This document shows, piece after piece, positions 1 to 64,000 of a DNA stretch of 64,000 nucleotides. Made by a program: the position numbers and the translations under genes. The stretch is from positions 992,001 to 1,056,000 of the forward strand of contig JANQPF010000009.1 in NCBI GenBank assembly GCA_028285415.1, given 5' to 3'. Source of the stretch: Pseudomonadales bacterium (GTDB lineage Bacteria > Pseudomonadota > Gammaproteobacteria > Pseudomonadales > Azotimanducaceae). Position 1 is the first letter of the stretch. Each line of letters begins with the position of its first letter. Below the pieces are notes generated by a model. The model had not been told where the DNA came from. It searched no databases and was given only the letters and a program-made list of their open reading frames with translations.

Positions 1-364
1 CATACGAGTCACCAACGACGGGCCAACCGTCGTGGACAACAATTCCGTATTCATCCGAGATGCTCTGCCTGCGGAAATGCGCCTCTTTTTCGGCGCGCCC
101 GTCGACCCGGTGACGTTCGTCGACGGCACTCCGGCGAGCGGCCTCACCTTCGTCTTCATCGGCCTCGGCAACGGCACTGACGACATCAGCTTCTCCAACG
201 ATGGCGGCAGCACGTTCATTACGCCGAGCGTAGACATCGACGGTTTCGACGCCACCACGCCACCGATCAACTACCTGGAGATCAATCCGAAGGGTGCGTT
301 CGCGGCACCCGCCGGCAGCGGATCACCAAACTTCGAGCTGCGCTTTCAAATGCGTCTGGAGTAG
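1..364 (+). CDS. C-terminal end of a DUF11-like surface repeat protein (partial)
   Basis: An open frame runs into the window from the left edge (codons from base 2) and stops at 364, so only about 120 C-terminal residues are visible. They begin IRVTNDGPT, include a segment of the type 'SVFIRDALPAEMRLFFG', and finish with a beta-rich stretch ending FELRFQMRLE. The 'VTNDGP...DALPA' pattern matches the immunoglobulin-like DUF11 domains found near the ends of large secreted or surface proteins in proteobacteria. No cell-wall or CTERM anchor is visible. The gene converges with the RNase J-like gene, with 6 bp between stop codons. Function beyond a likely extracellular structural role cannot be given from this fragment. 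Confidence 0.6.
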   Translation, partial: IRVTNDGPTVVDNNSVFIRDALPAEMRLFFGAPVDPVTFVDGTPASGLTFVFIGLGNGTDDISFSNDGGSTFITPSVDIDGFDATTPPINYLEINPKGAFAAPAGSGSPNFELRFQMRLE

Positions 365-370
365 CGCCTC

Positions 371-1762
371 TCAGCGCACCGGCACGAGACCGCGCTGCTC
401 GAGGCCCAGACGCCCGACGTCCACCACATCTCTCCGCACGCCGGTGACAGGCGCCAGCATGAAGAGATCGCCGTTTCTGCCCACCAGCTGTCGACCAATG
501 CCAACTTCGCGCGCAAGCTCGGCGTTGGCCTGCATGTGAGCATCCTCACCGTGCACCGGAATGGCCAGCTGCGGCTTGACCCAGCGATACATGTCCGCCA
601 GATCATCCCGCGCCGGGTGTCCTGACGCATGTATTGGCCGGTTCAGCATTTCATCCTGGATCACGTGCACCCCGAGACCTTCGAACCGGTCCAGCACGGA
701 CGCAATGGCTTCTTCGTTGCCCGGAATGGTCCGTGCGCTCAGGATGACCGTATCTCCCGGCTCCAGCTCCAGATCCCGGTGCGTTCCCGTAGCGAGCCTC
801 TGCAGCGCGCTGCGCGGCTCACCCTGGCTGCCCGTGGCAATGGCCAGCACCTCCTGACGCGGCAGATATCCGAGATCGGCTGCATCGACAAAACTGAGTG
901 ACCCGTCCCACACCCCGGACACGTTTGCCGCTGAGAAATAGTTACGCAACGATCTGCCGAGGAGGCCGGCGTATCTGTTGGTCGCCGCCGCCACGCTGGC
1001 AAGCGTCCTGAGGCGCGCAACGTTGCTGCCGAAGCAGCCGACGATCACGCGCCCTGAGGCGGCTGTCACCAGCTCGAGCAAGCCACTGCGCAGCGATCCT
1101 TCCGAAGGCGCCCGGCCGGGCTCGAGCGCGTTGGTGGAATCGCAGACCATCGCCGTCACCGACTCCTGTGCCAGCATCTCGAATCGCTCGCGGGGATAGG
1201 CTGTACCCACAACGGGATCATCGTCGAGCTTCCAGTCGCCGGTATGGAACACGTTGCCGGCCGGCGTGCGGATCATCAGCCCCTGGGATTCCGGCGTCGA
1301 GTGTGTGATCCCGAACCACTCGACATCAAACACGTCGAGCACGTGGCGGAGATCACCCTGAACCACGTGCAGCGGCACCTCATCGAGCATCTGCGCCTCG
1401 GCAAGTTTGCGCCGCAGGATGGCGGCGGCAAACGGCGTCGCGTAGACCGGACAGCGTAGTCGACGCCACAGGTGCGCGACCGCCCCGATATGATCTTCGT
1501 GCGCATGGGTGATGAGCAGCGCCGACAACAAATCGCGGCGCGCCTCGATGAATTCCGGATCCGCCATCTGCACATGCGGCTCGCGGGCACCGGGTCGCGC
1601 AAACGTGATGCCGCAGTCGACCATCAGCCAGCGGCCGTTGTGACCGTACAGGTTGAGGTTCATACCAATTTCACCGCAGCCGCCGAGCGGCAGAAACCAG
1701 AGATCTTCCGCGCCAGGCAGCAGCGCGTCGTTTTTCACTTTATGATTTTTCATGAGCGGCAT
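371..1762 (-). CDS. RNase J-like metallo-beta-lactamase/beta-CASP nuclease, short form
   Basis: A 463-residue metallo-hydrolase. The N-terminal LGGCGEIGMN segment and THAHEDHIG zinc motif, followed by FHTGDWKLDD and MVCDSTNA, are typical of the RNase J branch of beta-CASP nucleases. These are cytoplasmic 5'-exo/endoribonucleases that mature and degrade RNA. The beta-CASP His motif (HASGHP) is present near residue 380. The protein is about 90 residues shorter than Bacillus RNase J1 and appears to lack the usual C-terminal domain. Two in-frame ATGs (1762 and 1753) are possible and neither has a clear ribosome binding site. RNase J is patchily distributed in gammaproteobacteria, which mostly rely on RNase E. 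A role in RNA turnover is inferred; a DNA-acting relative is possible. Confidence 0.8.
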   Translation of the reverse strand: MPLMKNHKVKNDALLPGAEDLWFLPLGGCGEIGMNLNLYGHNGRWLMVDCGITFARPGAREPHVQMADPEFIEARRDLLSALLITHAHEDHIGAVAHLWRRLRCPVYATPFAAAILRRKLAEAQMLDEVPLHVVQGDLRHVLDVFDVEWFGITHSTPESQGLMIRTPAGNVFHTGDWKLDDDPVVGTAYPRERFEMLAQESVTAMVCDSTNALEPGRAPSEGSLRSGLLELVTAASGRVIVGCFGSNVARLRTLASVAAATNRYAGLLGRSLRNYFSAANVSGVWDGSLSFVDAADLGYLPRQEVLAIATGSQGEPRSALQRLATGTHRDLELEPGDTVILSARTIPGNEEAIASVLDRFEGLGVHVIQDEMLNRPIHASGHPARDDLADMYRWVKPQLAIPVHGEDAHMQANAELAREVGIGRQLVGRNGDLFMLAPVTGVRRDVVDVGRLGLEQRGLVPVR

Positions 1763-1855
1763 AGTCTAGCGCTTCAGGAGGGTAAACGGTGCTGTCACGC
1801 AAGCTTCATGTGGCCTGACTATGTTGCGGCGCTGAGTCATCCTGGAGACAAAGCC

Positions 1856-2299
1856 ATGCACGTCGCTGCACAAACCAACCTCTCGACCACCGAGCTCGAA
1901 TCCCGGTTCCGCGCGGAGGCGTTTAGCCGTACCTGCCGGCTAAGCTACGCCGCAGATCGCAGTCCTCCGAAATTTTTTCTCGAGGACAACGTCCCGGTGC
2001 CGAGACCCGCAGCCGAGGTACACGTCGAAGAAGCTGACGGCGGTTCCAACGTCGTGCTGCGACTGATGTGGGGGCCGCTACCGGCACCCTTTCCCCGCGC
2101 GCTCGCCGCAATCTTTGTGCTGGCGGCAGCCACCGTTCTCGTGATCGCCGGTTTCTCGATGAGTGCGACGATCGCCGCGGCCGTGATCGCCGGACTGCCG
2201 CTCTTTGCCTTGTGGTGGCAGCGGCGCGGGGAGCAGCGTCTGACCTCCCGACTGAGTGAGTTCATCAACGCCAACACGTTTGTTGCCGTGCCGCATTGA
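1856..2299 (+). CDS. Hypothetical small membrane protein with two transmembrane segments
   Basis: A 147-residue protein starting at ATG 1856, preceded by a GGAGA ribosome binding site ending about 10 bases upstream. The N-terminal 85 residues are polar. Two hydrophobic helices follow at roughly residues 86-106 and 108-125, then a short basic cytoplasmic-type tail with QRRGEQRL. No family is recognised. Its TGA stop overlaps the TTG start of the following alpha/beta hydrolase, so the two are probably translated from one message. Nothing in the sequence gives a biochemical role. Confidence 0.65.
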   Translation: MHVAAQTNLSTTELESRFRAEAFSRTCRLSYAADRSPPKFFLEDNVPVPRPAAEVHVEEADGGSNVVLRLMWGPLPAPFPRALAAIFVLAAATVLVIAGFSMSATIAAAVIAGLPLFALWWQRRGEQRLTSRLSEFINANTFVAVPH

Positions 2300-3123
2300 G
2301 CTCAGACGTCCATCAGTTTGTCGAGTTGGATCAGGGCAGGTGCCACTATCGACTCAGCGGGCCTGAACGGGCGCCGTATGTGCTGCTCATCCATGGCGCA
2401 ACCGTGCCGATGTGGGAGTTCGACCGGCTCGTGCCGTTCTTGCACGATGCTGGCATAGCAACGCTTCAGCTGGATCTGTTCGGCCACGGCTACTCGGCAC
2501 GACCGAACACCCGCTATACGCTGGGGCTGTTCGCCCGACAGATCAACGAAACCATCGCAGCACTTTCGCTGGGTTATCCGGAATACGTGCTGGGACACTC
2601 CCTTGGCGCTGCCGTTGCCGTTCACCTCCAGCTACAGTCACAGTTCGCAAAGCGCGCGATGATACTCGCGGCGCCGCTGGTCGATTTCATGGCGAACATG
2701 CCCGCCGGACGCTTGCTCACCTACCCGCTTGTGGGCGAGCTCCTCGTGCCAGGATTCGTGATTCCCATGCTGAAACGCCGCCGCGCGAATCGCTACGGCA
2801 ACATCGAGGACGGTCGGTTTGTCGATTACTTCAACCGGCAGATCGATCAGCCCGGCTTCAACCAGGCACTGCTATCGCTCTTTCGCACAGGCACGCTGGG
2901 CGACCAGACGGCACTGTACCGAGCAGCTGCGGAACACCTGCCCGCCACCCTGATCGTACGTGGGGATGAGGACAACATTGTGACCAGCGACCAGGTTGAC
3001 GCCATGCGCAACGTTCTGCCCGTCGCCCGCTATACGTAAATTCCGGGCACCGGGCATCCTTTCATGCTGACCCATCCGGCGCGCGCCGCGCAGCCCATGG
3101 TGGACTTTCTCGCGGCACACTGA
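2296..3123 (+). pseudogene. Alpha/beta hydrolase interrupted by an in-frame TAA before the catalytic His
   Basis: The frame encodes an alpha/beta-hydrolase fold enzyme: oxyanion region LLIHGATVPMWEFDRL, nucleophile elbow GHSLG (Ser near residue 102) and acid-bearing strand VRGDEDNIV. At 3037-3039 a TAA codon stops translation after 247 residues. The same frame continues for 27 more codons to TGA 3121-3123 and encodes IPGTGHPFMLTHPA, the expected location of the catalytic His. One base change (TAA for CAA, GAA or AAA) therefore removes the last element of the Ser-Asp-His triad. The intact downstream coding suggests a recent mutation, a strain polymorphism or a consensus error. TAA is not a known recoding codon for Sec or Pyl. 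The TTG start overlaps the previous gene's stop. Confidence 0.75.
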
Positions 3124-3191
3124 AGCGCAAACGGGTTGCCGCGGTCGGGCACTTGGCGATAATGCGCCAAGCTCACAAGCAGAACAAAACC

Positions 3192-4571
3192 ATGCCTCCA
3201 AGCCCACCCTCCCGCGACGACATTGCGGCACTCTTCGAACGACACTCGTCACGCTACGCCACCGTGGCCTTCGTCGACTTGCAGGGCCAACTGCGCGGTA
3301 AGACGGTCAACGCCGAGAAACTCCTGAGCGGCTTTCCCGACGGCGTGCCGTTTTCGCCGCTGAACATGATGCTCGACTATGGCGACCACACGCTGTTTCC
3401 CCGCGGCTACCTCACGCCCGATCTCGACGTGGCAGACAATCCATGCGATATCGACTGGCAGCATCCCCGCACCCTGCCGTTCGAAGACGAGGCATCTGCG
3501 CTTTTCTTCTTTGCACAGTTTGCCGACGACACCCAGGGTGCCGGATGGGATCCGCGACGGCTCTACGACCAGGTGGCGCAGCGGGCCGCTGCTATGGATC
3601 TCAGTCCGGTATACGGTCTCGAGTACGAATACCGCCTGCTCGACGAAAATCCGCAGACGCTGCGCGACAAACGGTTCACAGCCATCAGTCTGGTCAGCGA
3701 CGTCTCCACCTACGGCGGCGTCATGCATCAGAGCGTGTGGTCGGAGTTTTTCAAAGACATGCGCAACATGTGCGACGAGATGTCGGTGAAGGTTGCGAGC
3801 ATGCACTGGGAAGTGGCCGCTGCGATGGGTGAGGTTGCCCTGCAGCATCAAGCGGGCGTCAGCGCGCTCGATGACGCGGTGCTCTTCAAGACGCATGCCA
3901 AAGTGCTCGCCAAGCACCACAACCTCACGATGACGTTCATGGCCCGGCCGCTTGCGGACGATGACGGTCAGAGCGGGCACGTACATGTCTCGCTCGTCAA
4001 CGGCGCGGGCGATAACGTCTTTCACGACGCCAGCGCCGAACATGGCATGAGCACAACCCAGCGGCACTTCATCGGCGGATTGCAAAAGCACCTGCCGGAG
4101 ATCCTGCTCATGATGGCGCCGAACATCAATTCGTTTAAGCGTTTTGTGCCCGGCATCTTTGCCCCTACCCGCGCCGACTGGGGCATCGAAAACCGGACGA
4201 CCGCCATTCGAGTGCTGCCGGGAACGCCGAAATCACAGCGCCTGGAACTGCGCATCCCGGGATCCGACAGCAACCCCTATCTCGTCGCTGCAGCGCTCCT
4301 GGCAGCGGGTCTGCATGGGATCAGTGAAGGTATCGACCCGGCACCAGCGGTCAGCGGCGCCAGCCACCTCAACAAAAAGGCACCAGCAAGCCAGAAGCTA
4401 CCCACGGGATTTGCAGACGCTATCCAACGCTTTGAAAAGTCGGCGTTTGCACGCGAGCAATTTGGTGATGACTTCGTCCAGATGTTCGCCGGCACGCGCC
4501 GCGCGCAGTTGGAAGAATTCGCAAAAATGGTTACCGACAAGGAGCTCGAGCGGTTCCTCGAGCATGCCTGA
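3192..4571 (+). CDS. Glutamine synthetase family protein (GS-like gamma-glutamyl ligase)
   Basis: A 459-residue protein from ATG 3192 (MPPSPPSRDD). In order it has an N-terminal beta-grasp-like domain (VAFVDLQGQLRGKTV, LNMMLDYGDH), then the catalytic core with YGLEYEYRLL, the ATP-site segment GHVHVSL, and the metal/glutamate segments NRTTAIRV and RLELRIPGSDSNPYL. These are hallmark glutamine synthetase motifs. The diverged N-terminus and the lack of the adenylylation-site tyrosine context of GlnA suggest a GS-like ligase, which joins glutamate to ammonia or an amine such as a polyamine using ATP. The substrate cannot be read from sequence. An upstream in-frame ATG (3153) exists but lies in non-conserved sequence. 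It converges with the PhyH gene, leaving a 3 bp gap. Confidence 0.85.
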   Translation: MPPSPPSRDDIAALFERHSSRYATVAFVDLQGQLRGKTVNAEKLLSGFPDGVPFSPLNMMLDYGDHTLFPRGYLTPDLDVADNPCDIDWQHPRTLPFEDEASALFFFAQFADDTQGAGWDPRRLYDQVAQRAAAMDLSPVYGLEYEYRLLDENPQTLRDKRFTAISLVSDVSTYGGVMHQSVWSEFFKDMRNMCDEMSVKVASMHWEVAAAMGEVALQHQAGVSALDDAVLFKTHAKVLAKHHNLTMTFMARPLADDDGQSGHVHVSLVNGAGDNVFHDASAEHGMSTTQRHFIGGLQKHLPEILLMMAPNINSFKRFVPGIFAPTRADWGIENRTTAIRVLPGTPKSQRLELRIPGSDSNPYLVAAALLAAGLHGISEGIDPAPAVSGASHLNKKAPASQKLPTGFADAIQRFEKSAFAREQFGDDFVQMFAGTRRAQLEEFAKMVTDKELERFLEHA

Positions 4572-4574
4572 AGG

Positions 4575-5462
4575 TCAGTCGAAGAGCCCCCGGGGGTTCT
4601 CCGCCATCAACGTAAAGTCCGGACCCTCACGCTGCCAGCCATAGGGCTGATTCTCCGCCAGAAGCCTGCCGAAGCGCGGATTGTTGGTATGGCGCGAGAG
4701 CACCGCCTGCGGCGTTACGCCTTTGTGACGCTCCTGCGTTTGTAAGTACCGGCGCGCAAAGTACACCGCAAGATTCATCCGGATACCCTCGATCCGGCGG
4801 GCAAACGAGCCGTGCCAGGTGTTGCCGTGCCAGACGACCGCGTCCCCCGGCTCGAGATCCATCGCAACCGCGCGGGGATTGAAGTTGTCGTGCTCGAGCC
4901 GTGATTCGCGTGCTGTCGGCGGGCGCGCCAGGTGGTGACTGCCGGGAACCAGCGCAAGCGCACCGGCTTCCCGGCTGTATTCGGTGAGCGCGTAGTTGAC
5001 GTTGGCTACCTGACTGTAAGCCGGGAACGGACTCGGCATGCCGTTGCCGTTGTCCGAATGCAGCGGCAGAGGCACGCCGCCAGGGCCTTTGAAGTGGCAA
5101 CCGAGGCTCGACAGCAGACAGCTTTCGCCGAGCAGATAGGTGATCAGGGCCAGCGGCTTCGGTTCGAGAAGCACACGTTCGAACACCTCGTCCTCGTAGA
5201 GCAGGTAGGGCAAATACTGCATCCCTTCGAAGTCTTCTGCGGTGGCCGTATCAGGATCGATGCGCCGCCCCGTATCTGTCTCGACCCTCTCGAGAATCGC
5301 CGCCTTGGCACACGCGACACTCGCCTCGTCCAACACGCCGGGGATGACGGTATAGCCCTGAGTTTCGAGCTCCAACACGTTCGCCTCGAGGCCAAGGTCG
5401 CGAATCTCCTCGAGAATGCGCGCCTGCGCGGCGTCACTGCCCGTTGCGACGGTTTCCGACAT
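4575..5462 (-). CDS. Phytanoyl-CoA dioxygenase (PhyH) family protein
   Basis: A 295-residue non-haem Fe(II)/2-oxoglutarate oxygenase. The iron-binding facial triad is visible as HSD (in PLPLHSDNGNG, about residue 135) and the distal His in VVWHGNTWHGSF, followed by an Arg typical of 2-oxoglutarate binding. The N-terminal GYTVIPGVLD motif is also typical of the PhyH superfamily. Members hydroxylate fatty-acyl or small-molecule substrates; the substrate here is unknown. The ATG start at 5462 directly follows a short intergenic region shared with the DUF2207 gene on the same strand. Downstream it converges with the GS-like gene. Confidence 0.85.
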   Translation of the reverse strand: MSETVATGSDAAQARILEEIRDLGLEANVLELETQGYTVIPGVLDEASVACAKAAILERVETDTGRRIDPDTATAEDFEGMQYLPYLLYEDEVFERVLLEPKPLALITYLLGESCLLSSLGCHFKGPGGVPLPLHSDNGNGMPSPFPAYSQVANVNYALTEYSREAGALALVPGSHHLARPPTARESRLEHDNFNPRAVAMDLEPGDAVVWHGNTWHGSFARRIEGIRMNLAVYFARRYLQTQERHKGVTPQAVLSRHTNNPRFGRLLAENQPYGWQREGPDFTLMAENPRGLFD

Positions 5463-5501
5463 GACTCCTCCTGCCCTTAATCTAAAACCTGTGCCGGGCG
5501 G

Positions 5502-7181
5502 CTACCAGCCGCCACCCCCGCCGCCACCACCGCCGCCACCGCTGAAGCCGCCTCCACCACCGCCCGACGACGATCCCGGCGGCGTTGCAGCTGAGGCGAT
5601 CGCTGAGCTGAACGTCGATCCGACGTTCTTTGCAAACGTTGCCGGGCGATGCGGATCAAACGCGCCGCTGTACCAGACCGGCTGATAAGGGTGGCCGCTG
5701 TCCGATAGACGGCTGAAAACCTCACTGAACTGCTCTGCCCACTCGTTCTCCACACCAAGGGCAAGCGCAAACGGCAGGTAGCGCTCGAACAGCTGAGGCG
5801 TCTTTTCCGGAGGATGCCGAGCCGCAAGATCGTCCTGCTCTGCCACCTCGAGATACATCTTGAATCCTTCGAGTTGATCGAGCAGCAGGCGGCCGCGGAC
5901 CGTCGGTGCTTTCAACAGAAAAACGAACACACCGTGAACAATCGCGCTGACGCCGAACAAAGCGATCCCGAGGAACGTGACGGGCAGGCTGATGACCCCC
6001 ACAATCAGGACCACGAGGCTGATGCCTATGCTCGGCAGCACGTAACCCGAGTTCTTTTTGAAGTAATCGCCGAGATAATCACGTCGCAGTGATTTTTTGT
6101 GCGCGGCTCGCGCCGCACCGATTGTGGCATGGTGCTCGTCGCTCACTGCCAACACAGGACCCTTGGTAAAAAGCCTGGACTTCAGCGCCGCTTCCCCGGG
6201 CGCCAGCGGCTCGTCAGAGGGTGTCTCTTTCAGGACATAATCGGAGCGATCACTCTGCTCGATCTCAACGTGGCCTTTCACCGCGAGATTGATCACCGCG
6301 GCGCTGAACGTCAGCGGATCGTATGCCATGCGGGAAACGTAGCGCGCGGAAGCTGGAGAATAGTCCGCTGGTGGTTCATAGCGGGCAAAGATGACGCCCG
6401 CCTGCGGATCGCGCCCGACCCGCGACCAGACGATCAACAACCAGATGAGGGAACCACAGAGCGCCAGACCATTGGCGAACGTAAGGGCGTTATCCGAAAG
6501 AAAGTAGCGGAGCTCCTGTTGCCAGTCGGGCTCGGTTACCACACCTTTCGGCCACTCCACCACAATCGACAGACCCTCGCGGGCGCCCAGCACCCGCGTG
6601 CTGCGGATCGTGGCAACGTTCCCGAGGCTCGACGCTTCGTACGCCTGCCCGGTGTCACCATATCTGCCGGTGAAACCCGCAACGCTCGCGACTTCCGCTC
6701 CCGCCGGCAGCGTCACCGAGGCGCTGACCGCATCGATGGGAAATATCCAGCCATGCCCCGTGACGTTCCAATAGAGCTCGTCATGGTCGAGAAAAAAACC
6801 AAGCTGCCGGTCGGTGCGATATCGGATTTCGTATACGTAAACGCCCGGATCGAGGAACACGTCCTGTTGCCCGACATAGACACGGACGCCGTTCGACCGA
6901 CGCTCGTCGAACCAGTTCTCGGTCAGGCCGTCACGTCGGACGGCTATCGGTTCAAACGCCACACGGTAGCGATTTCCGAACGCATCTTCGTAGCGGGTCG
7001 GGAAATCACGGTATATCCCGCGTCTGATCTCCCGCCCCTCTGCCTGGACGGTGATCGTCTCCAACACCTCCATGCTGCCATCGTCGAGCACCGTAATGTC
7101 GCTCTTGAACTCGAGAATCCGTTCGTCTGCGAACGCCTGACCCGCAACGAAGAGCAGCAGAAGAAGCAGGCGGCTGATCAC
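5502..7181 (-). CDS. DUF2207 membrane protein with glycine-rich C-terminus
   Basis: A 559-residue protein with a cleavable signal (LLLLLLFVAGQAFA), a large extracytoplasmic beta-rich domain of about 220 residues, a transmembrane helix near 230-250, and a second pair of helices around residues 380-420. It ends in a cytoplasmic domain finishing in an almost pure glycine tail (FSGGGG... ending W). This architecture and tail are diagnostic of DUF2207 ('predicted membrane protein, LemA-associated'). It starts with GTG at 7181; the GTGA overlaps the TGA of the upstream lemA-like gene by 4 bp, so translation is probably coupled. The function of DUF2207/LemA pairs is not established; envelope-stress roles have been suggested for LemA. 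Confidence 0.88.
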   Translation of the reverse strand: MISRLLLLLLFVAGQAFADERILEFKSDITVLDDGSMEVLETITVQAEGREIRRGIYRDFPTRYEDAFGNRYRVAFEPIAVRRDGLTENWFDERRSNGVRVYVGQQDVFLDPGVYVYEIRYRTDRQLGFFLDHDELYWNVTGHGWIFPIDAVSASVTLPAGAEVASVAGFTGRYGDTGQAYEASSLGNVATIRSTRVLGAREGLSIVVEWPKGVVTEPDWQQELRYFLSDNALTFANGLALCGSLIWLLIVWSRVGRDPQAGVIFARYEPPADYSPASARYVSRMAYDPLTFSAAVINLAVKGHVEIEQSDRSDYVLKETPSDEPLAPGEAALKSRLFTKGPVLAVSDEHHATIGAARAAHKKSLRRDYLGDYFKKNSGYVLPSIGISLVVLIVGVISLPVTFLGIALFGVSAIVHGVFVFLLKAPTVRGRLLLDQLEGFKMYLEVAEQDDLAARHPPEKTPQLFERYLPFALALGVENEWAEQFSEVFSRLSDSGHPYQPVWYSGAFDPHRPATFAKNVGSTFSSAIASAATPPGSSSGGGGGGFSGGGGGGGGGGGW

Positions 7182-7732
7182 GATTTGAGCGCTACCGTCA
7201 CCGGCGCTTCGGCAGCAGCCTCCGCGTCGAAGAATTCAGCCTCACGAAAACGACAGAGACGCGCGATGACGAGATCCGGAATCGACTGCACCCGCGTGTT
7301 GAAGATTCTGACCGCGCCGTTGTAGAAGCGTCGCGCATGCTGCAGATGATCCTCAATCTCGACGAGCCCGCCCTGCAGCTCGCGAAAATTGGCGTCCGCC
7401 TTGAGCTCGGGATAGTCCTCAGCTACCACAATCAGGCGCATGACCCCGTCCGCGATCGCAGCTTCGGCGCGCGCTTTGTCGGGCAGGTGCGCGGCATCCT
7501 CACTCTGCGCACGGAGCTCGGTCACCGCCTGCAGCGTTGCCTTTTCATAGTCCGCGTACGCCTGTACCGTCGTCACCAGCCGCGGCAACAGATCGTGACG
7601 GCGCTTGAGCTGGACGTCGATGTCAGCCCAGCCATTCTCGACCCGATTGCGATCAGCGACCAGGCGGTTGTAGATGACAACCGCCCACGCAAGCAACGCA
7701 ACGACGGCGCCAAGGCCAATCCATTCCATCAT
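7178..7732 (-). CDS. lemA: LemA family membrane protein
   Basis: A protein of about 184 residues with a single N-terminal transmembrane helix (WIGLGAVVALLAWAVVIYN), then the LemA signature NRVENGWADIDVQLKRRHDLLPRLV and a long helical bundle containing YPELKADANFRELQ and IEDHLQHARRFYNGAVR. These are core LemA family motifs. The start is placed at ATG 7732 (or 7729); a longer reading frame upstream encodes a polar, non-conserved extension. It is the first gene of a two-gene unit with the DUF2207 gene, overlapping by 4 bp. LemA proteins sit in the inner membrane with a large coiled-coil domain, and their biochemical activity is unknown. Confidence 0.9.
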   Translation of the reverse strand: MMEWIGLGAVVALLAWAVVIYNRLVADRNRVENGWADIDVQLKRRHDLLPRLVTTVQAYADYEKATLQAVTELRAQSEDAAHLPDKARAEAAIADGVMRLIVVAEDYPELKADANFRELQGGLVEIEDHLQHARRFYNGAVRIFNTRVQSIPDLVIARLCRFREAEFFDAEAAAEAPVTVALKS

Positions 7733-7833
7733 CTCTACATGATCAGCCTTCGTACCAGGCCTTACAACCGCCACGGCTTCACACGGCACACGTCTCTGCT
7801 ACGATGTTTGCGGGAGCGGTGAGGGAGACATTT

Positions 7834-9984
7834 ATGCATCTGGCGCGAGTGTGGGCGCTGACTTTCGTTTGCCTGGCAGGCTGCGGCGAACCAGCAACCG
7901 ATGCAGTACCTGACACACCGCCGGTGGCGAGCACGGCCCACGCAGGCAACGTGGACGACCAGCGCATCATGGCAAGCGTTGTTCGGGAACCGGGGAGCTG
8001 GCTCTCCTACGGTCAGGATTACCGAGAGCAACGTTTCTCGAGGCTCACGCAGATTACCCGGGAGAACGTCAACAACCTGAACCTTGCCTGGCACAAGGTC
8101 ATTGGCGGCACCACTGAGCGCATGCAGGGCACACCCCTGGTCGTCGACGGTGTCATGTACGCCACCAACGGCTGGAACGTCGTTTTTGCTCTGGATGCCG
8201 CGAGCGGAGCAGAAATCTGGCGCTACGATCCGCAGACGAATCGTGAGTACGTCAAATACTCGTGCTGCGGTGGGGCAGTCAATCGCGGCGTTGCCGTTTA
8301 TGAAGGGCGCGTCTTCGTCGCCACAAACGACGGACGTCTCATCGCAGTGGACGCCGCAACCGGAGCGCCGGTCTGGGATGTCGACACCTACCATGAATCT
8401 GCGCTCGGTCGATTCAACATCACCGGCGCTCCCAGAACTGCGGGAGGAAAAGTATTCATTGGCAACGGCAGTTCTGAGGTTGGACGCCGTCGCGGATACG
8501 TAACCGCGTACGATACCGATAGCGGAGAGCTGGCGTGGCGGTTCTATCTGGTTCCCGGAGATCCTTCACAAACCTTCGAACACCCCGAGATGGAGATGGC
8601 TGCCGAGACCTGGGGAGGTGAGTGGTGGAAACTCGGTGGGGGTGGCACCGCATGGAACTCGCTCGTTTTCGACGAGGCGTTCAATACGCTGCTCATTGGC
8701 GTTGGCAACGGCGCGCCATGGCCGCGGCAGATCCGTTCCCCCGGAGGCGGCGACGACCTTTTTCTGACTGCCATTGTCGCCGTCGATATCGATACCGGGC
8801 GCATGCGGTGGTACTACCAGACGGTGCCCGGTGACAACTGGGACTACAGCGCCGCGATGGACATTACGCTCGCCGACATGGAGATCGACGGCGTGCAGCG
8901 AAAAGTCATGCTGCAGGCACCCAAAAACGGATTCTTCTACGTCATCGACCGCGACGACGGTGAACTGCTGCGCGCCCACCGTTACACCGACCAGATCAAC
9001 TGGGCTACCCACGTAGATCTCAACACCGGAAGGCCAGTGGAAAACCCTGAAGTGCAGTATGAGCTCGATCCCCAGTGGATCATCCCGGCCAACGCCGGTG
9101 CGCACAACTGGGAGCCGATGTCCTTCGACGAAAACGCAGGCATCATGTACCTCTACTACCACGATTACGCCAACTTCTATTCCCTGGATGAGCAGTTCGT
9201 CGATACGGGTGTCTTCGAGATTGCCGAAGTTGGCCAGAGCCTGGGCATTGGCATTGGTCCTTACCGACAACGTCTTGCGGAGAAAGCAGGGCCACGCCCG
9301 CCCGAAGTTGGCTATCTTGGCGCCTTCGACCCACTAACCGGGGAGTACAAATGGCGCCACCGCCTCGAAAGCAGCTTCAACGGCGGGGTGCTGGCTACCG
9401 CCACCGGCGTGCTCTTCCACGGCGAAGGCCAAGGCATTTTCCGCGCTCGAAGCACCGAGGATGGCGAACCCCTATGGGCGTACGACGCTGCCGGCGCCTT
9501 CAGCTCATCCGTGATCAGCTACGCCATCGGCGATACGCAGTACGTGGCAACCATGGTGAGCGGCAGCCTCGAGCACGCCACGCCCGGCACGCTGCTCGTA
9601 TTCAAGCTCGGCGGCACGGATCAGCGACCGCTACCGCCGAAGCGGGACATGAGCATTCCCGAGCAACCTCCGCTGAACGCTTCTGCTGAGGAACTCGAGC
9701 GCGGTAATGCGCTGTATCACCGGCATTGCGCACTGTGCCATCGCGGCCTCGGGGTCGAGTCGGTGGTCGCAACGGTCACGCCCGATCTCCGACGTATGTC
9801 AGCCGAGACGCGATCCGCCTTCGCCGCGATTGTGCTCGGTGGTGCGCGCCAGCAGCTGGGCATGCCATCGTTTGCAGGAGATCTCGATCACCAGGCGCTG
9901 AATGACATCCTGCAGTTTGTCACGAGTGAAGCAATCAAAGCGCGTGCAGCACAGCAGAATCCGAGCGAACCGAACCGCTCTTGA
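7834..9984 (+). CDS. Lipoprotein PQQ-dependent dehydrogenase with C-terminal cytochrome c domain
   Basis: A 716-residue quinohaemoprotein. The chosen ATG (7834) has a GAGGGAG ribosome binding site 6 bases upstream and gives a lipoprotein signal (VCLAGC lipobox). An eight-bladed propeller follows, with the vicinal disulfide Cys pair (YSCCGGAVNRG) that stacks on PQQ in methanol/ethanol dehydrogenases, an Asp-bearing PGDNWDYSAAMD segment and repeated tryptophan-docking motifs. The C-terminal 90 residues carry a haem c site CALCH (in RHCALCHRGLG). It should oxidise an alcohol or related substrate in the periplasm and pass electrons to its own cytochrome. A longer start at 7804 is less likely. It diverges from lemA. 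The substrate is unknown. Confidence 0.88.
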   Translation: MHLARVWALTFVCLAGCGEPATDAVPDTPPVASTAHAGNVDDQRIMASVVREPGSWLSYGQDYREQRFSRLTQITRENVNNLNLAWHKVIGGTTERMQGTPLVVDGVMYATNGWNVVFALDAASGAEIWRYDPQTNREYVKYSCCGGAVNRGVAVYEGRVFVATNDGRLIAVDAATGAPVWDVDTYHESALGRFNITGAPRTAGGKVFIGNGSSEVGRRRGYVTAYDTDSGELAWRFYLVPGDPSQTFEHPEMEMAAETWGGEWWKLGGGGTAWNSLVFDEAFNTLLIGVGNGAPWPRQIRSPGGGDDLFLTAIVAVDIDTGRMRWYYQTVPGDNWDYSAAMDITLADMEIDGVQRKVMLQAPKNGFFYVIDRDDGELLRAHRYTDQINWATHVDLNTGRPVENPEVQYELDPQWIIPANAGAHNWEPMSFDENAGIMYLYYHDYANFYSLDEQFVDTGVFEIAEVGQSLGIGIGPYRQRLAEKAGPRPPEVGYLGAFDPLTGEYKWRHRLESSFNGGVLATATGVLFHGEGQGIFRARSTEDGEPLWAYDAAGAFSSSVISYAIGDTQYVATMVSGSLEHATPGTLLVFKLGGTDQRPLPPKRDMSIPEQPPLNASAEELERGNALYHRHCALCHRGLGVESVVATVTPDLRRMSAETRSAFAAIVLGGARQQLGMPSFAGDLDHQALNDILQFVTSEAIKARAAQQNPSEPNRS

Positions 9985-10014
9985 TGGGCAAGATGGTCTG
10001 GCGATTCCCCCGGC

Positions 10015-11028
10015 CTACTCCCGGGGTTTGCTCCAGGTTGGCAACCAGGTGTCGTCTTCCTCTGCCGTGCCGTCTTCTTCCTGCTTACGCGCACCTTTGA
10101 GCATCAGCGACATGGCGTAGTTGCCTTCATGACAGGCATATTCGAGGACGTCGGCTTCCGTGCGATTGAATTCATGGACCACGGTAAATGGCTCCGCATA
10201 GGCAAACGGATCTTCCACTGTGTATCGATATTCGAGCGTGTCTTCGTCGAGCCGTGTGAAGCGTTCGGTGAGCACCATGTCTCGCCCCGTGAGCCGGAAC
10301 ATCTGGTGGTCGTTGAAATTGGTGGTGGTCACGACAAACGTATCCCCTTCCCATTGGCCCGTCGACCTGCCGTTCCAGAACCGCATGTGGTCGGGCAGCG
10401 CTCCGCTGCCGTCAGTGGGGATCACACGATGGTCGTTGACCATTTCCACGTGCAGCACGATGTGACTCGGTGACTGCACGATCTGCATGATGTTGTTGTA
10501 AGCCCCGCTCGTCATCGGCGGACCGGCGTTGAAGCCTTTGATACAGCGGTCGTAGGCGTTGCGGTCTTCCGGGCCCCGCGGCGGCTGCGCCCAGGTGTCG
10601 CGCCGCTCGACGTAACGCGCTATGGACTCCTGACTTGGAGCCGGCAAACGTCCGTTCGGTGGATCCACCACCAGAGACGTCCGGCCTGACTTCGATAGCT
10701 TGGTACCGAAGTCCAGATAAAACGTGTTGTAACCGACGTCGACATCACTCTGTTGACCCGCGTTTTTTGCTGCCTCGTCGAATTCGACGCTCGCGCCTGC
10801 CGCAACGCGGGCGGCGATGCCCGCTTCGACCTCGGCGACCTCCTCCGGTGTCAGGAACGCTTTATCTTTGTACTGCTCGGGGCGCTCGAAGGGCGTTGCG
10901 GTTTTGAAGTCCCAGGTCCCTTCGAGACTGGCCCGTCCGTCCGGCGTGCGCGGGATGTCGCCAACCACAGTGGCGCAGAACAACGTGAGCGTAGCGGTGA
11001 GGCAGATGTGAGGCAGCCTGAGAGTCAT
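10015..11028 (-). CDS. Secreted hypothetical protein, paralogue of the next gene upstream
   Basis: A 337-residue protein with a signal peptide (ICLTATLTLFCATVVG). The mature part starts PRTPDGRASLEGTWDF. Its C-terminal half carries QWEGDTFVVTTTNFND, ERFTRLDEDTLEYRYTVEDP and DVLEYACHEGNYAM. The same pattern (W-E-G-D-T, TERxT, EDP, LEYxC) is seen in the gene at 11038-11850, so the two are paralogues. The family is common beside PQQ dehydrogenases and DUF6152 proteins in environmental bacteria, but I know of no assigned function. It lies 9 bp downstream of that paralogue and is the last gene of a four-gene minus-strand unit. Confidence 0.75.
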   Translation of the reverse strand: MTLRLPHICLTATLTLFCATVVGDIPRTPDGRASLEGTWDFKTATPFERPEQYKDKAFLTPEEVAEVEAGIAARVAAGASVEFDEAAKNAGQQSDVDVGYNTFYLDFGTKLSKSGRTSLVVDPPNGRLPAPSQESIARYVERRDTWAQPPRGPEDRNAYDRCIKGFNAGPPMTSGAYNNIMQIVQSPSHIVLHVEMVNDHRVIPTDGSGALPDHMRFWNGRSTGQWEGDTFVVTTTNFNDHQMFRLTGRDMVLTERFTRLDEDTLEYRYTVEDPFAYAEPFTVVHEFNRTEADVLEYACHEGNYAMSLMLKGARKQEEDGTAEEDDTWLPTWSKPRE

Positions 11029-11037
11029 GACCCCTCC

Positions 11038-11850
11038 TCAGTGCAGGTCTTTGAGCACGGGTTTGGAGCGGTCCTCCCCGTGGCGCAGGTGGCCGTATAC
11101 CGCATCCTCGGCAAACGGCACACATTTGTATTCGAGAATCTGCGCCTCATCTTCCATCCTTCTGTAAAGCGGCATTTTGATGGTCCAGGGACGGGTAAAG
11201 ACGTTCGGATCTTCGATGGTGGCTTCGTAGGTAATGTGGTTTTGACCCATCGGCGTGTAGCGCTCGGTGACCTTCAACGCATCGCTGTGATGATTACCTG
11301 ACGCGTCGAACCAGGTCTCGGCAACCTGGTCGGTGACTTCCACGACCAGCGTATCGCCTTCCCAGCGGCCAAGGGAGTAGCCCATCCATGACGGCAATTC
11401 CGCACGGGTGCCGGGACGATCGAGATGAATGATCCGGCTGTTGCTGCCGAACTCGTACGCCATGAAAATTTTCTTCTCGGACTGCACGATGTGGAACGGA
11501 AACGGCATGTAGGTCTGCCTTGGAATACCCGGGATGTAACACTTCACCACAGGGTCCCACTGGTACCACTCTGCGCGATAGGCATCACGCTGGGCCCGCG
11601 CCGCATCTGTGTACGGAATTTCGCCCCCTTCCACGTAGCTCAGGCTCGCGGGAATCCCCCCGAGCGCGCCCAGCAGGTGCGTGGCCGGACCTTTGTGCGC
11701 GTGCTGCCCTTCGAGGTTCCAGTGCGCGTGCCCTACCGCCTGCCAGACGCCGTTCAAATCAGGGACGGTGCGGTCAGGCATCGGTACAGGGGTGGACGCG
11801 CAGCCCGCCAGCAGAACTGCGACGCAGAAACAGAACCATCGCTCCATCAT
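11038..11850 (-). CDS. Lipoprotein of the WEGDT/LEYxC secreted family
   Basis: A protein of about 270 residues starting at the tandem ATGs at 11850/11847, where an AGGTG ribosome-binding sequence sits upstream. The longer open frame is not supported. The N-terminus is a lipoprotein signal (VAVLLAGC). The mature protein contains RWEGDTLVVEVTDQVAETW, TERYTPMG and IEDPNVFTRPW followed by ILEYKC, matching its downstream paralogue at 10015-11028. The middle part has PRQTYMPFPFHIVQSEKKIFMAYE. It is 10 bp downstream of the DUF6152 gene, so probably co-transcribed. It is expected on the periplasmic face of a membrane; no enzymatic residues are recognisable. Confidence 0.75.
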   Translation of the reverse strand: MMERWFCFCVAVLLAGCASTPVPMPDRTVPDLNGVWQAVGHAHWNLEGQHAHKGPATHLLGALGGIPASLSYVEGGEIPYTDAARAQRDAYRAEWYQWDPVVKCYIPGIPRQTYMPFPFHIVQSEKKIFMAYEFGSNSRIIHLDRPGTRAELPSWMGYSLGRWEGDTLVVEVTDQVAETWFDASGNHHSDALKVTERYTPMGQNHITYEATIEDPNVFTRPWTIKMPLYRRMEDEAQILEYKCVPFAEDAVYGHLRHGEDRSKPVLKDLH

Positions 11851-11860
11851 ATTGACACCT

Positions 11861-12322
11861 TTACTCATTCGGGAGCACAGCATCACCGCCGCCCTCCGTC
11901 GGATCAGCACCGTCACGTGGCGCGCCGGTGCCTGAGGAACCCATGAAAATGCGGCGTCCGTCGGCGAACGTGATATCGCGGCCACTGCCGCGGCACTTCG
12001 GCTCGCAGTCCGGGTCTTTGCTTTGATAGCCACGCACGATGACCTCGGTCCCAACCTGCAGAACGGTGCGCGTAAGCCCGGCGCGGACCAGCGTATTGGG
12101 TGTTCCCCCCTCCATCATCCAGGGCACCACCGTGCCGTCTTCTGACGCCACATCAACGTGGACCCAGCTGTGTGGATTAATCCATTCGACTTTGACGATG
12201 GTACCGGTGACGATGAACGGGCGGTCCGCGTCAAACTCCGATGAAAAGGCGTGATGGCCGGAACCCGTCGCAGGCAGCAGCAGTATCAAAAGCATGCCCA
12301 GGACAGTCGGCGTTCTCCGCAT
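11861..12322 (-). CDS. DUF6152 family secreted protein
   Basis: A 153-residue protein with a signal peptide (GMLLILLLPATGSG) immediately followed by HHAFSSEFDADRPFIVTGTIVKVEWINPHSWVHV. This opening, a twin His then 'FDxDRP', 'G.I..VEW.NPH', is characteristic of DUF6152. It resembles small OB-like periplasmic domains. Paired Cys (DCEPKCRGSG) occur near residue 115. The C-terminus is polar. It sits between a PQQ dehydrogenase and two paralogous secreted proteins, a recurring neighbourhood that suggests an accessory role in periplasmic oxidation, but this is inference only. Confidence 0.8.
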   Translation of the reverse strand: MRRTPTVLGMLLILLLPATGSGHHAFSSEFDADRPFIVTGTIVKVEWINPHSWVHVDVASEDGTVVPWMMEGGTPNTLVRAGLTRTVLQVGTEVIVRGYQSKDPDCEPKCRGSGRDITFADGRRIFMGSSGTGAPRDGADPTEGGGDAVLPNE

Positions 12323-12382
12323 TCCAGTTCTCCCCCCAGTCTCCTCGTCGAAAAACTACCGAAACCCGTGAGCGATAGCCAG

Positions 12383-14440
12383 CTATCTCGAAGTTGGCGG
12401 GAGACTGAAGGCAACATACTCTGCACCGGAAGGTGGTCCCATACGCCCGCCACCCGCGGCGATCACCACGTACTGGCGACCGTCGACGCTGTATACCGCG
12501 GGCGTGGCGAAGCCAGCGGCGCTGAGTTCAGCCTGCCAGAACTCAGCGCCGGTGGCGGCATCATAAGCGCGCATTTTCCGGTCCGGCGTGGCGGCAATGA
12601 AGATGAGACCCGACGCCGTCACTACCGGACCGCCGTAGTTGACTGCGCCGTAGCCGAGGTCCGGATGACTCGGGTAGTCACCGAAAGGGATCTGCCAGAC
12701 CATATTGCCCGTAGCAAGATCGATGGAGTTGAGCGTTCCCCATGGGGGAGCGTTGCCAGGTAGACCCTCGTGATCGCGCAGGTAACTGTACCCGCCCAGG
12801 ACGTAGTCAACTTCGGTTGAAGGTACCTCCTCCGTTTCGGGTAGCGGATTCATGACATAGCGCAGCACCCCGCGCCGCTCGGCATCGTCGATGTGCGCAA
12901 ACCCCGGCATGCGACCCGAACCATTGTTCAAGATTTCGAAGAAGCGCCCGTAGCCAATTCGCTCAATCACATCAACCAGACCCGGCGCCGTGTCCGTGCC
13001 CTTCAGATCCATACCGTGACAGCTCGCGCAGTGTCTCGCGTAGACCGCATGATTGGTAAAGCCGACGGGGACCTCCGAGAGCGTGAGGACGCCGGAGACG
13101 TCCTGCGCGTTGAGTATCAGCCGCCGGGTGCCGGGATCGTATGCCGAGCCACCCCACTCGGCGCCGCCGTCGTACCAGGGATGAATCAGTACCGTCCCGA
13201 CTCTGGGAGGTGCCCAGGGTCGCAGATCCCAGTCTTTTATCGTCTCTCTGACCGCTGCGGTCGCCTCGGCAGTACGCTCCGTAATCTCGAAGCGTTGACG
13301 GGAAAAGGCTACGCTCGAGACCGGCTGAGTTGGCGCCGGAACCTCCCCTGGCAGCGTGCTCGGCAGGGTCTCGACTTCTGCTATCGCATACATCGACTCA
13401 CCCGTCTCCCGCTCGAATACGAAGAGGTGGCCCGACTTGGTGGTCAAGGCGACGGCATCGACCATGCCGCCGTCACGCTCGAGCTGGACAAGCGTCGGCG
13501 GCGAGGGATTGTCGCGGTCCCATAGATCGTGCCGCACCATTTGAAAGTACCAGAGGAGATTACCGGTGCGCGCGTCTATCGCCAGGAGGCTGTTGGCATA
13601 AAGGTTATCTCCAGGGCGGTCCGCACCGTAGAAATCGGGCGTCGCCGAGCCGGTTGGCGCAAACAGGATTCCGCGGACCTCGTCCAGCGCCATACCAGTC
13701 CACACGTTGGCGCCACCGGCTTGCTCCAGCGCCTCTTCAGCCCAGCTATCAGCACCGGGTTCGCCAACTGCCGGGATCGTATTGAATTGCCAGAGCAAAT
13801 CGCCGGAAAGCGCGTCGAAGGCACGCACTGAGCCTTTGCGGGCATCCCCGTCCTCGGTCGTGGAGAAGCCAAGAATGATCCGGTCGTCGAAGACGACTCC
13901 TGGAACGGAAACGAAAAGCGCACCGCTCTTGCCGTCCGCAGGGAGCAGATTCACGCGGCCATCCTCACCGAAGTCGGCAACGAGCTCACCGCTGACGGCA
14001 TCGAGAGCCAACAGCTCAGCACCCGCGGTAAACAGAACCCGACGGTGGGTTCCGTCCTGGCTCTGCCACCACATCAGACCGCGCTGCGGTCCGCCACGCA
14101 ATCCCAGATCCGCCCGCCACAGCTCCTCGCCGGAAGCAGCGTTCAGGGCAAACGCTACGAGCTTTGGCGACAAACCATACAACACACCATCAATTACGAT
14201 GGGACTCGTGTACATGGTCGACGCTTCGCCGCGCAGCTCGCCCGAGTCATACCTCCAGGCGAGCTCCAGCTGACCAACGTTTGCTGGCGTGATTTCAGTC
14301 AGCGGAGAATAGTGCTGCCGGCCGTTGTCCCCGAGGTAAACAGGCCAGTCGACATTTCTCTGGTGCTCCACGGTTTCATGGCAGGCTGAAATCAACCAGC
14401 ACAAGAAGATGAGAATCCCCGATTTCCACTTCCCCGACAT
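12383..14440 (-). CDS. Lipoprotein PQQ dehydrogenase with cytochrome c inserted in the propeller
   Basis: A 685-residue protein starting at ATG 14440, with an AGGGGGAG ribosome binding site 4 bases upstream. The lipoprotein signal is LIFLCWLISAC. The propeller begins DWPVYLGDNGRQHYSPLTEI and contains the blade repeats of quinoprotein glucose-dehydrogenase-like enzymes. A cytochrome c domain with the haem site CASCHG is inserted at about residues 480-580, after which the propeller resumes (YGGPVVTASGLIFIAATPDRKMRAYD) and closes. This inserted arrangement differs from the C-terminal cytochrome of the 7834-9984 enzyme. It is predicted to oxidise a sugar or alcohol in the periplasm. It is first in the unit with DUF6152 and the two paralogous secreted proteins. 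Confidence 0.85.
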   Translation of the reverse strand: MSGKWKSGILIFLCWLISACHETVEHQRNVDWPVYLGDNGRQHYSPLTEITPANVGQLELAWRYDSGELRGEASTMYTSPIVIDGVLYGLSPKLVAFALNAASGEELWRADLGLRGGPQRGLMWWQSQDGTHRRVLFTAGAELLALDAVSGELVADFGEDGRVNLLPADGKSGALFVSVPGVVFDDRIILGFSTTEDGDARKGSVRAFDALSGDLLWQFNTIPAVGEPGADSWAEEALEQAGGANVWTGMALDEVRGILFAPTGSATPDFYGADRPGDNLYANSLLAIDARTGNLLWYFQMVRHDLWDRDNPSPPTLVQLERDGGMVDAVALTTKSGHLFVFERETGESMYAIAEVETLPSTLPGEVPAPTQPVSSVAFSRQRFEITERTAEATAAVRETIKDWDLRPWAPPRVGTVLIHPWYDGGAEWGGSAYDPGTRRLILNAQDVSGVLTLSEVPVGFTNHAVYARHCASCHGMDLKGTDTAPGLVDVIERIGYGRFFEILNNGSGRMPGFAHIDDAERRGVLRYVMNPLPETEEVPSTEVDYVLGGYSYLRDHEGLPGNAPPWGTLNSIDLATGNMVWQIPFGDYPSHPDLGYGAVNYGGPVVTASGLIFIAATPDRKMRAYDAATGAEFWQAELSAAGFATPAVYSVDGRQYVVIAAGGGRMGPPSGAEYVAFSLPPTSR

Positions 14441-14517
14441 GTACTCCCCCTTGCTCAGCGCCAGTCGACAAATCCCGCCAGAGGAGACCCCTGAGCGGCT
14501 CAACCTGGCGGCGTTTC

Positions 14518-15789
14518 TCAGGTCTCCCGCTCCCAGACAAATTGACGCACGAAAACCCACTGGGCCAGACTGCGCACAGACAGCGCCACGGACGTCGCTA
14601 CGGCAGCACCCGTTAGACCGTATGCCGGGATCAGAATGAAATTCAGAACGACATTGATGGCGCAGCTGACCAACAGCAGCTGGCTGTTGCGCCGTTCGTG
14701 CCCGCAGAAGTTCATGACAATCCCCATCGGTCCCGCAATGGCAACGACCAGCTGCCCCGCCATCAGCCAGACGAGTGGCTCATAAGCGGCGACAAACTGC
14801 GCACCAAACACGGCTTGCACGAGCCATTCTCCAATGAACAACAAGACAACAAACACGGGTAACGTCAACGCTCCCGTATACCGGGCAGCACGCGTTACCA
14901 GCGCGCGCAGGGCCACCATATCAGCAGCAGCCCTGTGCTGAGCAACGGCCGGCCCCAGGAGTGACGCGGCCAGCTGCGAGGCGAACGCCGTGAGCAACGC
15001 AAGCTGCACCGCAACCCGATAAACGCCTATGTCCCCGGTTGGCGCAAAGAGACCCAGAATAACGATGTCCGCCTGTGAAATGATGAGCGTCGCGCCGCTG
15101 GTCACGGTCAGCGGCATGAGGCTGGGCGTCCATTGCCGCAACGCAACCGGTTCCGCCCGGGCGGAACCTGCGGACCAACGCAGACAGACAAGGCCCACGG
15201 CACAGACGGCAACCGCCGCAATGAGCTGAAGCTGCACGATTGTCGTCGGCCCGAACGCCTCAACCGTGGTAAAGAGCACAACCAGCGCCAGCAGCAACAC
15301 CAGGGCGGGACGCATCAGAAGTTCCAGCACGAGGCCGAAGGTTGGCATGCCGAGGCCTCGCAAAGACGCAGCCAGTACACCGGCCAGCGCTACGAAGGGC
15401 ACGCAGATCAGCATCCAGAAGGTGGACCAGAAACGCTGCGGAGACAAACCGTCGAACCACAACCAGAGCACCAGAACTCCGGCAGCGCTCACCAGAATCG
15501 AGACGCTGAGCACGAGCCTCTGGCTGGCCTGCACGATGCCGTGCACGAGACCCCAGCGCTCATGATGACGCGCATCGGTCAGCTCGCGAAGCGCCAGCGT
15601 CGGCGTACCCAGCTGCGCGAAAACGAGCAGAACGCCCAGCCAGGCAAACGCGTACGCATACACACCGTAATCGGCAGCACCAAGCGTGCGCGCCAGTAGA
15701 ATACTGAGCAGCAGGCCCAGCAGCCGGCTGCCGACGAGCGTTCCCGCGCCCAGCCAGGCTGTTCGCGAACGCGGGAGCTCAAACGGCAC
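14518..15789 (-). CDS. Polysaccharide flippase (MATE/MOP superfamily, Wzx-like)
   Basis: A 423-residue integral membrane protein with about 12 hydrophobic helices. The N-terminal WLGAGTLVGSRLLGLLLSILLARTLGAADYGVYAYAF is the classic opening of the oligosaccharide flippase family, which moves lipid-linked glycans across the inner membrane. Near the C-terminus GPMGIVMNFCGHERRNSQLLL is also typical. No glycosyltransferases or other polysaccharide genes are nearby, so its glycan partner is not obvious. It lies 31 bp downstream of a phosphoribosyltransferase gene on the same strand and 77 bp upstream of the PQQ dehydrogenase start. Confidence 0.82.
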   Translation of the reverse strand: MPFELPRSRTAWLGAGTLVGSRLLGLLLSILLARTLGAADYGVYAYAFAWLGVLLVFAQLGTPTLALRELTDARHHERWGLVHGIVQASQRLVLSVSILVSAAGVLVLWLWFDGLSPQRFWSTFWMLICVPFVALAGVLAASLRGLGMPTFGLVLELLMRPALVLLLALVVLFTTVEAFGPTTIVQLQLIAAVAVCAVGLVCLRWSAGSARAEPVALRQWTPSLMPLTVTSGATLIISQADIVILGLFAPTGDIGVYRVAVQLALLTAFASQLAASLLGPAVAQHRAAADMVALRALVTRAARYTGALTLPVFVVLLFIGEWLVQAVFGAQFVAAYEPLVWLMAGQLVVAIAGPMGIVMNFCGHERRNSQLLLVSCAINVVLNFILIPAYGLTGAAVATSVALSVRSLAQWVFVRQFVWERET

Positions 15790-15820
15790 GTTGGCAGCAC
15801 CGGGGCATCGTCATGACAGG

Positions 15821-16384
15821 CTACTCGAGGTGATGTCGGATGATCTCGAAAATCTCCGGCCGATGCGTCTGCATTTCTTCGAGCGACAGGCCTTCGAGGG
15901 AGGTTGGATACTTGAGCCAGCTGGCGGTTTCGTGCAGGTAGTAGTCAGGCACCAGATCGGTCTGATTGCGCGTTGGTTTGTAGTACGGCACGGCAACGCG
16001 AATATTTTCGGGGGTATTCAGGCGCAGCTTGCCGCGTATCTCGTCAACAATCGCCCGCACGGTATGACCGGTGTCGAAAACGTCGTCGACGATCAGAAGA
16101 CTGTCATCGTGGGTCAGGTTCTTGATGAGATAGCTGAGCCCGTAAACGGCTACCTGACGGCTGCGTTCGTCAATCCCCGAGTAAGCGCTGGTGCGTATCG
16201 CAATGTGATCGGATGTTACGCCCCGATAGGCAAGATACTCCTGAACCGCAATGCCAATCGGCGCGCCACCGCGCCAGACTGCCACGATGAACGTGGGGCG
16301 GAAGCCACTTTCATAGATGCGCGCGGCAAGCTCAAAAGCGTCTTCCAGCAGCGTTTGCGCGTCGAGATAGACTTTCTCGGTCAT
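15821..16384 (-). CDS. Phosphoribosyltransferase family protein A
   Basis: A 187-residue type I phosphoribosyltransferase. The PRPP loop is clear in LLIVDDVFDTGHTVRAIVDEI (about residues 91-111), and the pyrophosphate loop lies in FIVAVWRGGAPIGIAVQEYL. The C-terminal half has VPYYKPTRNQTDLVPDYYLHETASWLKYP, a hallmark of hypoxanthine/xanthine-type relatives. It likely salvages a purine-like base, but the base specificity cannot be read. It is divergent from a paralogue (16426-17016), with only 41 bp between start codons, and is probably co-transcribed with the flippase. Confidence 0.83.
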   Translation of the reverse strand: MTEKVYLDAQTLLEDAFELAARIYESGFRPTFIVAVWRGGAPIGIAVQEYLAYRGVTSDHIAIRTSAYSGIDERSRQVAVYGLSYLIKNLTHDDSLLIVDDVFDTGHTVRAIVDEIRGKLRLNTPENIRVAVPYYKPTRNQTDLVPDYYLHETASWLKYPTSLEGLSLEEMQTHRPEIFEIIRHHLE

Positions 16385-16425
16385 GCTTCCCGTTGTGTAA
16401 TTGTTATCATTGCAAAGTCCGTTGA

Positions 16426-17016
16426 GTGGAATGTACCAACATCGAGCCTGACGCCAAAATTTTTGTCCGTGAGTCGGATCAGATCCTCGACGGCTTCCGC
16501 CTGGGGGAACAGATTTTCGCCAGCGGCTTCCGCCCCACGTTCATCGTGGCAGTCTGGCGCGGCGGCAGCGCGGTGGGCATCGTCGTACAGGAGTGTCTTG
16601 CAACCCTGGGCGTGAAAACGGACCACATAGCGCTGCGAACCTCCTATGCCGGTGTCGAGCAATACCAGGAGGCTGCCGCAACTCGTCAACCGATACGCGT
16701 GCACGGCAAACAATACCTGCTGGAAAACCTGAATGCCGAAGATCGACTGCTGATTGTCGACGACGTCTTCAGCAGCGGCCGACACACCCAGGCGGTCATC
16801 GACCAGCTTGCGGCGGGGCTCAAACGCAACATGCCAACGGATATTCGCGTTGCCACGCTATGGTATCGGCCGGGCGGAGCCTCAAAACCCGACTATTTCC
16901 TGCACGAAACCGACCGCTGGCTGGTGCTGCCTTACGAGCTCAGCGGACTCAGCCTTGACGAGATTGCCGAGCACAAGCCCTATCTGCTGCCGATGCTCGA
17001 GCGGGGACAGCCCTGA
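16426..17016 (+). CDS. Phosphoribosyltransferase family protein B
   Basis: A 196-residue paralogue of the divergent gene at 15821-16384. It shares RPTFIVAVWRGGSAVGIVVQE and the PRPP loop LLIVDDVFSSGRHTQAVIDQL. It differs in carrying an extra segment (EQYQEAAATRQP) before the PRPP loop and in its C-terminal YRPGGASKPDYFLHETDRWLVLPYEL. It starts with GTG at 16426. The two copies probably arose by inverted duplication and may differ in base specificity or act together. The kelch-like gene follows within 6 bp. Confidence 0.8.
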   Translation: MECTNIEPDAKIFVRESDQILDGFRLGEQIFASGFRPTFIVAVWRGGSAVGIVVQECLATLGVKTDHIALRTSYAGVEQYQEAAATRQPIRVHGKQYLLENLNAEDRLLIVDDVFSSGRHTQAVIDQLAAGLKRNMPTDIRVATLWYRPGGASKPDYFLHETDRWLVLPYELSGLSLDEIAEHKPYLLPMLERGQP

Positions 17017-17021
17017 AACGC

Positions 17022-18071
17022 GTGGCGCAGGTATCTGCGCTCCTGTTCCTCCTGGCGCCGCTCGCGGCACGCTCGGTCTGCATTCCCGCCCTGCCCGTCC
17101 CCACGAGCAACAACGCCGTTGCACGCGCGGAAGTAGACGGACGGGCGTATCTGCTCACCTTTACCGGTCTCGGCGCCGGCAGGACGTACCGCGACGTGCA
17201 CCGGCAGGGCTGGGTCTGGCAGTCGGGGAATCCAGCCTGGGAACAGCTCCCCGACGTTCCTGTGGCAGCGGGCCGGCTGGCGGCAACGGCGGTAGCGATT
17301 GGTGGTGTTGTCTACCTCTTTGGGGGATACACCGTTGCTGAGGACGGCAGCGAGGTGTCGACCCCCGACAACTTTGCCTTCGACGTCGCCGCGCGCCGCT
17401 TTCGTCGAATTGCGCCGACGCCGGTGCCCGTTGACGACACCGTCAGCTTTGCGTACCTGCAGCGCTACATCTACCTCGTTTCCGGGTGGCACGATCGGGA
17501 CAACGTCAACCGGGTGCAGGTTTACGATACAGCGGAAGATCGATGGTTCGAGGCGACGGCCTACCCCGGTTCACCCGTATTCGGACACGCCGGTGGCGCA
17601 GTCGACAACAGGTTCGTCATTGCCGACGGCGTGGTGGTCATCAGCGATGCAGCGGGACGGCGCTTCGACACCGTCAACGAGGCCTGGCTGGGCACCATTG
17701 ACCCCACGGATCCCGCGAGGATCAGCTACCAGCGTCTGCCTCAGCTACCCGGCCGCGGCCACTACCGCATGGCAGGCACCGGTGACGACAGGAACCGGCG
17801 GGTGCTCTTTGCCGGCGGTACCGCACGCGCCTACAACTACTCCGGCATCGGCTACGACGGCCAACCCGCCCAACCAAGCGCACACATCTTCGCATGGCTC
17901 CTGGACGAAGCCCGCTGGCAGGCTTATCCCGACAAACCAACGCCCACCATGGACCACCGCGGACTCATTGCCTGGGGCGGCGACTGGATCACCATTGGCG
18001 GCATGGGCAGCGCTCAGCGCGTGCTCGATGGCGTTCACGGTATCCACCGCGACGCCACCTGCGACCGCTGA
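17022..18071 (+). CDS. Secreted kelch-repeat beta-propeller protein
   Basis: A 349-residue protein with an N-terminal signal (SALLFLLAPLAARS). Kelch-type blades follow, for example GGVVYLFGGYTVAEDG, YLQRYIYLVSGWHD with VQVYDTAEDRW, and RRVLFAGGTARAYNYSG. Such periplasmic propellers bind sugars or proteins or act as enzymes; sialate mutarotase-like relatives exist. GTG 17022 is the annotated start. However, a CTG at 17013 would give the better signal peptide opening (Met)-K-R-V and is well placed behind GGGGAC, overlapping the previous stop; a CTG start would be rare. It is in the same transcription unit as phosphoribosyltransferase B. Confidence 0.72.
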   Translation: MAQVSALLFLLAPLAARSVCIPALPVPTSNNAVARAEVDGRAYLLTFTGLGAGRTYRDVHRQGWVWQSGNPAWEQLPDVPVAAGRLAATAVAIGGVVYLFGGYTVAEDGSEVSTPDNFAFDVAARRFRRIAPTPVPVDDTVSFAYLQRYIYLVSGWHDRDNVNRVQVYDTAEDRWFEATAYPGSPVFGHAGGAVDNRFVIADGVVVISDAAGRRFDTVNEAWLGTIDPTDPARISYQRLPQLPGRGHYRMAGTGDDRNRRVLFAGGTARAYNYSGIGYDGQPAQPSAHIFAWLLDEARWQAYPDKPTPTMDHRGLIAWGGDWITIGGMGSAQRVLDGVHGIHRDATCDR

Positions 18072-18125
18072 CCACAGCGCCAACCCAGGCTACACTTAGG
18101 CGTTTACGGGTCAGGGAGCGGGATC

Positions 18126-19265
18126 ATCAAATTCGGAATTTTCTTCGAGCTGTCCACACCGCGGCCATTCACCCCGGCGACCGAGCTTGCGGTTTACCAG
18201 AATGCGCTGGAACAGTGCCGGCTGGCAGACGAGCTCGGCTTCGATCACGTCTGGGCGGTAGAGCATCATTTCCTGGAAGGGTATTCCCACTGCTCCGCTC
18301 CGGAAGTCTTTCTGACCGCGGTGGCGGCACAGACCCGGCGCGTCCGCGTAGGCCATGGTGCCGTCGTGTGCGTGCCGGAGATGAACCATCCCGTGCGCGT
18401 CGCGGAGCGGGCGGCAGCGCTCGACCTCATTTCCAACGGGCGCCTGGAACTCGGAACCGCCAGGTCGTCCACGTGGACGGAGCTCGGCGGATTTGAGGTG
18501 AACCCCGACGACACGAAAATCACCTGGGACGAATTCGTGCGGGCGCTCCCGCAAATGTGGATGCAGGAGGAGTTCGAGTGGGAAGGCAAAGCCTTTGCCA
18601 TGCCGCGCCGTAACGTGCTGCCGAAACCGCTGCAGCAGCCACATCCACCGATGTGGGTCACCGTCACCTCCCCCGGAACCGAACTCGATGCCGCTGAGCG
18701 AGGGCTCGGCTGCCTCGGCGTATCTGCGGCAGGCTACGAGGAGCAGGAGCGGCGCACCAAGGAGTACCACCGCGTCATTCAGAACTGCAACCCCGTGGGC
18801 GAACTTGTCAATGACCAGGTACACACAATGAACTTCCTGTATTGCCACGAAGACTACCGTCAGGCGCGAGACATCGGTGTGCCTATGGTGAACGCGTTCA
18901 ACGTTGCCAACGCCCACCTCTACTGGACCCGCGAGGCCTATCCAACCCGCGCGTATCAGACCCTCGGCAACGCCGGCGCCGCGATGAAAGCGAAGAAACC
19001 ACCGGCGGATGACCCGAGCGTCGCCAAGGGCCTGCCTGAAGGGGTTGGCGTCGGCGATCCGGATCATCTGGTGCGCACCATCAAGCGCTGGGAATCCATT
19101 GGCGTGACCGGCATCAACTTCCTGTTGAACGCCATGGAGATGGTCCCCCAGGAGCAGGTGCTCGAGAGTATGCGTCTCTTCGCCAGGGAGGTGATGCCAC
19201 AGTTCAGAAACGCGGACGACCACGCGCAGGCGGTCTACACGCCGGCCGCAATCGAAGCCAACTGA
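18126..19265 (+). CDS. LLM-class (luciferase-like) flavin/F420 oxidoreductase with apparent AUC start
   Basis: The frame from 18126 encodes about 379 residues opening (Met)-KFGIFFELSTPRPFTPATE, the standard first strand of bacterial-luciferase-like TIM-barrel monooxygenases. VEHHFLEGYSHCSAPEVFL and RVRVGHGAVV follow. No ATG, GTG or TTG exists in frame before 18321, and starting at 18321 would delete the first 65 conserved residues, including beta1 and the HH motif. AGGGAG at 18113-18118 sits 7 bases before an ATC codon at 18126, so an AUC start or a single-base change from ATG is the best explanation. The enzyme would use FMNH2 or F420 to oxidise an unknown substrate. The stop overlaps the next ATG (TGATG). 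Confidence 0.75.
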   Translation: MKFGIFFELSTPRPFTPATELAVYQNALEQCRLADELGFDHVWAVEHHFLEGYSHCSAPEVFLTAVAAQTRRVRVGHGAVVCVPEMNHPVRVAERAAALDLISNGRLELGTARSSTWTELGGFEVNPDDTKITWDEFVRALPQMWMQEEFEWEGKAFAMPRRNVLPKPLQQPHPPMWVTVTSPGTELDAAERGLGCLGVSAAGYEEQERRTKEYHRVIQNCNPVGELVNDQVHTMNFLYCHEDYRQARDIGVPMVNAFNVANAHLYWTREAYPTRAYQTLGNAGAAMKAKKPPADDPSVAKGLPEGVGVGDPDHLVRTIKRWESIGVTGINFLLNAMEMVPQEQVLESMRLFAREVMPQFRNADDHAQAVYTPAAIEAN

Positions 19266-20002
19266 TGCTGGTCGGCACAGCCAATCTGGAGCAGCTGGCC
19301 GCTGAGGCGGCGGAGGTCCCTCAGTTTGCGGCGCAGGAAATCGCCTGTGAAGACGTCGTCTGTCTACAGCTCACCGCTGAGATGCCCAACGCCGCGCGCG
19401 AGTCGGTGCTGCCACCCAGCCTGCACCCAACGGTTCCAGCCGCGCTCTCCATCCAGGTTTATGCCGTCGGCAATTCACCCTGGGGCAGTTTCAACTTCGC
19501 AACCACGCGCATCTCCTGTCGCAGCGGCGTCAGAGCGCGGGGATTCACCACCCGCACCGTCGTTGACAACCCGGAAGCCAGCGCGGGTATGCGTAGCCAG
19601 CTCGGCTTTCCGGCGGTGATCGGAACGGTAAGGTTCAGGCACGGCTACGACGGCGCGTCGGTCCAGGTGGGGCTCGACGGCCGGGACATCCTTCACATCG
19701 AAGCCATCGACCCCGAACCGATGGGGCTCGACGATGTCCAGTACACCGGCACGCTGAATCTTGCGCAGACACCGAAAGGGCTCAGGCTCATGCAGGTTGA
19801 AGCGCACACCCAGGCGTCTCGAGTCGACCGTCTGCAGGCACGCCTGGAAGCGTTTGACAGCGCCGGCTGGGGCAATCCACTGCTCGACCCGATTTACGTG
19901 ATCGCAGCCTCCATGACCCGCATCCAACTCGTTTATCCACCCGTGCGCTTTGTCTGCAAAGCCGACGAGCTCGCGTTTACCGGAACCGAACCCGTCGAAT
20001 GA
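19265..20002 (+). CDS. Acetoacetate decarboxylase (ADC) superfamily-like protein
   Basis: A 245-residue protein with LPPSLHPTVPAALSIQVYAVGNSPWGSFNFATTRISCRSG, then GVRARGFTT and GTVRFRHGYDGASVQV. The 'LPP.LHPT.PA' strand and following beta-barrel sequence resemble the acetoacetate decarboxylase family fold. The active-site lysine of true ADC cannot be confidently located here, so activity is uncertain. Its start overlaps the LLM oxidoreductase stop (TGATG) and its stop overlaps the modA start (ATGA), so it is part of a tightly coupled operon. A role with the LLM enzyme in a small catabolic or modification step is inferred. Confidence 0.55.
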   Translation: MLVGTANLEQLAAEAAEVPQFAAQEIACEDVVCLQLTAEMPNAARESVLPPSLHPTVPAALSIQVYAVGNSPWGSFNFATTRISCRSGVRARGFTTRTVVDNPEASAGMRSQLGFPAVIGTVRFRHGYDGASVQVGLDGRDILHIEAIDPEPMGLDDVQYTGTLNLAQTPKGLRLMQVEAHTQASRVDRLQARLEAFDSAGWGNPLLDPIYVIAASMTRIQLVYPPVRFVCKADELAFTGTEPVE

Positions 20003-20730
20003 GACACCGGTTGATGCTGGCGGCTGTGCTCATGACGGTGGCAGGCCATGCCGCCGCTGAGGTCATCACCGTGGCCGTGGCTGCCAACTTCGTCAAACCC
20101 ATGCGCGCGATCGCGGACGCGTTTGCCGAACAGCAGCCTTACTCCATCAGGATCGTCTCCGGATCTTCCGGCAAGCTGTACGCTCAGATCAGAAACGGTG
20201 CGCCCTACGACCTCTTCTTTTCCGCGGATCAGGAAAAGCCTGCGGCGCTCGAAAGCGAAGAGATTGGCCACGCGCGCTTCACCTATGCGATCGGCAGCCT
20301 GTCCCTGTGGTCATCGGACCCCAACCTCGTTGCTGACGGTCCAGCGGTGCTGGCAGCGGGCAATTTCGACAAACTCTCGATCGCGAATCCAAAGCTTGCG
20401 CCGTACGGCCTCGCGGCCGTGCAAACGCTGGAGAGTCTTGGCCTCGACCTGAGTGCACACCAGGTGCAGGGTGAGAACATCGCGCAAACTTATCAGTTTG
20501 TGGCTACGGGCAACGCGGCCCTCGGTTTCGTCGCCACGAGCCAGGTGCTTGATGCAAACGGTTCAGTCTGGCGCGTGCCCGAAAATCTGCACGACCCCAT
20601 TCGTCAGGATGCCGTGGCGATCAGCCTGGGTAACGCGGCCGTCGAAGCCTTCATCGCGTTCGTCAAGGGTGAGGAGAGTCGGTCTATCCTTACCCGTTTC
20701 GGCTATCGCCAGCCCTGCCTGGGAGACTGA
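19999..20730 (+). CDS. modA: Molybdate ABC transporter substrate-binding protein ModA
   Basis: A 243-residue periplasmic binding protein with a signal peptide (AAVLMTVAGHAAA). The mature region starts EVITVAVAANFVKPM and contains VSGSSGKLYAQIRNGAPYDLFFSAD, the oxyanion-binding motif of ModA. GAP-YD-F-SAD and the later NAALGFVATSQV are also family-specific. It captures molybdate (or tungstate) for ModBC. The start overlaps the preceding gene by 4 bp (ATGA). The permease and ATPase genes follow directly. Confidence 0.93.
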   Translation: MRHRLMLAAVLMTVAGHAAAEVITVAVAANFVKPMRAIADAFAEQQPYSIRIVSGSSGKLYAQIRNGAPYDLFFSADQEKPAALESEEIGHARFTYAIGSLSLWSSDPNLVADGPAVLAAGNFDKLSIANPKLAPYGLAAVQTLESLGLDLSAHQVQGENIAQTYQFVATGNAALGFVATSQVLDANGSVWRVPENLHDPIRQDAVAISLGNAAVEAFIAFVKGEESRSILTRFGYRQPCLGD

Positions 20731-20734
20731 CGCG

Positions 20735-21421
20735 ATGGCCTGGGAAGCACTCTGGCTGACGGCACGCCTGGCAACGACGGTGACGATCATACTCCTCATC
20801 ATCGGCACGCCGCTTGCCTGGTGGCTTGCGCGGACCCGTTCTTTCTGGCGGGTGCCGGTGGGCGCCATTGTTGCCATGCCGCTGGTGCTGCCGCCGACGG
20901 TGCTTGGTTTTTATCTTCTGATTGCGCTTGGTCCAAACGGTCCGCTCGGCACGGTCACGCAGGCACTCGGGCTCGGCCTGCTGCCGTTCACCTTCTGGGG
21001 TCTGGTTGTGGCCTCCGTGCTGTACTCGATGCCGTTTGTCGTGCAGCCAATTCAGAACGCCATCGCCGCGCTTGGCGACCGGCCGCTGGAGGCCGCGGCA
21101 ACGCTGCGCGCCGGCCCGATGGACCGCTTCTTCAGCGTGGTGCTGCCCATGGCCCGTCCAGGCATTGTGACGGCCAGCGTTCTGGGATTTGCCCACACGG
21201 TCGGTGAGTTCGGCGTTGTGCTCATGATCGGCGGCAACATCCCCGGGGAAACGCGCGTTGCCTCCATACAGATCTACGACCACGTGGAAGCCCTGGAATA
21301 CGCCCAGGCAGGCGAGCTGTCGCTGATCATGGTGATTTTTGCATTCATCGTGCTGGCAGGCCTTTATCTCTATCAAAACAAACATCCTCACGCCGGTATG
21401 ACGTTCGGTCCACGCCCATGA
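20735..21421 (+). CDS. modB: Molybdate ABC transporter permease ModB
   Basis: A 228-residue inner-membrane permease with about five or six transmembrane helices. The start is ATG 20735, four bases after the modA stop; the longer open frame upstream is out of frame with ModA and unsupported. The ATPase-coupling EAA loop is visible as EAAATLRAGPMDRFFSVVLP. PLVLPPTVLGFYLL and FAHTVGEFGVVLMIGGNIPG are typical of ModB/CysT-type permeases. The stop overlaps the modC start by 4 bp. Confidence 0.93.
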   Translation: MAWEALWLTARLATTVTIILLIIGTPLAWWLARTRSFWRVPVGAIVAMPLVLPPTVLGFYLLIALGPNGPLGTVTQALGLGLLPFTFWGLVVASVLYSMPFVVQPIQNAIAALGDRPLEAAATLRAGPMDRFFSVVLPMARPGIVTASVLGFAHTVGEFGVVLMIGGNIPGETRVASIQIYDHVEALEYAQAGELSLIMVIFAFIVLAGLYLYQNKHPHAGMTFGPRP

Positions 21422-22503
21422 GCAACATCCACGCGGCGTTCAACCTCAACTTCGCCAACACCGGCACGCGCGCGTTCAGCATGGCTATCGACATCACCGT
21501 TCCCGGCGCCGGTATCACCGCCATCTTCGGCCCCTCCGGGTCCGGCAAGACCACGCTGCTGCGCTGCATCGCGGGTCTCTACCGGGCAACGGGGACAGTG
21601 AACGTCAACGGCACCGTCTGGCAGGACGAAGGCGTCTTCATCCCGACCCATCGCCGTCCACTGGGTTACGTGTTTCAGGACGCCAACCTCTTCAGCCATT
21701 TGAACGTACGCGGCAACCTGGCGTACGCCAGCAAACGCGCACAATCGCCTGTGACCGCAAGCCGGCATGCCCGCATCCTGGAGGTGCTCGGCATCGAAAA
21801 CCTGCTCGACCAGCCGGCAACGTCGCTGTCCGGTGGCGAGCAACAGCGTGTGGCCATCGCCCGGGCACTCCTGATCAATCCCGAGCTCCTGCTGATGGAC
21901 GAGCCGCTCGCTTCGCTCGATATTGCCCGCAGACAGGAAATCCTCCCCTACCTCGAAGCCATGCATGCCGAATTCAACCTGCCTGTGCTGTACGTGAGCC
22001 ACGCCGTGGATGAAGTTTCCCGCCTGGCTGATCACGTGGTGGTGCTCGAAGCAGGCCGCGTGACCGCGGAAGGTGAGGTTGGCGAGCTCCTGGCGCATCT
22101 CAACACGCCGTTGCAGAGCGCCGACGACGCCGGGGTCATCGTCAATGCCCGTATCACAGAGCGTGACGAGAAATGGCATCTCATCCGCGCCGAATTTGCC
22201 GGTGGCGCAATCTGGCTGACGGACAACGGTGAGGCTGTGGGTACCGACGTGCGCATACGCATCATGGCACGCGACGTCAGCCTGGCCGCGTCCGAGCACG
22301 CCGATACCAGCATTCTCAATCGCCTGCCGGCGCGGGTCAGCGGCATTCGCGAGGATCCCCACGGGCCCACCTGCCTCGTGCAGCTGGCAATCGGCAACGA
22401 ACACCTGCTGGCGCGTGTCACCCGGCGGTCCGTTGCCCACCTCAACCTCGAGGTGGGCGCCACCGTCTGGGTGCAGGTCAAATCAGCCGCAGTGGCGCAC
22501 TGA
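21418..22503 (+). CDS. modC: Molybdate ABC transporter ATP-binding protein ModC
   Basis: A 361-residue ATPase with Walker A GPSGSGKTT, Q-loop VFQDANLF, signature LSGGEQQRVAIARALL, Walker B LLLMDEPLASLD and switch His in YVSHAVDEV. The C-terminal 70 residues (NRLPARVSGIREDP...LLARVTRRSVAHL...VWVQVKSAAVA) form the TOBE/Mop molybdate-sensing domain that distinguishes ModC from other importer ATPases. It energises uptake through ModB. It overlaps modB by ATGA, and threonine synthase follows 13 bp later. Confidence 0.94.
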   Translation: MSNIHAAFNLNFANTGTRAFSMAIDITVPGAGITAIFGPSGSGKTTLLRCIAGLYRATGTVNVNGTVWQDEGVFIPTHRRPLGYVFQDANLFSHLNVRGNLAYASKRAQSPVTASRHARILEVLGIENLLDQPATSLSGGEQQRVAIARALLINPELLLMDEPLASLDIARRQEILPYLEAMHAEFNLPVLYVSHAVDEVSRLADHVVVLEAGRVTAEGEVGELLAHLNTPLQSADDAGVIVNARITERDEKWHLIRAEFAGGAIWLTDNGEAVGTDVRIRIMARDVSLAASEHADTSILNRLPARVSGIREDPHGPTCLVQLAIGNEHLLARVTRRSVAHLNLEVGATVWVQVKSAAVAH

Positions 22504-22516
22504 CGACGGAGAGATC

Positions 22517-23746
22517 ATGCCAAGCACGGTGACACATCTGGAAAGCGCTCTGGACGGCACCCGCTTTGAGGCGGGCGTCCTGCAGACCATGCACCAGGAC
22601 CGGCCGCTCTGGGTACGCTACGACCTCGATCAGGCGGCGGCGCTCATGAGCAAGGAACGCCTTGCCGCGCGCGCACCAGGGATGTGGCGCTACCGGGAGC
22701 TGCTGCCTCATACCGACGAACAAACCCTCGTCACGCTGGGTGAGGGGCCTTCCCCGCTGCTGCCGGCACCGCGTCTCGGCGCGCGGCTGGGTCTGTCCCG
22801 GTTACTGATCAAAGACGAATCGCAGCTCCCCACCGGCAGCTTCAAAAGCCGCGGCATGGCGATGGCCTTGACGATGGCATCCGGCTTCGACGTGACGACC
22901 ATTGCACTGCCTTCCGCGGGAAACGCGGGCGGGGCAGCGGCGGCGTACGGCGCCCGCGCGGGACTCAACGTTTACGTGTTCATGCCCGCCGATACGCCGC
23001 GCATCAACCAGCTGGAGTGCCTGGCCGCAGGCGCCCACACGTACGTCGCCAACGGTCTCATCAACGACTGTGGCGCGCTTGTCAAAGCCGGCAAGTCGGC
23101 GCTCGGATGGTTTGATCTTTCCACGCTGAAAGAGCCTTACCGCCTCGAGGGTAAGAAAACCATGGGGCTCGAGCTTGCGGAGCAATGCAACTGGGTGCTT
23201 CCTGACGTGATCGTTTATCCCACCGGTGGGGGTACGGGCCTCATTGCCATGTGGAAAGCGTTCCAGGAGCTCAAGGCCATGGGCTGGCTCGAGTCTGCCA
23301 ACATGCCGCGCATGGTGGCCGTACAGGCGGACGGTTGCTGCCCCATCGTCACGGCGTATGAGGCGGGCGAGCGGTTCGCCGCCCAACACGAGAACGCGCA
23401 CACGATCGCCAGCGGGATCCGCGTCCCCGCTGCCGTCGGCGATTTCATGATTCTGGATACCGTGCGGGAGAGCAACGGCTGCGCCATTGCCGTTGCAGAA
23501 GACAGCATTCAGCGGTGGATGCGGGATGCCATCGCCGCGGAGGGCATCTCCATCTGCCCTGAAACCGGCGCCTGCATCAGCGCGCTCGAGGCGCTAACGC
23601 AGAGCGGTTGGATCCAGCCTGACGAGCGGGTGGTTGTCCTCAACACCGGTGCGGCACAGAAGTACGTCGAGGCGCTGGCGGGTGACCTGCCGTCGATTGA
23701 CCTCGCGGCGGTCGATTGGAAAGCGCTTGCGGCCGCCACCGGCTAG
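22517..23746 (+). CDS. thrC: Threonine synthase (PLP-dependent)
   Basis: A 409-residue fold-type II PLP enzyme from ATG 22517, with a GGAGA ribosome binding site. The PLP lysine is in LPTGSFKSRGMA, the phosphate-binding region in YPTGGGTGLIAMWKAF, and PSAGNAGGAAAAYGARAG is also conserved. The N-terminal RYRELLPHTDEQTLVTLGEGPSPL is characteristic of threonine synthases of the cystathionine-synthase-like subgroup, which convert O-phosphohomoserine to threonine. The enzyme is cytoplasmic. It is the last gene of the LLM-ADC-modABC operon, an unusual location away from hom/thrB. A related PLP lyase with another substrate cannot be excluded. Confidence 0.82.
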   Translation: MPSTVTHLESALDGTRFEAGVLQTMHQDRPLWVRYDLDQAAALMSKERLAARAPGMWRYRELLPHTDEQTLVTLGEGPSPLLPAPRLGARLGLSRLLIKDESQLPTGSFKSRGMAMALTMASGFDVTTIALPSAGNAGGAAAAYGARAGLNVYVFMPADTPRINQLECLAAGAHTYVANGLINDCGALVKAGKSALGWFDLSTLKEPYRLEGKKTMGLELAEQCNWVLPDVIVYPTGGGTGLIAMWKAFQELKAMGWLESANMPRMVAVQADGCCPIVTAYEAGERFAAQHENAHTIASGIRVPAAVGDFMILDTVRESNGCAIAVAEDSIQRWMRDAIAAEGISICPETGACISALEALTQSGWIQPDERVVVLNTGAAQKYVEALAGDLPSIDLAAVDWKALAAATG

Positions 23747-23827
23747 CGTGGTATGCAAAGGAGTTGACGCGACTTTGATGGCCAACGGGCTAGGCTCAAC
23801 CTCCCTTCTGAAGCAACAACTGTCACA

Positions 23828-24127
23828 GTGGCACCTTCTCTCGAAAAGACCCTCGAAAAGATTGCAGTGAGCGGCGCCGGCATCGAAGTGCATGCCGTCG
23901 ACCCCATGATTTACCTCGTGTTTCAACGCGCGCATGAGCACCTCGAACCCGTGGTCGACGCCAACGGCGCCACGCTCGCTTTCCGCAGCCGCTACGCGGC
24001 GCTTGCGGCGCTGCGGGATGCAGGCGTCCAGGAACTCGAGTTCATCCATCGCAGCGCCTACGGGGAAATGGTTGGCATCGACGATCAAAGCGGTTCCAAC
24101 GAGTTCAGGGAGCGCGTCAAACTTTGA
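23828..24127 (+). CDS. DUF6482-like small protein
   Basis: A 99-residue cytoplasmic protein starting with GTG. It contains DPMIYLVFQRAHEHLEPVVDANGATLAFRSRYAALAALRDAGVQELEFIHRSAYGEMVG. The order 'YLV...G..L.FRS...A...L...G......H.SAY.EM.G' matches my memory of the short DUF6482 proteins of pseudomonads and relatives. No function is known to me. It stands alone 81 bp downstream of threonine synthase and before the exosortase block. Confidence 0.6.
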   Translation: MAPSLEKTLEKIAVSGAGIEVHAVDPMIYLVFQRAHEHLEPVVDANGATLAFRSRYAALAALRDAGVQELEFIHRSAYGEMVGIDDQSGSNEFRERVKL

Positions 24128-24306
24128 ACCCGCCGACATTCGCCAGTTTCCTGGAGGGAACGTTGTTCACGAGCCTCGCGAACGCGAGATGCTCCAACGC
24201 CATTCGAACCAACATGTAAATCGAACCATACGATTATTTACACACGGACCATCGTGCCGGCGGATCTTTCCACATACTCTGAGCGTACTAGCTAGTGGAC
24301 CCCTGC

Positions 24307-24711
24307 ATGACCAACTTTGAAAGAATCCTGTTACCCGTGACCCTTTGCATCGGGTGCATGGTCTCAGCAAATCTATACGCGTCCGTTCACGATCAAACGA
24401 CGCGCCAAACCGAACCGTTCAACTACGTTAGTATCAGTGACGTCAACCGCCAGGGTGAAGCCCACTTCGATCACAAAGTGAGCCACCCTGTGGTCCCACC
24501 GGAGCGGCAGTCGCTCATAAAAAAGAAGCGGCAGAAAAGAGAAAAGAGAATCCGCATTGACCGGGATTCGAAACCCGGGGTTATCACTAGATCACGAACT
24601 AAAGTAAAACCGCACACCGTACCGGAGTTGGACGGCAACGTTGCTGCGCTCGCGTTGTCCCTGCTGCTGGGCTTGATCACCCTCCGTCGCGAGGTTCGTC
24701 GAACCGAGTAG
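24307..24711 (+). CDS. VPELD/VPEID-CTERM sorted surface protein (exosortase E target)
   Basis: A 134-residue secreted protein. It has a signal peptide (ILLPVTLCIGCMVSANLYA), a short polar region and a very basic stretch (SLIKKKRQKREKRIR). The C-terminal tripartite sorting signal is VPELDG, then the hydrophobic helix NVAALALSLLLGLITL, then a basic tail RREVRRTE. This matches the VPEID-CTERM class, in which one small protein is encoded beside exosortase E. The motif has Leu where the family name has Ile. The next gene is that exosortase, so this is its likely substrate. Base composition is lower in G+C than neighbouring genes. Confidence 0.8.
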   Translation: MTNFERILLPVTLCIGCMVSANLYASVHDQTTRQTEPFNYVSISDVNRQGEAHFDHKVSHPVVPPERQSLIKKKRQKREKRIRIDRDSKPGVITRSRTKVKPHTVPELDGNVAALALSLLLGLITLRREVRRTE

Positions 24712-24751
24712 GAAATTGCCGGTTCATATCCCCTAGCGAGCAAAGTCAGCC

Positions 24752-26395
24752 ATGGGACGCGAGCGTGAAACCTTACAACCAATTGCCTTGCAACACGCAT
24801 GTGTTGGACTGATAGCAGGACTCATTCTCGCTGAACTGATGTTCATCGGCCTGAGTTACGACGCATCGCCCCTTGCGCGCGGTGCTGAAGACCTCTGGTT
24901 CAAGTGGATGGCGTACGGCGGTTACGCTTTGAATATCAGCCTCGCGATGATTGCCGGCTTGTTACTCGGAATCGGCCCGAGAATTGTCACATGGTGGCAC
25001 GCCCTCGGCTACGCGTACGCAAATCACCCTTCCCGCTACTTTCTAATGGTACACGGTAGTGTATTCCTGTTCCTTTGGTGGATAAGTGATGCGGTATTTA
25101 GCGAAGCTGCCCAAGTGCAGCCCCCTCCGTCCTGGATGCCAATAGCCTGGCTTGCTGCCGTACCAGCTGTGGCTGTTACGTGGGCTTTAGCACTAGCGCC
25201 GCATGGCTTCTGGCGTTCTTTGCTGATAACCGAGCGCAGCGCAGTCGGACTGGCGCTTGTGATGGCTCCTGGCGCCCTGGTCATTTCGACGTTTGCCAAA
25301 TCGCTCTGGGCGCCTTTCAGCGACATGACGTTGCAGCTCAGCGCTTGGATGCTGAGCCGCATCTACGGAGAAGTAACCGTCGATTACACACAGGCTATTC
25401 TTGGCGGCCAGGAGTTTGTCGTTACGATAGGGAAAGAATGTTCCGGCTACGAAGGCATCGGTCTCGTTACCCTTTTCACGGCCGTTTATCTGTCCGCATA
25501 TCGCAACGAGTTTCGCTTCCCAAACGCGCTGGTTCTATTTCCACTGGGCATCACGGCGATCTGGATCTTCAACGCCGTTCGTATTGTGGCGCTGATCATC
25601 ATCGGCGAGGAGTTCTCCCCTGAGGTTGCGATAGGCGGATTCCATAGCCAGGCGGGCTGGATCATGTTCATCATCGTCGCCGTATCGATACTCTTATGCG
25701 CCGACCGCATGCCCTTTTTGACCGCCCAGCCAAGCAACGAACGGAAAAAACAGACGATACGAAAAGACGTCCGATTGGCCATCGCGATGTTGACACCATT
25801 GATCGTCTTGCTGAGCACAACCCTCGTGACTCAGGCTTTTTCAGCCGATCATGACTGGCTGTACCCGCTGCGGGTTCTGGCGACCGGTGCGGCGATCACA
25901 TGGGGATTCATATACGCCCGACCGGTTCTCGCTGGTCCATCCAATTGGCTTTGGCCGCTCGCCGGTGGCGTAATTGCCTTCTGTATGTGGCTTCTGCTGG
26001 TACCAAACGATCCCGAGATTGACGCCAAAACGTCTGCCATCCTCGATGCAAGTCCAAGTTGGCTCGTCGCGGGCTGGTTGGCATTTCGTCTTATCGGCGC
26101 GGTGGTGACCGTACCCGTTGTGGAGGAGTTGGTATTCCGGGGTTACCTGCTCGGAAGGTTTTCTGCCACAGATCTGTCGAGCCCACCGAGATATTCCTGG
26201 ATGGCGTTGTTGGCCTCCTCGGTCGTATTTGGCCTGCTGCACGACGCCTGGTTCGCCGGTTTCGGTGCGGGATTGATTTATGGACTGATCAGGTACCACC
26301 GGGGTCGCCTCGCGGATGCCATTGCCGCACATGCCGTTACGAATCTACTGCTGTCCATGTATGTGCTCCACACTGGTGCATGGTCGCTGTGGTAG
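24752..26395 (+). CDS. xrtE: Exosortase E/CPBP-protease fusion (VPEID-CTERM system)
   Basis: A 547-residue polytopic membrane protein. The N-terminal half is an exosortase with the Cys-Arg-His triad in sequence context: Cys230 (KECSGYEG), Arg277 (FNAVRIV) and His298 (GGFHSQAGW). The C-terminal half is a CPBP/Abi (CAAX-type) intramembrane metalloprotease with EE at 458-459 in EELVFRG, His497 in FGLLHDAWFAG and His527 in AAHAVTN. This fusion defines exosortase E. It is predicted to cleave the VPELD-CTERM signal of the protein encoded just upstream, 40 bp away, and transfer it to an envelope acceptor. No EPS cluster accompanies it. Confidence 0.87.
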   Translation: MGRERETLQPIALQHACVGLIAGLILAELMFIGLSYDASPLARGAEDLWFKWMAYGGYALNISLAMIAGLLLGIGPRIVTWWHALGYAYANHPSRYFLMVHGSVFLFLWWISDAVFSEAAQVQPPPSWMPIAWLAAVPAVAVTWALALAPHGFWRSLLITERSAVGLALVMAPGALVISTFAKSLWAPFSDMTLQLSAWMLSRIYGEVTVDYTQAILGGQEFVVTIGKECSGYEGIGLVTLFTAVYLSAYRNEFRFPNALVLFPLGITAIWIFNAVRIVALIIIGEEFSPEVAIGGFHSQAGWIMFIIVAVSILLCADRMPFLTAQPSNERKKQTIRKDVRLAIAMLTPLIVLLSTTLVTQAFSADHDWLYPLRVLATGAAITWGFIYARPVLAGPSNWLWPLAGGVIAFCMWLLLVPNDPEIDAKTSAILDASPSWLVAGWLAFRLIGAVVTVPVVEELVFRGYLLGRFSATDLSSPPRYSWMALLASSVVFGLLHDAWFAGFGAGLIYGLIRYHRGRLADAIAAHAVTNLLLSMYVLHTGAWSLW

Positions 26396-26522
26396 CTAAG
26401 TCAACTTACCAATTTCGTTACAGAATCCATCGCTCGCCAATCACTGCTCAGGTCGGCTAACATCTGAGTAGAGACTGAAAGATCATTGAGAACAGCACAA
26501 CGCATGTGCAAGGGCGACGGCC

Positions 26523-27449
26523 ATGATAATCGAACCCGTTGCAAACACTACGTTTGGTGCCGTCGTCATGGAGGTATCGCTAAAGAACCTTGACGACGCA
26601 ACCTGGACAGCGATTTACACCGCGTTTCTCGGGTACGGCGTGTTGATTTTTCCAGAACAGCATCTGACATCCGACGAACAGGGCGCATTTGCCCGACGCT
26701 TCGGTGAGACCGAAAAACTGAGTCCAAAGCAGCGCGGCGATACGATTCCCATCTCAAACAAAAAGCCCGACGGGACGGTGGCAACACCCGAGGAGTATCA
26801 GTATCAGATCCTGAAAGGCAACGAGGGCTGGCATACCGACTCGACGTACATGCCCCTCGCATCCAAAGTTGCCATGTTGAGTGCCGTTACGCTGCCGCCG
26901 GCTGGCGGCGAGACGGAGTTTGCCGACATGCGCGCCGCATGGGATGAGCTAGACACGGAAACGCAGGCGCAGCTCGAGACGCTGTCAGCTTACCATTCGC
27001 TCTACTATTCCCAGGCCCAGGCAGGCTTTGAGCACACAACCGACAACCTGTACGGGCTCCACAACAAAGGCGCGCCGCTGCGGCCAATCATCAAGACCCA
27101 TCCGGAGACCGGCCGCAAATCCATCTATACCGGCCGTCACGCTTATGGCATCCCCGGCATGGACGAGGCAGACTCCGCGGCACTGCTGCACAATCTGCTC
27201 GCTGAGGCCTGCCAGCCACCGCGAATCTACAAGCACGGGTGGCAGGTTGGGGATCTGGTCGTGTGGGATAATCGTTGCATGATGCATCGGGCCTGCCCGT
27301 ACGATCCGCAGCACCCGCGGGAGCTCAGAGGCTCGCGGATTTCCGGCGATCCGGCATCGGAGCTTGCACCAACCTATCCGGACGAGCGCGCCGACACGTT
27401 CGCGCCGTCACAATCAAACGCGTCGGATCTGACCGCCGACCCGGCCTGA
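26523..27449 (+). CDS. TauD/TfdA-family 2-oxoglutarate dioxygenase
   Basis: A 308-residue Fe(II)/2-oxoglutarate oxygenase. The metal motif HTD is in GNEGWHTDSTYMPLAS and the distal His in VVWDNRCMMHRACPYD, with the 2-oxoglutarate-binding Arg following in RELRGSRI. TAEHLTSDEQGAFARRFG near the N-terminus is typical of the TauD/TfdA group. It hydroxylates a small organic substrate such as a sulfonate, aryloxyacid or related acid; the substrate is unknown. A paralogue lies at 41819-42748. It converges with the S9 peptidase gene with directly abutting stops. Confidence 0.88.
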   Translation: MIIEPVANTTFGAVVMEVSLKNLDDATWTAIYTAFLGYGVLIFPEQHLTSDEQGAFARRFGETEKLSPKQRGDTIPISNKKPDGTVATPEEYQYQILKGNEGWHTDSTYMPLASKVAMLSAVTLPPAGGETEFADMRAAWDELDTETQAQLETLSAYHSLYYSQAQAGFEHTTDNLYGLHNKGAPLRPIIKTHPETGRKSIYTGRHAYGIPGMDEADSAALLHNLLAEACQPPRIYKHGWQVGDLVVWDNRCMMHRACPYDPQHPRELRGSRISGDPASELAPTYPDERADTFAPSQSNASDLTADPA

Positions 27450-29501
27450 TCACTCGACGAGATTGTCGATTTCCACGGTGGGCAGGTCACCATACGGGGT
27501 AAAACCCAGCACTCTGCCGTAAAAATAGAGCTCCGACTCGAGCGCGGTGATGTTGTTCTCCGCCTTCCTGAAGCCGTGCTGCTCCCCTGCAAACGGCACG
27601 TAGGCGGTTGGCGTGCCTTTGGCTTTCACCGCTTCGTAAATCATCTCTGACTGTGCCGGGGGTACCACCTTGTCTTCGAGGCCCTGGAAAGTGATGAGCG
27701 GACTGTTGAAACCGTCCAGGGCATTGATGGGAGAACGCGCCGCGTAGACATCGGCCGCCTCCGGATAAGGTCCCACCATCGAATCCAGGTAGCGCGACTC
27801 GAACTTGTGTGTATGCTCAGCAAGCGCCTTCAGGTCGCTCACCCCGAAATAGTTGGCGCCCGCCGCAAACACCTCGGTGAATGCAAGCGCCGACAGCGTC
27901 GTAAAACCACCCGCGCTGCCGCCGCGTATGAGCAGCCGCTCCGGGTCGGCTTTGCCTTCGGCAACCAGATAGCTCGTTGCCGCCACGGCATCCTCCAGAT
28001 CGACTATCCCCCACCGCCCGTTCAACTGCTGACGATACGCCCGGCCGTAGCCGGTGCTGCCGCGATAGTTCACGTCGACGATGGCAAACCCCCTGGACGT
28101 CCAGAACTGCTTGGCGACGCTGAAGATCGGATCCGTGGCGCCCGTGGGGCCACCATGCATCAACACCATCAGCGGCGGCAGCTCACCTTCGGGTGCCGTG
28201 TAGTCTTGATTCACCGGCGGGTAATAGTACGCATACGCACTGCCTTCCACGGTGTCGAACGTGATGGCTTCACCCAGCGAAAGATAGCCTGGCGCTACCG
28301 GCTTATCACCGGCTTCGTGCAGAACCCGGTGGGTATCCGCCGCCATGTCGTAAGTCACCATCACGCCGGGGCCGTCGGAGCGTCCCGCCAGAAAGAAAGC
28401 GTCAGCGCCTCGGCTGGTAAGCGATCCATAGCCAACATAAGGCAGGTCCAGCACGGTCAGCTCACCAGTCGTGAGATCCAACTCGCCGAGACCACCCGAG
28501 TCGGCGTTGCTGAACTGGACCAGCGCGGTATCGTTCGAGACGAGCGTGAAGAAATCGATGCCCAGCACCCAGAGCGGTCCACCCAGCTCCGCGCCAAGCT
28601 TGTGCACGGGAGTGACCTCGTCTCCGTGAAGACGATGCATGTTCCACCAGCCGGATCGGTCGGCGAGGAAATACAGAGTGCCGTCAGCCGCCCAGGTCGG
28701 CTGCAGTACGGATTCGTCGACGCCCGGGTTCAGGCGTCGCGGCGCTACCAGCGCACCATCCGCATCGACATCAGCCAGCCACAGCGCCACGTTGTCCCAG
28801 GGCATGTTGGGATGGTCCCACGCAATCCATGCCATCTGGCTGCCGTCCGGACTGACGCGCGGATAGCCGACAAAGTCACTTTCCTGCCAAAGGATCTCGC
28901 CGTCGTTAGCTTCGCCGTCGAGGTTTACGGCAACGATCCCGTTGACCGCTTCGCCACCCTGGCGATGATCTTCACGAACACAAAGGAGGCGACGATGCAC
29001 GGGATCATGACTGCAGTCCGCATAGCGCAGGTTGCCACTGACGCTCAACGGTTCGGGCGCACCGCCCGGCACCTGGCGGTAAAGCGTCTGATCCAGGAAA
29101 TTCGAAAAGTACACTACGCCGTCAACCAACACCCAGGACTTACCGCCGTATTCGTGAACCCGGGTACGGACGTTGAAACCTTCCGGAGTAATCGTCTCGT
29201 GCGCGCCGTCATCGGCATACTTCATCAAGACCGAACGGCCACCTTCGAGCGGACGCATCTCCAGCCAGTAGAGGTCTTCACCATCAAGGTCCAGTCCCAG
29301 CAGCGCATTGCTGGCGCCCGCCGCCAGCTGAGCACTGACCGGCGACGCCCAGGTTCCATAAGGCGCAATGCTCATGGCGTTCTCCTCCTTGGTTTCGACG
29401 AGTTCGCTGCCGCTATCGCAGCCCGTGAGTGCGGCAAGCGTAAGTACCGTCGAGCAGACGATCCGCGTGTATTTCCTTGTTTCTCTCACTCCTGGCGTCA
29501 A
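27450..29501 (-). CDS. S9 (prolyl oligopeptidase) family lipoprotein peptidase
   Basis: A 683-residue protein. The N-terminus is a lipoprotein signal (LTLAALTGC). A seven-bladed propeller of about 380 residues precedes a C-terminal alpha/beta-hydrolase domain with the oxyanion-forming LMVLMHGGPTGA, nucleophile GGSAGGF, acid in GLEDKVVPPAQ and His in GEQHGFRK. It should cleave short peptides or acylaminoacyl peptides in the periplasm. The TTG start at 29501 overlaps the stop of the upstream GST gene (TTGA), so translation is likely coupled; a GTG at 29489 is an alternative start. Confidence 0.87.
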   Translation of the reverse strand: MTPGVRETRKYTRIVCSTVLTLAALTGCDSGSELVETKEENAMSIAPYGTWASPVSAQLAAGASNALLGLDLDGEDLYWLEMRPLEGGRSVLMKYADDGAHETITPEGFNVRTRVHEYGGKSWVLVDGVVYFSNFLDQTLYRQVPGGAPEPLSVSGNLRYADCSHDPVHRRLLCVREDHRQGGEAVNGIVAVNLDGEANDGEILWQESDFVGYPRVSPDGSQMAWIAWDHPNMPWDNVALWLADVDADGALVAPRRLNPGVDESVLQPTWAADGTLYFLADRSGWWNMHRLHGDEVTPVHKLGAELGGPLWVLGIDFFTLVSNDTALVQFSNADSGGLGELDLTTGELTVLDLPYVGYGSLTSRGADAFFLAGRSDGPGVMVTYDMAADTHRVLHEAGDKPVAPGYLSLGEAITFDTVEGSAYAYYYPPVNQDYTAPEGELPPLMVLMHGGPTGATDPIFSVAKQFWTSRGFAIVDVNYRGSTGYGRAYRQQLNGRWGIVDLEDAVAATSYLVAEGKADPERLLIRGGSAGGFTTLSALAFTEVFAAGANYFGVSDLKALAEHTHKFESRYLDSMVGPYPEAADVYAARSPINALDGFNSPLITFQGLEDKVVPPAQSEMIYEAVKAKGTPTAYVPFAGEQHGFRKAENNITALESELYFYGRVLGFTPYGDLPTVEIDNLVE

Positions 29502-30532
29502 CCTTGCGCCGGCGCCACCAGCGCCTCACACCCGGTGCCTGCCAGGACGCCGTCCACGCGACCTCGGTCGTCCTCACTCAGGCGGGCATACTCGATGCGT
29601 AACCATTGCAGGGTTTTGCCCTGGTACGGAAACGGTTCCTGCACCCAGGCGGCCCCTTCCACTTCGGTCTCTACCTTGTCGAGGCCCTGATCGAGCGCGG
29701 CCGCATTCGCCAGCATGACCGGCACGTAGGTACGGCCGATTTCCTGGAGAATTGCCGTCATCGTTGCCGGGATGGCGTCAGCGTCCAGGAATTGATCATC
29801 CGTTACTTCCAGGCCCGACAGATCTTCCATCTTGCTCACCCAGGCGTGCACTCGCGGGAAACCCGCTGCTGCAATTTTTGCTGGCGTCGGATCGAACTGA
29901 ACCAGCTGGGTGAGCTGTCCAAAGCAGCCGAAGTCACCTGCGCCCGGCCGGTTGCCGAGCAGAAAAGGATAGTCTTTGAGGTGCTCGTTCAGACAGCTCA
30001 GGAAGCGTTTGTAACTGCCTTCGATGACCGGCGCCGTCGTATCGTTGGAGCCAACGACATACAGACGGGAAATCTGCCGCTCGGAAAAGATCTCCTTCAA
30101 CCTGGCAAGTTGCTCATCCGGCTGCGAGACGTCGGCATAGTGCGGCAGCACCGATCCCGCCATCTCAACGTCGTCGTCGTAGTACCAGCGGTAGTGGAAC
30201 ATGGCTTTTGTCAGCCATTCATCACCGTAGTCTTCCAGCAGATAATCGAGAAAAGCGACAACCGGGTCGGACGCAATGACCGACCGTCCCGCGTACTCGT
30301 CCTCCAGGCGCCGGATGATCGGCGTGCTGTCGACTTCCGCCGTGAGCTCCCCTGTTTCGTCTTCGAAATAGAACACGGGAATCAGCTGCACTTTCGGCTG
30401 CGGCAGGTCTTGCCCACCCTCCCGATCGCTTTGAATATAGCGGTAGGGAATGCGGCGGTAGCGCAGCAGCGCCAGCATTTTTCGAGTATAGGGTGAACCC
30501 GGCGAGCCACGTACCGGCAGTAGGTCACTCAT
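29498..30532 (-). CDS. Glutathione S-transferase family protein (long form)
   Basis: A 344-residue protein from ATG 30532, chosen because AGAGGAG lies 7 bases upstream; an upstream in-frame start adds six residues without support. The N-terminal thioredoxin fold has GSPGSPYTRKMLALLRYRRIPY and TPIIRRLEDEY, the usual GST glutathione-binding strand/helix. The all-helical C-terminal domain contains GNRPGAGDFGCFGQLTQL, the GST N-capping-like motif. It is longer than standard 200-230 residue GSTs. The natural substrate is unknown. It overlaps the S9 peptidase start and follows an SDR gene. Confidence 0.8.
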   Translation of the reverse strand: MSDLLPVRGSPGSPYTRKMLALLRYRRIPYRYIQSDREGGQDLPQPKVQLIPVFYFEDETGELTAEVDSTPIIRRLEDEYAGRSVIASDPVVAFLDYLLEDYGDEWLTKAMFHYRWYYDDDVEMAGSVLPHYADVSQPDEQLARLKEIFSERQISRLYVVGSNDTTAPVIEGSYKRFLSCLNEHLKDYPFLLGNRPGAGDFGCFGQLTQLVQFDPTPAKIAAAGFPRVHAWVSKMEDLSGLEVTDDQFLDADAIPATMTAILQEIGRTYVPVMLANAAALDQGLDKVETEVEGAAWVQEPFPYQGKTLQWLRIEYARLSEDDRGRVDGVLAGTGCEALVAPAQG

Positions 30533-30594
30533 GACTACTCCTCTTTCCAATCTTTACAGAATTTTTCATGGTCACTATACGATTGCCAATCTCC

Positions 30595-31362
30595 TCACGG
30601 CAAACCAACGGTCATGCCGCCGTCTACGACCATCTCAGCGCCGGTGACATAGATGCTTTCGTCAGCGCCGAGATACACCGCGATGTTGCCAATGTCTCTC
30701 GCTGGATCCCCGATATAGCCAATCGGCAGCGTTCGCTCGATACCAGCGCGCAGCGCGTCCGGATCCGCGGCTGCCGCAAACATCGGGTCCATGATCGGCG
30801 TGTCGATGACGCCGGGATGAATCGAGTTACAGCGGATGGCTGAGCCCGCCGTTTCCACCGCCACGGTTTTGGTGAGAAGACGGACACCGCCTTTGCTGGC
30901 GCTGTAGCTGGCGCCGCCGACCTGGCCGCGCAGACCCACGACCGAGGAGAGGTTGATGATGGATCCCGAAGCGCCACCGGGATTGGACTTCATCGCCCGC
31001 ACCCCATGCTTACAGCCGAGGAAAACGCCGACGAGGTTCACATCGAGGACGCGCTGGAACTCCTCGAGCGGCGTTTCGTCAACCGGACAGCTGGTAAAGA
31101 TGCCCGCGTTGTTGACGAGGATGTCCAGGCGGCCATGCTCTTCGAGCACGTCAGCCATGACGCGCTCCCAGGCCGCTTCGTCCGCCACGTCCTGCACCCT
31201 GGCCGTTGCCTGCAGCCCGGACGCAACCGCCGCCAGATCCGCCTCGTTCACGTCGGTTAGCACGAGCTTTGCGCCTTCCTCGGAGTAGCGTTCGGCGATG
31301 CCTTTGCCGAGGCCGGAAGCAGCACCCGTAATGAGCGCAACTTTATTATCCAGTCTGCCCAT
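30595..31362 (-). CDS. SDR-family NAD(P)-dependent oxidoreductase
   Basis: A 255-residue classical short-chain dehydrogenase. The Rossmann motif is TGAASGLGKG, followed by acidic LTDVNEADL suggesting NAD+ preference. NNAG, the catalytic Ser in INLSSVVG and the YSASKGG Tyr-Lys pair are all present, and the C-terminal DGGMTVGLP is typical. The likely role is oxidation of a hydroxyacyl or steroid-like substrate. The acyl-CoA dehydrogenase gene is 9 bp upstream on the same strand, suggesting a shared lipid or alicyclic degradation unit. Confidence 0.92.
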   Translation of the reverse strand: MGRLDNKVALITGAASGLGKGIAERYSEEGAKLVLTDVNEADLAAVASGLQATARVQDVADEAAWERVMADVLEEHGRLDILVNNAGIFTSCPVDETPLEEFQRVLDVNLVGVFLGCKHGVRAMKSNPGGASGSIINLSSVVGLRGQVGGASYSASKGGVRLLTKTVAVETAGSAIRCNSIHPGVIDTPIMDPMFAAAADPDALRAGIERTLPIGYIGDPARDIGNIAVYLGADESIYVTGAEMVVDGGMTVGLP

Positions 31363-31371
31363 GTTGCCTCC

Positions 31372-32565
31372 TCAATCCGGCAGGCCGAGCACGCGCTTGG
31401 CAATGATATTGAGCTGAATTTCGTTGGAGCCTCCGGCAATGGAGATCGACTTTGCCTCGAGCCACAGCCGCGCCATGCTGAGCTCCATGTCCGTGAAGGT
31501 GTCACCGCTCCAACCCACACCCTGCGTACCGCGGATGCGTAGCTGCAGCTCGAGCTGCGCTTTTACGTATTCAGCTTCGACAAACTTGAAGATGGACGTG
31601 GCCGCACCCGGCGTGCCGCCGGCACTTTCCTCCACCGTGCGCTGCTGTGTCAGATGAAACGCCTGTTTCGTCATGTCGTTGCTGACGATGTCCCGACGCA
31701 GTCCCGGCTCGATGTCGCCACCGGCATACTCGGCTGCAAGCTGACCCAGCGGCAGTTCAGGCCGGATCCGCTCGAGCGGGCCGGCAGTGTCTGCACTCGC
31801 GAGCGCGGCAAGCCCCGACCGCTCATGCTGCAGAAGCCGTTTGGCCACGGTCCATCCTTCGTTGAGGTTGTGGACCAGATCCTCTTTCGGCACCTTCACG
31901 TCGTCGAAAAACGTCTGGCAGAACGGTGACTTACCGTTTAACAACTCAATGGGTTTGATGGTGACCCCGGGGCTATCCATGGAGAAAAGCAGAAAACTGA
32001 TGCCCTGGTGCTTGGGTGCAGCAGTGTCAGTACGAACGAGGCAGAAAATCCAATCGGCGTGGCTTGCTCCGGATGTCCAGATCTTGGAGCCATTGACGAG
32101 AAAGTGATCACCTTTGTCCTCGGCCTTCGTCTGCAGACTCGCCAGATCCGATCCGGCCCCGGGTTCGCTGTAGCCCTGGCACCAGGCAACCTCACCGCTG
32201 GCTATGCGCGGCAGGTGACGCAGCTTCTGCTCTTCACTGCCGTATTCGAGAAGCGTGGGCCCAATCATGGTCACACCCATGCCACCCAGCGGCGGCCGCG
32301 CGTGGATCCGCTGCAGCTCCTCCAGGAGGATCAGGAACTGGTCTTTATCTAGCCCGCCGCCACCGTATTCCCGCGGCCAGGTGGGTACCGTCCATCCGCG
32401 CTCGGCCATGCGCTCGAGCCAGACGTATGCATCAGGATTTGTGCTACGGCGCTTGCTGCCACCGTTGACCTCTTCGCCCGCTACGATGCGCGTGCGCATC
32501 GACTGCGGACAGTTGGCTTCGAGCCAATCCCGGGTCGCAGCGCGGAAATCATCCAGGCTGGACAT
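31372..32565 (-). CDS. Acyl-CoA dehydrogenase family protein
   Basis: A 397-residue flavoenzyme. CQGYSEPGAGSDLASLQTKAEDKGDHFLVNGSKIWTSGASHADWIF is the typical FAD/acyl-CoA binding core, and GPTLLEYGSEEQKLRHLP is also conserved. The C-terminus ends IAGGSNEIQLNIIAKRVLGLP, the usual signature closing motif. It introduces a double bond into an acyl-CoA, passing electrons to ETF. It is the first gene of the ACAD-SDR-GST-S9 unit and is divergent from the GPH transporter. The acyl chain specificity, such as branched or steroid side chain, is unknown. Confidence 0.92.
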   Translation of the reverse strand: MSSLDDFRAATRDWLEANCPQSMRTRIVAGEEVNGGSKRRSTNPDAYVWLERMAERGWTVPTWPREYGGGGLDKDQFLILLEELQRIHARPPLGGMGVTMIGPTLLEYGSEEQKLRHLPRIASGEVAWCQGYSEPGAGSDLASLQTKAEDKGDHFLVNGSKIWTSGASHADWIFCLVRTDTAAPKHQGISFLLFSMDSPGVTIKPIELLNGKSPFCQTFFDDVKVPKEDLVHNLNEGWTVAKRLLQHERSGLAALASADTAGPLERIRPELPLGQLAAEYAGGDIEPGLRRDIVSNDMTKQAFHLTQQRTVEESAGGTPGAATSIFKFVEAEYVKAQLELQLRIRGTQGVGWSGDTFTDMELSMARLWLEAKSISIAGGSNEIQLNIIAKRVLGLPD

Positions 32566-32605
32566 CTTTCCTCCCTCTTCAACGTGAAAGCATCACGATA
32601 CGTCA

Positions 32606-34180
32606 TTGCACATTTCTATCCCAGCGGCTAGCGTGAATCCACATGTCTACGTCGAACACCGCCCGCCAACGGGTGCCAACCGATTGAGCGCCGGTACCGA
32701 GCCGCGGGCGCCGCTGTTTCGACGCGCGGAGCAGCGCGAGGGTCGCGTGCCGGTCTGGGTCAAGCTCTGCCAGGGCGTGGGCGCGCTGCCCGGACAGCAC
32801 AAAGACTGGGCCTTCAACACGCTGCTCCTGCTCTACTATTCACAGGTGCTGGGTTTACCGGCCAGCTACGCCGGGGCGGTGCTCTCGATAGCCCTCATTC
32901 TGGACGCCGTATCGGACCCGCTGGTTGGCGCGTACTCGGACAACTTCAAGGCGAAGTACGGGCGTCGCCACCCGTTCATGCTCGCAGCCGTCATTCCGGT
33001 GGCAGCAAGCGCGTTTGCGCTCTTTGCACCCCCCGTCGGACTATCCACAACGGGGCTGACCGTATGGATGCTCATCGCCACGGTTACCTTACGTTTGACG
33101 TTCACACTGTTTGTCGTGCCCTGGAACGCGGTTGCGGCGGAACTCTCTCAGGACTACCGCGAACGGACGAGCATCATCACCTATCGTATGGCGATTGGCT
33201 GGATCGGCGGGGTCATTTTCATTTTCGCGATGTACTCACTCGTCTTCCCGACCTCAGAGGCCTACAGCAACAGCCTGCTGGACGCGTCACGCTATCCGCT
33301 GTTTGCCGTGATCTTCAGTTTGCTCGTTCTCATCTGGGTGCTGATTCCCATCTTCGGCACCCTGGGCCAGATTCGATTCCTGCCGCAGCCGACTGCAGCC
33401 GCCCCGCGGCAGTCGCTGCACGATATGTGGACGCGCACGGTGCTTGCCCTCAAGAGCAGGAACTTCCGTCGCATCTTTCTCGCCACCCTCATCAGCTCCG
33501 CCGTGCTCGGGACGGGCCAGGTGTTCGACGTCTACATGAATCTCTTTTTCTGGGAGTTCAGCACCGAAGACATTCGCTGGCTGAGCTTTGTCGTCATCGG
33601 TGCGATTGCGTCGTTTGTCACGGCGCAATTCTGGCAGAGAGGCTTCGAGAAGAGTCAGATCATGGGCTGGTCGCTGCTGGCCTTCACGGCGCTTGCGATG
33701 AGCAAAGTGCTGCTGCGTTTCGCCAACGTCTGGCCCGAGAATGGCGATCCGTCGCTGATCTGGTGGTTTGTCGGGCACGGCTGCCTCGCCGCCTACACCG
33801 GCTCCATGGTGCTCATCATGTTTGCCTCCATGGTGGCGGACACCGTCGATGAGCAGGACTATGAGCATGGACTCCGTCAGGAAGGCATCTTCTCGGCGGG
33901 CATCGCGTTCGCAGGCAAAGCGGTGACGAGTCTCGGCTTGATGATTGGCGGCTTTCTGCTCGACTTTGTGATCCGCATGCCGCGTGACGGCGTTCCGGGC
34001 GGCGTTTCCGATGACACGCTCTTCCGTCTGGCCGTCACGGACGGCATTGCCATCCCGGCGTTCAACCTGCTGGCATTCTGGCTGCTCACACGCTACAGCC
34101 TCGACCGCCACCGCCTGAGCGAAATCCAGGCGGTCCTCAAGGAACGGTCAGCGGCGGGAGAAGAGCCGATCCAGCAATAG
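32606..34180 (+). CDS. MFS transporter of the glycoside-pentoside-hexuronide (GPH) cation symporter family
   Basis: A protein of about 524 residues with 12 predicted helices. The core begins with GVGALPGQHKDWAFNTLLLLYYSQVLGLPASYAGAVL. DAVSDPLVGAYSDNFKAKYGRRHPFML, the GPH/melibiose-symporter-type first loop, follows. It imports a sugar, glycoside or related solute with a cation, though many relatives in such neighbourhoods are orphan. The start is uncertain: TTG 32606 and GTG 32633 are both possible, and the first 60 residues are not conserved. Its last 33 bp overlap the convergent gene at 34148-34774. Confidence 0.85.
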   Translation: MHISIPAASVNPHVYVEHRPPTGANRLSAGTEPRAPLFRRAEQREGRVPVWVKLCQGVGALPGQHKDWAFNTLLLLYYSQVLGLPASYAGAVLSIALILDAVSDPLVGAYSDNFKAKYGRRHPFMLAAVIPVAASAFALFAPPVGLSTTGLTVWMLIATVTLRLTFTLFVVPWNAVAAELSQDYRERTSIITYRMAIGWIGGVIFIFAMYSLVFPTSEAYSNSLLDASRYPLFAVIFSLLVLIWVLIPIFGTLGQIRFLPQPTAAAPRQSLHDMWTRTVLALKSRNFRRIFLATLISSAVLGTGQVFDVYMNLFFWEFSTEDIRWLSFVVIGAIASFVTAQFWQRGFEKSQIMGWSLLAFTALAMSKVLLRFANVWPENGDPSLIWWFVGHGCLAAYTGSMVLIMFASMVADTVDEQDYEHGLRQEGIFSAGIAFAGKAVTSLGLMIGGFLLDFVIRMPRDGVPGGVSDDTLFRLAVTDGIAIPAFNLLAFWLLTRYSLDRHRLSEIQAVLKERSAAGEEPIQQ

Positions 34181-34774
34181 CGCAATCACCAGGAGGAATA
34201 GACCGAGCAGCAGGCGCGGATCGCCGAGGTAAATTTGCGTCTCGATGGGAAACGCAACGGTTTTGTCGAGCGCCGCCATCTTGAATTCATGCCGATCCGA
34301 CATGTCCGGATGCGTGATGATGTCCATGAACGTGCGCCGGCTGCGGTAGCGCATGAAAGCGCCCATGTCCCAGGCCTCGGGCCGAAAGACCGTGTTCATA
34401 CCGACGAGGTCCATCGCGCCGAATACGGCACCACCCGCGGTTGTCGGATGACAAGCGCGGCGGAAGAGCTGCGCGTACATGTGCTCCATGTAGATGTCCA
34501 TGAGATCCTGCGCGCTGGCGCCCGGTACCGCACCCGGCATGTCGGGCGGATCGTCCGCGTAGTCAACGACGTTCACCATCAGAAACTGGCGGCCGGTGTC
34601 GTTTTCGAGAAACGTACGCAGCCGTTCCAGATTCATGGCGCCGCCGCTCCCGGTGTCCATGCGGCTCAGATACTCGTCGATTTCCGCATCAGAAAGCGGT
34701 CCGCCGAAGTCCGTATACCAGAAGGTGAACAGCGCCCAGAGCGCAACGCAGATACCCCAGCTGAGCTTGCGCAC
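34148..34774 (-). CDS. Unknown membrane-anchored protein with transmembrane helices at both ends
   Basis: A 208-residue protein with one hydrophobic helix at residues 6-20 (WGICVALWALFTFWY) and one at about 184-201 (LLLGLFLLVIALLLDRLF). Between them is a soluble domain of about 160 residues with NLERLRTFLENDTGRQFLMVNVVDYAD, the histidine-containing RACHPTTAGG and YRSRRTFMDIITHPDMSDRHEFKMAAL. I do not recognise the family. The middle domain has the look of a small alpha/beta fold resembling DUF1330/dabb-like ferredoxin proteins, but this is only an impression. It converges with and overlaps the transporter gene, and lies 2 bp downstream of a GST gene. Confidence 0.6.
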   Translation of the reverse strand: MRKLSWGICVALWALFTFWYTDFGGPLSDAEIDEYLSRMDTGSGGAMNLERLRTFLENDTGRQFLMVNVVDYADDPPDMPGAVPGASAQDLMDIYMEHMYAQLFRRACHPTTAGGAVFGAMDLVGMNTVFRPEAWDMGAFMRYRSRRTFMDIITHPDMSDRHEFKMAALDKTVAFPIETQIYLGDPRLLLGLFLLVIALLLDRLFSRR

Positions 34775-34776
34775 GC

Positions 34777-35529
34777 TCAGCCCCCAAGCTCAGCGAGCTT
34801 ACTCTTGAGCGCCTTGAGCGCGCTGATGTTCGCGTTCTTGATTGTCTCCATGGCCGGCGCTTCCACGCTGATGTCACCCAGCTCGGCCAGCACCGTGTGC
34901 ACGGTGTCGTGTTCGCGGACCTGTTTCATCGTCTCGAGCCAGCCCATGACGTTGGGGAAGTCGCCGAAGTCGTAAACGTTTGTGAACCCCGCCTGCAGCT
35001 GACCAATCTCGACGTAGGCCGCAAAGTCGGCGATGCTGAGGTGCTCACCCGTAAGGTACGTGTTGCCCTCCAGCCAGCCGCCGTTCAGCGCCTTCAGCGC
35101 GCTGGTGAGCGTCGCCCGCGCCTGATCCTGGAACGCCTGGGGGATATCGAGATCTTTGCGGATTTTCGGTGCCACCAGACCAACGGATGCGTCACGCACG
35201 TTGCGGTGATGGAAGTTGAGATACCAGTCGACCTTCGCTCGCGCCTGAGGCTCGCCCGGATAAACGTCTTCCCAGCCGTGCTTGTTGCAGAGATACGCCA
35301 TGATGGCGTGGGCCTCTCCGAGCGTGAAGCCGTTCGCTTCTTCGATCGTCGGGATGGTTCCAGCGGGATTTTTTGCGAGAAACGCCGGGTTGCGGCTGCC
35401 GTTGTCCCCCTTGGATCCCGGGTTGGTCAGGATCATCTCGAAAGGTTCGCTTTTGTAGAGCATCAGCCACATGACCGCACGGACCGGCTGTGAAAACGGC
35501 ACTCCATAGAGTTTCAGCGTATCGCTCAT
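34777..35529 (-). CDS. Glutathione S-transferase family protein
   Basis: A 250-residue GST from ATG 35529, which has GGGGGGA 4 bases upstream; a 9-residue extension from an earlier start lacks support. The thioredoxin fold starts LKLYGVPFSQPVRAVMWLMLYKSEPFEMIL. AGTIPTIEEANGFTLGEAHAIMAYLC supplies the cis-Pro and the Glu-x-x-Ala glutathione site. The C-terminal helical domain includes LTGEHLSIADFAAYVE, the N-capping box. It conjugates or reduces an unknown substrate with glutathione. It is transcribed away from the selenoprotein gene and lies upstream of the 34148-34774 gene by 2 bp. Confidence 0.88.
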   Translation of the reverse strand: MSDTLKLYGVPFSQPVRAVMWLMLYKSEPFEMILTNPGSKGDNGSRNPAFLAKNPAGTIPTIEEANGFTLGEAHAIMAYLCNKHGWEDVYPGEPQARAKVDWYLNFHHRNVRDASVGLVAPKIRKDLDIPQAFQDQARATLTSALKALNGGWLEGNTYLTGEHLSIADFAAYVEIGQLQAGFTNVYDFGDFPNVMGWLETMKQVREHDTVHTVLAELGDISVEAPAMETIKNANISALKALKSKLAELGG

Positions 35530-35604
35530 GATTTCCCCCCTGATTCGAGCCGGCAATTATACGCACAAAGCATGCTAGGCTGTGTGCGACGACCAGGAGG
35601 ATCC

Positions 35605-36135
35605 ATGGCACGAATCAGACTCATGACCGACGACGAGCTACCCGCAGAAAGGCTGGAGCAGGTTCAAGGGGTCGAAGCATCAGGCGCTGACGCGTCGGTA
35701 CTGCGGGCAGTGGCACACCTCCCTGACATGTTCGACGCCTACTTCTCCTTTTACTATCCGGCGCATCAGGCTGGCATCGTCGAGCCCGATCTGAAAGAGC
35801 TCGTGCGGCTGAAAATCGCCCGGCTGAACGACTGCTTCACGTGACTCAATGCGCGATTTCCATCGGCGATGGAAAACGGACTGACCGAAGCGAAGATTTC
35901 CGAATTGGATACGCCGAGCAATTCTTACAGCAAGCGCGAAAGGCTGGCGCTGGAATACGCCGAACGATTGGCGGTAGACCACCACAACATCGACGACGCG
36001 TTTTTCGCGCGCCTGCATGACGTATTCAACGACGCCGAGGTGCTCGAGCTCGGCATGATGATCGGTCAGTACATCGGCTTCGGGCGTCTCTTGAAAGTAC
36101 TGGACCTCGAACCGAAATACTGTCCCACCGAATAG
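35605..36135 (+). CDS. Candidate selenoprotein: AhpD/carboxymuconolactone-decarboxylase-like with CxxU
   Basis: ATG 35605 (AGGAGG ribosome binding site at 35594-35599) opens a frame that meets TGA at codon 80 (35842-35844) and continues without interruption to TAG 36133-36135, giving 176 residues if the TGA is read. The context is LNDCFT-(TGA)-LNARF. In this alpha-helical family two redox cysteines form CxxC, and the TGA occupies the second one (Cys77, Sec80). Downstream sequence LALEYAERLAVDHHNIDDAFFARLHDVFND and VLELGMMIGQYIGFGRL is plainly the second half of the same domain. A perfect hairpin follows 12 nt after TGA (listed separately). The protein may be a thiol/selenol peroxidase-like reductase. 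Confidence 0.8.
35857..35875 (+). promoter_or_regulatory. Candidate bacterial SECIS hairpin downstream of the in-frame TGA
   Basis: TTTCCATC (35857-35864), loop GGC (35865-35867), GATGGAAA (35868-35875): an 8-bp perfect stem with a tri-nucleotide loop. It starts 12 nt after the TGA codon, and the apical G lies 21 nt from it. Known bacterial SECIS elements recognised by SelB lie within roughly this distance and carry G in a small apical loop. It lies inside the coding frame, as bacterial SECIS elements do. Confidence 0.75.
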
Positions 36136-36142
36136 TCGGGAC

Positions 36143-37468
36143 CTACTCCTTCGACATCAAATAGGCTGCCACCGCATCGTATGCGGGGAGCGAAGTGGGG
36201 TCTATGGCGCTGTTTTTAGCCGTGGGATACGACGCCAGACGCACAATGACCATCTCGGCAGTGGGATCGACGTAAATCGTCTGCCCATGTACGCCACGAG
36301 CGGCAAACGCGCCATTCGGGTTATGCAGAACCCACCACATGCTGCGATAGCTGCCACCTGCAAGCGTTGTGAATCCACCCCTGGCAAAGGCATCCTTGTC
36401 TCCACCGCGTCTGATCCTCTCGACCACTCTCGCGGGGAAGATCTGTTCACCGCGCAACTTGCCAGCGTTCAGCATTAGCAGTCCGATTCGGCCGAGATCA
36501 CGCAAACCAGCGCTCAGACCACCTCCCGCAAAAGGCGTACCTCTACCATCAACCGTCATGTAGGCGTCCTGCTCAGCACCTATGCGGCGCCAGATGCGCT
36601 CGCTCAAAAACTCGGTGACCTCTTTGCCCGCGACCCTGGATATCACCCAGCCAAGCGCATCGGAATTGACGGTTTTGTAGCCGAAGGCTAATCCGTGCTC
36701 ACCCTCCTTGCGCACTGTCTGCAGATATTCGAAATAGCCATCCGGGCCTACGTAGTCCAGCGCCTTCGGCAATGGGCTGGCCGCTGCCGAATAACGCCAG
36801 ATATCTGCTTCCGGATCCGCATAATCTTCGCTGTAGTCGAGCGAAGTCGTCATATCCATCAATTGGCGAACGGTGGCAGTGCCAAACGCACTGTCCGACA
36901 GCTCTGGGATAATTGTGCTGACGCGAGCTTGTTCATCCAGCTGTCCCTCAACCACCAGGATTTCTGCCAGCAATCCAGTGAGCGATTTCGTCATCGACAT
37001 CGCAGCATGTTTCGCGGTCTCATCGAGACAACCAAAGTATCGTTCATAGACGACAGCACCCTTGTGGAGGATGAGCAGGCCGTCTGTGTAGTTGACGAAG
37101 AAAGCCTCCTGCCAGGTCATCAGCTCGCTGCCGCCGAGCGGTACGAAGGTCACCTTATCGATCGCCGCCTCGTCGAGCTCATAGGGCAATGGCTCCGGGG
37201 CACCCAGACCGCGACTGACCTCCTCCGTCGGCAGAAATTCCCGCAGATGACACACGGACCAGCGCAGCTTGGGGAAACTGAAGTAGTTGGCGTCCGGTTG
37301 CGTGATGAGCCGCTCCGCCCGCGGTGGGAAACCTTCCATCCACCCCATCACCCGAGGATCCGACTCACGCGAGGATAACGGACTGCTGTCAGAGGCCGAC
37401 TGCGCGGCTGCGGAGGCTGCCACCAATAGACAACTCCATGAAAGCGTTCTGCAAATCGAAGAAAGCAC
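36143..37468 (-). CDS. Serine hydrolase of the beta-lactamase (class C/PBP-like) family
   Basis: A protein of about 441 residues. The nucleophile motif SxxK is SMTK (AAMSMTKSLTGLLAEIL). A signal peptide (SCLLVAASAAAQS) precedes the mature region. The second motif Tyr is probably in LDYSEDYAD/WRYSAA. VHGQTIYVDP close to the end corresponds to the third (KTG-like, here HGQ) box. The start is placed at GTG 37468, which follows GGAGG by 5-6 bases; the longer frame upstream adds five residues. Family members act as esterases, DD-peptidases or lactamases in the periplasm; the exact activity is unknown. It overlaps nothing and diverges from the carotenoid oxygenase gene. Confidence 0.82.
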   Translation of the reverse strand: MLSSICRTLSWSCLLVAASAAAQSASDSSPLSSRESDPRVMGWMEGFPPRAERLITQPDANYFSFPKLRWSVCHLREFLPTEEVSRGLGAPEPLPYELDEAAIDKVTFVPLGGSELMTWQEAFFVNYTDGLLILHKGAVVYERYFGCLDETAKHAAMSMTKSLTGLLAEILVVEGQLDEQARVSTIIPELSDSAFGTATVRQLMDMTTSLDYSEDYADPEADIWRYSAAASPLPKALDYVGPDGYFEYLQTVRKEGEHGLAFGYKTVNSDALGWVISRVAGKEVTEFLSERIWRRIGAEQDAYMTVDGRGTPFAGGGLSAGLRDLGRIGLLMLNAGKLRGEQIFPARVVERIRRGGDKDAFARGGFTTLAGGSYRSMWWVLHNPNGAFAARGVHGQTIYVDPTAEMVIVRLASYPTAKNSAIDPTSLPAYDAVAAYLMSKE

Positions 37469-37588
37469 AGCAACCTCCACCACCGGAATCCAAGAGATGC
37501 TACGGGCATGCGCGTGAACTGCGCATCAACTTGCGGGGCACTTTGCGATCATGCCACGATGCTCTCTGAGATGTGACAAGAGGAAGCG

Positions 37589-39061
37589 ATGGAGACCAGC
37601 CTCATTGCCGACATTCGCGGCGATCTACCCGAAGACGACGATCACCCCTACCGCAGCGGGCCCTGGCAGCCGAACACGCGCGAGTACAACGTCATCGAGC
37701 CTGAGATCACGGGTGATCTGCCGGACGATCTTTGCGGCATCTACATTCGCAACACAGAAAATCCGCTGCATCACGCGCTGGGCCGTTATCACCCTTTCGA
37801 CGGTGACGGCATGCTGCACAGCGTCTACTTCGACAGCGGCTATGTGGAATACCGCAATCGTTTCATCCGTACCGACGGTTTCGAGGCGGAGCTCGCGGCA
37901 GGTGAGCCCTTATGGGCCGGACTACGCGAGAGCCCGGAAAAGTCGCTCCGCGACGGTTGGGGCGCACGCACGCGCCTGAAGGACGCATCGAGCACCGACG
38001 TGGTCGTGCACAACGGTGTGGCGGCGACGAGCTTCTATCAATGCGGTGAAATCTACGAGCTGGATCCGCGCACGCTCGAGGGCAAAGGCAAAGCCGGGTG
38101 GGTCAACGAGGTGACCCCGGGATGGGGCGTGTCTGCACACACCAAGGTCGATGAGGCCACCGGCGAGATGCTCTTTTTCAACTACGGCAAAGCCGCGCCT
38201 TACATGCACTACGGCGTCGTGGACGCCGACGGCAAGCTGGTGCACTACATTCCGATTGAGCTGCCGGGCCCGCGCCTGCCCCACGACATGGCGTTTACCG
38301 ACAACTACGCGATCTTGAACGACTTACCACTCTTCTGGGATCCGGATGCGCTCAAACACAACGCCCACGCGGTGCGCTTCTTCCCGGAGCTGCCGAGCCG
38401 CTTCGGCATCGTGCCGCGCCGAGGTCACCCGGATGACGTCGTGTGGTTCGATGCCAAACCGACCTACGTGCTGCACTGGATCAACGCCTATGAGGACGGC
38501 GACGAGGTTGTCCTCGACGGCTACACCCAGGACCCACGCCGCGGCAAACGCACGAAAAGTCTACCCGAAAGCCTCACCCCCTTTGCCATGCTCGATATCA
38601 ACGCCATCGGTGCGCATGCTTACCGCTGGCGATTCAACCTGAAAACCGGCGCGGTCAGCGAAGGTCCGCTGGAAGACGGCCTATCGGAGTTCGGCATGAT
38701 CAATCCGAGCGTCGCGGGCAAACCCTACCGCTACGCGTGGCAGATGACCGCCAAGCCCGGCTGGTTCCTGTTCGACGGCATCAGCCGGCTCGACGTCGAG
38801 ACGGGTACCACGCAGCACTATCAATTCCCCGACGGGGTATACGCCAGCGAAGCGCCAATGGCACCGCGCCAGGGCAGCACGGCCGAGGATGACGGTTACG
38901 TGGTGACGCTCGTTACCGACATGAACGAGAACCGCTCAGCTTGTCTGGTCTTCGACGCCAGCGACGTGAGTGCCGGGCCCATGGCCAGCATTGCCCTGCC
39001 CCAGCGGGTCTGCGTCGGCACGCATTCCTATTGGGCGGACCAACGCCTGCTGCGAGGTTAA
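37589..39061 (+). CDS. Carotenoid cleavage oxygenase family protein
   Basis: A 490-residue enzyme with the seven-bladed propeller organisation of the RPE65/carotenoid oxygenase family. The four Fe-ligand histidines are visible in order: GWGVSAHTKVD, LPHDMAFTDN, YVLHWINAYE and CVGTHSYW near the C-terminus. IRNTENPLHHALGRYHPFDGDGMLH is the typical N-terminal signature. It cleaves a double bond of a carotenoid, lignostilbene or similar polyene using O2 in the cytoplasm or at the membrane. The ribosome binding site is AGAGGAAG. Its 3' end overlaps the convergent deazaflavin oxidoreductase gene by 4 bp. Confidence 0.88.
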   Translation: METSLIADIRGDLPEDDDHPYRSGPWQPNTREYNVIEPEITGDLPDDLCGIYIRNTENPLHHALGRYHPFDGDGMLHSVYFDSGYVEYRNRFIRTDGFEAELAAGEPLWAGLRESPEKSLRDGWGARTRLKDASSTDVVVHNGVAATSFYQCGEIYELDPRTLEGKGKAGWVNEVTPGWGVSAHTKVDEATGEMLFFNYGKAAPYMHYGVVDADGKLVHYIPIELPGPRLPHDMAFTDNYAILNDLPLFWDPDALKHNAHAVRFFPELPSRFGIVPRRGHPDDVVWFDAKPTYVLHWINAYEDGDEVVLDGYTQDPRRGKRTKSLPESLTPFAMLDINAIGAHAYRWRFNLKTGAVSEGPLEDGLSEFGMINPSVAGKPYRYAWQMTAKPGWFLFDGISRLDVETGTTQHYQFPDGVYASEAPMAPRQGSTAEDDGYVVTLVTDMNENRSACLVFDASDVSAGPMASIALPQRVCVGTHSYWADQRLLRG

Positions 39062-39492
39062 GCCGGCTCGGCGATAAAAACGGGGATCTTGCGCGACGTT
39101 TTCGCCTTGTACTCATCGTAGGTCGGGAAGGCTTCGACACTGGCCGCCCAGAGCTTCTCCCGTTCGGCGTCGTCCTCGACTTCACGAGCCCGCATTTTCG
39201 TCACAACCGTTGCATCGCGGATCTCAACGTCGGGGTTGGCCCTCAGGTTGTAGACCCAGACCGGATTTTTGGGCTGACCGCCCATCGACCCGACCAGCAC
39301 GTAGCTGTCGTCGACCTTGACGCGCATGAGCGGAATCTTGCGGATGGCGCCGCTTTTGTTGCCCATGTGGGTGACGATGATGCACGGCAGGCCGGTATCC
39401 AGAAGCGTGGTGCCCTCGGTGCCGCCGCTGCCCTCATAAAGCTCAACCTGCTCGCGCACCCAGTCCAGCGTGGGTGGAATGTATTCAGCCAT
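39058..39492 (-). CDS. Deazaflavin (F420)-dependent nitroreductase-like (DDN) family protein
   Basis: A 144-residue split-barrel protein with CIIVTHMGNKSGAIRKIPLMRVKVDDSYVLVGSMGGQPKNPVWVYNLRANPDVEIRD. This is the standard core of the DDN/nitroreductase family, in which the F420 or related cofactor binds along the barrel. No signal peptide is seen. Proteins in this family use F420H2 in mycobacteria, while many proteobacterial members may bind FMN or other cofactors. Together with the LLM oxidoreductase at 18126 it hints at an F420 system in this genome, but no F420 biosynthesis gene is in the window. Confidence 0.85.
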   Translation of the reverse strand: MAEYIPPTLDWVREQVELYEGSGGTEGTTLLDTGLPCIIVTHMGNKSGAIRKIPLMRVKVDDSYVLVGSMGGQPKNPVWVYNLRANPDVEIRDATVVTKMRAREVEDDAEREKLWAASVEAFPTYDEYKAKTSRKIPVFIAEPA

Positions 39493-39604
39493 GACGTCTC
39501 CCGGAAATGTTTCAGCCCGGCAAGCATGCGGGCCAAAATTGATGTTTACAAGGCCGGCCCCTGACCCGCTACAATTTTGCTCGACAACGAGGGGAGAGAT
39601 CTGC

Positions 39605-40561
39605 GTGCGATACTACCTGCCAGCGCTCGCGGCGCTGTTGTTCTGGTCCTGCACGGCACAGGCCGTGGAAACCTACGCGGAACGGCTGGGCTGGCCCACC
39701 GGCAGCCGTGTGCTGATCCTGCACGTCGACGACGCGGGTATGTCGGCAGAATCGAACGCCGGCACCATCAGCGCCGTCGAGGACGGCGCCGCCAATTCGT
39801 TCAGCGTCATGATGCCAACCCCGTGGGTGCCGCAGATCGTGGAATACATCGAAAAGAATCCCGACGCGGATGCGGGACTGCACCTGACACTCAATGCCGA
39901 GTGGGCCCACTATCGCTGGGGACCGCTGGCCGGCAAGCCCATGGTCCCCGGCCTGGTCGATCGTCAGGGCGCCATGTGGCACAACGTCGCCGACGTTGTG
40001 GAGCACGCATCACCCGAAGAGGTGGCTGCGGAGATTGCAGCCCAGCTGGAACGGGCTTTGACGATGGGCTTTCAACCCACGCACCTCGATTCCCACATGG
40101 GCACACTCTTCGCCACCCCTGAGTTTCTTGCCGCCTACATGCAGCTTGGCATCGAAAACGACATTCCCATCATGTTTCCCGGCGGCCACAACTTTCATGC
40201 ACGCCAGCTCTACGGGGAACGCGCCGGAGGCGAGGCGCTGGCGGCGGGGAAGATGCTCTGGCAGGCAGGCCTGCCGGTGCTCGATGATCTGCACAACACG
40301 AGCTACGGCTGGGCCAGAGGAGACAAGGTGCCCAACTACGTGGCGGCAATCCGCGCTCTCAAACCCGGGGTCACGATGATGATCATGCATTGCACGGGAC
40401 CCGCGGCCCACTTCAACCTCATCTCGGGCTCCGGGCCTTCCCGCGTCGGCGATCTGGAGGCCATGCTGTCTCCCGACGTCAAACAGGCGCTCGTCGACGA
40501 GAACATCATCATGACCACATGGCGCGAGCTGCATACCCGCCGCAAGGCCGTCGAGGAGTAA
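39605..40561 (+). CDS. ChbG/YdjC-like carbohydrate deacetylase, secreted
   Basis: A 318-residue protein starting at GTG 39605, with GGGAGAG upstream. The signal peptide is PALAALLFWSCTAQA. The catalytic region has VLILHVDDAGMSAESNAG (the DD motif of YdjC-like enzymes), ADAGLHLTL, GFQPTHLDSHMG (HxDxH metal site) and VTMMIMHC near the end. YdjC-like enzymes deacetylate acetylated sugars such as diacetylchitobiose or N-acetylglucosamine derivatives using divalent metal. It should work in the periplasm. The CoA transferase gene follows at 40564, two bases after its stop codon. Confidence 0.85.
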   Translation: MRYYLPALAALLFWSCTAQAVETYAERLGWPTGSRVLILHVDDAGMSAESNAGTISAVEDGAANSFSVMMPTPWVPQIVEYIEKNPDADAGLHLTLNAEWAHYRWGPLAGKPMVPGLVDRQGAMWHNVADVVEHASPEEVAAEIAAQLERALTMGFQPTHLDSHMGTLFATPEFLAAYMQLGIENDIPIMFPGGHNFHARQLYGERAGGEALAAGKMLWQAGLPVLDDLHNTSYGWARGDKVPNYVAAIRALKPGVTMMIMHCTGPAAHFNLISGSGPSRVGDLEAMLSPDVKQALVDENIIMTTWRELHTRRKAVEE

Positions 40562-40563
40562 CC

Positions 40564-41787
40564 ATGGAGAAATCCGTCTTTTATCAACACGCACGCAGCG
40601 ACATCGCCGGACCCTTGAGCGGCGTTACCGTCGTAGAAGCGACCACCACGTGGGCGGGCCCAATGGCCGCGTGCGTGCTTGCCGACTTTGGCGCTCGCGT
40701 CATCAAGCTCGAGCTGCCCGACGGTGAGGTTGCCCGGATGCTGCCGCCCCAGATACCCGATTCATCGCTCACCGTCGCCAACGAAACGGTCAACAGGAAC
40801 AAGGAGTCGCTGACCCTGGACTTGCGTCAGCCTGAAGGACGCGACGTTGCGCTCAAGCTCGCCGCCGCCGCAGATATTTTCATCGAAAACTTCCGCCCCG
40901 GAACGCTGGCCGGGTGGGGCCTGGGTTATGACGACCTCAAAGCCGCTAATGACAAGATTGTCTACGTCAGCATCAGCGGCTTTGGCCAGTTTGGTCCGCT
41001 GAGTGATCGCGTTGGCTACGACCCCCTCGCACAGAACTATTCGGGGTGGGCGTCGATGAACGGGGAGCCGGAGGGTGGGCCGGTGAAAGCACCCACCTTC
41101 CTCGGCGACGATTTAGCCGGATTGCACGGCGCGCTCGGCGCCATGGCCGCGCTGCGGCACCGCGATCACACCGGCGAGGGTCAACATGTGGACATTGCGC
41201 TGGTCGACAGCATCGTCTTTCAGAGCAACGGCCTCGCCACGATGGGCGCCCTCGGCATTACCCCGCAGCGTATGGGTAACCAGTTTGCGATCGCCGCGCC
41301 CGTCAACAACTACGCCTGTACCGACGGCAACGTTTTTGCCGGGGTGCTGCTCGACTCCCACTGGCAGGTACTCGCCCGGGAGCTCGAGCGTGAAGATCTC
41401 GGCAACATGACCGCGGTGGATCGCATCCAGGGGCGGGACACGGTGGATCCACTCCTGGCCGAATATTGCCGGACGCGCACGGTCGCCGAGGTTGTGGAGC
41501 GGTTTGCCGAGCTGGGGCTGCCTGCCACGCGGGTCAACGCACCCGAGGATCTGCAGAACGAAGCGCACATCGGGGTCCGTGACATGCTCATCGACACCGA
41601 GCTCAGCCACGGCGCCAGCGTGCCTCTGGTGGGTCCGGCAGCGAAGTTCTCCCGCACGCCCACCACCATCAGACACCGCGCTCCCACGCTCGGTGAACAC
41701 AACGCCACCATCCTCGACGAGCTCGGTATCAGCGCGGAAGAGCAGGCGCGCATGATGGATCTTGGCATCATCGGTCAGCCCGGGTGA
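40564..41787 (+). CDS. CaiB/BaiF-type CoA transferase
   Basis: A 407-residue family III CoA transferase. PLSGVTVVEATTTWAGPMAACVLADFGARVIKLELPDGEVAR opens the domain and EGQHVDIALVDSIVFQSN carries the catalytic Asp region. FIENFRPGTLAGWGLGYDDL is also typical. It moves CoA between an acyl-CoA and a carboxylate. The ATG 40564 lies 5 bases after GAGGAG and 2 bases after the deacetylase stop. A dioxygenase follows 31 bp later. The specific acid (e.g. carnitine-like, bile acid, aromatic) cannot be read. Confidence 0.9.
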   Translation: MEKSVFYQHARSDIAGPLSGVTVVEATTTWAGPMAACVLADFGARVIKLELPDGEVARMLPPQIPDSSLTVANETVNRNKESLTLDLRQPEGRDVALKLAAAADIFIENFRPGTLAGWGLGYDDLKAANDKIVYVSISGFGQFGPLSDRVGYDPLAQNYSGWASMNGEPEGGPVKAPTFLGDDLAGLHGALGAMAALRHRDHTGEGQHVDIALVDSIVFQSNGLATMGALGITPQRMGNQFAIAAPVNNYACTDGNVFAGVLLDSHWQVLARELEREDLGNMTAVDRIQGRDTVDPLLAEYCRTRTVAEVVERFAELGLPATRVNAPEDLQNEAHIGVRDMLIDTELSHGASVPLVGPAAKFSRTPTTIRHRAPTLGEHNATILDELGISAEEQARMMDLGIIGQPG

Positions 41788-41818
41788 TAAGATGACCGTC
41801 TGAGGAAGGAGACGCCGC

Positions 41819-42748
41819 ATGATCACGATCACGCCAATCCCGGAGAAGGATTTCGGGGCCACGGTTACAGGCGTCAGGCTGAACGCACTCGACGACGCCG
41901 ACTTTGCCGAGATCAAAACGGCATTTCTCGAGTTCGGCTTTCTGATTTTCCCCGATCAGCACCTGACCGAGGCAGAGAACATAGCGTTTGGAGAACGGTT
42001 CGGCAATCTCGAGTTCGGCGCCCTGCCGATGTCGAATCAAGGCGAGGATCGTAAGGTCTTCGATCTCCAGACTCAGCGTATGCGCACCAACGTCGGTAAC
42101 GAGGCCTGGCACACCGACTCGACCTATATGCCCATCAGCTCCAAGTGCGCCATGCTGTCCGCAGTTGTCGTTCCGGAGGAAGGCGGTGAAACGGAGCTTG
42201 CCGACGCGCGTGCCGCCTACGATTCGCTGGATGAGAAGACCCGGGTGCGCATTGAGCACCTGAGCGCGTATCACTCCACGCAGTATTCCCAGGCGAACGA
42301 CATCGGCGATTTCCCGGCTGCTGCGCCCGACACGATCTACCACGGAGAAGCGTACCTGCGACCGCTCGTCAAAGTGCACCCGGAAACCGGCCGCAAGAAC
42401 CTCTTTGTCGGGCGCCATGCGTTCGGCATCCCGGGTCTCACGCGCGAGGACAGCCGGGCGCTCCTGAACGAGCTCGTCGAGTTCATCGTTTCTGCACCCC
42501 GGCGTGTCTATTCGCACCGGTGGCAACCGGGCGAGACGATCATCTGGGACAACCGGGCGCTGCTTCACCGCGCACGGCCCTATGACTACGCTCAGCCGCG
42601 CGTGCTGATCGGCACGCGGATTGCGGGAGAGCCCGAGAGTGAGCTTGCGTACTACCCGGACGACCGGGAAGCGGCAGGCGGACGCGCGGCGCTCGCGGCG
42701 GAGCTCGACTGCCTGCGTAAAGAAACGGCGGGCAAGAGGTATGGCTGA
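41819..42748 (+). CDS. TauD/TfdA-family dioxygenase, second copy
   Basis: A 309-residue Fe(II)/2-oxoglutarate enzyme closely similar in organisation to the gene at 26523-27449. GNEAWHTDSTYMPISS gives the HxD motif and IIWDNRALLHRARPYDY the distal His and the following Arg. It starts at ATG 41819, with AGGAAGGAG upstream. As last gene of the deacetylase-CaiB-TauD run it may oxidise an acid activated by the CoA transferase, or act separately. The 42751-42783 hairpin closes the unit. Confidence 0.88.
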   Translation: MITITPIPEKDFGATVTGVRLNALDDADFAEIKTAFLEFGFLIFPDQHLTEAENIAFGERFGNLEFGALPMSNQGEDRKVFDLQTQRMRTNVGNEAWHTDSTYMPISSKCAMLSAVVVPEEGGETELADARAAYDSLDEKTRVRIEHLSAYHSTQYSQANDIGDFPAAAPDTIYHGEAYLRPLVKVHPETGRKNLFVGRHAFGIPGLTREDSRALLNELVEFIVSAPRRVYSHRWQPGETIIWDNRALLHRARPYDYAQPRVLIGTRIAGEPESELAYYPDDREAAGGRAALAAELDCLRKETAGKRYG

Positions 42749-42750
42749 GC

Positions 42751-42783
42751 GGGGACAGGCTCGTCGCAACGAGCGCTGTCCCC
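42751..42783. terminator. Strong inverted repeat between convergent genes (probable bidirectional terminator)
   Basis: GGGGACAG then GCTCG (42751-42763), loop TCGCAA, CGAGC, one unpaired G, and CTGTCCCC (42776-42783). The stem has 13 base pairs with a single bulge. It lies between the TauD gene stop (42748) and the stop of the minus-strand Tyr/Pro-rich gene (42791). No T-run follows on either strand, so termination may need other factors. Confidence 0.5.
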
Positions 42784-42790
42784 CTGCGAA

Positions 42791-43255
42791 CTACCAGCCG
42801 TCCTCTTCCGTCGGCTCACCCAGATCCACTTCGTAGGTGCTGCTCGTGTAGCCGTCCTGGCTCGGGCCGTAGCCGCTCTGACTCGGGCCATATCCATTCT
42901 GGCTCGGACCATAAGGACCCTGCGGTCCAGACGGCGGGTAACCGCCATTCGGATCGTATGACGCACTCGGACCGTAAGCGCCCTCGGGACCATACTGCTG
43001 GTTCGGGTAACCGTTGGGTCCATTCGGATCCGGCTGCGCATGGTACATCGGGGGCGGATTTGGATGCTGGTATTGAGGACCGTACGGACTCGCCTGGGTA
43101 TTCTGCGGACCGTAAGCCTGCACCTGCGGCTGCTGGCTGTTGTTCAGGCCGTTAAGCAGACCATCTTCAGCCGTGTATTCCTGGTAGCCGACGATGGCTG
43201 CCACCACCAGGCCGATGCCAATTGCTACGCGATTGTCGATTTTGATTTCCATCAT
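42791..43255 (-). CDS. Membrane-anchored protein with low-complexity Tyr-Gly-Pro repeat tail
   Basis: A 154-residue protein. The N-terminus (MMEIKIDNRVAIGIGLVVAAIVGYQEY) has one transmembrane helix at about 10-24. The rest is low complexity, rich in Gly, Pro, Tyr, Gln, Asn and Ser, with repeated YGPS/NGYGPSQ units near residues 115-140. The end is acidic with a terminal tryptophan (EPTEEDGW). The gene at 48999-49367 has the same plan. It has its own TGATCC-N17-CGCCTT promoter. No known family; the repeats look like a prion-like or surface-adhesive segment. Orientation (periplasmic or cytoplasmic tail) is unknown. No enzymatic motif is visible. Confidence 0.6.
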   Translation of the reverse strand: MMEIKIDNRVAIGIGLVVAAIVGYQEYTAEDGLLNGLNNSQQPQVQAYGPQNTQASPYGPQYQHPNPPPMYHAQPDPNGPNGYPNQQYGPEGAYGPSASYDPNGGYPPSGPQGPYGPSQNGYGPSQSGYGPSQDGYTSSTYEVDLGEPTEEDGW

Positions 43256-43304
43256 GCTCTCTCATGTCGGTTCGAAAGGGCCGCTTCCGCGGTGCTCAAT
43301 CCCT

Positions 43305-43333
43305 AAGGCGTCGATCTTCCGGAAAACGGATCA
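43305..43333 (-). promoter_or_regulatory. ECF-type promoter TGATCC-N17-CGCCTT
   Basis: Minus-strand -35 TGATCC (43333-43328), 17-bp spacer, -10 CGCCTT (43310-43305), located about 50 bases upstream of the minus-strand gene start at 43255. It is one of seven identical-spacing sites in this region. It is back-to-back with the plus-strand site at 43343-43371. Confidence 0.78.
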
Positions 43334-43342
43334 AAAAATTTT

Positions 43343-43371
43343 TGACCCTGTTTGCGACCTTTTTACGCCTG
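43343..43371 (+). promoter_or_regulatory. ECF-type promoter TGACCC-N17-CGCCTG
   Basis: -35 TGACCC at 43343-43348, 17-bp spacer, -10 CGCCTG at 43366-43371, upstream of the small membrane gene at 43419. Its -10 differs from the other sites by one base (G for A). It diverges from the minus-strand site at 43305-43333 with 9 bp between the two -35 boxes. Confidence 0.7.
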
Positions 43372-43418
43372 ACGGGATATGACACGAAGGATCGCGCGCT
43401 GCATCCGCCGGAGAGCCT

Positions 43419-43646
43419 GTGAACACTTACAATCTGCACACCAGAAAACGACGGCGTCTCTGCAGAGTTGCCGTTGCGGTCTTCCTGTACCTCCTCACGG
43501 CGGGCATGGCTTTCGTGGCGGTTGCGACGCTCGCGGCCGGGGTATGGCCCTACTCCGCCACCGCTGCCGCGATTGCGTTGATCTCCTTCCTGCTGGCGCG
43601 GAGGCTCCGGCGCGCTTCGGACAATCAGAGTGAGGACGCATCGTGA
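43419..43646 (+). CDS. Small membrane protein with two transmembrane segments
   Basis: A 75-residue protein starting with GTG 43419. A very basic N-terminus (RKRRRLCR) precedes two hydrophobic helices at about 16-41 and 44-60 (VFLYLLTAGMAFVAVATLAAGVW and AAAIALISFLLA), then a polar tail. No family recognised. It is downstream of the TGACCC-N17-CGCCTG site, and its TGA stop lies inside the -35 box of the next ECF-type promoter (43644). Genuine expression is suggested by its position between two such promoters; function is unknown. Confidence 0.6.
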   Translation: MNTYNLHTRKRRRLCRVAVAVFLYLLTAGMAFVAVATLAAGVWPYSATAAAIALISFLLARRLRRASDNQSEDAS

Positions 43647-43672
43647 TCCAATCCGACTTTGAACCCCGCCTA
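43644..43672 (+). promoter_or_regulatory. ECF-type promoter TGATCC-N17-CGCCTA
   Basis: -35 TGATCC at 43644-43649 overlaps the stop codon of the preceding gene. The spacer is 17 bp and -10 CGCCTA is at 43667-43672. The next start codon is at 43717 with TGGAGG upstream. Confidence 0.78.
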
Positions 43673-43716
43673 TCCGAGTGGACGACATCAAACAGACATC
43701 TCTCTGGAGGCACACC

Positions 43717-44439
43717 ATGAATTCGAACGCGCGAGTTTTCGACTTCCGTCAATCGAAGTATCAGCGTTTCGTGCTGGTACTGGGCGCAGCGATTCTCGGC
43801 TGTCTCGTAATCGGAATGGCCGTGATCGCTACCGTTCTGCTCCTCAACAGGAACTACCTGATAGCAGCAATCCTTGGTGGCACAGCCTGGTTTATGTACC
43901 CGATAGCTCGCTTCGTGCTCCGCGAAGTACAGGCGAATTGGCGCTGGCGGCTGCGGATCGAAGGCGACGTGATCGATCTCTGGTTACCCGAACATCGATC
44001 CCAGGCCCACGAGACCCCGGAGTTCATCCGCACACTGCACAGCTCGGAAATCGCGGCGATATTTACCCGCGAGGAAAGCTACCGCAAATTCGGCATCGTC
44101 AATGTGGTGCGGGTTTTTGCGCTGCAGCTGACAAGTGGCGAATTCGTGTTTCTCGGTGAGGACAGCCTGCTCGGCACCCGGCACGGCACTTGTTGTACCG
44201 CCGACAGGGCCGACGTGCTGCGCTCCGTCTTCTCGATTCCAATGCATGAACTGCCTGCCGTCATTGGCAAAACCGGCTACCTGGGTATCGTCAACAACGA
44301 AGCCCCGGGGTGGGAAGAGGCAGGTATGAGTGAAGCCGAGCTGGAAGAACTGGCCCAGGGTAAGGAGAGATCGAACACATTCCTAACGTTCGTCTCTCTC
44401 GCTATTAGCATCCTCTATGGGATTCAGTACCTGCTATGA
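43717..44439 (+). CDS. Membrane protein of unknown family in the ECF regulon
   Basis: A 240-residue protein from ATG 43717, preceded by TGGAGG about 7 bases upstream. Two transmembrane helices lie near residues 20-45 and 49-70 (FVLVLGAAILGCLVIGMAVIATVLLL and LIAAILGGTAWFMYPIARFV). A soluble domain of about 150 residues follows, and a hydrophobic C-terminal helix (FVSLAISILYGIQYLL). The soluble part contains RLRIEGDVIDLWLPEH and FALQLTSGEFVFLGED. No family is recognised, although the topology resembles PH-like membrane domains. It is directly controlled by a TGATCC-N17-CGCCTA site. Confidence 0.65.
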   Translation: MNSNARVFDFRQSKYQRFVLVLGAAILGCLVIGMAVIATVLLLNRNYLIAAILGGTAWFMYPIARFVLREVQANWRWRLRIEGDVIDLWLPEHRSQAHETPEFIRTLHSSEIAAIFTREESYRKFGIVNVVRVFALQLTSGEFVFLGEDSLLGTRHGTCCTADRADVLRSVFSIPMHELPAVIGKTGYLGIVNNEAPGWEEAGMSEAELEELAQGKERSNTFLTFVSLAISILYGIQYLL

Positions 44440-44481
44440 AGCGCACGCAGGTCGAGACGTTCTCAGGAAACAAAGGATGAA

Positions 44482-45039
44482 TCAGTCCGGATGCATCTCA
44501 GCGTACAGCCAGGCTCGCGCCGAGCGCCAGCTGCGCTTGACCGTTGCCTCGGAGACGTCGAGCACTTCGGCTACCTCCGTGTTGGTCAGACCGCCGAAGT
44601 ATTTGAGTTCCACCACGCGGGCAAGGTCCGGTGAGATGTCTCCCAGACGCGTGAGCACCTCATCGAGCTCTTCGAGATCCAGCTCCTCGGACTCGGCGCC
44701 CAGGTGGATGGTGTGCAGCGTAAATTCGACCCCGTCACGCTTGTCGGCCTTCTTGCGCCGGGCCTCATCGATGAGTATTCGTCGCATGGTGGTCGTTGCC
44801 ATGGCAATGAAGTGGGCGCGATCCCGCCAGTCCATCTGCGAAAGCCCGAACATGCGCATCGCGCACTCATTCACGAGCTCCGTCGGCTGCAGCACAAATC
44901 GCTGTCGATCGCCGCGCAGGACGTTGCGTGCAACGTCGTGCATGTTGTCGTACGCCGCATCGAACAGGGGGTTACGCGCGGCTTCGTCGCCCGCGCGCCA
45001 GGCTTGTAAGAGCTGGGTAATTTCCTTGTGCTCGCTCAT
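44482..45039 (-). CDS. ECF-type RNA polymerase sigma factor 1
   Basis: A 185-residue sigma-70 family protein starting at ATG 45039 (MSEHKEITQLLQAWRAGDEAA). Region 2 contains the ELVNECAMRMF segment and HFIAMATTTMRRILIDEARRKKADKR. Region 4 has LARVVELKYFGGLTNTEVAEVLDVSEATVKRSWRSARAWL, the -35-reading helix-turn-helix. It belongs to the ECF group found beside Ser/Thr kinases in planctomycetes and proteobacteria. It diverges from the TPR-kinase gene across a gap of about 110 bp. No anti-sigma factor is adjacent. The TGATCC-N17-CGCCTA promoter is not present upstream of it, so it appears not to autoregulate through that site. Confidence 0.85.
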   Translation of the reverse strand: MSEHKEITQLLQAWRAGDEAARNPLFDAAYDNMHDVARNVLRGDRQRFVLQPTELVNECAMRMFGLSQMDWRDRAHFIAMATTTMRRILIDEARRKKADKRDGVEFTLHTIHLGAESEELDLEELDEVLTRLGDISPDLARVVELKYFGGLTNTEVAEVLDVSEATVKRSWRSARAWLYAEMHPD

Positions 45040-45150
45040 GACAACCCACAGTCCCTTCAATAGATACCCATTGTCGGCCAGATCCACCATCAATGACATA
45101 GCCACATTGCAATGGGATTGCAAACATGGCTTGCTAATTGGCGGCAGTCT

Positions 45151-47646
45151 ATGAGTACCGGCATGAGCGAAGAGGACCGCACACTGCAAGCCCAGGCGCT
45201 GGATCTGTTCATGCAGGCGCTGGAGCAACCGACCGCATGGCGAGACAAGTGGCTGCACGACAAGGTTGCCGGTGATACGGACCTGCGCGCGGCGGTCGAG
45301 CGTCTGCGTGCCGCAGATGCAACGCAGTCGGAGTTCCTGCACAACGCCCCGGTGCTCGACGAAGACAAGACCGGGCAGCTCCTCGGCAGCTGGCGGGTGA
45401 ACGAAGTGATTGCCACGGGCGGCATGGGCCGGGTGTATCGGGTCGAGCGAACCGGCGCAGACTTTGCCCAGCACGGCGCGCTCAAAATCATCCGCTTTCA
45501 GCTCGACGAGACACCCGAACACATCGCGGCGGAGCTCCTGCGCCGCTTCCAGAACGAACGCCAGATTCTCGCCAACATCAGCCACCCGAACGTTGCCGCC
45601 GTGCTGGACGGCGGCACAACTGCCGACGATCTGCCTTACCTCGTGATGGAATATGTCGAGGGTACCGACCTCGTCACTTACGCCAACGAGAACAACCTGA
45701 ATCTCAACGAGCGGCTGGCCCTTTTTGTCACCTTGCTCGACGCCCTGGGGGCGGTGCACAGCAACCTCATCGTGCACCGGGACCTCAAACCTTCCAACAT
45801 TCTCGTGGACGCCGCCGGGCACTTGAAACTGCTGGATTTTGGCATTGCAAAGGTGCTGGAAGATCAGCCCGGATTGACGAGCGCAGACACGGTTCCGGAA
45901 GCGAACGCGATGACGCCGGACTACGCGAGCCCTGAGCAGCTCCTGGGTCAGCCCATCACCGTTGCGACCGACATTTACGCGCTGGGCCTGCTGCTCTACC
46001 GGCTGCTGACGGGCGTCCCGGCCTACAGCGTTCATTCGCTCCCGCCGGTTGAGGCCCACGAGCTCATCTGCAAGACGGATCCGATACCGCCTAGCCGCAC
46101 GCTGCGCAATATGCCCAACCAGGACATCACGTCCACCCAGATTGCCGGTGATCTGGACGCCATTGTCATGAAAGCCGTGCGCAAAGAGCCCAATCAGCGC
46201 TACGGTTCCACCGCCGAGATGGCAAACGACATACAGCGTTACCTCACGGGTCAGCCCGTCAGCGCGCAGGCTGACACGCGAAAATACCGTGCGCGCAAGT
46301 TTCTCCAACGCAACCGCTGGGTCATCGCAAGCGTAAGCGCCATCTTTGCCGCGCTGACCGTTGGACTCGGCGCGGCCCTGTGGCAGGCGGACATCGCCCG
46401 CAAGGCGGCGACGACGGCACAGCAGGAGGCGGACAAAGCCAACGCGGTGACGCAGTTTCTCCAGGATGTCCTGAGTCAGGCTGATCCGCTGGAAGCGAAC
46501 AACAACCCCACCGTACGGGAGGCGCTCGACGGTGCTGACGATCAGATAGGCGACCGCTTCGCCGAGCACCCCGAGATCGAGGCGGCCGTACGCCGCACGC
46601 TCGGCTGGACGCAGCTGAGCCTCGGCCGGGTGGAGCGCGCGGCGCCGAATCTGGAGCGCGCGTATGAGATGAACGCCGAGTTTTATGGCGAACATCATCC
46701 CACAACGCTGAAAAACCTTGCCGATCTGGCGTGGCTCGCGTTCGAAGCGAGCGACTACAACCGGGCAATCGAGCGTTTTGAGGCTGTCATCGCCGGTTTC
46801 GACGAGAACACGCCGACGATGCTGGTAGCGACGGTGCACAACGACTTCGGTGTGGTGCTCGACCATGCGGGTCGCGCGCGAGAGGCGATACCCAACTACG
46901 AAACCGCCATGACGCTCTACCAGACCTTGCCTGGTGAGAAAGCGCTGGTGGATTTTGGCGCGGCCACGGGCAACCTGGCCGCCGCGCACCACACCGTAGG
47001 CGAGCTGGATCTCGCGGAGGCCCGCTACCTCGAGCACATTGCCATGACGGAGAAGGCCATGGCAGACGGCGTGCAGAACGTGCGGAGCAACCTGATGTAC
47101 ACGCTCAACAACTACGCGGTCCTCCTGGGAGAAACGGACCGCAGAGCCGAGGCGGTCGTTCCCCTCGAGCGGTCCGCACAGTTACGCACCGAGATCCTAG
47201 GCGCAGACCACCCGCACACGGCACGCACGTACATGAACGTCAGCCGCCTGCAGCTTGATCTCGGCAAGGTCGAAGCGGCTGCCGATGCTTACGCAAAAAT
47301 GTTGCCCGGGCTCGAAGGCATAGAAGCGCACGACGATACGGTCATACGCAGCCGCATTCTCGAATCTCAGCTGCTTGCCGCGCAGGAGGACACCGCAGCC
47401 GCGCTGAGTGCGGTGACGCGTCTGCTGGCCGATCTCGAACCGCTCACAGAGCCGCAGTTTACGGAGCTGCGCGCGCAGGCGCTCCTGCAGGCAGGACATC
47501 TGCAATCGCAAACGGGCGAGACAGATGTCGCGCGCCGCAGCTTCGCGGACGCCATCGCACTGCGCGAGGCACAGCACGGTAAAGACCACTACCTCGTCAC
47601 CAACGCACGGCAGCAGGCTGCCGAAGCGGGCTTCCCCGACCTCTGA
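45151..47646 (+). CDS. Membrane Ser/Thr protein kinase with TPR domain
   Basis: A protein of about 831 residues. An N-terminal region of about 80 residues precedes a Hanks-type kinase domain (glycine loop IATGGMGRVYR, Lys112 in HGALKII, HRDLKPSN with Asp near 211, DFG near 229, DYASPEQL as the APE equivalent). One transmembrane helix lies at about 391-410 (VIASVSAIFAALTVGLGAAL). The extracytoplasmic half carries TPR-like repeats (NLERAYEMNAEFYGEHHPTT, VPLERSAQLRTEILGADHPHTA). The start is uncertain; ATGs at 45112, 45151 and 45163 compete. It diverges from ECF sigma factor 1 and probably senses a signal through the TPRs. Confidence 0.85.
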   Translation: MSTGMSEEDRTLQAQALDLFMQALEQPTAWRDKWLHDKVAGDTDLRAAVERLRAADATQSEFLHNAPVLDEDKTGQLLGSWRVNEVIATGGMGRVYRVERTGADFAQHGALKIIRFQLDETPEHIAAELLRRFQNERQILANISHPNVAAVLDGGTTADDLPYLVMEYVEGTDLVTYANENNLNLNERLALFVTLLDALGAVHSNLIVHRDLKPSNILVDAAGHLKLLDFGIAKVLEDQPGLTSADTVPEANAMTPDYASPEQLLGQPITVATDIYALGLLLYRLLTGVPAYSVHSLPPVEAHELICKTDPIPPSRTLRNMPNQDITSTQIAGDLDAIVMKAVRKEPNQRYGSTAEMANDIQRYLTGQPVSAQADTRKYRARKFLQRNRWVIASVSAIFAALTVGLGAALWQADIARKAATTAQQEADKANAVTQFLQDVLSQADPLEANNNPTVREALDGADDQIGDRFAEHPEIEAAVRRTLGWTQLSLGRVERAAPNLERAYEMNAEFYGEHHPTTLKNLADLAWLAFEASDYNRAIERFEAVIAGFDENTPTMLVATVHNDFGVVLDHAGRAREAIPNYETAMTLYQTLPGEKALVDFGAATGNLAAAHHTVGELDLAEARYLEHIAMTEKAMADGVQNVRSNLMYTLNNYAVLLGETDRRAEAVVPLERSAQLRTEILGADHPHTARTYMNVSRLQLDLGKVEAAADAYAKMLPGLEGIEAHDDTVIRSRILESQLLAAQEDTAAALSAVTRLLADLEPLTEPQFTELRAQALLQAGHLQSQTGETDVARRSFADAIALREAQHGKDHYLVTNARQQAAEAGFPDL

Positions 47647-47653
47647 CGTGATT

Positions 47654-47682
47654 TGATCCGGTTCTGCGGTTTTTCCCGCCTA
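47654..47682 (+). promoter_or_regulatory. ECF-type promoter TGATCC-N17-CGCCTA
   Basis: -35 TGATCC at 47654-47659 and -10 CGCCTA at 47677-47682, spacer 17 bp. The downstream ATG at 47709, with GAGG at 47697-47700, is therefore preferred over the ATG at 47682, which overlaps the -10 box. Confidence 0.8.
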
Positions 47683-47708
47683 TGGAGGCAAGCAACGAGG
47701 AAAAACAC

Positions 47709-48380
47709 ATGACATCGATGATCAGGTCCCGCCCGTTTACGCCCACAAAAATGTGGGGTATTGCCATCGTCGCGATCCTCGCGGGTGCGGTACTTCTCGA
47801 GGACCTGCCCGGTGACATCACGAACTGGGACAACACGGCGAAAGGCAGCCTTGCAGCCGACTATCTGCGTCAGGGTCAGATTCCGCCGCCGGTGGATCTG
47901 CCCATCCAGAACATTCCCCAGGAGACGAACGTCTGGTGCTGGGCCGCTGTTTCTCAGCAGATCATCATGGCCACCAAAGGACAGCACGGCACGCCGCCCC
48001 AGTGTGCCCTGGTGGGCATGTCGAGCGGCGTGGGTCCCCACGCCTGCTGCCAGAATCGCGCGGCGTGCACCCGGACCGGTTCGCTCACGGAGATCCAGGC
48101 GCTGATCCAGCAGTTCGGTGGACGCAGCTCGTCGATCAACGCACCCACCGACCCGCTGACGCTTTACCAGACCCTCGCCAACGGTCACGCCATCGTGCTC
48201 GCCGTACAATCATCACCTTACGCGGGTCACGTTGTCGTGCTGCGAGGCATGGGCTGGCAGCCTGGGCCCAACGGCCTGGAGCCGGTACTTTTTATCAATG
48301 ATCCGATGGCCTACTTCACCCAACCCATGCCGTTCAGCGCCATTGCCCGATACTGGCAGGCGGCAATTGTCATCAGCTAA
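47709..48380 (+). CDS. Membrane-anchored papain-like (AvrRpt2-type) cysteine protease
   Basis: A 223-residue protein with a single N-terminal transmembrane helix at about 14-30 (KMWGIAIVAILAGAVLL). The soluble domain begins with the catalytic Cys77 in NVWCWAAVSQQI, a form characteristic of the papain-like AvrRpt2/C70 family. His174 is in YAGHVVVLRGMGW and Asp/Asn in FINDPM (about 197-198). Additional paired cysteines (HACC, NRAAC, CTR) may form disulfides if periplasmic. No similar domain sits elsewhere in the window. Its promoter is TGATCC-N17-CGCCTA. Peptide cleavage or transglutaminase-like activity is inferred from fold only. Confidence 0.75.
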   Translation: MTSMIRSRPFTPTKMWGIAIVAILAGAVLLEDLPGDITNWDNTAKGSLAADYLRQGQIPPPVDLPIQNIPQETNVWCWAAVSQQIIMATKGQHGTPPQCALVGMSSGVGPHACCQNRAACTRTGSLTEIQALIQQFGGRSSSINAPTDPLTLYQTLANGHAIVLAVQSSPYAGHVVVLRGMGWQPGPNGLEPVLFINDPMAYFTQPMPFSAIARYWQAAIVIS

Positions 48381-48895
48381 GACAGCGGCAACACGGCCCG
48401 CAAGCCCGGGCGGTCGTAAAACTCTCCCTGCGCGTCGAGCACCAGGGGTAGCCTGCGGCCGCGGCGGAAAATGAGGTAGTACGGCGCGTCGACGCCCGGC
48501 GCTCCGGCCACGTTGAGCCGCCCCTCCCGCGCGTGGACCCCACGAACCTCTTCGGCGTGGAGATCGAGGGGTGCAAACGGCCCGAAGAAGTGAATCTGAA
48601 TGCCATTGCCGGCCAATTTGTCGTCATCTTGTTTGCTTATCTTGCGGACAAAAAGCCGCAGCACCAGCCAGACGGCAAATAGCAGCCCAAGCCCCGTCGC
48701 GCCGAGAAAACCGGCAAACCAGGCGCGATCTGTCCAGGGCGCCAGCCTGCCGCCATACCCGTCCGCCGGATTCAGACCGTACGAGACATACACCTCAATC
48801 GCCAGCCAGCCCATCGCCACGGCCCCGACGATCAGGACCAGCAGCGCAACACCCAGCCGCGAGCGGCGATTGTCAGCGCTATAGAGCACCCGCAT
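48377..48895 (-). CDS. Membrane protein with two transmembrane helices and a beta-rich cytoplasmic tail
   Basis: A protein of about 172 residues from ATG 48895 (GGAGA upstream); the frame extends nine residues upstream without support. Two transmembrane helices (VALLVLIVGAVAMGWLAIEVYV and FAGFLGATGLGLLFAVWLVLRLFV) flank a short loop. The tail starts RKISKQDDDKLAGNGIQIHFFGPFAPLDLHAEEVRGVHAREGRLN and continues with a PH-like beta pattern. The protease gene converges with it, overlapping 4 bp. Its own promoter region overlaps the divergent TGATCC site at 48915. The family is not recognised; the function is unknown. Confidence 0.6.
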   Translation of the reverse strand: MRVLYSADNRRSRLGVALLVLIVGAVAMGWLAIEVYVSYGLNPADGYGGRLAPWTDRAWFAGFLGATGLGLLFAVWLVLRLFVRKISKQDDDKLAGNGIQIHFFGPFAPLDLHAEEVRGVHAREGRLNVAGAPGVDAPYYLIFRRGRRLPLVLDAQGEFYDRPGLRAVLPLS

Positions 48896-48914
48896 AAAAA
48901 AAAATTCTCCACGG

Positions 48915-48943
48915 TGATCCACTTTGACGCAACGCTGCGCCTA
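48915..48943 (+). promoter_or_regulatory. ECF-type promoter TGATCC-N17-CGCCTA
   Basis: -35 TGATCC at 48915-48920, 17-bp spacer and -10 CGCCTA at 48938-48943. It drives the small membrane protein at 48999. It lies 20 bp upstream of the start codon of the divergent gene at 48895. Confidence 0.8.
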
Positions 48944-48998
48944 AGAGAATGACAGGCCATGAAAGGGCCGCACGCCCAACTCTACAGAGGAACGAACC

Positions 48999-49367
48999 AT
49001 GAAATTCAGCCCCGTAATGATCGCCATTCTTGTCCTTGCGTTCGCATTCGTCGGGTATGCCATCTTTGTCCCGTCCCCGCAGCAGCAGGCAATCAACGCC
49101 ATGAACGAGCAGAACCAGATGATGCTGGATCAGATGAACCAGCAGAATCAACAGATGCAGATGCAGAACATGCAGATGCTGAACGGCATGCAGACGATGG
49201 TCTATCCCAATCAGAATGCCTACAGCACGCCGGGTTACTACCAGCAGGCGCCGGCCTATCAGGAGGGTGGCTACGCCTACCCCAACAACGGCGGCTATCC
49301 GGTTCAAAACGGCTACAACAACGGCGCCGAAGTGGACTACACCGCTGAGGACCAGTGGGGCTGGTAG
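48999..49367 (+). CDS. Small membrane-anchored Gln/Met/Asn- and Tyr/Gly-rich protein
   Basis: A 122-residue protein with an N-terminal transmembrane helix (MIAILVLAFAFVGYAIFV). A QMN-rich stretch follows (MNEQNQMMLDQMNQQNQQMQ), then a Tyr/Gly/Pro-rich tail with YYQQAPAYQEGG and YAYPNNGGYP. It ends with an acidic, aromatic terminus (DYTAEDQWGW). The same plan (single N-terminal helix, low-complexity tail, acidic end in Trp) is found in the protein at 42791-43255, and both are behind TGATCC-N17-CGCCT promoters. No known family. A structural, adhesive or multivalent role is possible. Confidence 0.6.
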   Translation: MKFSPVMIAILVLAFAFVGYAIFVPSPQQQAINAMNEQNQMMLDQMNQQNQQMQMQNMQMLNGMQTMVYPNQNAYSTPGYYQQAPAYQEGGYAYPNNGGYPVQNGYNNGAEVDYTAEDQWGW

Positions 49368-49384
49368 CTCCGCAATGATTCCGA

Positions 49385-49402
49385 GGCCCGCTCCGGCGGG
49401 CC
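49385..49402 (+). terminator. Perfect 7-bp hairpin in the intergenic region
   Basis: GGCCCGC (49385-49391), loop TCCG, GCGGGCC (49396-49402). It separates the small low-complexity protein gene from the acidic protein gene 50 bp downstream. No T-tract follows; it could terminate or attenuate transcription. Confidence 0.35.
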
Positions 49403-49453
49403 AGAGTCAATCCAACCCAATCACGCCTACATCGACAACGCCAGGAGACCATC

Positions 49454-50326
49454 ATGGCAGAGACTACCGAAACCAGCACCGCAGCCACGCCGGATCTGGC
49501 GCCCAACATGTGGTTCACCGAATACGGCATGCCTTACACCACGATGATTCTGGAGAGTGAGGCCGAGTTCCTCAAAGAAAACCCCGACGCCGTCGCGGGT
49601 GATCGACACCCTCTGGCACAGTTCATCATCGACCAGGAGACCGCGGTCGCCCAGGACTACGCCGCCGGCAAGATCAGCGAAGCCGAGTTCAACGACTTCA
49701 AGGCGCTGTCAGAAGGTCGCATCGAGGCGATGCAGGACAGCCTCGAGAAGGAAATCGACGAGCTGTCGGAAGATGGCGAAGCCTGGGCTGACGATTTTGT
49801 CAAAGAGTTAGAAGGCTTCGGCAGCGAGCACAAAGCTGAAATCGAGAAACTCGTCGAGACAGCCAAAGAACGCGACCTCGAAGCGTGTGACGTTTCACTG
49901 CACCTGGCCGCCGACTACCTGGGCACCACCTTCGAAGGGGTCGACAAACTCTTCGAGATGCTCCCGCCGCATCTGCACGACGTGATTGACGTCATCGAGA
50001 ACGAAACGCTCGACACTGCCCACGCGATGGTGGACGCGCGCGAAGAGCTCGACAGCGCGGAAGAACACAACCTGGACGGCGAGCGGGCGGAGCTCGAAGA
50101 GATCCAACCGGTTTTCGAAGCACAGATCGACGACGTGCACGAGGCAATTGATGACAGCTTCGACAGGATCGACGCGGATATCGAGAAAGCCAAGGACTTC
50201 GCGGACACCGCCAGGGAGCACGCCGAGCTCAACCCGGACACCACCGTCGAGCATTTTCCGTATCAGATCACCGAGGACTACGACGCCATCGACCAGATGG
50301 AAGAGGACGTCGGCACTCAGGTCTGA
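49454..50326 (+). CDS. Very acidic alpha-helical protein of unknown function
   Basis: A 290-residue soluble protein with no signal peptide or transmembrane segment. Glu and Asp are greatly over-represented, with helical segments such as IEAMQDSLEKEIDELSEDG, DAREELDSAEEHN and FDRIDADIEKAKDFADTAREHAEL that look like coiled coil. LPPHLHDVIDVIEN sits in the middle. No family is recognised. It overlaps the convergent kinase 2 gene by 10 bp at its 3' end. No TGATCC site is in front of it, so it may depend on read-through from the gene at 48999 or on its own promoter. Confidence 0.6.
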   Translation: MAETTETSTAATPDLAPNMWFTEYGMPYTTMILESEAEFLKENPDAVAGDRHPLAQFIIDQETAVAQDYAAGKISEAEFNDFKALSEGRIEAMQDSLEKEIDELSEDGEAWADDFVKELEGFGSEHKAEIEKLVETAKERDLEACDVSLHLAADYLGTTFEGVDKLFEMLPPHLHDVIDVIENETLDTAHAMVDAREELDSAEEHNLDGERAELEEIQPVFEAQIDDVHEAIDDSFDRIDADIEKAKDFADTAREHAELNPDTTVEHFPYQITEDYDAIDQMEEDVGTQV

Positions 50327-51855
50327 TTGGCACGTTCACCACGCTGCTCAGCAACGCGGTCTGCAATATCCTGCAGCACCGCGTTGTTGCGTAAATACTC
50401 ATCCGTTTCGCGTACGGCATCGAGATTCCCCGCAAGCGCCTGCCATTGCCGGTGGCTCTGTGCCGCGACGCTCAGTTCAAACAGGCGCTCGAAAAGGCGC
50501 TCGAGCGCGCCGGTTGCCGCTGGATTGCGCGGGTGCAGCTGGTATGCGCGATGGTAGTGATCGAGCGCTGCCGTGTAGTCGCCAAAAGATTCGAAGCGTG
50601 AACCATCATCCAAGAGCTGCCGGAACTGATCGCGACTTGTCGCCGGGAGCTCGGCGAAGGGAATTGCCGGGCGCTCAGCCAGATACTGATCAAATTCCTG
50701 ATAACCCACATAAGCCACTGCGCCTGCCAACGCAATCGCCAACGCGCCTGCGGCAAGCCGCACCCGCGGCATGCCTTCGTATTCGCGCAGAAACTCCGCC
50801 GCGTGTTGGGTGCGCTCAGATCGCGCAAGTTCGAGGCCATGGGCAACGGCCAGCGCCTCGCGGCTGGGTATGCGACGCAGCGGTGCAGGCGTGAGTTTCT
50901 GCTCAGCAGCCTGGCGGGCGGAGCGCTGATCGAACGGGTGCCGTCCCGTGTGCAGCTGGTAGCTCACGATGGCAAGGGCATAGACGTCGTCAGCCGGATG
51001 GGGTGTGGCGCCCTCAAACATCTCGAGTGCTGCATAGGCGGGTGTGAGCGCACCAAGCTCGCTCGGATCGAACTGCGTCGCCATATCCGCATCGTCGACG
51101 CTGACCACCGGCGCTGCGCGGGCAATTCCGAAATCGAGAATCTTCACGCCACCATCTTCGGTGACAAATACGTTCCCCGGCTTGAAATCGGAATGGATGA
51201 TGCCTTTGTTGTGAGCGTAAGCCAGCCCCAGGCACAGGCCGCGCACGATCGGACCGGCAACATCCCGGGACACACCGTGCGGGTGCCTCGCGATGAACGC
51301 GTCCAGCGTTTCTCCCCGCTGCAGCTCCATCGTCAGATAGACCAGCTCACCGTCGCGATCGAAGTCATAAACCGTGCCGATGTTCGGGTGCGCAAGCGTC
51401 TGCGCTTTGCGCGCCTCGCGCTGCAGCGCCACAACCATCATCTGGTTCTGGCGAAAGCGCGGACCGAGCACTTTGAGGGCAACCCACGGATCCTTATCCC
51501 GGGTTTCCTCCTTACGCAGATCACGCGCGCGATACACGATACCCATGCCACCCTCACCGAGTGGTGCTTCGATCACGAACCGGTCTTTGATGACCGAACC
51601 CGGCGCCAGCGCGATATCTTCCGAGTGGCCGGGATCCGTAACGGCCGCAGCTGCGGCAGCCAGCATCGTGACAGCGGCGTTGCCTTCTTCCACGGACGAG
51701 GCCTCATCAAACATACGCACCGCACGTTCGCGCAGATTCTGCGGACAGTTGGCATCCAGCCACTCCCTGCCGGGTGCGGTATCCATATCCAGGGCGGCTT
51801 CCACCAGCTGCAGAAGCTGCCTCTCTTCGGCCAGCTTGTCCGGATCTTTTGGCAT
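50317..51855 (-). CDS. Membrane Ser/Thr protein kinase 2 (HSD instead of HRD)
   Basis: A 512-residue Hanks-type kinase. The glycine loop APLGEGGMGIVYRA (98-110), Lys128 (VALKVLG), catalytic loop HSDFKPGN (221-228) and DFG 241-243 are all present. The normally Arg residue of HRD is Ser, which in RD-type kinases couples activation-loop phosphorylation; the APE box is also altered (PAYAALEM). One transmembrane helix lies at about 366-385, followed by about 125 residues with a short TPR-like helix pair. It diverges from ECF sigma factor 2 with 34 bp between start codons. It may still be active because both catalytic Lys and Asp residues remain. Confidence 0.84.
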   Translation of the reverse strand: MPKDPDKLAEERQLLQLVEAALDMDTAPGREWLDANCPQNLRERAVRMFDEASSVEEGNAAVTMLAAAAAAVTDPGHSEDIALAPGSVIKDRFVIEAPLGEGGMGIVYRARDLRKEETRDKDPWVALKVLGPRFRQNQMMVVALQREARKAQTLAHPNIGTVYDFDRDGELVYLTMELQRGETLDAFIARHPHGVSRDVAGPIVRGLCLGLAYAHNKGIIHSDFKPGNVFVTEDGGVKILDFGIARAAPVVSVDDADMATQFDPSELGALTPAYAALEMFEGATPHPADDVYALAIVSYQLHTGRHPFDQRSARQAAEQKLTPAPLRRIPSREALAVAHGLELARSERTQHAAEFLREYEGMPRVRLAAGALAIALAGAVAYVGYQEFDQYLAERPAIPFAELPATSRDQFRQLLDDGSRFESFGDYTAALDHYHRAYQLHPRNPAATGALERLFERLFELSVAAQSHRQWQALAGNLDAVRETDEYLRNNAVLQDIADRVAEQRGERANQT

Positions 51856-51889
51856 GACGTGATGCTACACTCGCAGGCTTGCAACGAAC

Positions 51890-52456
51890 ATGTCGACACA
51901 CATGAACGACGTCACCGAGATTCTGCTGAACTGGTCCAACGAGTCGGAAAACGACCGGGGCCAGGTGGTCGCCGCGCTATACGACGAGCTGAAGCAGAAT
52001 GCGGCACGTCACCTGCACCGGGAAAACAACCAACCCGATCTGCACCCGACCGTGCTCGTCAACGAAGCTTACATGCGGCTGGTGAACATCAACCGCATCG
52101 ATCTCTCCGGTCGCACCCACTTCTTCGGCCTGGCAGGCAAAATCATGCGCGAGATTCTGGTCGACGAAGCCCGCCGGATGCGCGCAAAAAAGCGCGACGT
52201 TGCCCTTAAAACCCAGTTCGAAGACGACATCGTCAACGACGACCTTCCCGTCAGCGACATTCTGGAGCTGGACGAGCTGCTCACGGGACTCGAGGAAATC
52301 GATCCGGTTTACGTGCAGCTGTTCGAAGCACGCGCGTTCGCCGGCATGACCATAGAAGAGACAGCTGATGCACTCGGCATGGGTACCGCAACGGTCAAAC
52401 GGAAGTGGAAGGTTGTCATGGCCTGGATCAAGGAGAACCACGGTAACCCACCATGA
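51890..52456 (+). CDS. ECF-type RNA polymerase sigma factor 2
   Basis: A 188-residue sigma-70 family protein starting at ATG 51890. Region 2 includes TVLVNEAYMRLVNINRIDLSGRTHFFGLAGKIMREILVDEARRMRAKKRD. Region 4 has VQLFEARAFAGMTIEETADALGMGTATVKRKWKVVMAW. These match the same ECF subfamily as sigma factor 1 at 44482-45039; the two are paralogues. It is paired divergently with kinase 2. No anti-sigma factor is adjacent. One or both factors are the best candidates to recognise the TGATCC-N17-CGCCTA promoters in this region. Confidence 0.85.
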   Translation: MSTHMNDVTEILLNWSNESENDRGQVVAALYDELKQNAARHLHRENNQPDLHPTVLVNEAYMRLVNINRIDLSGRTHFFGLAGKIMREILVDEARRMRAKKRDVALKTQFEDDIVNDDLPVSDILELDELLTGLEEIDPVYVQLFEARAFAGMTIEETADALGMGTATVKRKWKVVMAWIKENHGNPP

Positions 52457-52613
52457 GGCATGCGACAGGAAGCCGCCTCGCCAACGTCCTCCGCTGAACC
52501 TTCTCAAATGCCCTCGTCCGGGTCAGCCCCACCGACCCGGCTCGTCATCTCGCCGCTAATCCGCTGAAAAACGCTGAGAAAGCCCGGTCCCTGCGGCTGC
52601 ATAGAGAAATAAA

Positions 52614-52642
52614 TGATCCGAAATCGGGTTTCTTTGCGCCTA
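52614..52642 (+). promoter_or_regulatory. ECF-type promoter TGATCC-N17-CGCCTA
   Basis: -35 TGATCC at 52614-52619, 17-bp spacer and -10 CGCCTA at 52637-52642, followed by a G-run. It lies in the 246-bp gap between sigma factor 2 and the zinc-ribbon gene at 52703, which it is expected to transcribe; the rest of that gap shows no other feature I can name. Confidence 0.8.
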
Positions 52643-52702
52643 TAGGGGGGAAGGCAGGCAGTTCCAGAAAGGGCCTGTCACGAGCAAGCGAGGAGAGCCA
52701 GC

Positions 52703-53551
52703 GTGAGCGAAACGAAGACAACAGAATGCCCGAACTGCGGGAAACACAATCCAGTCGGCGCCAAATTCTGTTCCGGCTGCGCCACTGCCCTGTCTGCTGC
52801 CCCCGCTGGCGGTGGCGCATCGGCGCAGCAGTCGACGCCGCCTCCCCCGCCGCCGCCCTCCCGACCCGGCCTCGGCGGCATGCTCGGCCAAACCGGCGGC
52901 AAGGTTGAGCAACGTCAGGTCAACGGCAATCCCGAGGCGCTCTACGCCGCCACGGAGCAGTTCATCAAAGAGCGCGATGGCAGCGTCATCAAGACACAAT
53001 ACGCGCCGCAGCAGATTACCGCCGGTATCGTTTTCAAGGATTTCCTGGCCACGCTGAACGCGCCGGTCAAAGTCGATTGCGAAATCAACATCACCCCCGC
53101 CGGCCCCGGGGTGAGCACCGTCACCGTCGGCGGCAAAGCCGACTTTGGCTCCGCATCCACGCTCTGGTTGCTCTCGTTCATCCTTTTCATCATCGGATTC
53201 CTGTTCATCAGCATGCTGATGTTCCTGATTCTCGGTATCGGCGGCACGGTGTGGCAGATGTATCTCTTGAACGCCCGGGGTCCGCGGCTGGTTGCCGAAG
53301 ATCTGTTCGAGTACCTGAACCGGCACGGGGGGAGTACGAGCGCGCCTGCGGAACCCGCACCGGCAGCCACTCAGGCGCCTCCGCCCCAACAGGACGCCGC
53401 GGCCGCGCCCGCCGCTGATCAGGCAGAGAACGGCGCGGCTGAAGACGATCTCGCCACGCGCATCCGCAAGCTCGACGAGTTGAAAGAGCAAGGTCTCATC
53501 AGCGACGACGAGTACAACGCGCGACGCAACGAAATTCTCCAGGAAATCTAG
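52703..53551 (+). CDS. Zinc-ribbon membrane protein with C-terminal SHOCT domain
   Basis: A 282-residue protein starting with GTG 52703 behind AGGAGAG. The N-terminus is a zinc ribbon (CPNCGKHNPVGAKFCSGC). A proline-rich linker (PPPPPPPS), a domain of about 80 residues, a hydrophobic helix pair around residues 150-185 (TLWLLSFILFIIGFLFISMLMFLIL) and an Ala/Pro/Gln-rich linker follow. It ends in a SHOCT motif (RKLDELKEQGLISDDEYNARRNEIL). SHOCT sequences mediate oligomerisation or binding. It heads an operon with the M48-like and charged genes and is under the ECF-type promoter. Confidence 0.75.
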   Translation: MSETKTTECPNCGKHNPVGAKFCSGCATALSAAPAGGGASAQQSTPPPPPPPSRPGLGGMLGQTGGKVEQRQVNGNPEALYAATEQFIKERDGSVIKTQYAPQQITAGIVFKDFLATLNAPVKVDCEINITPAGPGVSTVTVGGKADFGSASTLWLLSFILFIIGFLFISMLMFLILGIGGTVWQMYLLNARGPRLVAEDLFEYLNRHGGSTSAPAEPAPAATQAPPPQQDAAAAPAADQAENGAAEDDLATRIRKLDELKEQGLISDDEYNARRNEILQEI

Positions 53552-53567
53552 AGCGCGGTAGAGCACG

Positions 53568-55040
53568 ATGACTGACACCCTCGCCCAGTTCTGTATCGAG
53601 TGCGGCACTTCGCTCAGCGCCGATGCGAGGTTCTGCACCGAGTGCGGCCACGAAGTTGGCACACCGCCCAAGGTCCAGGAGGTCACCTACCAACCGCACA
53701 GCGTGTTCGCCTGCAACACCTGCGGCGGCAACGGCCAGCGCCTCGACCCCGGTCTGGTGTACTGCCCGGAGTGCCGCTGGCTGCGGCCGCTGAACGATGA
53801 CTATTTTCTCGAAATGGACGCGTTCATGTGGCAGATGGACGCGCAGGCGATGGGCGTGCTGAACGGTCTGGGACCTCTGGCAAGCGCCGCACACAGCATC
53901 GCCGAGCGCTACGGCAGGCCGGTATTCGAAGCGGCCACCAACGGCATCCGCCTCAGCGAACGGCAGATGCCGGAAATTTTCGATCTGGCGGTGTACGCGG
54001 CGCGACTGACCTCACTTACCCACATGCCCGAGGTCTACATCTCCGGCGAAAGGATGTGGGACGTTTACTCCCTCGGCGGCTATGGCGGCAGCTTCATCTC
54101 GATCGGCAGCGTGCTGATCAATTTCAAGCCCAAAGACCTGCTGTTCCTGATTGCCCGCGAGATGGGTCACGTACGTGCCGGCCACGTCTACTGGAATACG
54201 GCCATGCAGTTCCTCATGGGCCAGACGCGCAGCCAGACGACCATTCTGGGACAGGGCGTTCTGCAGTTTCTGAATCCGACCAAGCTCGTTGAAAGCGCGA
54301 TGGAGGCGCCGCTCATGCGTTGGGCCCGACACGCGGAAATCACCGCGGACCGGGCAGCCACCCTGGTGACGGGGGATCTCGATACCGCGCGCCAGGTCCT
54401 CACGCAGTGGTCGATGAAGTCTTTCCCCGTGTACGGCAAGGTCAATCTCGAAGCCTGGCTCGAGCAGGAAGCAGCGGCGGACGATCCTTACCTGCAGATG
54501 TCCGAGTGGACCATGTCCACCACGCCGTACCTTGCACCTCGCCTGCGGATCCTGGCCGAGTATAGCGAAGATCCGGCGTATCAGGATTGGCGCAACTACA
54601 TCTCTCACTGGGCGGATCCACACAATCCCGTGCAGAAACCGGAAGCCAAACCTGCCCCACCGCAGGACGACCGGGAGCGGCTCACCTGTGCAGCCTGTGG
54701 CGCAAAGATGCGCGTGCCGCGCGAAATCCTGCAGGGTGACAAGTCTGTCAACGTGCGATGCCCCAACTCCGAGTGCCGCAAGATCCTGCGGGTGAAGCCC
54801 CGCAACAAGGCTGAACAGCAGGCCAAAAAGCGGGCGGAAAAAGCGGCCGCCAAGGCGCGCCTCGTTTGTGTGTCCTGCCAGGAGCCCATGTACGTCGACA
54901 AGGCAGCCCTTGCCGGAGATGAGACCGTCAACGTGCGTTGCCCGAATCCCGCCTGCGGTGAGGTGCTGAGCGTCAAACCCAGGAAAGCAGAGAAGCCCCA
55001 GGATCCTTACGCCAACCGGCCGGATTTGTCGGCGGACTAG
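53568..55040 (+). CDS. M48-like protein with multiple zinc ribbons and a degenerate HExxH
   Basis: A 490-residue protein. The N-terminus has two CxxC pairs (FCIECG, FCTECG) followed by CNTCGG/CPEC. A M48-type domain spans about residues 120-350, but the metal motif is REMGH (197-201, in LIAREMGHVRAGHV) where HExxH is expected, so the first zinc His is replaced by Arg; the third ligand Glu is kept in EITADRAA (257-264). The C-terminus carries two further zinc-ribbon repeats (CAACGAKMRVP...CPNSEC and CVSCQEPMYVD...CPNPAC). It may be an inactive scaffold or use an altered site. It is 16 bp after the SHOCT gene. Confidence 0.72.
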   Translation: MTDTLAQFCIECGTSLSADARFCTECGHEVGTPPKVQEVTYQPHSVFACNTCGGNGQRLDPGLVYCPECRWLRPLNDDYFLEMDAFMWQMDAQAMGVLNGLGPLASAAHSIAERYGRPVFEAATNGIRLSERQMPEIFDLAVYAARLTSLTHMPEVYISGERMWDVYSLGGYGGSFISIGSVLINFKPKDLLFLIAREMGHVRAGHVYWNTAMQFLMGQTRSQTTILGQGVLQFLNPTKLVESAMEAPLMRWARHAEITADRAATLVTGDLDTARQVLTQWSMKSFPVYGKVNLEAWLEQEAAADDPYLQMSEWTMSTTPYLAPRLRILAEYSEDPAYQDWRNYISHWADPHNPVQKPEAKPAPPQDDRERLTCAACGAKMRVPREILQGDKSVNVRCPNSECRKILRVKPRNKAEQQAKKRAEKAAAKARLVCVSCQEPMYVDKAALAGDETVNVRCPNPACGEVLSVKPRKAEKPQDPYANRPDLSAD

Positions 55041-55071
55041 GGCGTGTTAACAGCAACTGACGGAGACGCAC

Positions 55072-55689
55072 ATGGCTGACGAAAAAGACAAGACGGCCGC
55101 GAACGACCACCTCTACGACATCGAGGTTGCGTTCGGCGAGGATCTCGATGACATCGACATCGTCGACGGTGAGGGCGCCTCCGAGCTCGGGGCTCGCGAG
55201 ATGACAATGGGCCCGGACGTTTTCGGTGGAAACGCGCCTGATACGGCACTTGCCGCAGAGGAGATGGCCCACGTTCAGAGCAGCGGCGCACCGGATGACG
55301 GTCGCGGCGCTCGCGAAACGGCTTCCCAGGCGGCGACTGCCTTGAATAGCGCGCAGATGGCGCAACCCAGTTCAACCGTTGCCAACGGTCAATACCAGCA
55401 GGCGGTCCAGAACAACGACGAAACCGTCGCGGCCGACGCCGTGGCGGTAGAGGACGAAAAGCGCGAGTACGAAATCGAGCGCGCTGAAGATCAGGAAGCC
55501 AAAGCGCTGGAAGCCGAACGCGAGCAGGAGCTCGCGGAGCAGGAACGGCAGCGCGAAGAGCAGGAAGCCCGCGAACGAGAGGAACGCGAACGGGAAGAGC
55601 GGGAAGAGCGCGAACGCGAAGAGCGCGAGCGGGAAGAGCGCGAAGACGCTGAACGAGCCGATGAGGACGCGGACGGCTACGACTACTGA
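55072..55689 (+). CDS. Highly charged protein with a long Glu/Arg single-alpha-helix segment
   Basis: A 205-residue protein with no signal peptide. The N-terminal 110 residues are acidic (EVAFGEDLDDIDIVDGEG). From about residue 130 to the end it is almost entirely E and R with A, Q and D (for example EREEREREEREEREREER). Alternating charges favour a stable single alpha helix or coiled coil. The last residues are DADGYDY. No known family; the amino acid composition leaves homology uncertain. It is in the zinc-ribbon/M48-like operon, 31 bp after the M48-like gene. Confidence 0.6.
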   Translation: MADEKDKTAANDHLYDIEVAFGEDLDDIDIVDGEGASELGAREMTMGPDVFGGNAPDTALAAEEMAHVQSSGAPDDGRGARETASQAATALNSAQMAQPSSTVANGQYQQAVQNNDETVAADAVAVEDEKREYEIERAEDQEAKALEAEREQELAEQERQREEQEAREREEREREEREEREREEREREEREDAERADEDADGYDY

Positions 55690-55698
55690 TCCACCCCG

Positions 55699-55727
55699 TG
55701 ACCCTGAATCCGGAATTTCTACGCCTA
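55699..55727 (+). promoter_or_regulatory. ECF-type promoter TGACCC-N17-CGCCTA
   Basis: -35 TGACCC at 55699-55704, 17-bp spacer, -10 CGCCTA at 55722-55727. It precedes the acidic gene at 55776. A TGATCC hexamer also occurs at 55687-55692, but it is not correctly spaced. Confidence 0.78.
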
Positions 55728-55775
55728 AGCAACTGAGAGACGGAAAAACGTCAGTTCCAACCAGGAGAAAGAGCA

Positions 55776-56363
55776 ATGTCTGAAACACGCTACAGCGACA
55801 TCGACAAACCCGAACCCGGCACGGCGGAAGCCGTCGAGGCCGAATACGAAGTGGAGCTGGCGGGCCTGAACGACAGCGAGGCAGCGCAGGTGACCGAAGC
55901 CATCAGCGAGGCAGAGTTCGCAGGTGAGCTCGAAGATCTCGACGTCGAAGCCGAGATTCAGGACGCGCAGTTCGCGGAAGAACATCGTGAGGAAGCAGAG
56001 GCCGCACAGCGAGACCAGGCGGAAGCTGCCGACGCTGGCGACTACACCGCCGCGCGGGAGGATGCCGAAACGGTGCAGGACAACCTGGCTGAGGCTGAGG
56101 GACACGGCGCGAGCCTCGATGCGGCGACGCAGGAAAACGACGCCGACGTCGAAGTGCTTGCTGAAGCCGAGTATCAACAGGACGTCGCTGAAGAGTTCTC
56201 GGAAGCGTCGCTCGAAAGCGTCGAGGACGGCGTCTACGAAGCTGACAGCGACATGATGGACGACTATGCCGCCGACGCTGCGGAGCAGGCGGACGACTAT
56301 GCCGCCCAGGGTGACCAGGACGGCTACTACGGTAACCAGTCCATCCACACCGACAACGTCTGA
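55776..56363 (+). CDS. Acidic Ala/Glu-rich helical protein
   Basis: A 195-residue soluble protein with no membrane or signal segment. It is built from Glu-, Asp- and Ala-rich helical segments (SETRYSDIDKPEPGTAEAVEAEYEVELAGL, NLAEAEGHGASLDAATQ) and ends with an aromatic-containing polar tail (DGYYGNQSIHTDNV). No family is recognised. Coordination with the other acidic proteins at 49454 and 55072 suggests a common biophysical role. It has its own ECF-type promoter and GGAG-type ribosome binding site. Confidence 0.6.
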   Translation: MSETRYSDIDKPEPGTAEAVEAEYEVELAGLNDSEAAQVTEAISEAEFAGELEDLDVEAEIQDAQFAEEHREEAEAAQRDQAEAADAGDYTAAREDAETVQDNLAEAEGHGASLDAATQENDADVEVLAEAEYQQDVAEEFSEASLESVEDGVYEADSDMMDDYAADAAEQADDYAAQGDQDGYYGNQSIHTDNV

Positions 56364-56380
56364 CCACTGAGACCAGAAGG

Positions 56381-56734
56381 GTGACCAGGACGAAAGACGG
56401 CTCGCCTCAGCTCGACGTCGAGGCGTCGTCTTTCGAGTCCAGAGCCCGCGATGAGTGGGTGGAAGCCGAACCGGCGCTGCCGAGTCGCAGTCATCAGGCA
56501 GGTGCAACCGTCCACATGCCGCGTGAGTACCACAACGAGTTCGGTCCAGGATCTGAGCTGAAACCCGATCCGGCGACGGTGCCCTCTCTGATGATGCTGG
56601 CCGCAACGCTCGGCATTCCAATCCTCGCCGGGGAACGCCTGCTCGAAGGGGATCCAGGCGACGACAGGGCCGCGGAGGACGGCTACGACGCACCGCTGTA
56701 TACGGATCCAAGCGTATTGCTGGACCAGGACTGA
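56381..56734 (+). CDS. Small hypothetical protein after the acidic gene
   Basis: A 117-residue protein with GTG start at 56381 and AGAAGG upstream. The composition is mixed: a charged N-terminus (TRTKDGSPQLDVEASSFESRARDEW), a central Pro/Gly-rich segment, a short hydrophobic stretch (VPSLMMLAATLGIPILAG) and an acidic end (LYTDPSVLLDQD). It could be a weakly membrane-associated protein. No family recognised. It lies 17 bp after the acidic gene and ends 52 bp before the autotransporter, so it is probably co-transcribed with the former. Confidence 0.5.
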   Translation: MTRTKDGSPQLDVEASSFESRARDEWVEAEPALPSRSHQAGATVHMPREYHNEFGPGSELKPDPATVPSLMMLAATLGIPILAGERLLEGDPGDDRAAEDGYDAPLYTDPSVLLDQD

Positions 56735-56786
56735 CCGCACGGCATCAACCAAGGTTTTGCAAGGGAAATTTGCAAGGGGAGAAAAG

Positions 56787-59700
56787 ATGAACGCACGAAG
56801 AAATACATCCCGGCTGCGCTGCTGCGTCTGCCTCGCCGCACTGGTGTTCGCGCTGCCCGGCTGGGCTGCTGTCACGCCAACCGGAACGGTTGTCACCGTC
56901 GGCGGCGACCCGGCTGACGACGGGCCGGTGGCACCAACTCCCGGCGATCTGCTGGTGCCAGTGTCCGATCTGATCCTGGTGGGCGATCTGTCCTCTCTGA
57001 TCATCGATGGATCATCGTTCGTCCAGGCTGGCGGTATCGCCACCGACATCCTCTCCACCGGCAGCACCATCACCATCACGGGCACTGGCACGCGTGTGGA
57101 GGCGCTCGGTACCGGCGCTCGATTCAGTCTTTCCGGCGTCAGCACCGCATCAATTCTGGACGGCGCGGTGTTCGACGCCAGCGACACGACCGGATGCACC
57201 GCTAGCGGCTCGTGTGTCGTCACCATCGGCGCCGTGTCCGGATCAGATGCCACCCTGACCGTTTCCGGCGTCGGCAGCGTGCTTGATGCCACGGCCGGCC
57301 CGGTGGGGAGCCTCGTTGTCGGGATTGCCAACGTTGCAGGTACGCCCGTTGCCGATGCGGTGGGCCGCTTGATCGTCGAAGACGGCGGCGTGGTGAACGC
57401 CGCAGGCACCGCCTTTGCACAGGGTACTTTTGGCGGGACGACACCCGTCAGCCGCGGCTTTCTGGAGGTGCGCAACGCGGGTTCGCAGTTCAACGCAAGC
57501 TCAATCATTCTCGGCAACAACTTCGCACCGGTCGACAACGGCGTTGCATCGATCACGGTAGAGGACCAGGGCGCCGTCAGCGTGCTCGGCGCGGTCGTTG
57601 CAGGCCTGGGTGACAACACGGACGCTACGATCAGCGTAACCACCGGCGCTACGTTCGATGCGCTGGCGGTTTATGGGTCCAGGGGCACCGCATCGGTCAG
57701 CGACATCAGCTTCGATGGCGCAGGGACTGTCGCAACGATCGGTGACGAGCTTGTCATCGGTCAGGGCAGCACCAGCAACTTGAGTATCACTAACGGCGCG
57801 GTCGTGAACATCGGCGGCGGCACTGAAACCGGATTCATCGGCAGCAGCCTGACGCTGGGCACCCAAGGCGGTACCGGGACGGGTCTGATCGACAACGCAA
57901 CGGTGACGATCGGACCGAATACCGACATGCCTGAGGTCCGCCTCTCCATTGGCGTCCTCGGCACGGGTGACCTGACCATACAGAACGGCGCTTCCGTCAC
58001 CGTACAGGATCTGACCGGCGGTCTCGGTATCGTGGGTGACGGCGTCACCGTCGGCGAATCGGCACCGGGAATCGCCGCCGCAGGCACGCTCGTCGTCCAG
58101 GGGGCGGGGACCAACCTCACAGTCGACAGCATCGACGGCAGCGCGCTCGTTGCCGGCATAGCCACCAATGGCGTCGATGCCGCCACCGGATCCATCGACA
58201 TCCTGGACGGCGCCACCGTCTCGATTTCCGGGACCGGACTCAACTCCGGCATCAACCTCGGACGGGGCGGTAACAGCAGCGGGACGTTGAACGTATCGGG
58301 TAGCGGCACCTCGCTGGACGTCACCGGCCCGCAGGGCATCATCGCCATCGCGTCGAATTTCGGCGGCGCCGTCGGTGATACCGACGCGCGGATGACCGTC
58401 ACGGACGGTGCACGCGTCACGCTCGCGGGACTGACCCCCGGGCAAGGTTTTTTCAGCGTCGGCAACGGTGCCGGCAATGGCGAGCTGGAGGTCAATACCG
58501 GCGGTACGATCGACATCGACGGTTTCCTGCGCATTTCGGTGGACAACGCCAACGGCAATACGCAGACCGGTCTGGTCACGGTCAGTGACACCGGCACCAT
58601 CAACACCACCAACATCGAAATCGGCAATCGAGGCCTTCTCACAGGTAACGGGACGGTCACCGCGGACGTGCTGGACGTGCTGTCCGGCGGCAGCGTCGAC
58701 CTCGAAAGTCTGGATGGTATCGGCACCATCAATCTCAGCGGGGGCAGCTACTCCGCACCCGCCGGTGCTTTCGACATCGGCGCCAGCGGCGACCAGACCT
58801 TCAACCTGACAAACGGCGGCACGCTCTCAGCGCCGGCTGAGGCGACAGTTGGTGGTTCGGGTTTCGCCGGTGCGCTCGCAATCAGCGGATCCGGCTCTCT
58901 CTTCGATGCCGGCGGCGCCGTGACCGTCAACGATCGCCTGAGCCTCGACGCCGGCGGACGACTGCAGAGCACGGGAGACGTTCTCATCGCTGACGGCGGT
59001 TTCCTGTTCGGCGACGGCGGCACGCTTGCAGCGGTCAGAACCACGGTAGGCACCGGTGGCCGCATCGGACCCGGCAACTCTCCCGGCACGCTCGACATCA
59101 CAGGCGACTTCACGCTCGACGGAGGCACGCTCGAGTTCGAGTTCGCTGGTTTCAACCCAGGTGAGTTCGACGTCATCAACGTCGATGGCAACGTCGATCT
59201 GTTGAGCGGCACGGTATCAGTTGCCCTGCTGGACGGCTTCAACCCGGGCGGACGAAGTTTCGACGTTCTCAGCGCAACCGGTGTCCTCAGCGTCAGCCCG
59301 GGCGTGACGTTTCTGAGCTCGGGTCCCGGCCCCGACTTCGAATTTTCGACCCGCAGCGACGGAGGCATCGACTACGGCACGATCACGTTCACGGCTCGCG
59401 ACGTTGCGACGGCAACCGGATTGTCCATTCTGCAGCAGAACACGGCCGTCTATCTGGATGCCGTCTGTCCGCGGGTCGAAGGTTTGACCACACCGTCGGC
59501 AGACGCGCTGGATCTGGATATGCGCTGCGGCAACCTGCGCAGCAGCGCCACTTCCGACGCCCAGGTGGCAAACGCTCTCGAACAGATGACGCCCGATGAG
59601 GTTGTGGGCACGTTCACCGGTCTGGTGCGTCTTGCCCCACTGCAGCACGGCAACCTGGCCCGACGGCTGAACGGGCTTCGCAGCGGCGCCAGCAGGGTCG

Positions 59701-60674
59701 ACATCGGTAATCTCAATATCGTGACCGAAAACGCCCAGGTATCTGGAGAGGCGCTGCAGGACGTCCTCGAGAAGCTTTCCCAGCAGGAGTTCGGCCGTTG
59801 GGGCTTTTTCAGCGAGGGACGCGTGAACTTCGGCGAGCGCGGCGACACCCGTCGCTCACCGGGATACGACTTCAACACCACGGCGCTGACCGTGGGCACC
59901 GATTACAAGCTGCGCGACAACCTGTTTCTCGGCGCAGCCGTGGGCTACAACGAATCTGACGCCGACTACGACGTTGGCGGCGGTGCCGCGATGCAGTCTT
60001 ACTCACTCTCCCTGCTCGGCACCTACTTCCGGGGGGATTCGTTTTACGTCGACTCACTCGTCACATACGCATCAACCGACATAGAAACCGACCGTCGTAT
60101 CGTCTACGAAGACTTCGCCGGGGCCGTCGATCGCAAAGCGCGCGGCGACACCGACGGCGACCAGTGGGCGTTTGGTCTCGGCAGCGGCTTCGATTTCACG
60201 CGCGGGCGTTGGGTATGGGGTCCGCATGCGGGCGTCAACTACTCCGACACGCGGATCGACGGGTTCCACGAAACCGGCGCCGGCGGTCTGAATCTGGCCA
60301 TGCCGGACACCGCCTACCGCTCGCTTACCGCCAACGCCGGCTTGCACGCATCGGTCACCCTCACGCCAAGCTGGGGGGTGGTCGTTCCTTACGCACAGGT
60401 CGACTTTGTCCGCGAATACAAAAACGGCAGCGAAAGCGAACGTATCCGGTTCGTCCAGGACACCTTCAGCACGGATCCAACAAATCCCACGGCACCGCTG
60501 ACCGTCGAAAACGGCGGGATCGACGCCAATCACCTGTCCTGGGCGATTGGGGTACACCTGCAGCTCATCAACGGCATCGCCGGCTTCATCGACTATCGCG
60601 GGACCAGCGGCCTGCAGGAATTCGACGTGCACGAGATTGCGGCGGGACTGCGCTTCGAGCGCCGCCTGCCCTGA
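56787..60674 (+). CDS. Autotransporter adhesin-type outer-membrane protein
   Basis: A 1295-residue type Va autotransporter from ATG 56787, with AAGGGGAG 5 bases upstream. The signal sequence (CLAALVFALPGWA) is followed by a passenger of about 950 residues of parallel beta-helix repeats rich in Gly, Thr, Ser and Val (for example GTLNVSGSGTSLDV, GSPGTLDITGDFTLDG). A C-terminal beta-barrel of about 270 residues follows (WGFFSEGRVNFGERGD... to VHLQLINGIAGFIDYRGT). The last residues RFERRLP end without the usual terminal aromatic. Passenger function is unknown; adhesion is inferred from architecture only. No ECF-type promoter is seen directly upstream. Confidence 0.88.
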   Translation: MNARRNTSRLRCCVCLAALVFALPGWAAVTPTGTVVTVGGDPADDGPVAPTPGDLLVPVSDLILVGDLSSLIIDGSSFVQAGGIATDILSTGSTITITGTGTRVEALGTGARFSLSGVSTASILDGAVFDASDTTGCTASGSCVVTIGAVSGSDATLTVSGVGSVLDATAGPVGSLVVGIANVAGTPVADAVGRLIVEDGGVVNAAGTAFAQGTFGGTTPVSRGFLEVRNAGSQFNASSIILGNNFAPVDNGVASITVEDQGAVSVLGAVVAGLGDNTDATISVTTGATFDALAVYGSRGTASVSDISFDGAGTVATIGDELVIGQGSTSNLSITNGAVVNIGGGTETGFIGSSLTLGTQGGTGTGLIDNATVTIGPNTDMPEVRLSIGVLGTGDLTIQNGASVTVQDLTGGLGIVGDGVTVGESAPGIAAAGTLVVQGAGTNLTVDSIDGSALVAGIATNGVDAATGSIDILDGATVSISGTGLNSGINLGRGGNSSGTLNVSGSGTSLDVTGPQGIIAIASNFGGAVGDTDARMTVTDGARVTLAGLTPGQGFFSVGNGAGNGELEVNTGGTIDIDGFLRISVDNANGNTQTGLVTVSDTGTINTTNIEIGNRGLLTGNGTVTADVLDVLSGGSVDLESLDGIGTINLSGGSYSAPAGAFDIGASGDQTFNLTNGGTLSAPAEATVGGSGFAGALAISGSGSLFDAGGAVTVNDRLSLDAGGRLQSTGDVLIADGGFLFGDGGTLAAVRTTVGTGGRIGPGNSPGTLDITGDFTLDGGTLEFEFAGFNPGEFDVINVDGNVDLLSGTVSVALLDGFNPGGRSFDVLSATGVLSVSPGVTFLSSGPGPDFEFSTRSDGGIDYGTITFTARDVATATGLSILQQNTAVYLDAVCPRVEGLTTPSADALDLDMRCGNLRSSATSDAQVANALEQMTPDEVVGTFTGLVRLAPLQHGNLARRLNGLRSGASRVDIGNLNIVTENAQVSGEALQDVLEKLSQQEFGRWGFFSEGRVNFGERGDTRRSPGYDFNTTALTVGTDYKLRDNLFLGAAVGYNESDADYDVGGGAAMQSYSLSLLGTYFRGDSFYVDSLVTYASTDIETDRRIVYEDFAGAVDRKARGDTDGDQWAFGLGSGFDFTRGRWVWGPHAGVNYSDTRIDGFHETGAGGLNLAMPDTAYRSLTANAGLHASVTLTPSWGVVVPYAQVDFVREYKNGSESERIRFVQDTFSTDPTNPTAPLTVENGGIDANHLSWAIGVHLQLINGIAGFIDYRGTSGLQEFDVHEIAAGLRFERRLP

Positions 60675-60689
60675 GCAAGGAGAAAGAAC

Positions 60690-63410
60690 GTGGTGACTAT
60701 ACGGGTACTGGCGCTGCTTACCCTGACTTTCTGGACGGCCAGCGCGCACGCGCAGCAGCCTCCCGCAGAGTGGACGGTCATGATTTACATGGCCGCCGAC
60801 AACGATCTCGAGGGTCCCGCCTTGACCGATCTCGACGAAATCGAGTCGGGGCTGCCGGAATCGGGCGTCAACGTCGTCGTCATGATCGACCGGTCCCGCG
60901 GCTACGCCGAAGAGCTGGGAAACTGGCATGACTCCCGCGTGCTCCTGATGAAACCCAATCGCGAGGAAGGCCGGGTGGACCTGCAGGAGCTCGCCCGGAT
61001 TGGAGAGGTCAACACCGGCGATCCCAAAACACTGAGCGACTTCATTTCGTTTTCCATGAACCGGTTTCCGGCACGACGTTACGGTCTCATTCTCTGGGAC
61101 CACGGCGGCGGCTGGCAGGCCATGGCGAGCGACGACGACCTCGGCAACGGCGACGGTCACGACAGCCTGACGACCGCGGAGCTCTCTACGGCGTTGCGCA
61201 CCGCGCTGCCCCCCGGCTTCAAGCTCGACCTGATCGGCTTCGACATGTGTCTGATGGCACAGCTCGAGGTCGCTTACGAAGTCGCAGACTTCGCCAACTT
61301 CATGGTCGCATCCCAGGCAATCGAGCCCGGCTACGGCTGGCCCTACCACTTCCTGCTGCCTGAGTTTGCGAACGTGAAAGCGACACCCCGGGCGCTCGCT
61401 TCGAACATCGTCAAACGGTACGGCGAGTACGCGGACAAAGAAGCTGAGGTCATCGCAACGCAATCGGCCATCGATCTCAACCAGATTCGCAACGTCAGGG
61501 AGAGTCTGGACGCCCTCTCCACCCGCCTGATCGCAAGCGCGCCCCAGCACTGGCCGACGCTCAGCCGCTCCATGTTCTGGGCCGACAGCTTTGAGGTATC
61601 CGGCAAGGCGGAGAACCTGGAACGGGGCAAAGACGCGGTCGCAAGCTCTGATCTACTCGACATCGTCAACCGCATGCGCGCATCCCTCGGCGACCGGTTT
61701 CCGGCAGAAACCGAATACCGGCGCCTGCTCGACGCCATGGACGCCGCTGTGGTCGACAACTACACCAGCCGGCGGCATCGTTTGAGTCACGGTCTGGCGA
61801 TCTATGCGCCGCCGACCGGTAAAAACTGGAACGAAGCCTACCTGCAGCTGAAAATTGCACAAAACAGCCGTTGGCCCGGACTCCTCTACGCCATTCACGA
61901 CCAGCAACAGCGCAACAACAATCCGATTCGCGTCAAAGGCATGCGCTACGTGAAGTCGGGGACCATGGAGCAGGTGCGGGACAGCTCCATGCTGGACAAC
62001 ACCACGCTCAAGATCGAAGTCGAGGGGGACAACATTCTGTGGGTTACCGGCGTCAACACGCGCTACAGCCCCGACGAGAAAGGCCACCTCGTCTACGGCA
62101 AGGGTTACCTCGCAGACAGCCGCTTCATGTCCGAGAAGCTTGCCGCATCGAGCAGCATGGCCGAGCTTCTCATGCCCGAATTCCGCGGTGGCAGCGCACG
62201 CATGGAGATGGAGGTTGCACCGGCAACGTTTGCCATCTCGAACGGTGAGATCGCCGCGTTCGCCACCATCGACTCCCGCGAGGCACAGAGCGGCGCAAGT
62301 TCGAACATACACATTCAGGCAATCTACAAGAGCGCCACGGAAGGCGAACACCTGGCAATCATCGCGTTTGATCTGCGCACCTGGCTCGCCACGGGCATTG
62401 CGCTTCTGGTTGAGCAGGGTGATGGCTCGCTCGTACCGCGCGGAGTAGCGCCCAAGCCAGAAGACGAAATCACGTTGCTTTACGAATTCCTGCCGGACAA
62501 CGGCGAAGCGACCATGCTGAAAGGCCAGACGATGGCCTGGAAAGGCGGCCTCGAGCTCATCATGGACGAGGTACCCAACGGCACCTACACCACCTTTGCG
62601 CACGTGGAGAATTTGTCCGGACAGTCGGCGAGCGCAAACGCATCCGTGAACGTCGTCGATGCGAGGCAGGACATTCGCACCCTCCTCGACGGGGCTAAAA
62701 AGCTGTCCATCGCGAACCTTGCCGGTATCTGGAGTGCGGGCGACACCCAGGTCTTCGCAATCGGCGAGCCGCTCGAGGGCAGGACGGACGAGGCCCAGCT
62801 GCTGATCAACCAAGAGGTGATTCCCGAAGACATGCACGAAAACCTCTTCGTTGCGCGCCTCGAGAACCGGTTGCTGCCGACGCTCCACCTGGTCACGTAC
62901 GCAAAGGACGGCAAGACGCTGCTCGGCCGGGAGGTGTTCATGTTGCTGGCAGATCCCCAGCGACCTGATACGCTCTTCGTCAAATCGCTGGTTGGCGGTG
63001 AAGGTCAGGCGGTCGGACAGGTCATGGAGGTCACGCGCACGCAAAGGCTGAGTCCGGCGCCCGCGCCAGATCCGGGTCCAGGGCCGGGACCAGAGCCGGG
63101 ACCACAAAACACACATCTCCTGGCGGGGACCTGGGAAGGCGAAGGACCGTATGGCTACATCTGGGTACAGCTGACGGCGGACGGCCAGTATCACCAGATT
63201 GATACCAGCTTCGACGGCACCGCCACGATGGAAACGGTCGGAATCTACCGCACGGAAGGCAACATGATGTACATGCAGGCACAGCAGGTTCAGCAATGCA
63301 ACGCGTGGGGATGTCAGTCTGTCCCGCCCCAGCCCATTCCACCGTTCCCGTTCCAGACCAACGGCCAGGAGCTGCAGACGGAATCGAGCTACCTCTACCG
63401 GGTCGAATGA
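60690..63410 (+). CDS. Clostripain (C11) family secreted cysteine protease
   Basis: A 906-residue protein with signal peptide (ALLTLTFWTASAHA). The catalytic dyad is His138 in WDHGGGWQA and Cys187 in GFDMCLMA. An N-terminal MIYMAADNDLEG strand completes the C11 core. The remaining 550 residues include beta-rich domains and a PGPGPGPEPGP linker before a C-terminal domain of about 100 residues (THLLAGTWEGEGPYGY...). C11 enzymes cleave after basic residues and often self-process. It follows the autotransporter by 15 bp and may process or coordinate with it. It is secreted or periplasmic. Confidence 0.86.
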   Translation: MVTIRVLALLTLTFWTASAHAQQPPAEWTVMIYMAADNDLEGPALTDLDEIESGLPESGVNVVVMIDRSRGYAEELGNWHDSRVLLMKPNREEGRVDLQELARIGEVNTGDPKTLSDFISFSMNRFPARRYGLILWDHGGGWQAMASDDDLGNGDGHDSLTTAELSTALRTALPPGFKLDLIGFDMCLMAQLEVAYEVADFANFMVASQAIEPGYGWPYHFLLPEFANVKATPRALASNIVKRYGEYADKEAEVIATQSAIDLNQIRNVRESLDALSTRLIASAPQHWPTLSRSMFWADSFEVSGKAENLERGKDAVASSDLLDIVNRMRASLGDRFPAETEYRRLLDAMDAAVVDNYTSRRHRLSHGLAIYAPPTGKNWNEAYLQLKIAQNSRWPGLLYAIHDQQQRNNNPIRVKGMRYVKSGTMEQVRDSSMLDNTTLKIEVEGDNILWVTGVNTRYSPDEKGHLVYGKGYLADSRFMSEKLAASSSMAELLMPEFRGGSARMEMEVAPATFAISNGEIAAFATIDSREAQSGASSNIHIQAIYKSATEGEHLAIIAFDLRTWLATGIALLVEQGDGSLVPRGVAPKPEDEITLLYEFLPDNGEATMLKGQTMAWKGGLELIMDEVPNGTYTTFAHVENLSGQSASANASVNVVDARQDIRTLLDGAKKLSIANLAGIWSAGDTQVFAIGEPLEGRTDEAQLLINQEVIPEDMHENLFVARLENRLLPTLHLVTYAKDGKTLLGREVFMLLADPQRPDTLFVKSLVGGEGQAVGQVMEVTRTQRLSPAPAPDPGPGPGPEPGPQNTHLLAGTWEGEGPYGYIWVQLTADGQYHQIDTSFDGTATMETVGIYRTEGNMMYMQAQQVQQCNAWGCQSVPPQPIPPFPFQTNGQELQTESSYLYRVE

Positions 63411-63425
63411 GAGGTGGTTGTCGGC

Positions 63426-64000
63426 ATGACCCGCAGCCCTAAGTCCCTGACCGCAGCACGAGCACTGCTGGCGCTGTCCCTCGCCTGCCTGGGAGGACCC
63501 GTTGCGGACGCGGCCAGCAGCCGCAAGATCGACAGCTACCGCAAAGCCCTCCTCGAAGACAAGGCCGTAGAAGGGCTGCAGGAGGTACGCGACCTCTACG
63601 TTGTCGACTGCCTCCTGCCCGGCAAGGTCCGTCGTCTGGGCAACACCACCTACCTGGGGCCACGCCGTCCGATCCGGACCACGGCAGCGGACTGTCGCCT
63701 CAAAGGTGGGGAATACACGGCCTACGACCGGGCGGACTACCGTTCCGCGCTCAGGGTCTGGATGGCCAGCGCCGAGGAAGGCAACGCCGAAGCGCAGGTA
63801 CACGTCGGCGAAATATTCGAACGCGGGCTCGGCGGTGAACCCAACTACGAGGCTGCACACACCTGGTACAGCCGGGCCGCAAAACAGGGTAATACCCGCG
63901 CCCAGTTTGCGCTGGGCACGCTGTACGAACAGGGTCTCGGCGTGCCACCGAGCAGACTCGAGGCGTTGAACTGGTATCGCAGAGCCTGGGGCATCGAAGA
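63426..64000 (+). CDS. Sel1-repeat (SLR) secreted protein (3' end beyond window)
   Basis: The frame from ATG 63426 is open to the right edge (192 codons seen). A signal peptide (TAARALLALSLACLGGPVADA) is followed by KIDSYRKALLEDKAVEGLQEV, and then Sel1-like repeats (WMASAEEGNAEAQVHVGEIFERGLGG, WYSRAAKQGNTRAQFALGTLYEQGLG, LEALNWYRRAW). SLR proteins act as protein-protein interaction scaffolds in the periplasm. It follows the clostripain gene by 15 bp, so it belongs to the autotransporter operon. The C-terminal part is not in view. Confidence 0.78.
   Translation, partial: MTRSPKSLTAARALLALSLACLGGPVADAASSRKIDSYRKALLEDKAVEGLQEVRDLYVVDCLLPGKVRRLGNTTYLGPRRPIRTTAADCRLKGGEYTAYDRADYRSALRVWMASAEEGNAEAQVHVGEIFERGLGGEPNYEAAHTWYSRAAKQGNTRAQFALGTLYEQGLGVPPSRLEALNWYRRAWGIE

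Follow-up and report, generated by a model that had tools for sequence, protein, structure and literature searches.

An in-frame TGA in a CMD/AhpD-like-fold gene of a Pseudomonadales bacterium is very probably read as selenocysteine

Does the TGA at positions 35842 to 35844 (forward strand) end a short gene, or does it encode selenocysteine (Sec) in the middle of a longer one? The codon lies in the window, by which we mean the whole 64,000-nucleotide stretch of DNA analyzed here. An earlier note on this DNA had favored the second reading: it placed the TGA at the second Cys position of a CxxC motif (C77, U80) in an AhpD-like protein, expected conventional annotation to split the gene in two, and named Sec genes in the genome, the residue at this codon in relatives, and a real stop or a sequencing error as the points on which the reading would stand or fall. 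Our analysis leaves little doubt that the locus is one selenoprotein gene of the CMD/AhpD-like fold whose TGA is read as Sec. The computed support consists of a continuous, conserved frame, Sec machinery in the genome, a covarying SECIS-like hairpin, and a predicted fold; Sec insertion and peroxidase-like chemistry are what we infer.

The reading frame across the TGA

With TGA translated as U, the frame at 35605 to 36135 (forward strand) encodes 176 residues, with a single predicted Sec at codon 80, the only TGA, and an end at the TAG at 36133 to 36135. A Shine-Dalgarno-like AGGAGG, read from the sequence, is located at 35595 to 35600 on the same strand, 4 nt before the ATG. The motif at the TGA in the read-through translation is C77-F-T-U80, the first residue of the CxxU pair being encoded by TGC at 35833 to 35835 (forward strand). 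The PF02627 (CMD) domain spans the TGA, covering residues 40 to 120 (E value of 1e-7; 32.3 bits against a cutoff of 23). Translation, Pfam, and relatives all confirmed the continuous frame described in the earlier note, and the predicted split was also found: standard ORF calling yielded two ORFs, at 35572 to 35844 (90 aa) and 35869 to 36135 (88 aa). Directly upstream of the internal ATG at 35869, no AGGAGG-like sequence was present.

The calling of two ORFs is what would be expected under the leading alternative, namely, that translation really ends at the TGA and that the locus holds either a pseudogene or two short ORFs. The same alternative draws on how common such frames are, as 31 other TGAs of the window also have an open frame both before and after them, and continuity of the frame alone is thus little proof. 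(The scan listed TGAs with at least 50 open codons before and at least 40 after, with no longer frame covering them; the TGA of codon 80 is absent from this list because a frame on the opposite strand covers it and the overlap filter removed it.) The evidence beyond chance is homology: a Pfam domain that runs across the TGA and a TGA or TGC shared by relatives at that codon.

The surroundings of the gene were considered as a clue to function and rejected, since clustering of flanking ORFs gave no conserved partner. This clustering used the flanking ORFs of the window and of those loci among L009 to L041 that span codon 80; of the families found in at least five loci, some consisted of ORFs overlapping the gene (13 and 10 loci), and the others, named by eye, were genes of general metabolism (5 to 7 loci each). 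In the window, a glutathione S-transferase gene (34777 to 35529, reverse strand) is divergent from the selenoprotein gene, with 75 bp between the ATG starts, and the convergent neighbor is a beta-lactamase-fold gene; among 86 loci, both matched only the locus of their own genome (E value of 1e-10). Elsewhere in the window (56757 to 60674, forward strand), a 1,305-aa ORF, autotransporter-like by eye, is followed by a TGA and then by an in-frame 906-aa ORF; these look like two separate genes rather than a second recoding event.

Codon 80, the hairpin, and constraint among relatives

Relatives came from two sources: a scan of genome contigs, which gave 36 loci, and a search for the protein in 200 genomes of the bacterial family to which this one belongs. 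In the latter, 76 of the 200 genomes gave a match at 1e-20, and 61 strong matches (E values of ≤1.2e-40) were found in 61 genomes, the window's own included. In all 61 strong matches, a single TGA was the only stop codon, and Sec, as predicted from these sequences, is the rule for this gene within its own family. Among 37 weaker rows from the family, 31 were stop-free (29 to 35% identity), 5 had one TGA, and 1 was a fragment. This fragment (L104, on contig C220 of G173) aligned over residues 32 to 124 only, had CGA at the Sec codon, and kept 6 of 7 stem pairs of the hairpin described below; it looks degraded, and decay of a selenoprotein gene is possible. Distant CMD-like paralogues with one TGA were seen in G115:C223, G064:C94, G135:C2, G009:C73, and G029:C269 and, in two copies, in G290:C58. 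All four TGA-bearing paralogues that were inspected (L091, L092, L100, and L102) carried the TGA at the CxxU position, which suggests further selenoprotein subfamilies. The window's genome also holds a 30%-identical paralogue (G000:C32:52754-53251; L089 and L101) with a CxxC encoded by TGT and TGC; no SECIS-like stem was present at the corresponding place in this paralogue.

In a class-wide sample of 369 genomes, matches at 1e-30 came from 3 (the window's own, G290, and G412), indicating that the gene is not widespread across the class; G290 has two copies with one TGA each, and the G412 copy is stop-free with TGC at codon 80. A plasmid search returned 104 matching records, all below 60% identity, the best of which (38%) has Cys at position 80.

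Codon 80 was TGA in 57 and TGC in 7 of the 64 rows that span it (L043 and L044 do not and were left out), and TAA or TAG occurred in none. Because one genome can enter through both searches, the 64 rows include duplicates; they represent 47 distinct 51-nt stretches, 40 with TGA and 7 with TGC. Cys77 (TGC or TGT) was present in all 64 rows, as was Arg84 (35854 to 35856, forward strand). The relatives thus show either Cys or the same TGA where the earlier note had asked whether Cys or a real stop would appear. The TGC rows (L028, L029, L030, L032, L034, L036, and L042) come from Sphingomonadaceae, Caulobacteraceae, another alphaproteobacterium, a Myxococcota bin, and an actinomycete, and the Sec rows come from Gammaproteobacteria, Myxococcota, and one Rokubacteria bin. 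Two rows labeled Desulfobacterales (L020) and Klebsiella pneumoniae (L018) grouped inside the gammaproteobacterial rows and are probably mislabeled bins. On a tree of 39 rows (the structure alignment also used 39), parsimony gave 3 switches between Sec and Cys, 2 of them forced by well-supported branches, a rough number given the long branch of L042 and the 14 of 36 inner branches left open.

Downstream of the TGA, a SECIS-like hairpin is predicted at 35857 to 35875 (forward strand), with an 8-bp stem (35857 to 35864 paired with 35868 to 35875) and a GGC triloop (35865 to 35867). The hairpin starts 12 nt and its loop 20 nt past the UGA. The bSECIS model, as set out in a 2026 review (PMC13188914), calls for a loop of 3 to 9 nt with G in the first two positions, a stem of 4 to 16 bp, a UGA-to-loop distance of 16 to 37 nt, and a minimum free energy of ≤−7.5; the window's hairpin passes all of these rules (3-nt loop, 8 bp, 20 nt, −10.5 kcal/mol). 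Among 39 distinct 41-nt stretches, 38 reached ≤−7.5 and the remaining one −7.4. Taken as a single sequence, the hairpin has an ordinary energy compared with shuffles (z scores of −1.69 at 45 nt, −1.59 at 41 nt, and −0.71 and −1.01 at greater lengths).

The comparison across relatives was more telling. In the 39 distinct TGA sequences (42-nt stretches), pairing was retained in 99.3% of the 273 cells of the 7 inner pairs (73.2 on average in shuffles), 74 cells were changed on both sides (21.3 in shuffles), and all 7 pairs had two-sided changes. The covariation score was 0.777; shuffles gave 0.300, and sliding the hairpin gave no more than 0.117. The same 7-bp hairpin placed elsewhere in the stretch was at most 0.60 paired versus 0.99 at its real place. 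Two of five covariation measures did not exceed the shuffles (pairs with two-sided change, 7 versus 6.4; further pair types, 9 versus 10.7), and the shuffles do not preserve the relatedness of the sequences. The stem sequence varied by group (UUCCAUC/GAUGGAA, UUCUGCA/UGCAGAA, and ACGCGUC/GACGCGU), and the loop was GGC or GGG in 39 of 39 TGA sequences. In the TGC relatives, the hairpin was not kept (21 of 49 stem cells paired).

We also compared the window gene with 29 distinct relatives of >58% identity. Before the TGA, pN was 0.125 to 0.331 and pS was 0.639 to 0.966; for residues 92 to 175, past both the TGA and the hairpin, pN was 0.151 to 0.300 and pS was 0.522 to 0.990. Synonymous sites are near saturation, and only the contrast between pN and pS was used. 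Constraint on the two halves of the gene is about equal, a pattern that a true stop at the TGA would not leave. Together with the TGA shared by 57 of 64 rows, the lack of TAA or TAG, and a 7-pair hairpin whose compensatory changes are kept in the TGA rows and not in the TGC rows, this constraint speaks strongly against a stop.

Selenocysteine genes in the window's genome and in other carriers

The assembly to which the window belongs (5.97 Mb in 34 contigs) has a listed completeness of 99.03% and contamination of 3.19%. The window itself contained no tRNA gene and no Rfam match at the gathering score. On contig C4 of this genome, tRNA-Sec (3571 to 3659; 73.6 bits against a cutoff of 47), selB (3703 to 5529; 408.8 bits), and selA (5568 to 6863; 523.4 bits) adjoin one another, and selD was found on C21 (271 bits); the three protein matches all exceed curated cutoffs, so that all four genes named in the earlier note are in place. 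The selD match lies within a 729-aa open frame, suggesting a fused form; fused Ndh-SelD proteins are among those described in a 2008 report (PMC2398784). Directly downstream of tRNA-Sec, a phage-type integrase gene (PF00589, PF13356, and PF22022) occupies 2229 to 3488 of C4 (L088, genome G000), and islands are described at selC in Escherichia coli likewise (PMC6174562). No repeat of the last 14 to 22 bases of tRNA-Sec was found within the 12 kb examined.

Across the family, selA was detected in 166 of the 200 genomes, including 49 of the 61 gene carriers, and a correlation between the gene and selA was discarded as evidence because these proportions make it uninformative. At an E value of 1e-60, selA was not found in 12 of the 61 carriers. 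Three of these (G027, G074, and G107) show tRNA-Sec, and G027 and G074 also show a partial selA. On closer search at the thresholds used, none of selA, selB, and tRNA-Sec was found in the other nine (G127, G087, G104, G163, G102, G187, G079, G143, and G117). Completeness is below 90% for six of these and is listed at 93 to 96% for G187, G087, and G104. In G127, genes that flank the sel cluster of G135 were found on two contigs, C10 and C67; the nearest recognized match on C10 begins 413 bases into the contig, which points to a probable contig break. A transporter-like gene (named by eye) located near selB in G135 was likewise not found in G087, G104, and G163. For such carriers, the cause may be either a missing stretch or a real loss that turned the gene into a relic. 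A relic would suit the reading of the TGA as a true stop, but these nine carriers do not touch the window's own genome, which has the full Sec machinery. With this added to the shared codon, the hairpin, and the downstream constraint, we regard a true stop at this locus as very improbable.

A second alternative is that the UGA is translated but as Trp, Cys, or some other residue, through near-cognate read-through or a general recoding of the codon. In its favor, the identity of the inserted residue cannot be read from translation tools alone. Against it, Cys is the residue of the TGC relatives, tRNA-Sec, selA, selB, and selD are all present, the hairpin fits the bSECIS rules, and the neighboring genes are open under table 11; we consider it slightly less probable even than a stop. 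A third alternative, that a base-calling error in this assembly produced the TGA from an original TGC, might cite the TGC at this codon in 7 of 64 relatives. It has a negligible chance of being correct, as many genomes from several phyla, each assembled separately, have TGA at this codon, accompanied by the SECIS-like hairpin that the TGC relatives lack.

Sec at codon 80, as the earlier note had predicted, is thus supported by the machinery, by the Cys and TGA relatives, and by a covarying hairpin at the right distance. If so, a ribosome would initiate at 35605, SelB bound to the hairpin at 35857 to 35875 would deliver Sec-tRNA(Sec) at the UGA at 35842 to 35844, and translation would continue to the TAG at 36133 to 36135. 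Cys77 and Sec80 would then form a CxxU redox pair that probably cycles between selenol/thiol and selenenylsulfide, in a reaction that may resemble that of a hydroperoxidase or a thiol oxidoreductase.

Because ordinary ORF calling halves such genes, annotation overlooks selenium-dependent redox enzymes in uncultured bacteria. For the present gene, the computational case is near complete: the genome has the Sec machinery, relatives share the codon, the SECIS-like hairpin covaries, and the sequence past the UGA is under constraint. This gene could be the starting point for a curated (seleno)protein model and for testing the role of Sec in a CMD fold without the usual His.

Relation to known families and selenoproteins

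By its PF02627 gathering score and predicted fold, the read-through protein is placed in the CMD/AhpD-like superfamily. With TGA counted as Cys at position 80, that position, E65, and C77 were invariant in 39 rows; Glu thus lies 12 residues before the first Cys of the pair, with Sec predicted at 80. M. tuberculosis AhpD has a CxxC plus a catalytic His located four residues after the second Cys. The window protein is 12% identical to that of Mycobacterium tuberculosis (1gu9 and 1knc), and it falls outside AhpD proper, as the His position is Arg84 in 64 of 64 rows and the window protein has CxxU in place of CxxC. Among the solved structures compared (2prr, 6k40, 2oyo, and PA0269 [2ijc, 2o4d, and 7xw1]), PA0269, Atu0492, and 2oyo likewise have His four residues after the second Cys (CxxCxxxH), where the window protein has Arg84. 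The His of the solved relatives is thus replaced by Arg here, which refines the earlier AhpD-like reading.

All NCBIfam models matched by the window protein scored below their cutoffs. The best was NF053654, YciW-related (seleno)protein (E value of 5.7e-17), which was matched by all 39 aligned members at E values of ≤0.001; at 62 bits against a curated cutoff of 310, the window protein belongs to a sister group and is not a member. Nor is it a member of TIGR01926, peroxidase-related enzyme (33.3 bits versus 81.8), or of NF041047, GSU3128 family (seleno)protein (19.6 bits versus 110), and none of the 39 rows matched NF041238, another model named in the review (PMC13188914). A literature search on NCBIfam together with selenoprotein returned nothing related. 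One speculative extension, which we think unlikely, is that these proteins constitute a distinct, unnamed subfamily of CMD-fold selenoenzymes, E-x11-CxxU-xxx-R, nearly always with Sec in its own bacterial family, in which a selenol plus Arg replaces the Cys-His of AhpD and permits a reaction besides alkyl hydroperoxide reduction, such as reductive dehalogenation like that of a fold relative, the debrominase Bmp8; a literature search on Bmp8 together with selenocysteine gave nothing relevant among the papers listed.

The earlier note's statement that AhpD-like CxxU selenoproteins had been reported from marine metagenomes is borne out. CxxU selenoproteins listed in a 2005 Sargasso Sea survey include AhpD-like (27 sequences) and CMD domain-containing (4) proteins (PMC1088965), AhpD-like 1 and AhpD-like 2 selenoproteins were reported from GOS in 2008 (PMC2398784), and a table in the 2026 review includes AhpD-like and CMD-like CxxU families (PMC13188914). 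Our comparison of the window's subfamily with AhpD-like 1, AhpD-like 2, and the CMD group is one of published descriptions rather than of sequence clusters. As those reports describe them, the Sargasso and GOS selenoproteins share with the window gene a CMD/AhpD domain, a CxxU motif, and a G in the apical loop of the SECIS element (PMC1088965 and PMC2398784). The kind of protein, a CMD/AhpD-like CxxU selenoprotein, has accordingly been known since 2005 (PMC1088965), and the window protein is a member of that kind that matches no named NCBIfam model at its cutoff.
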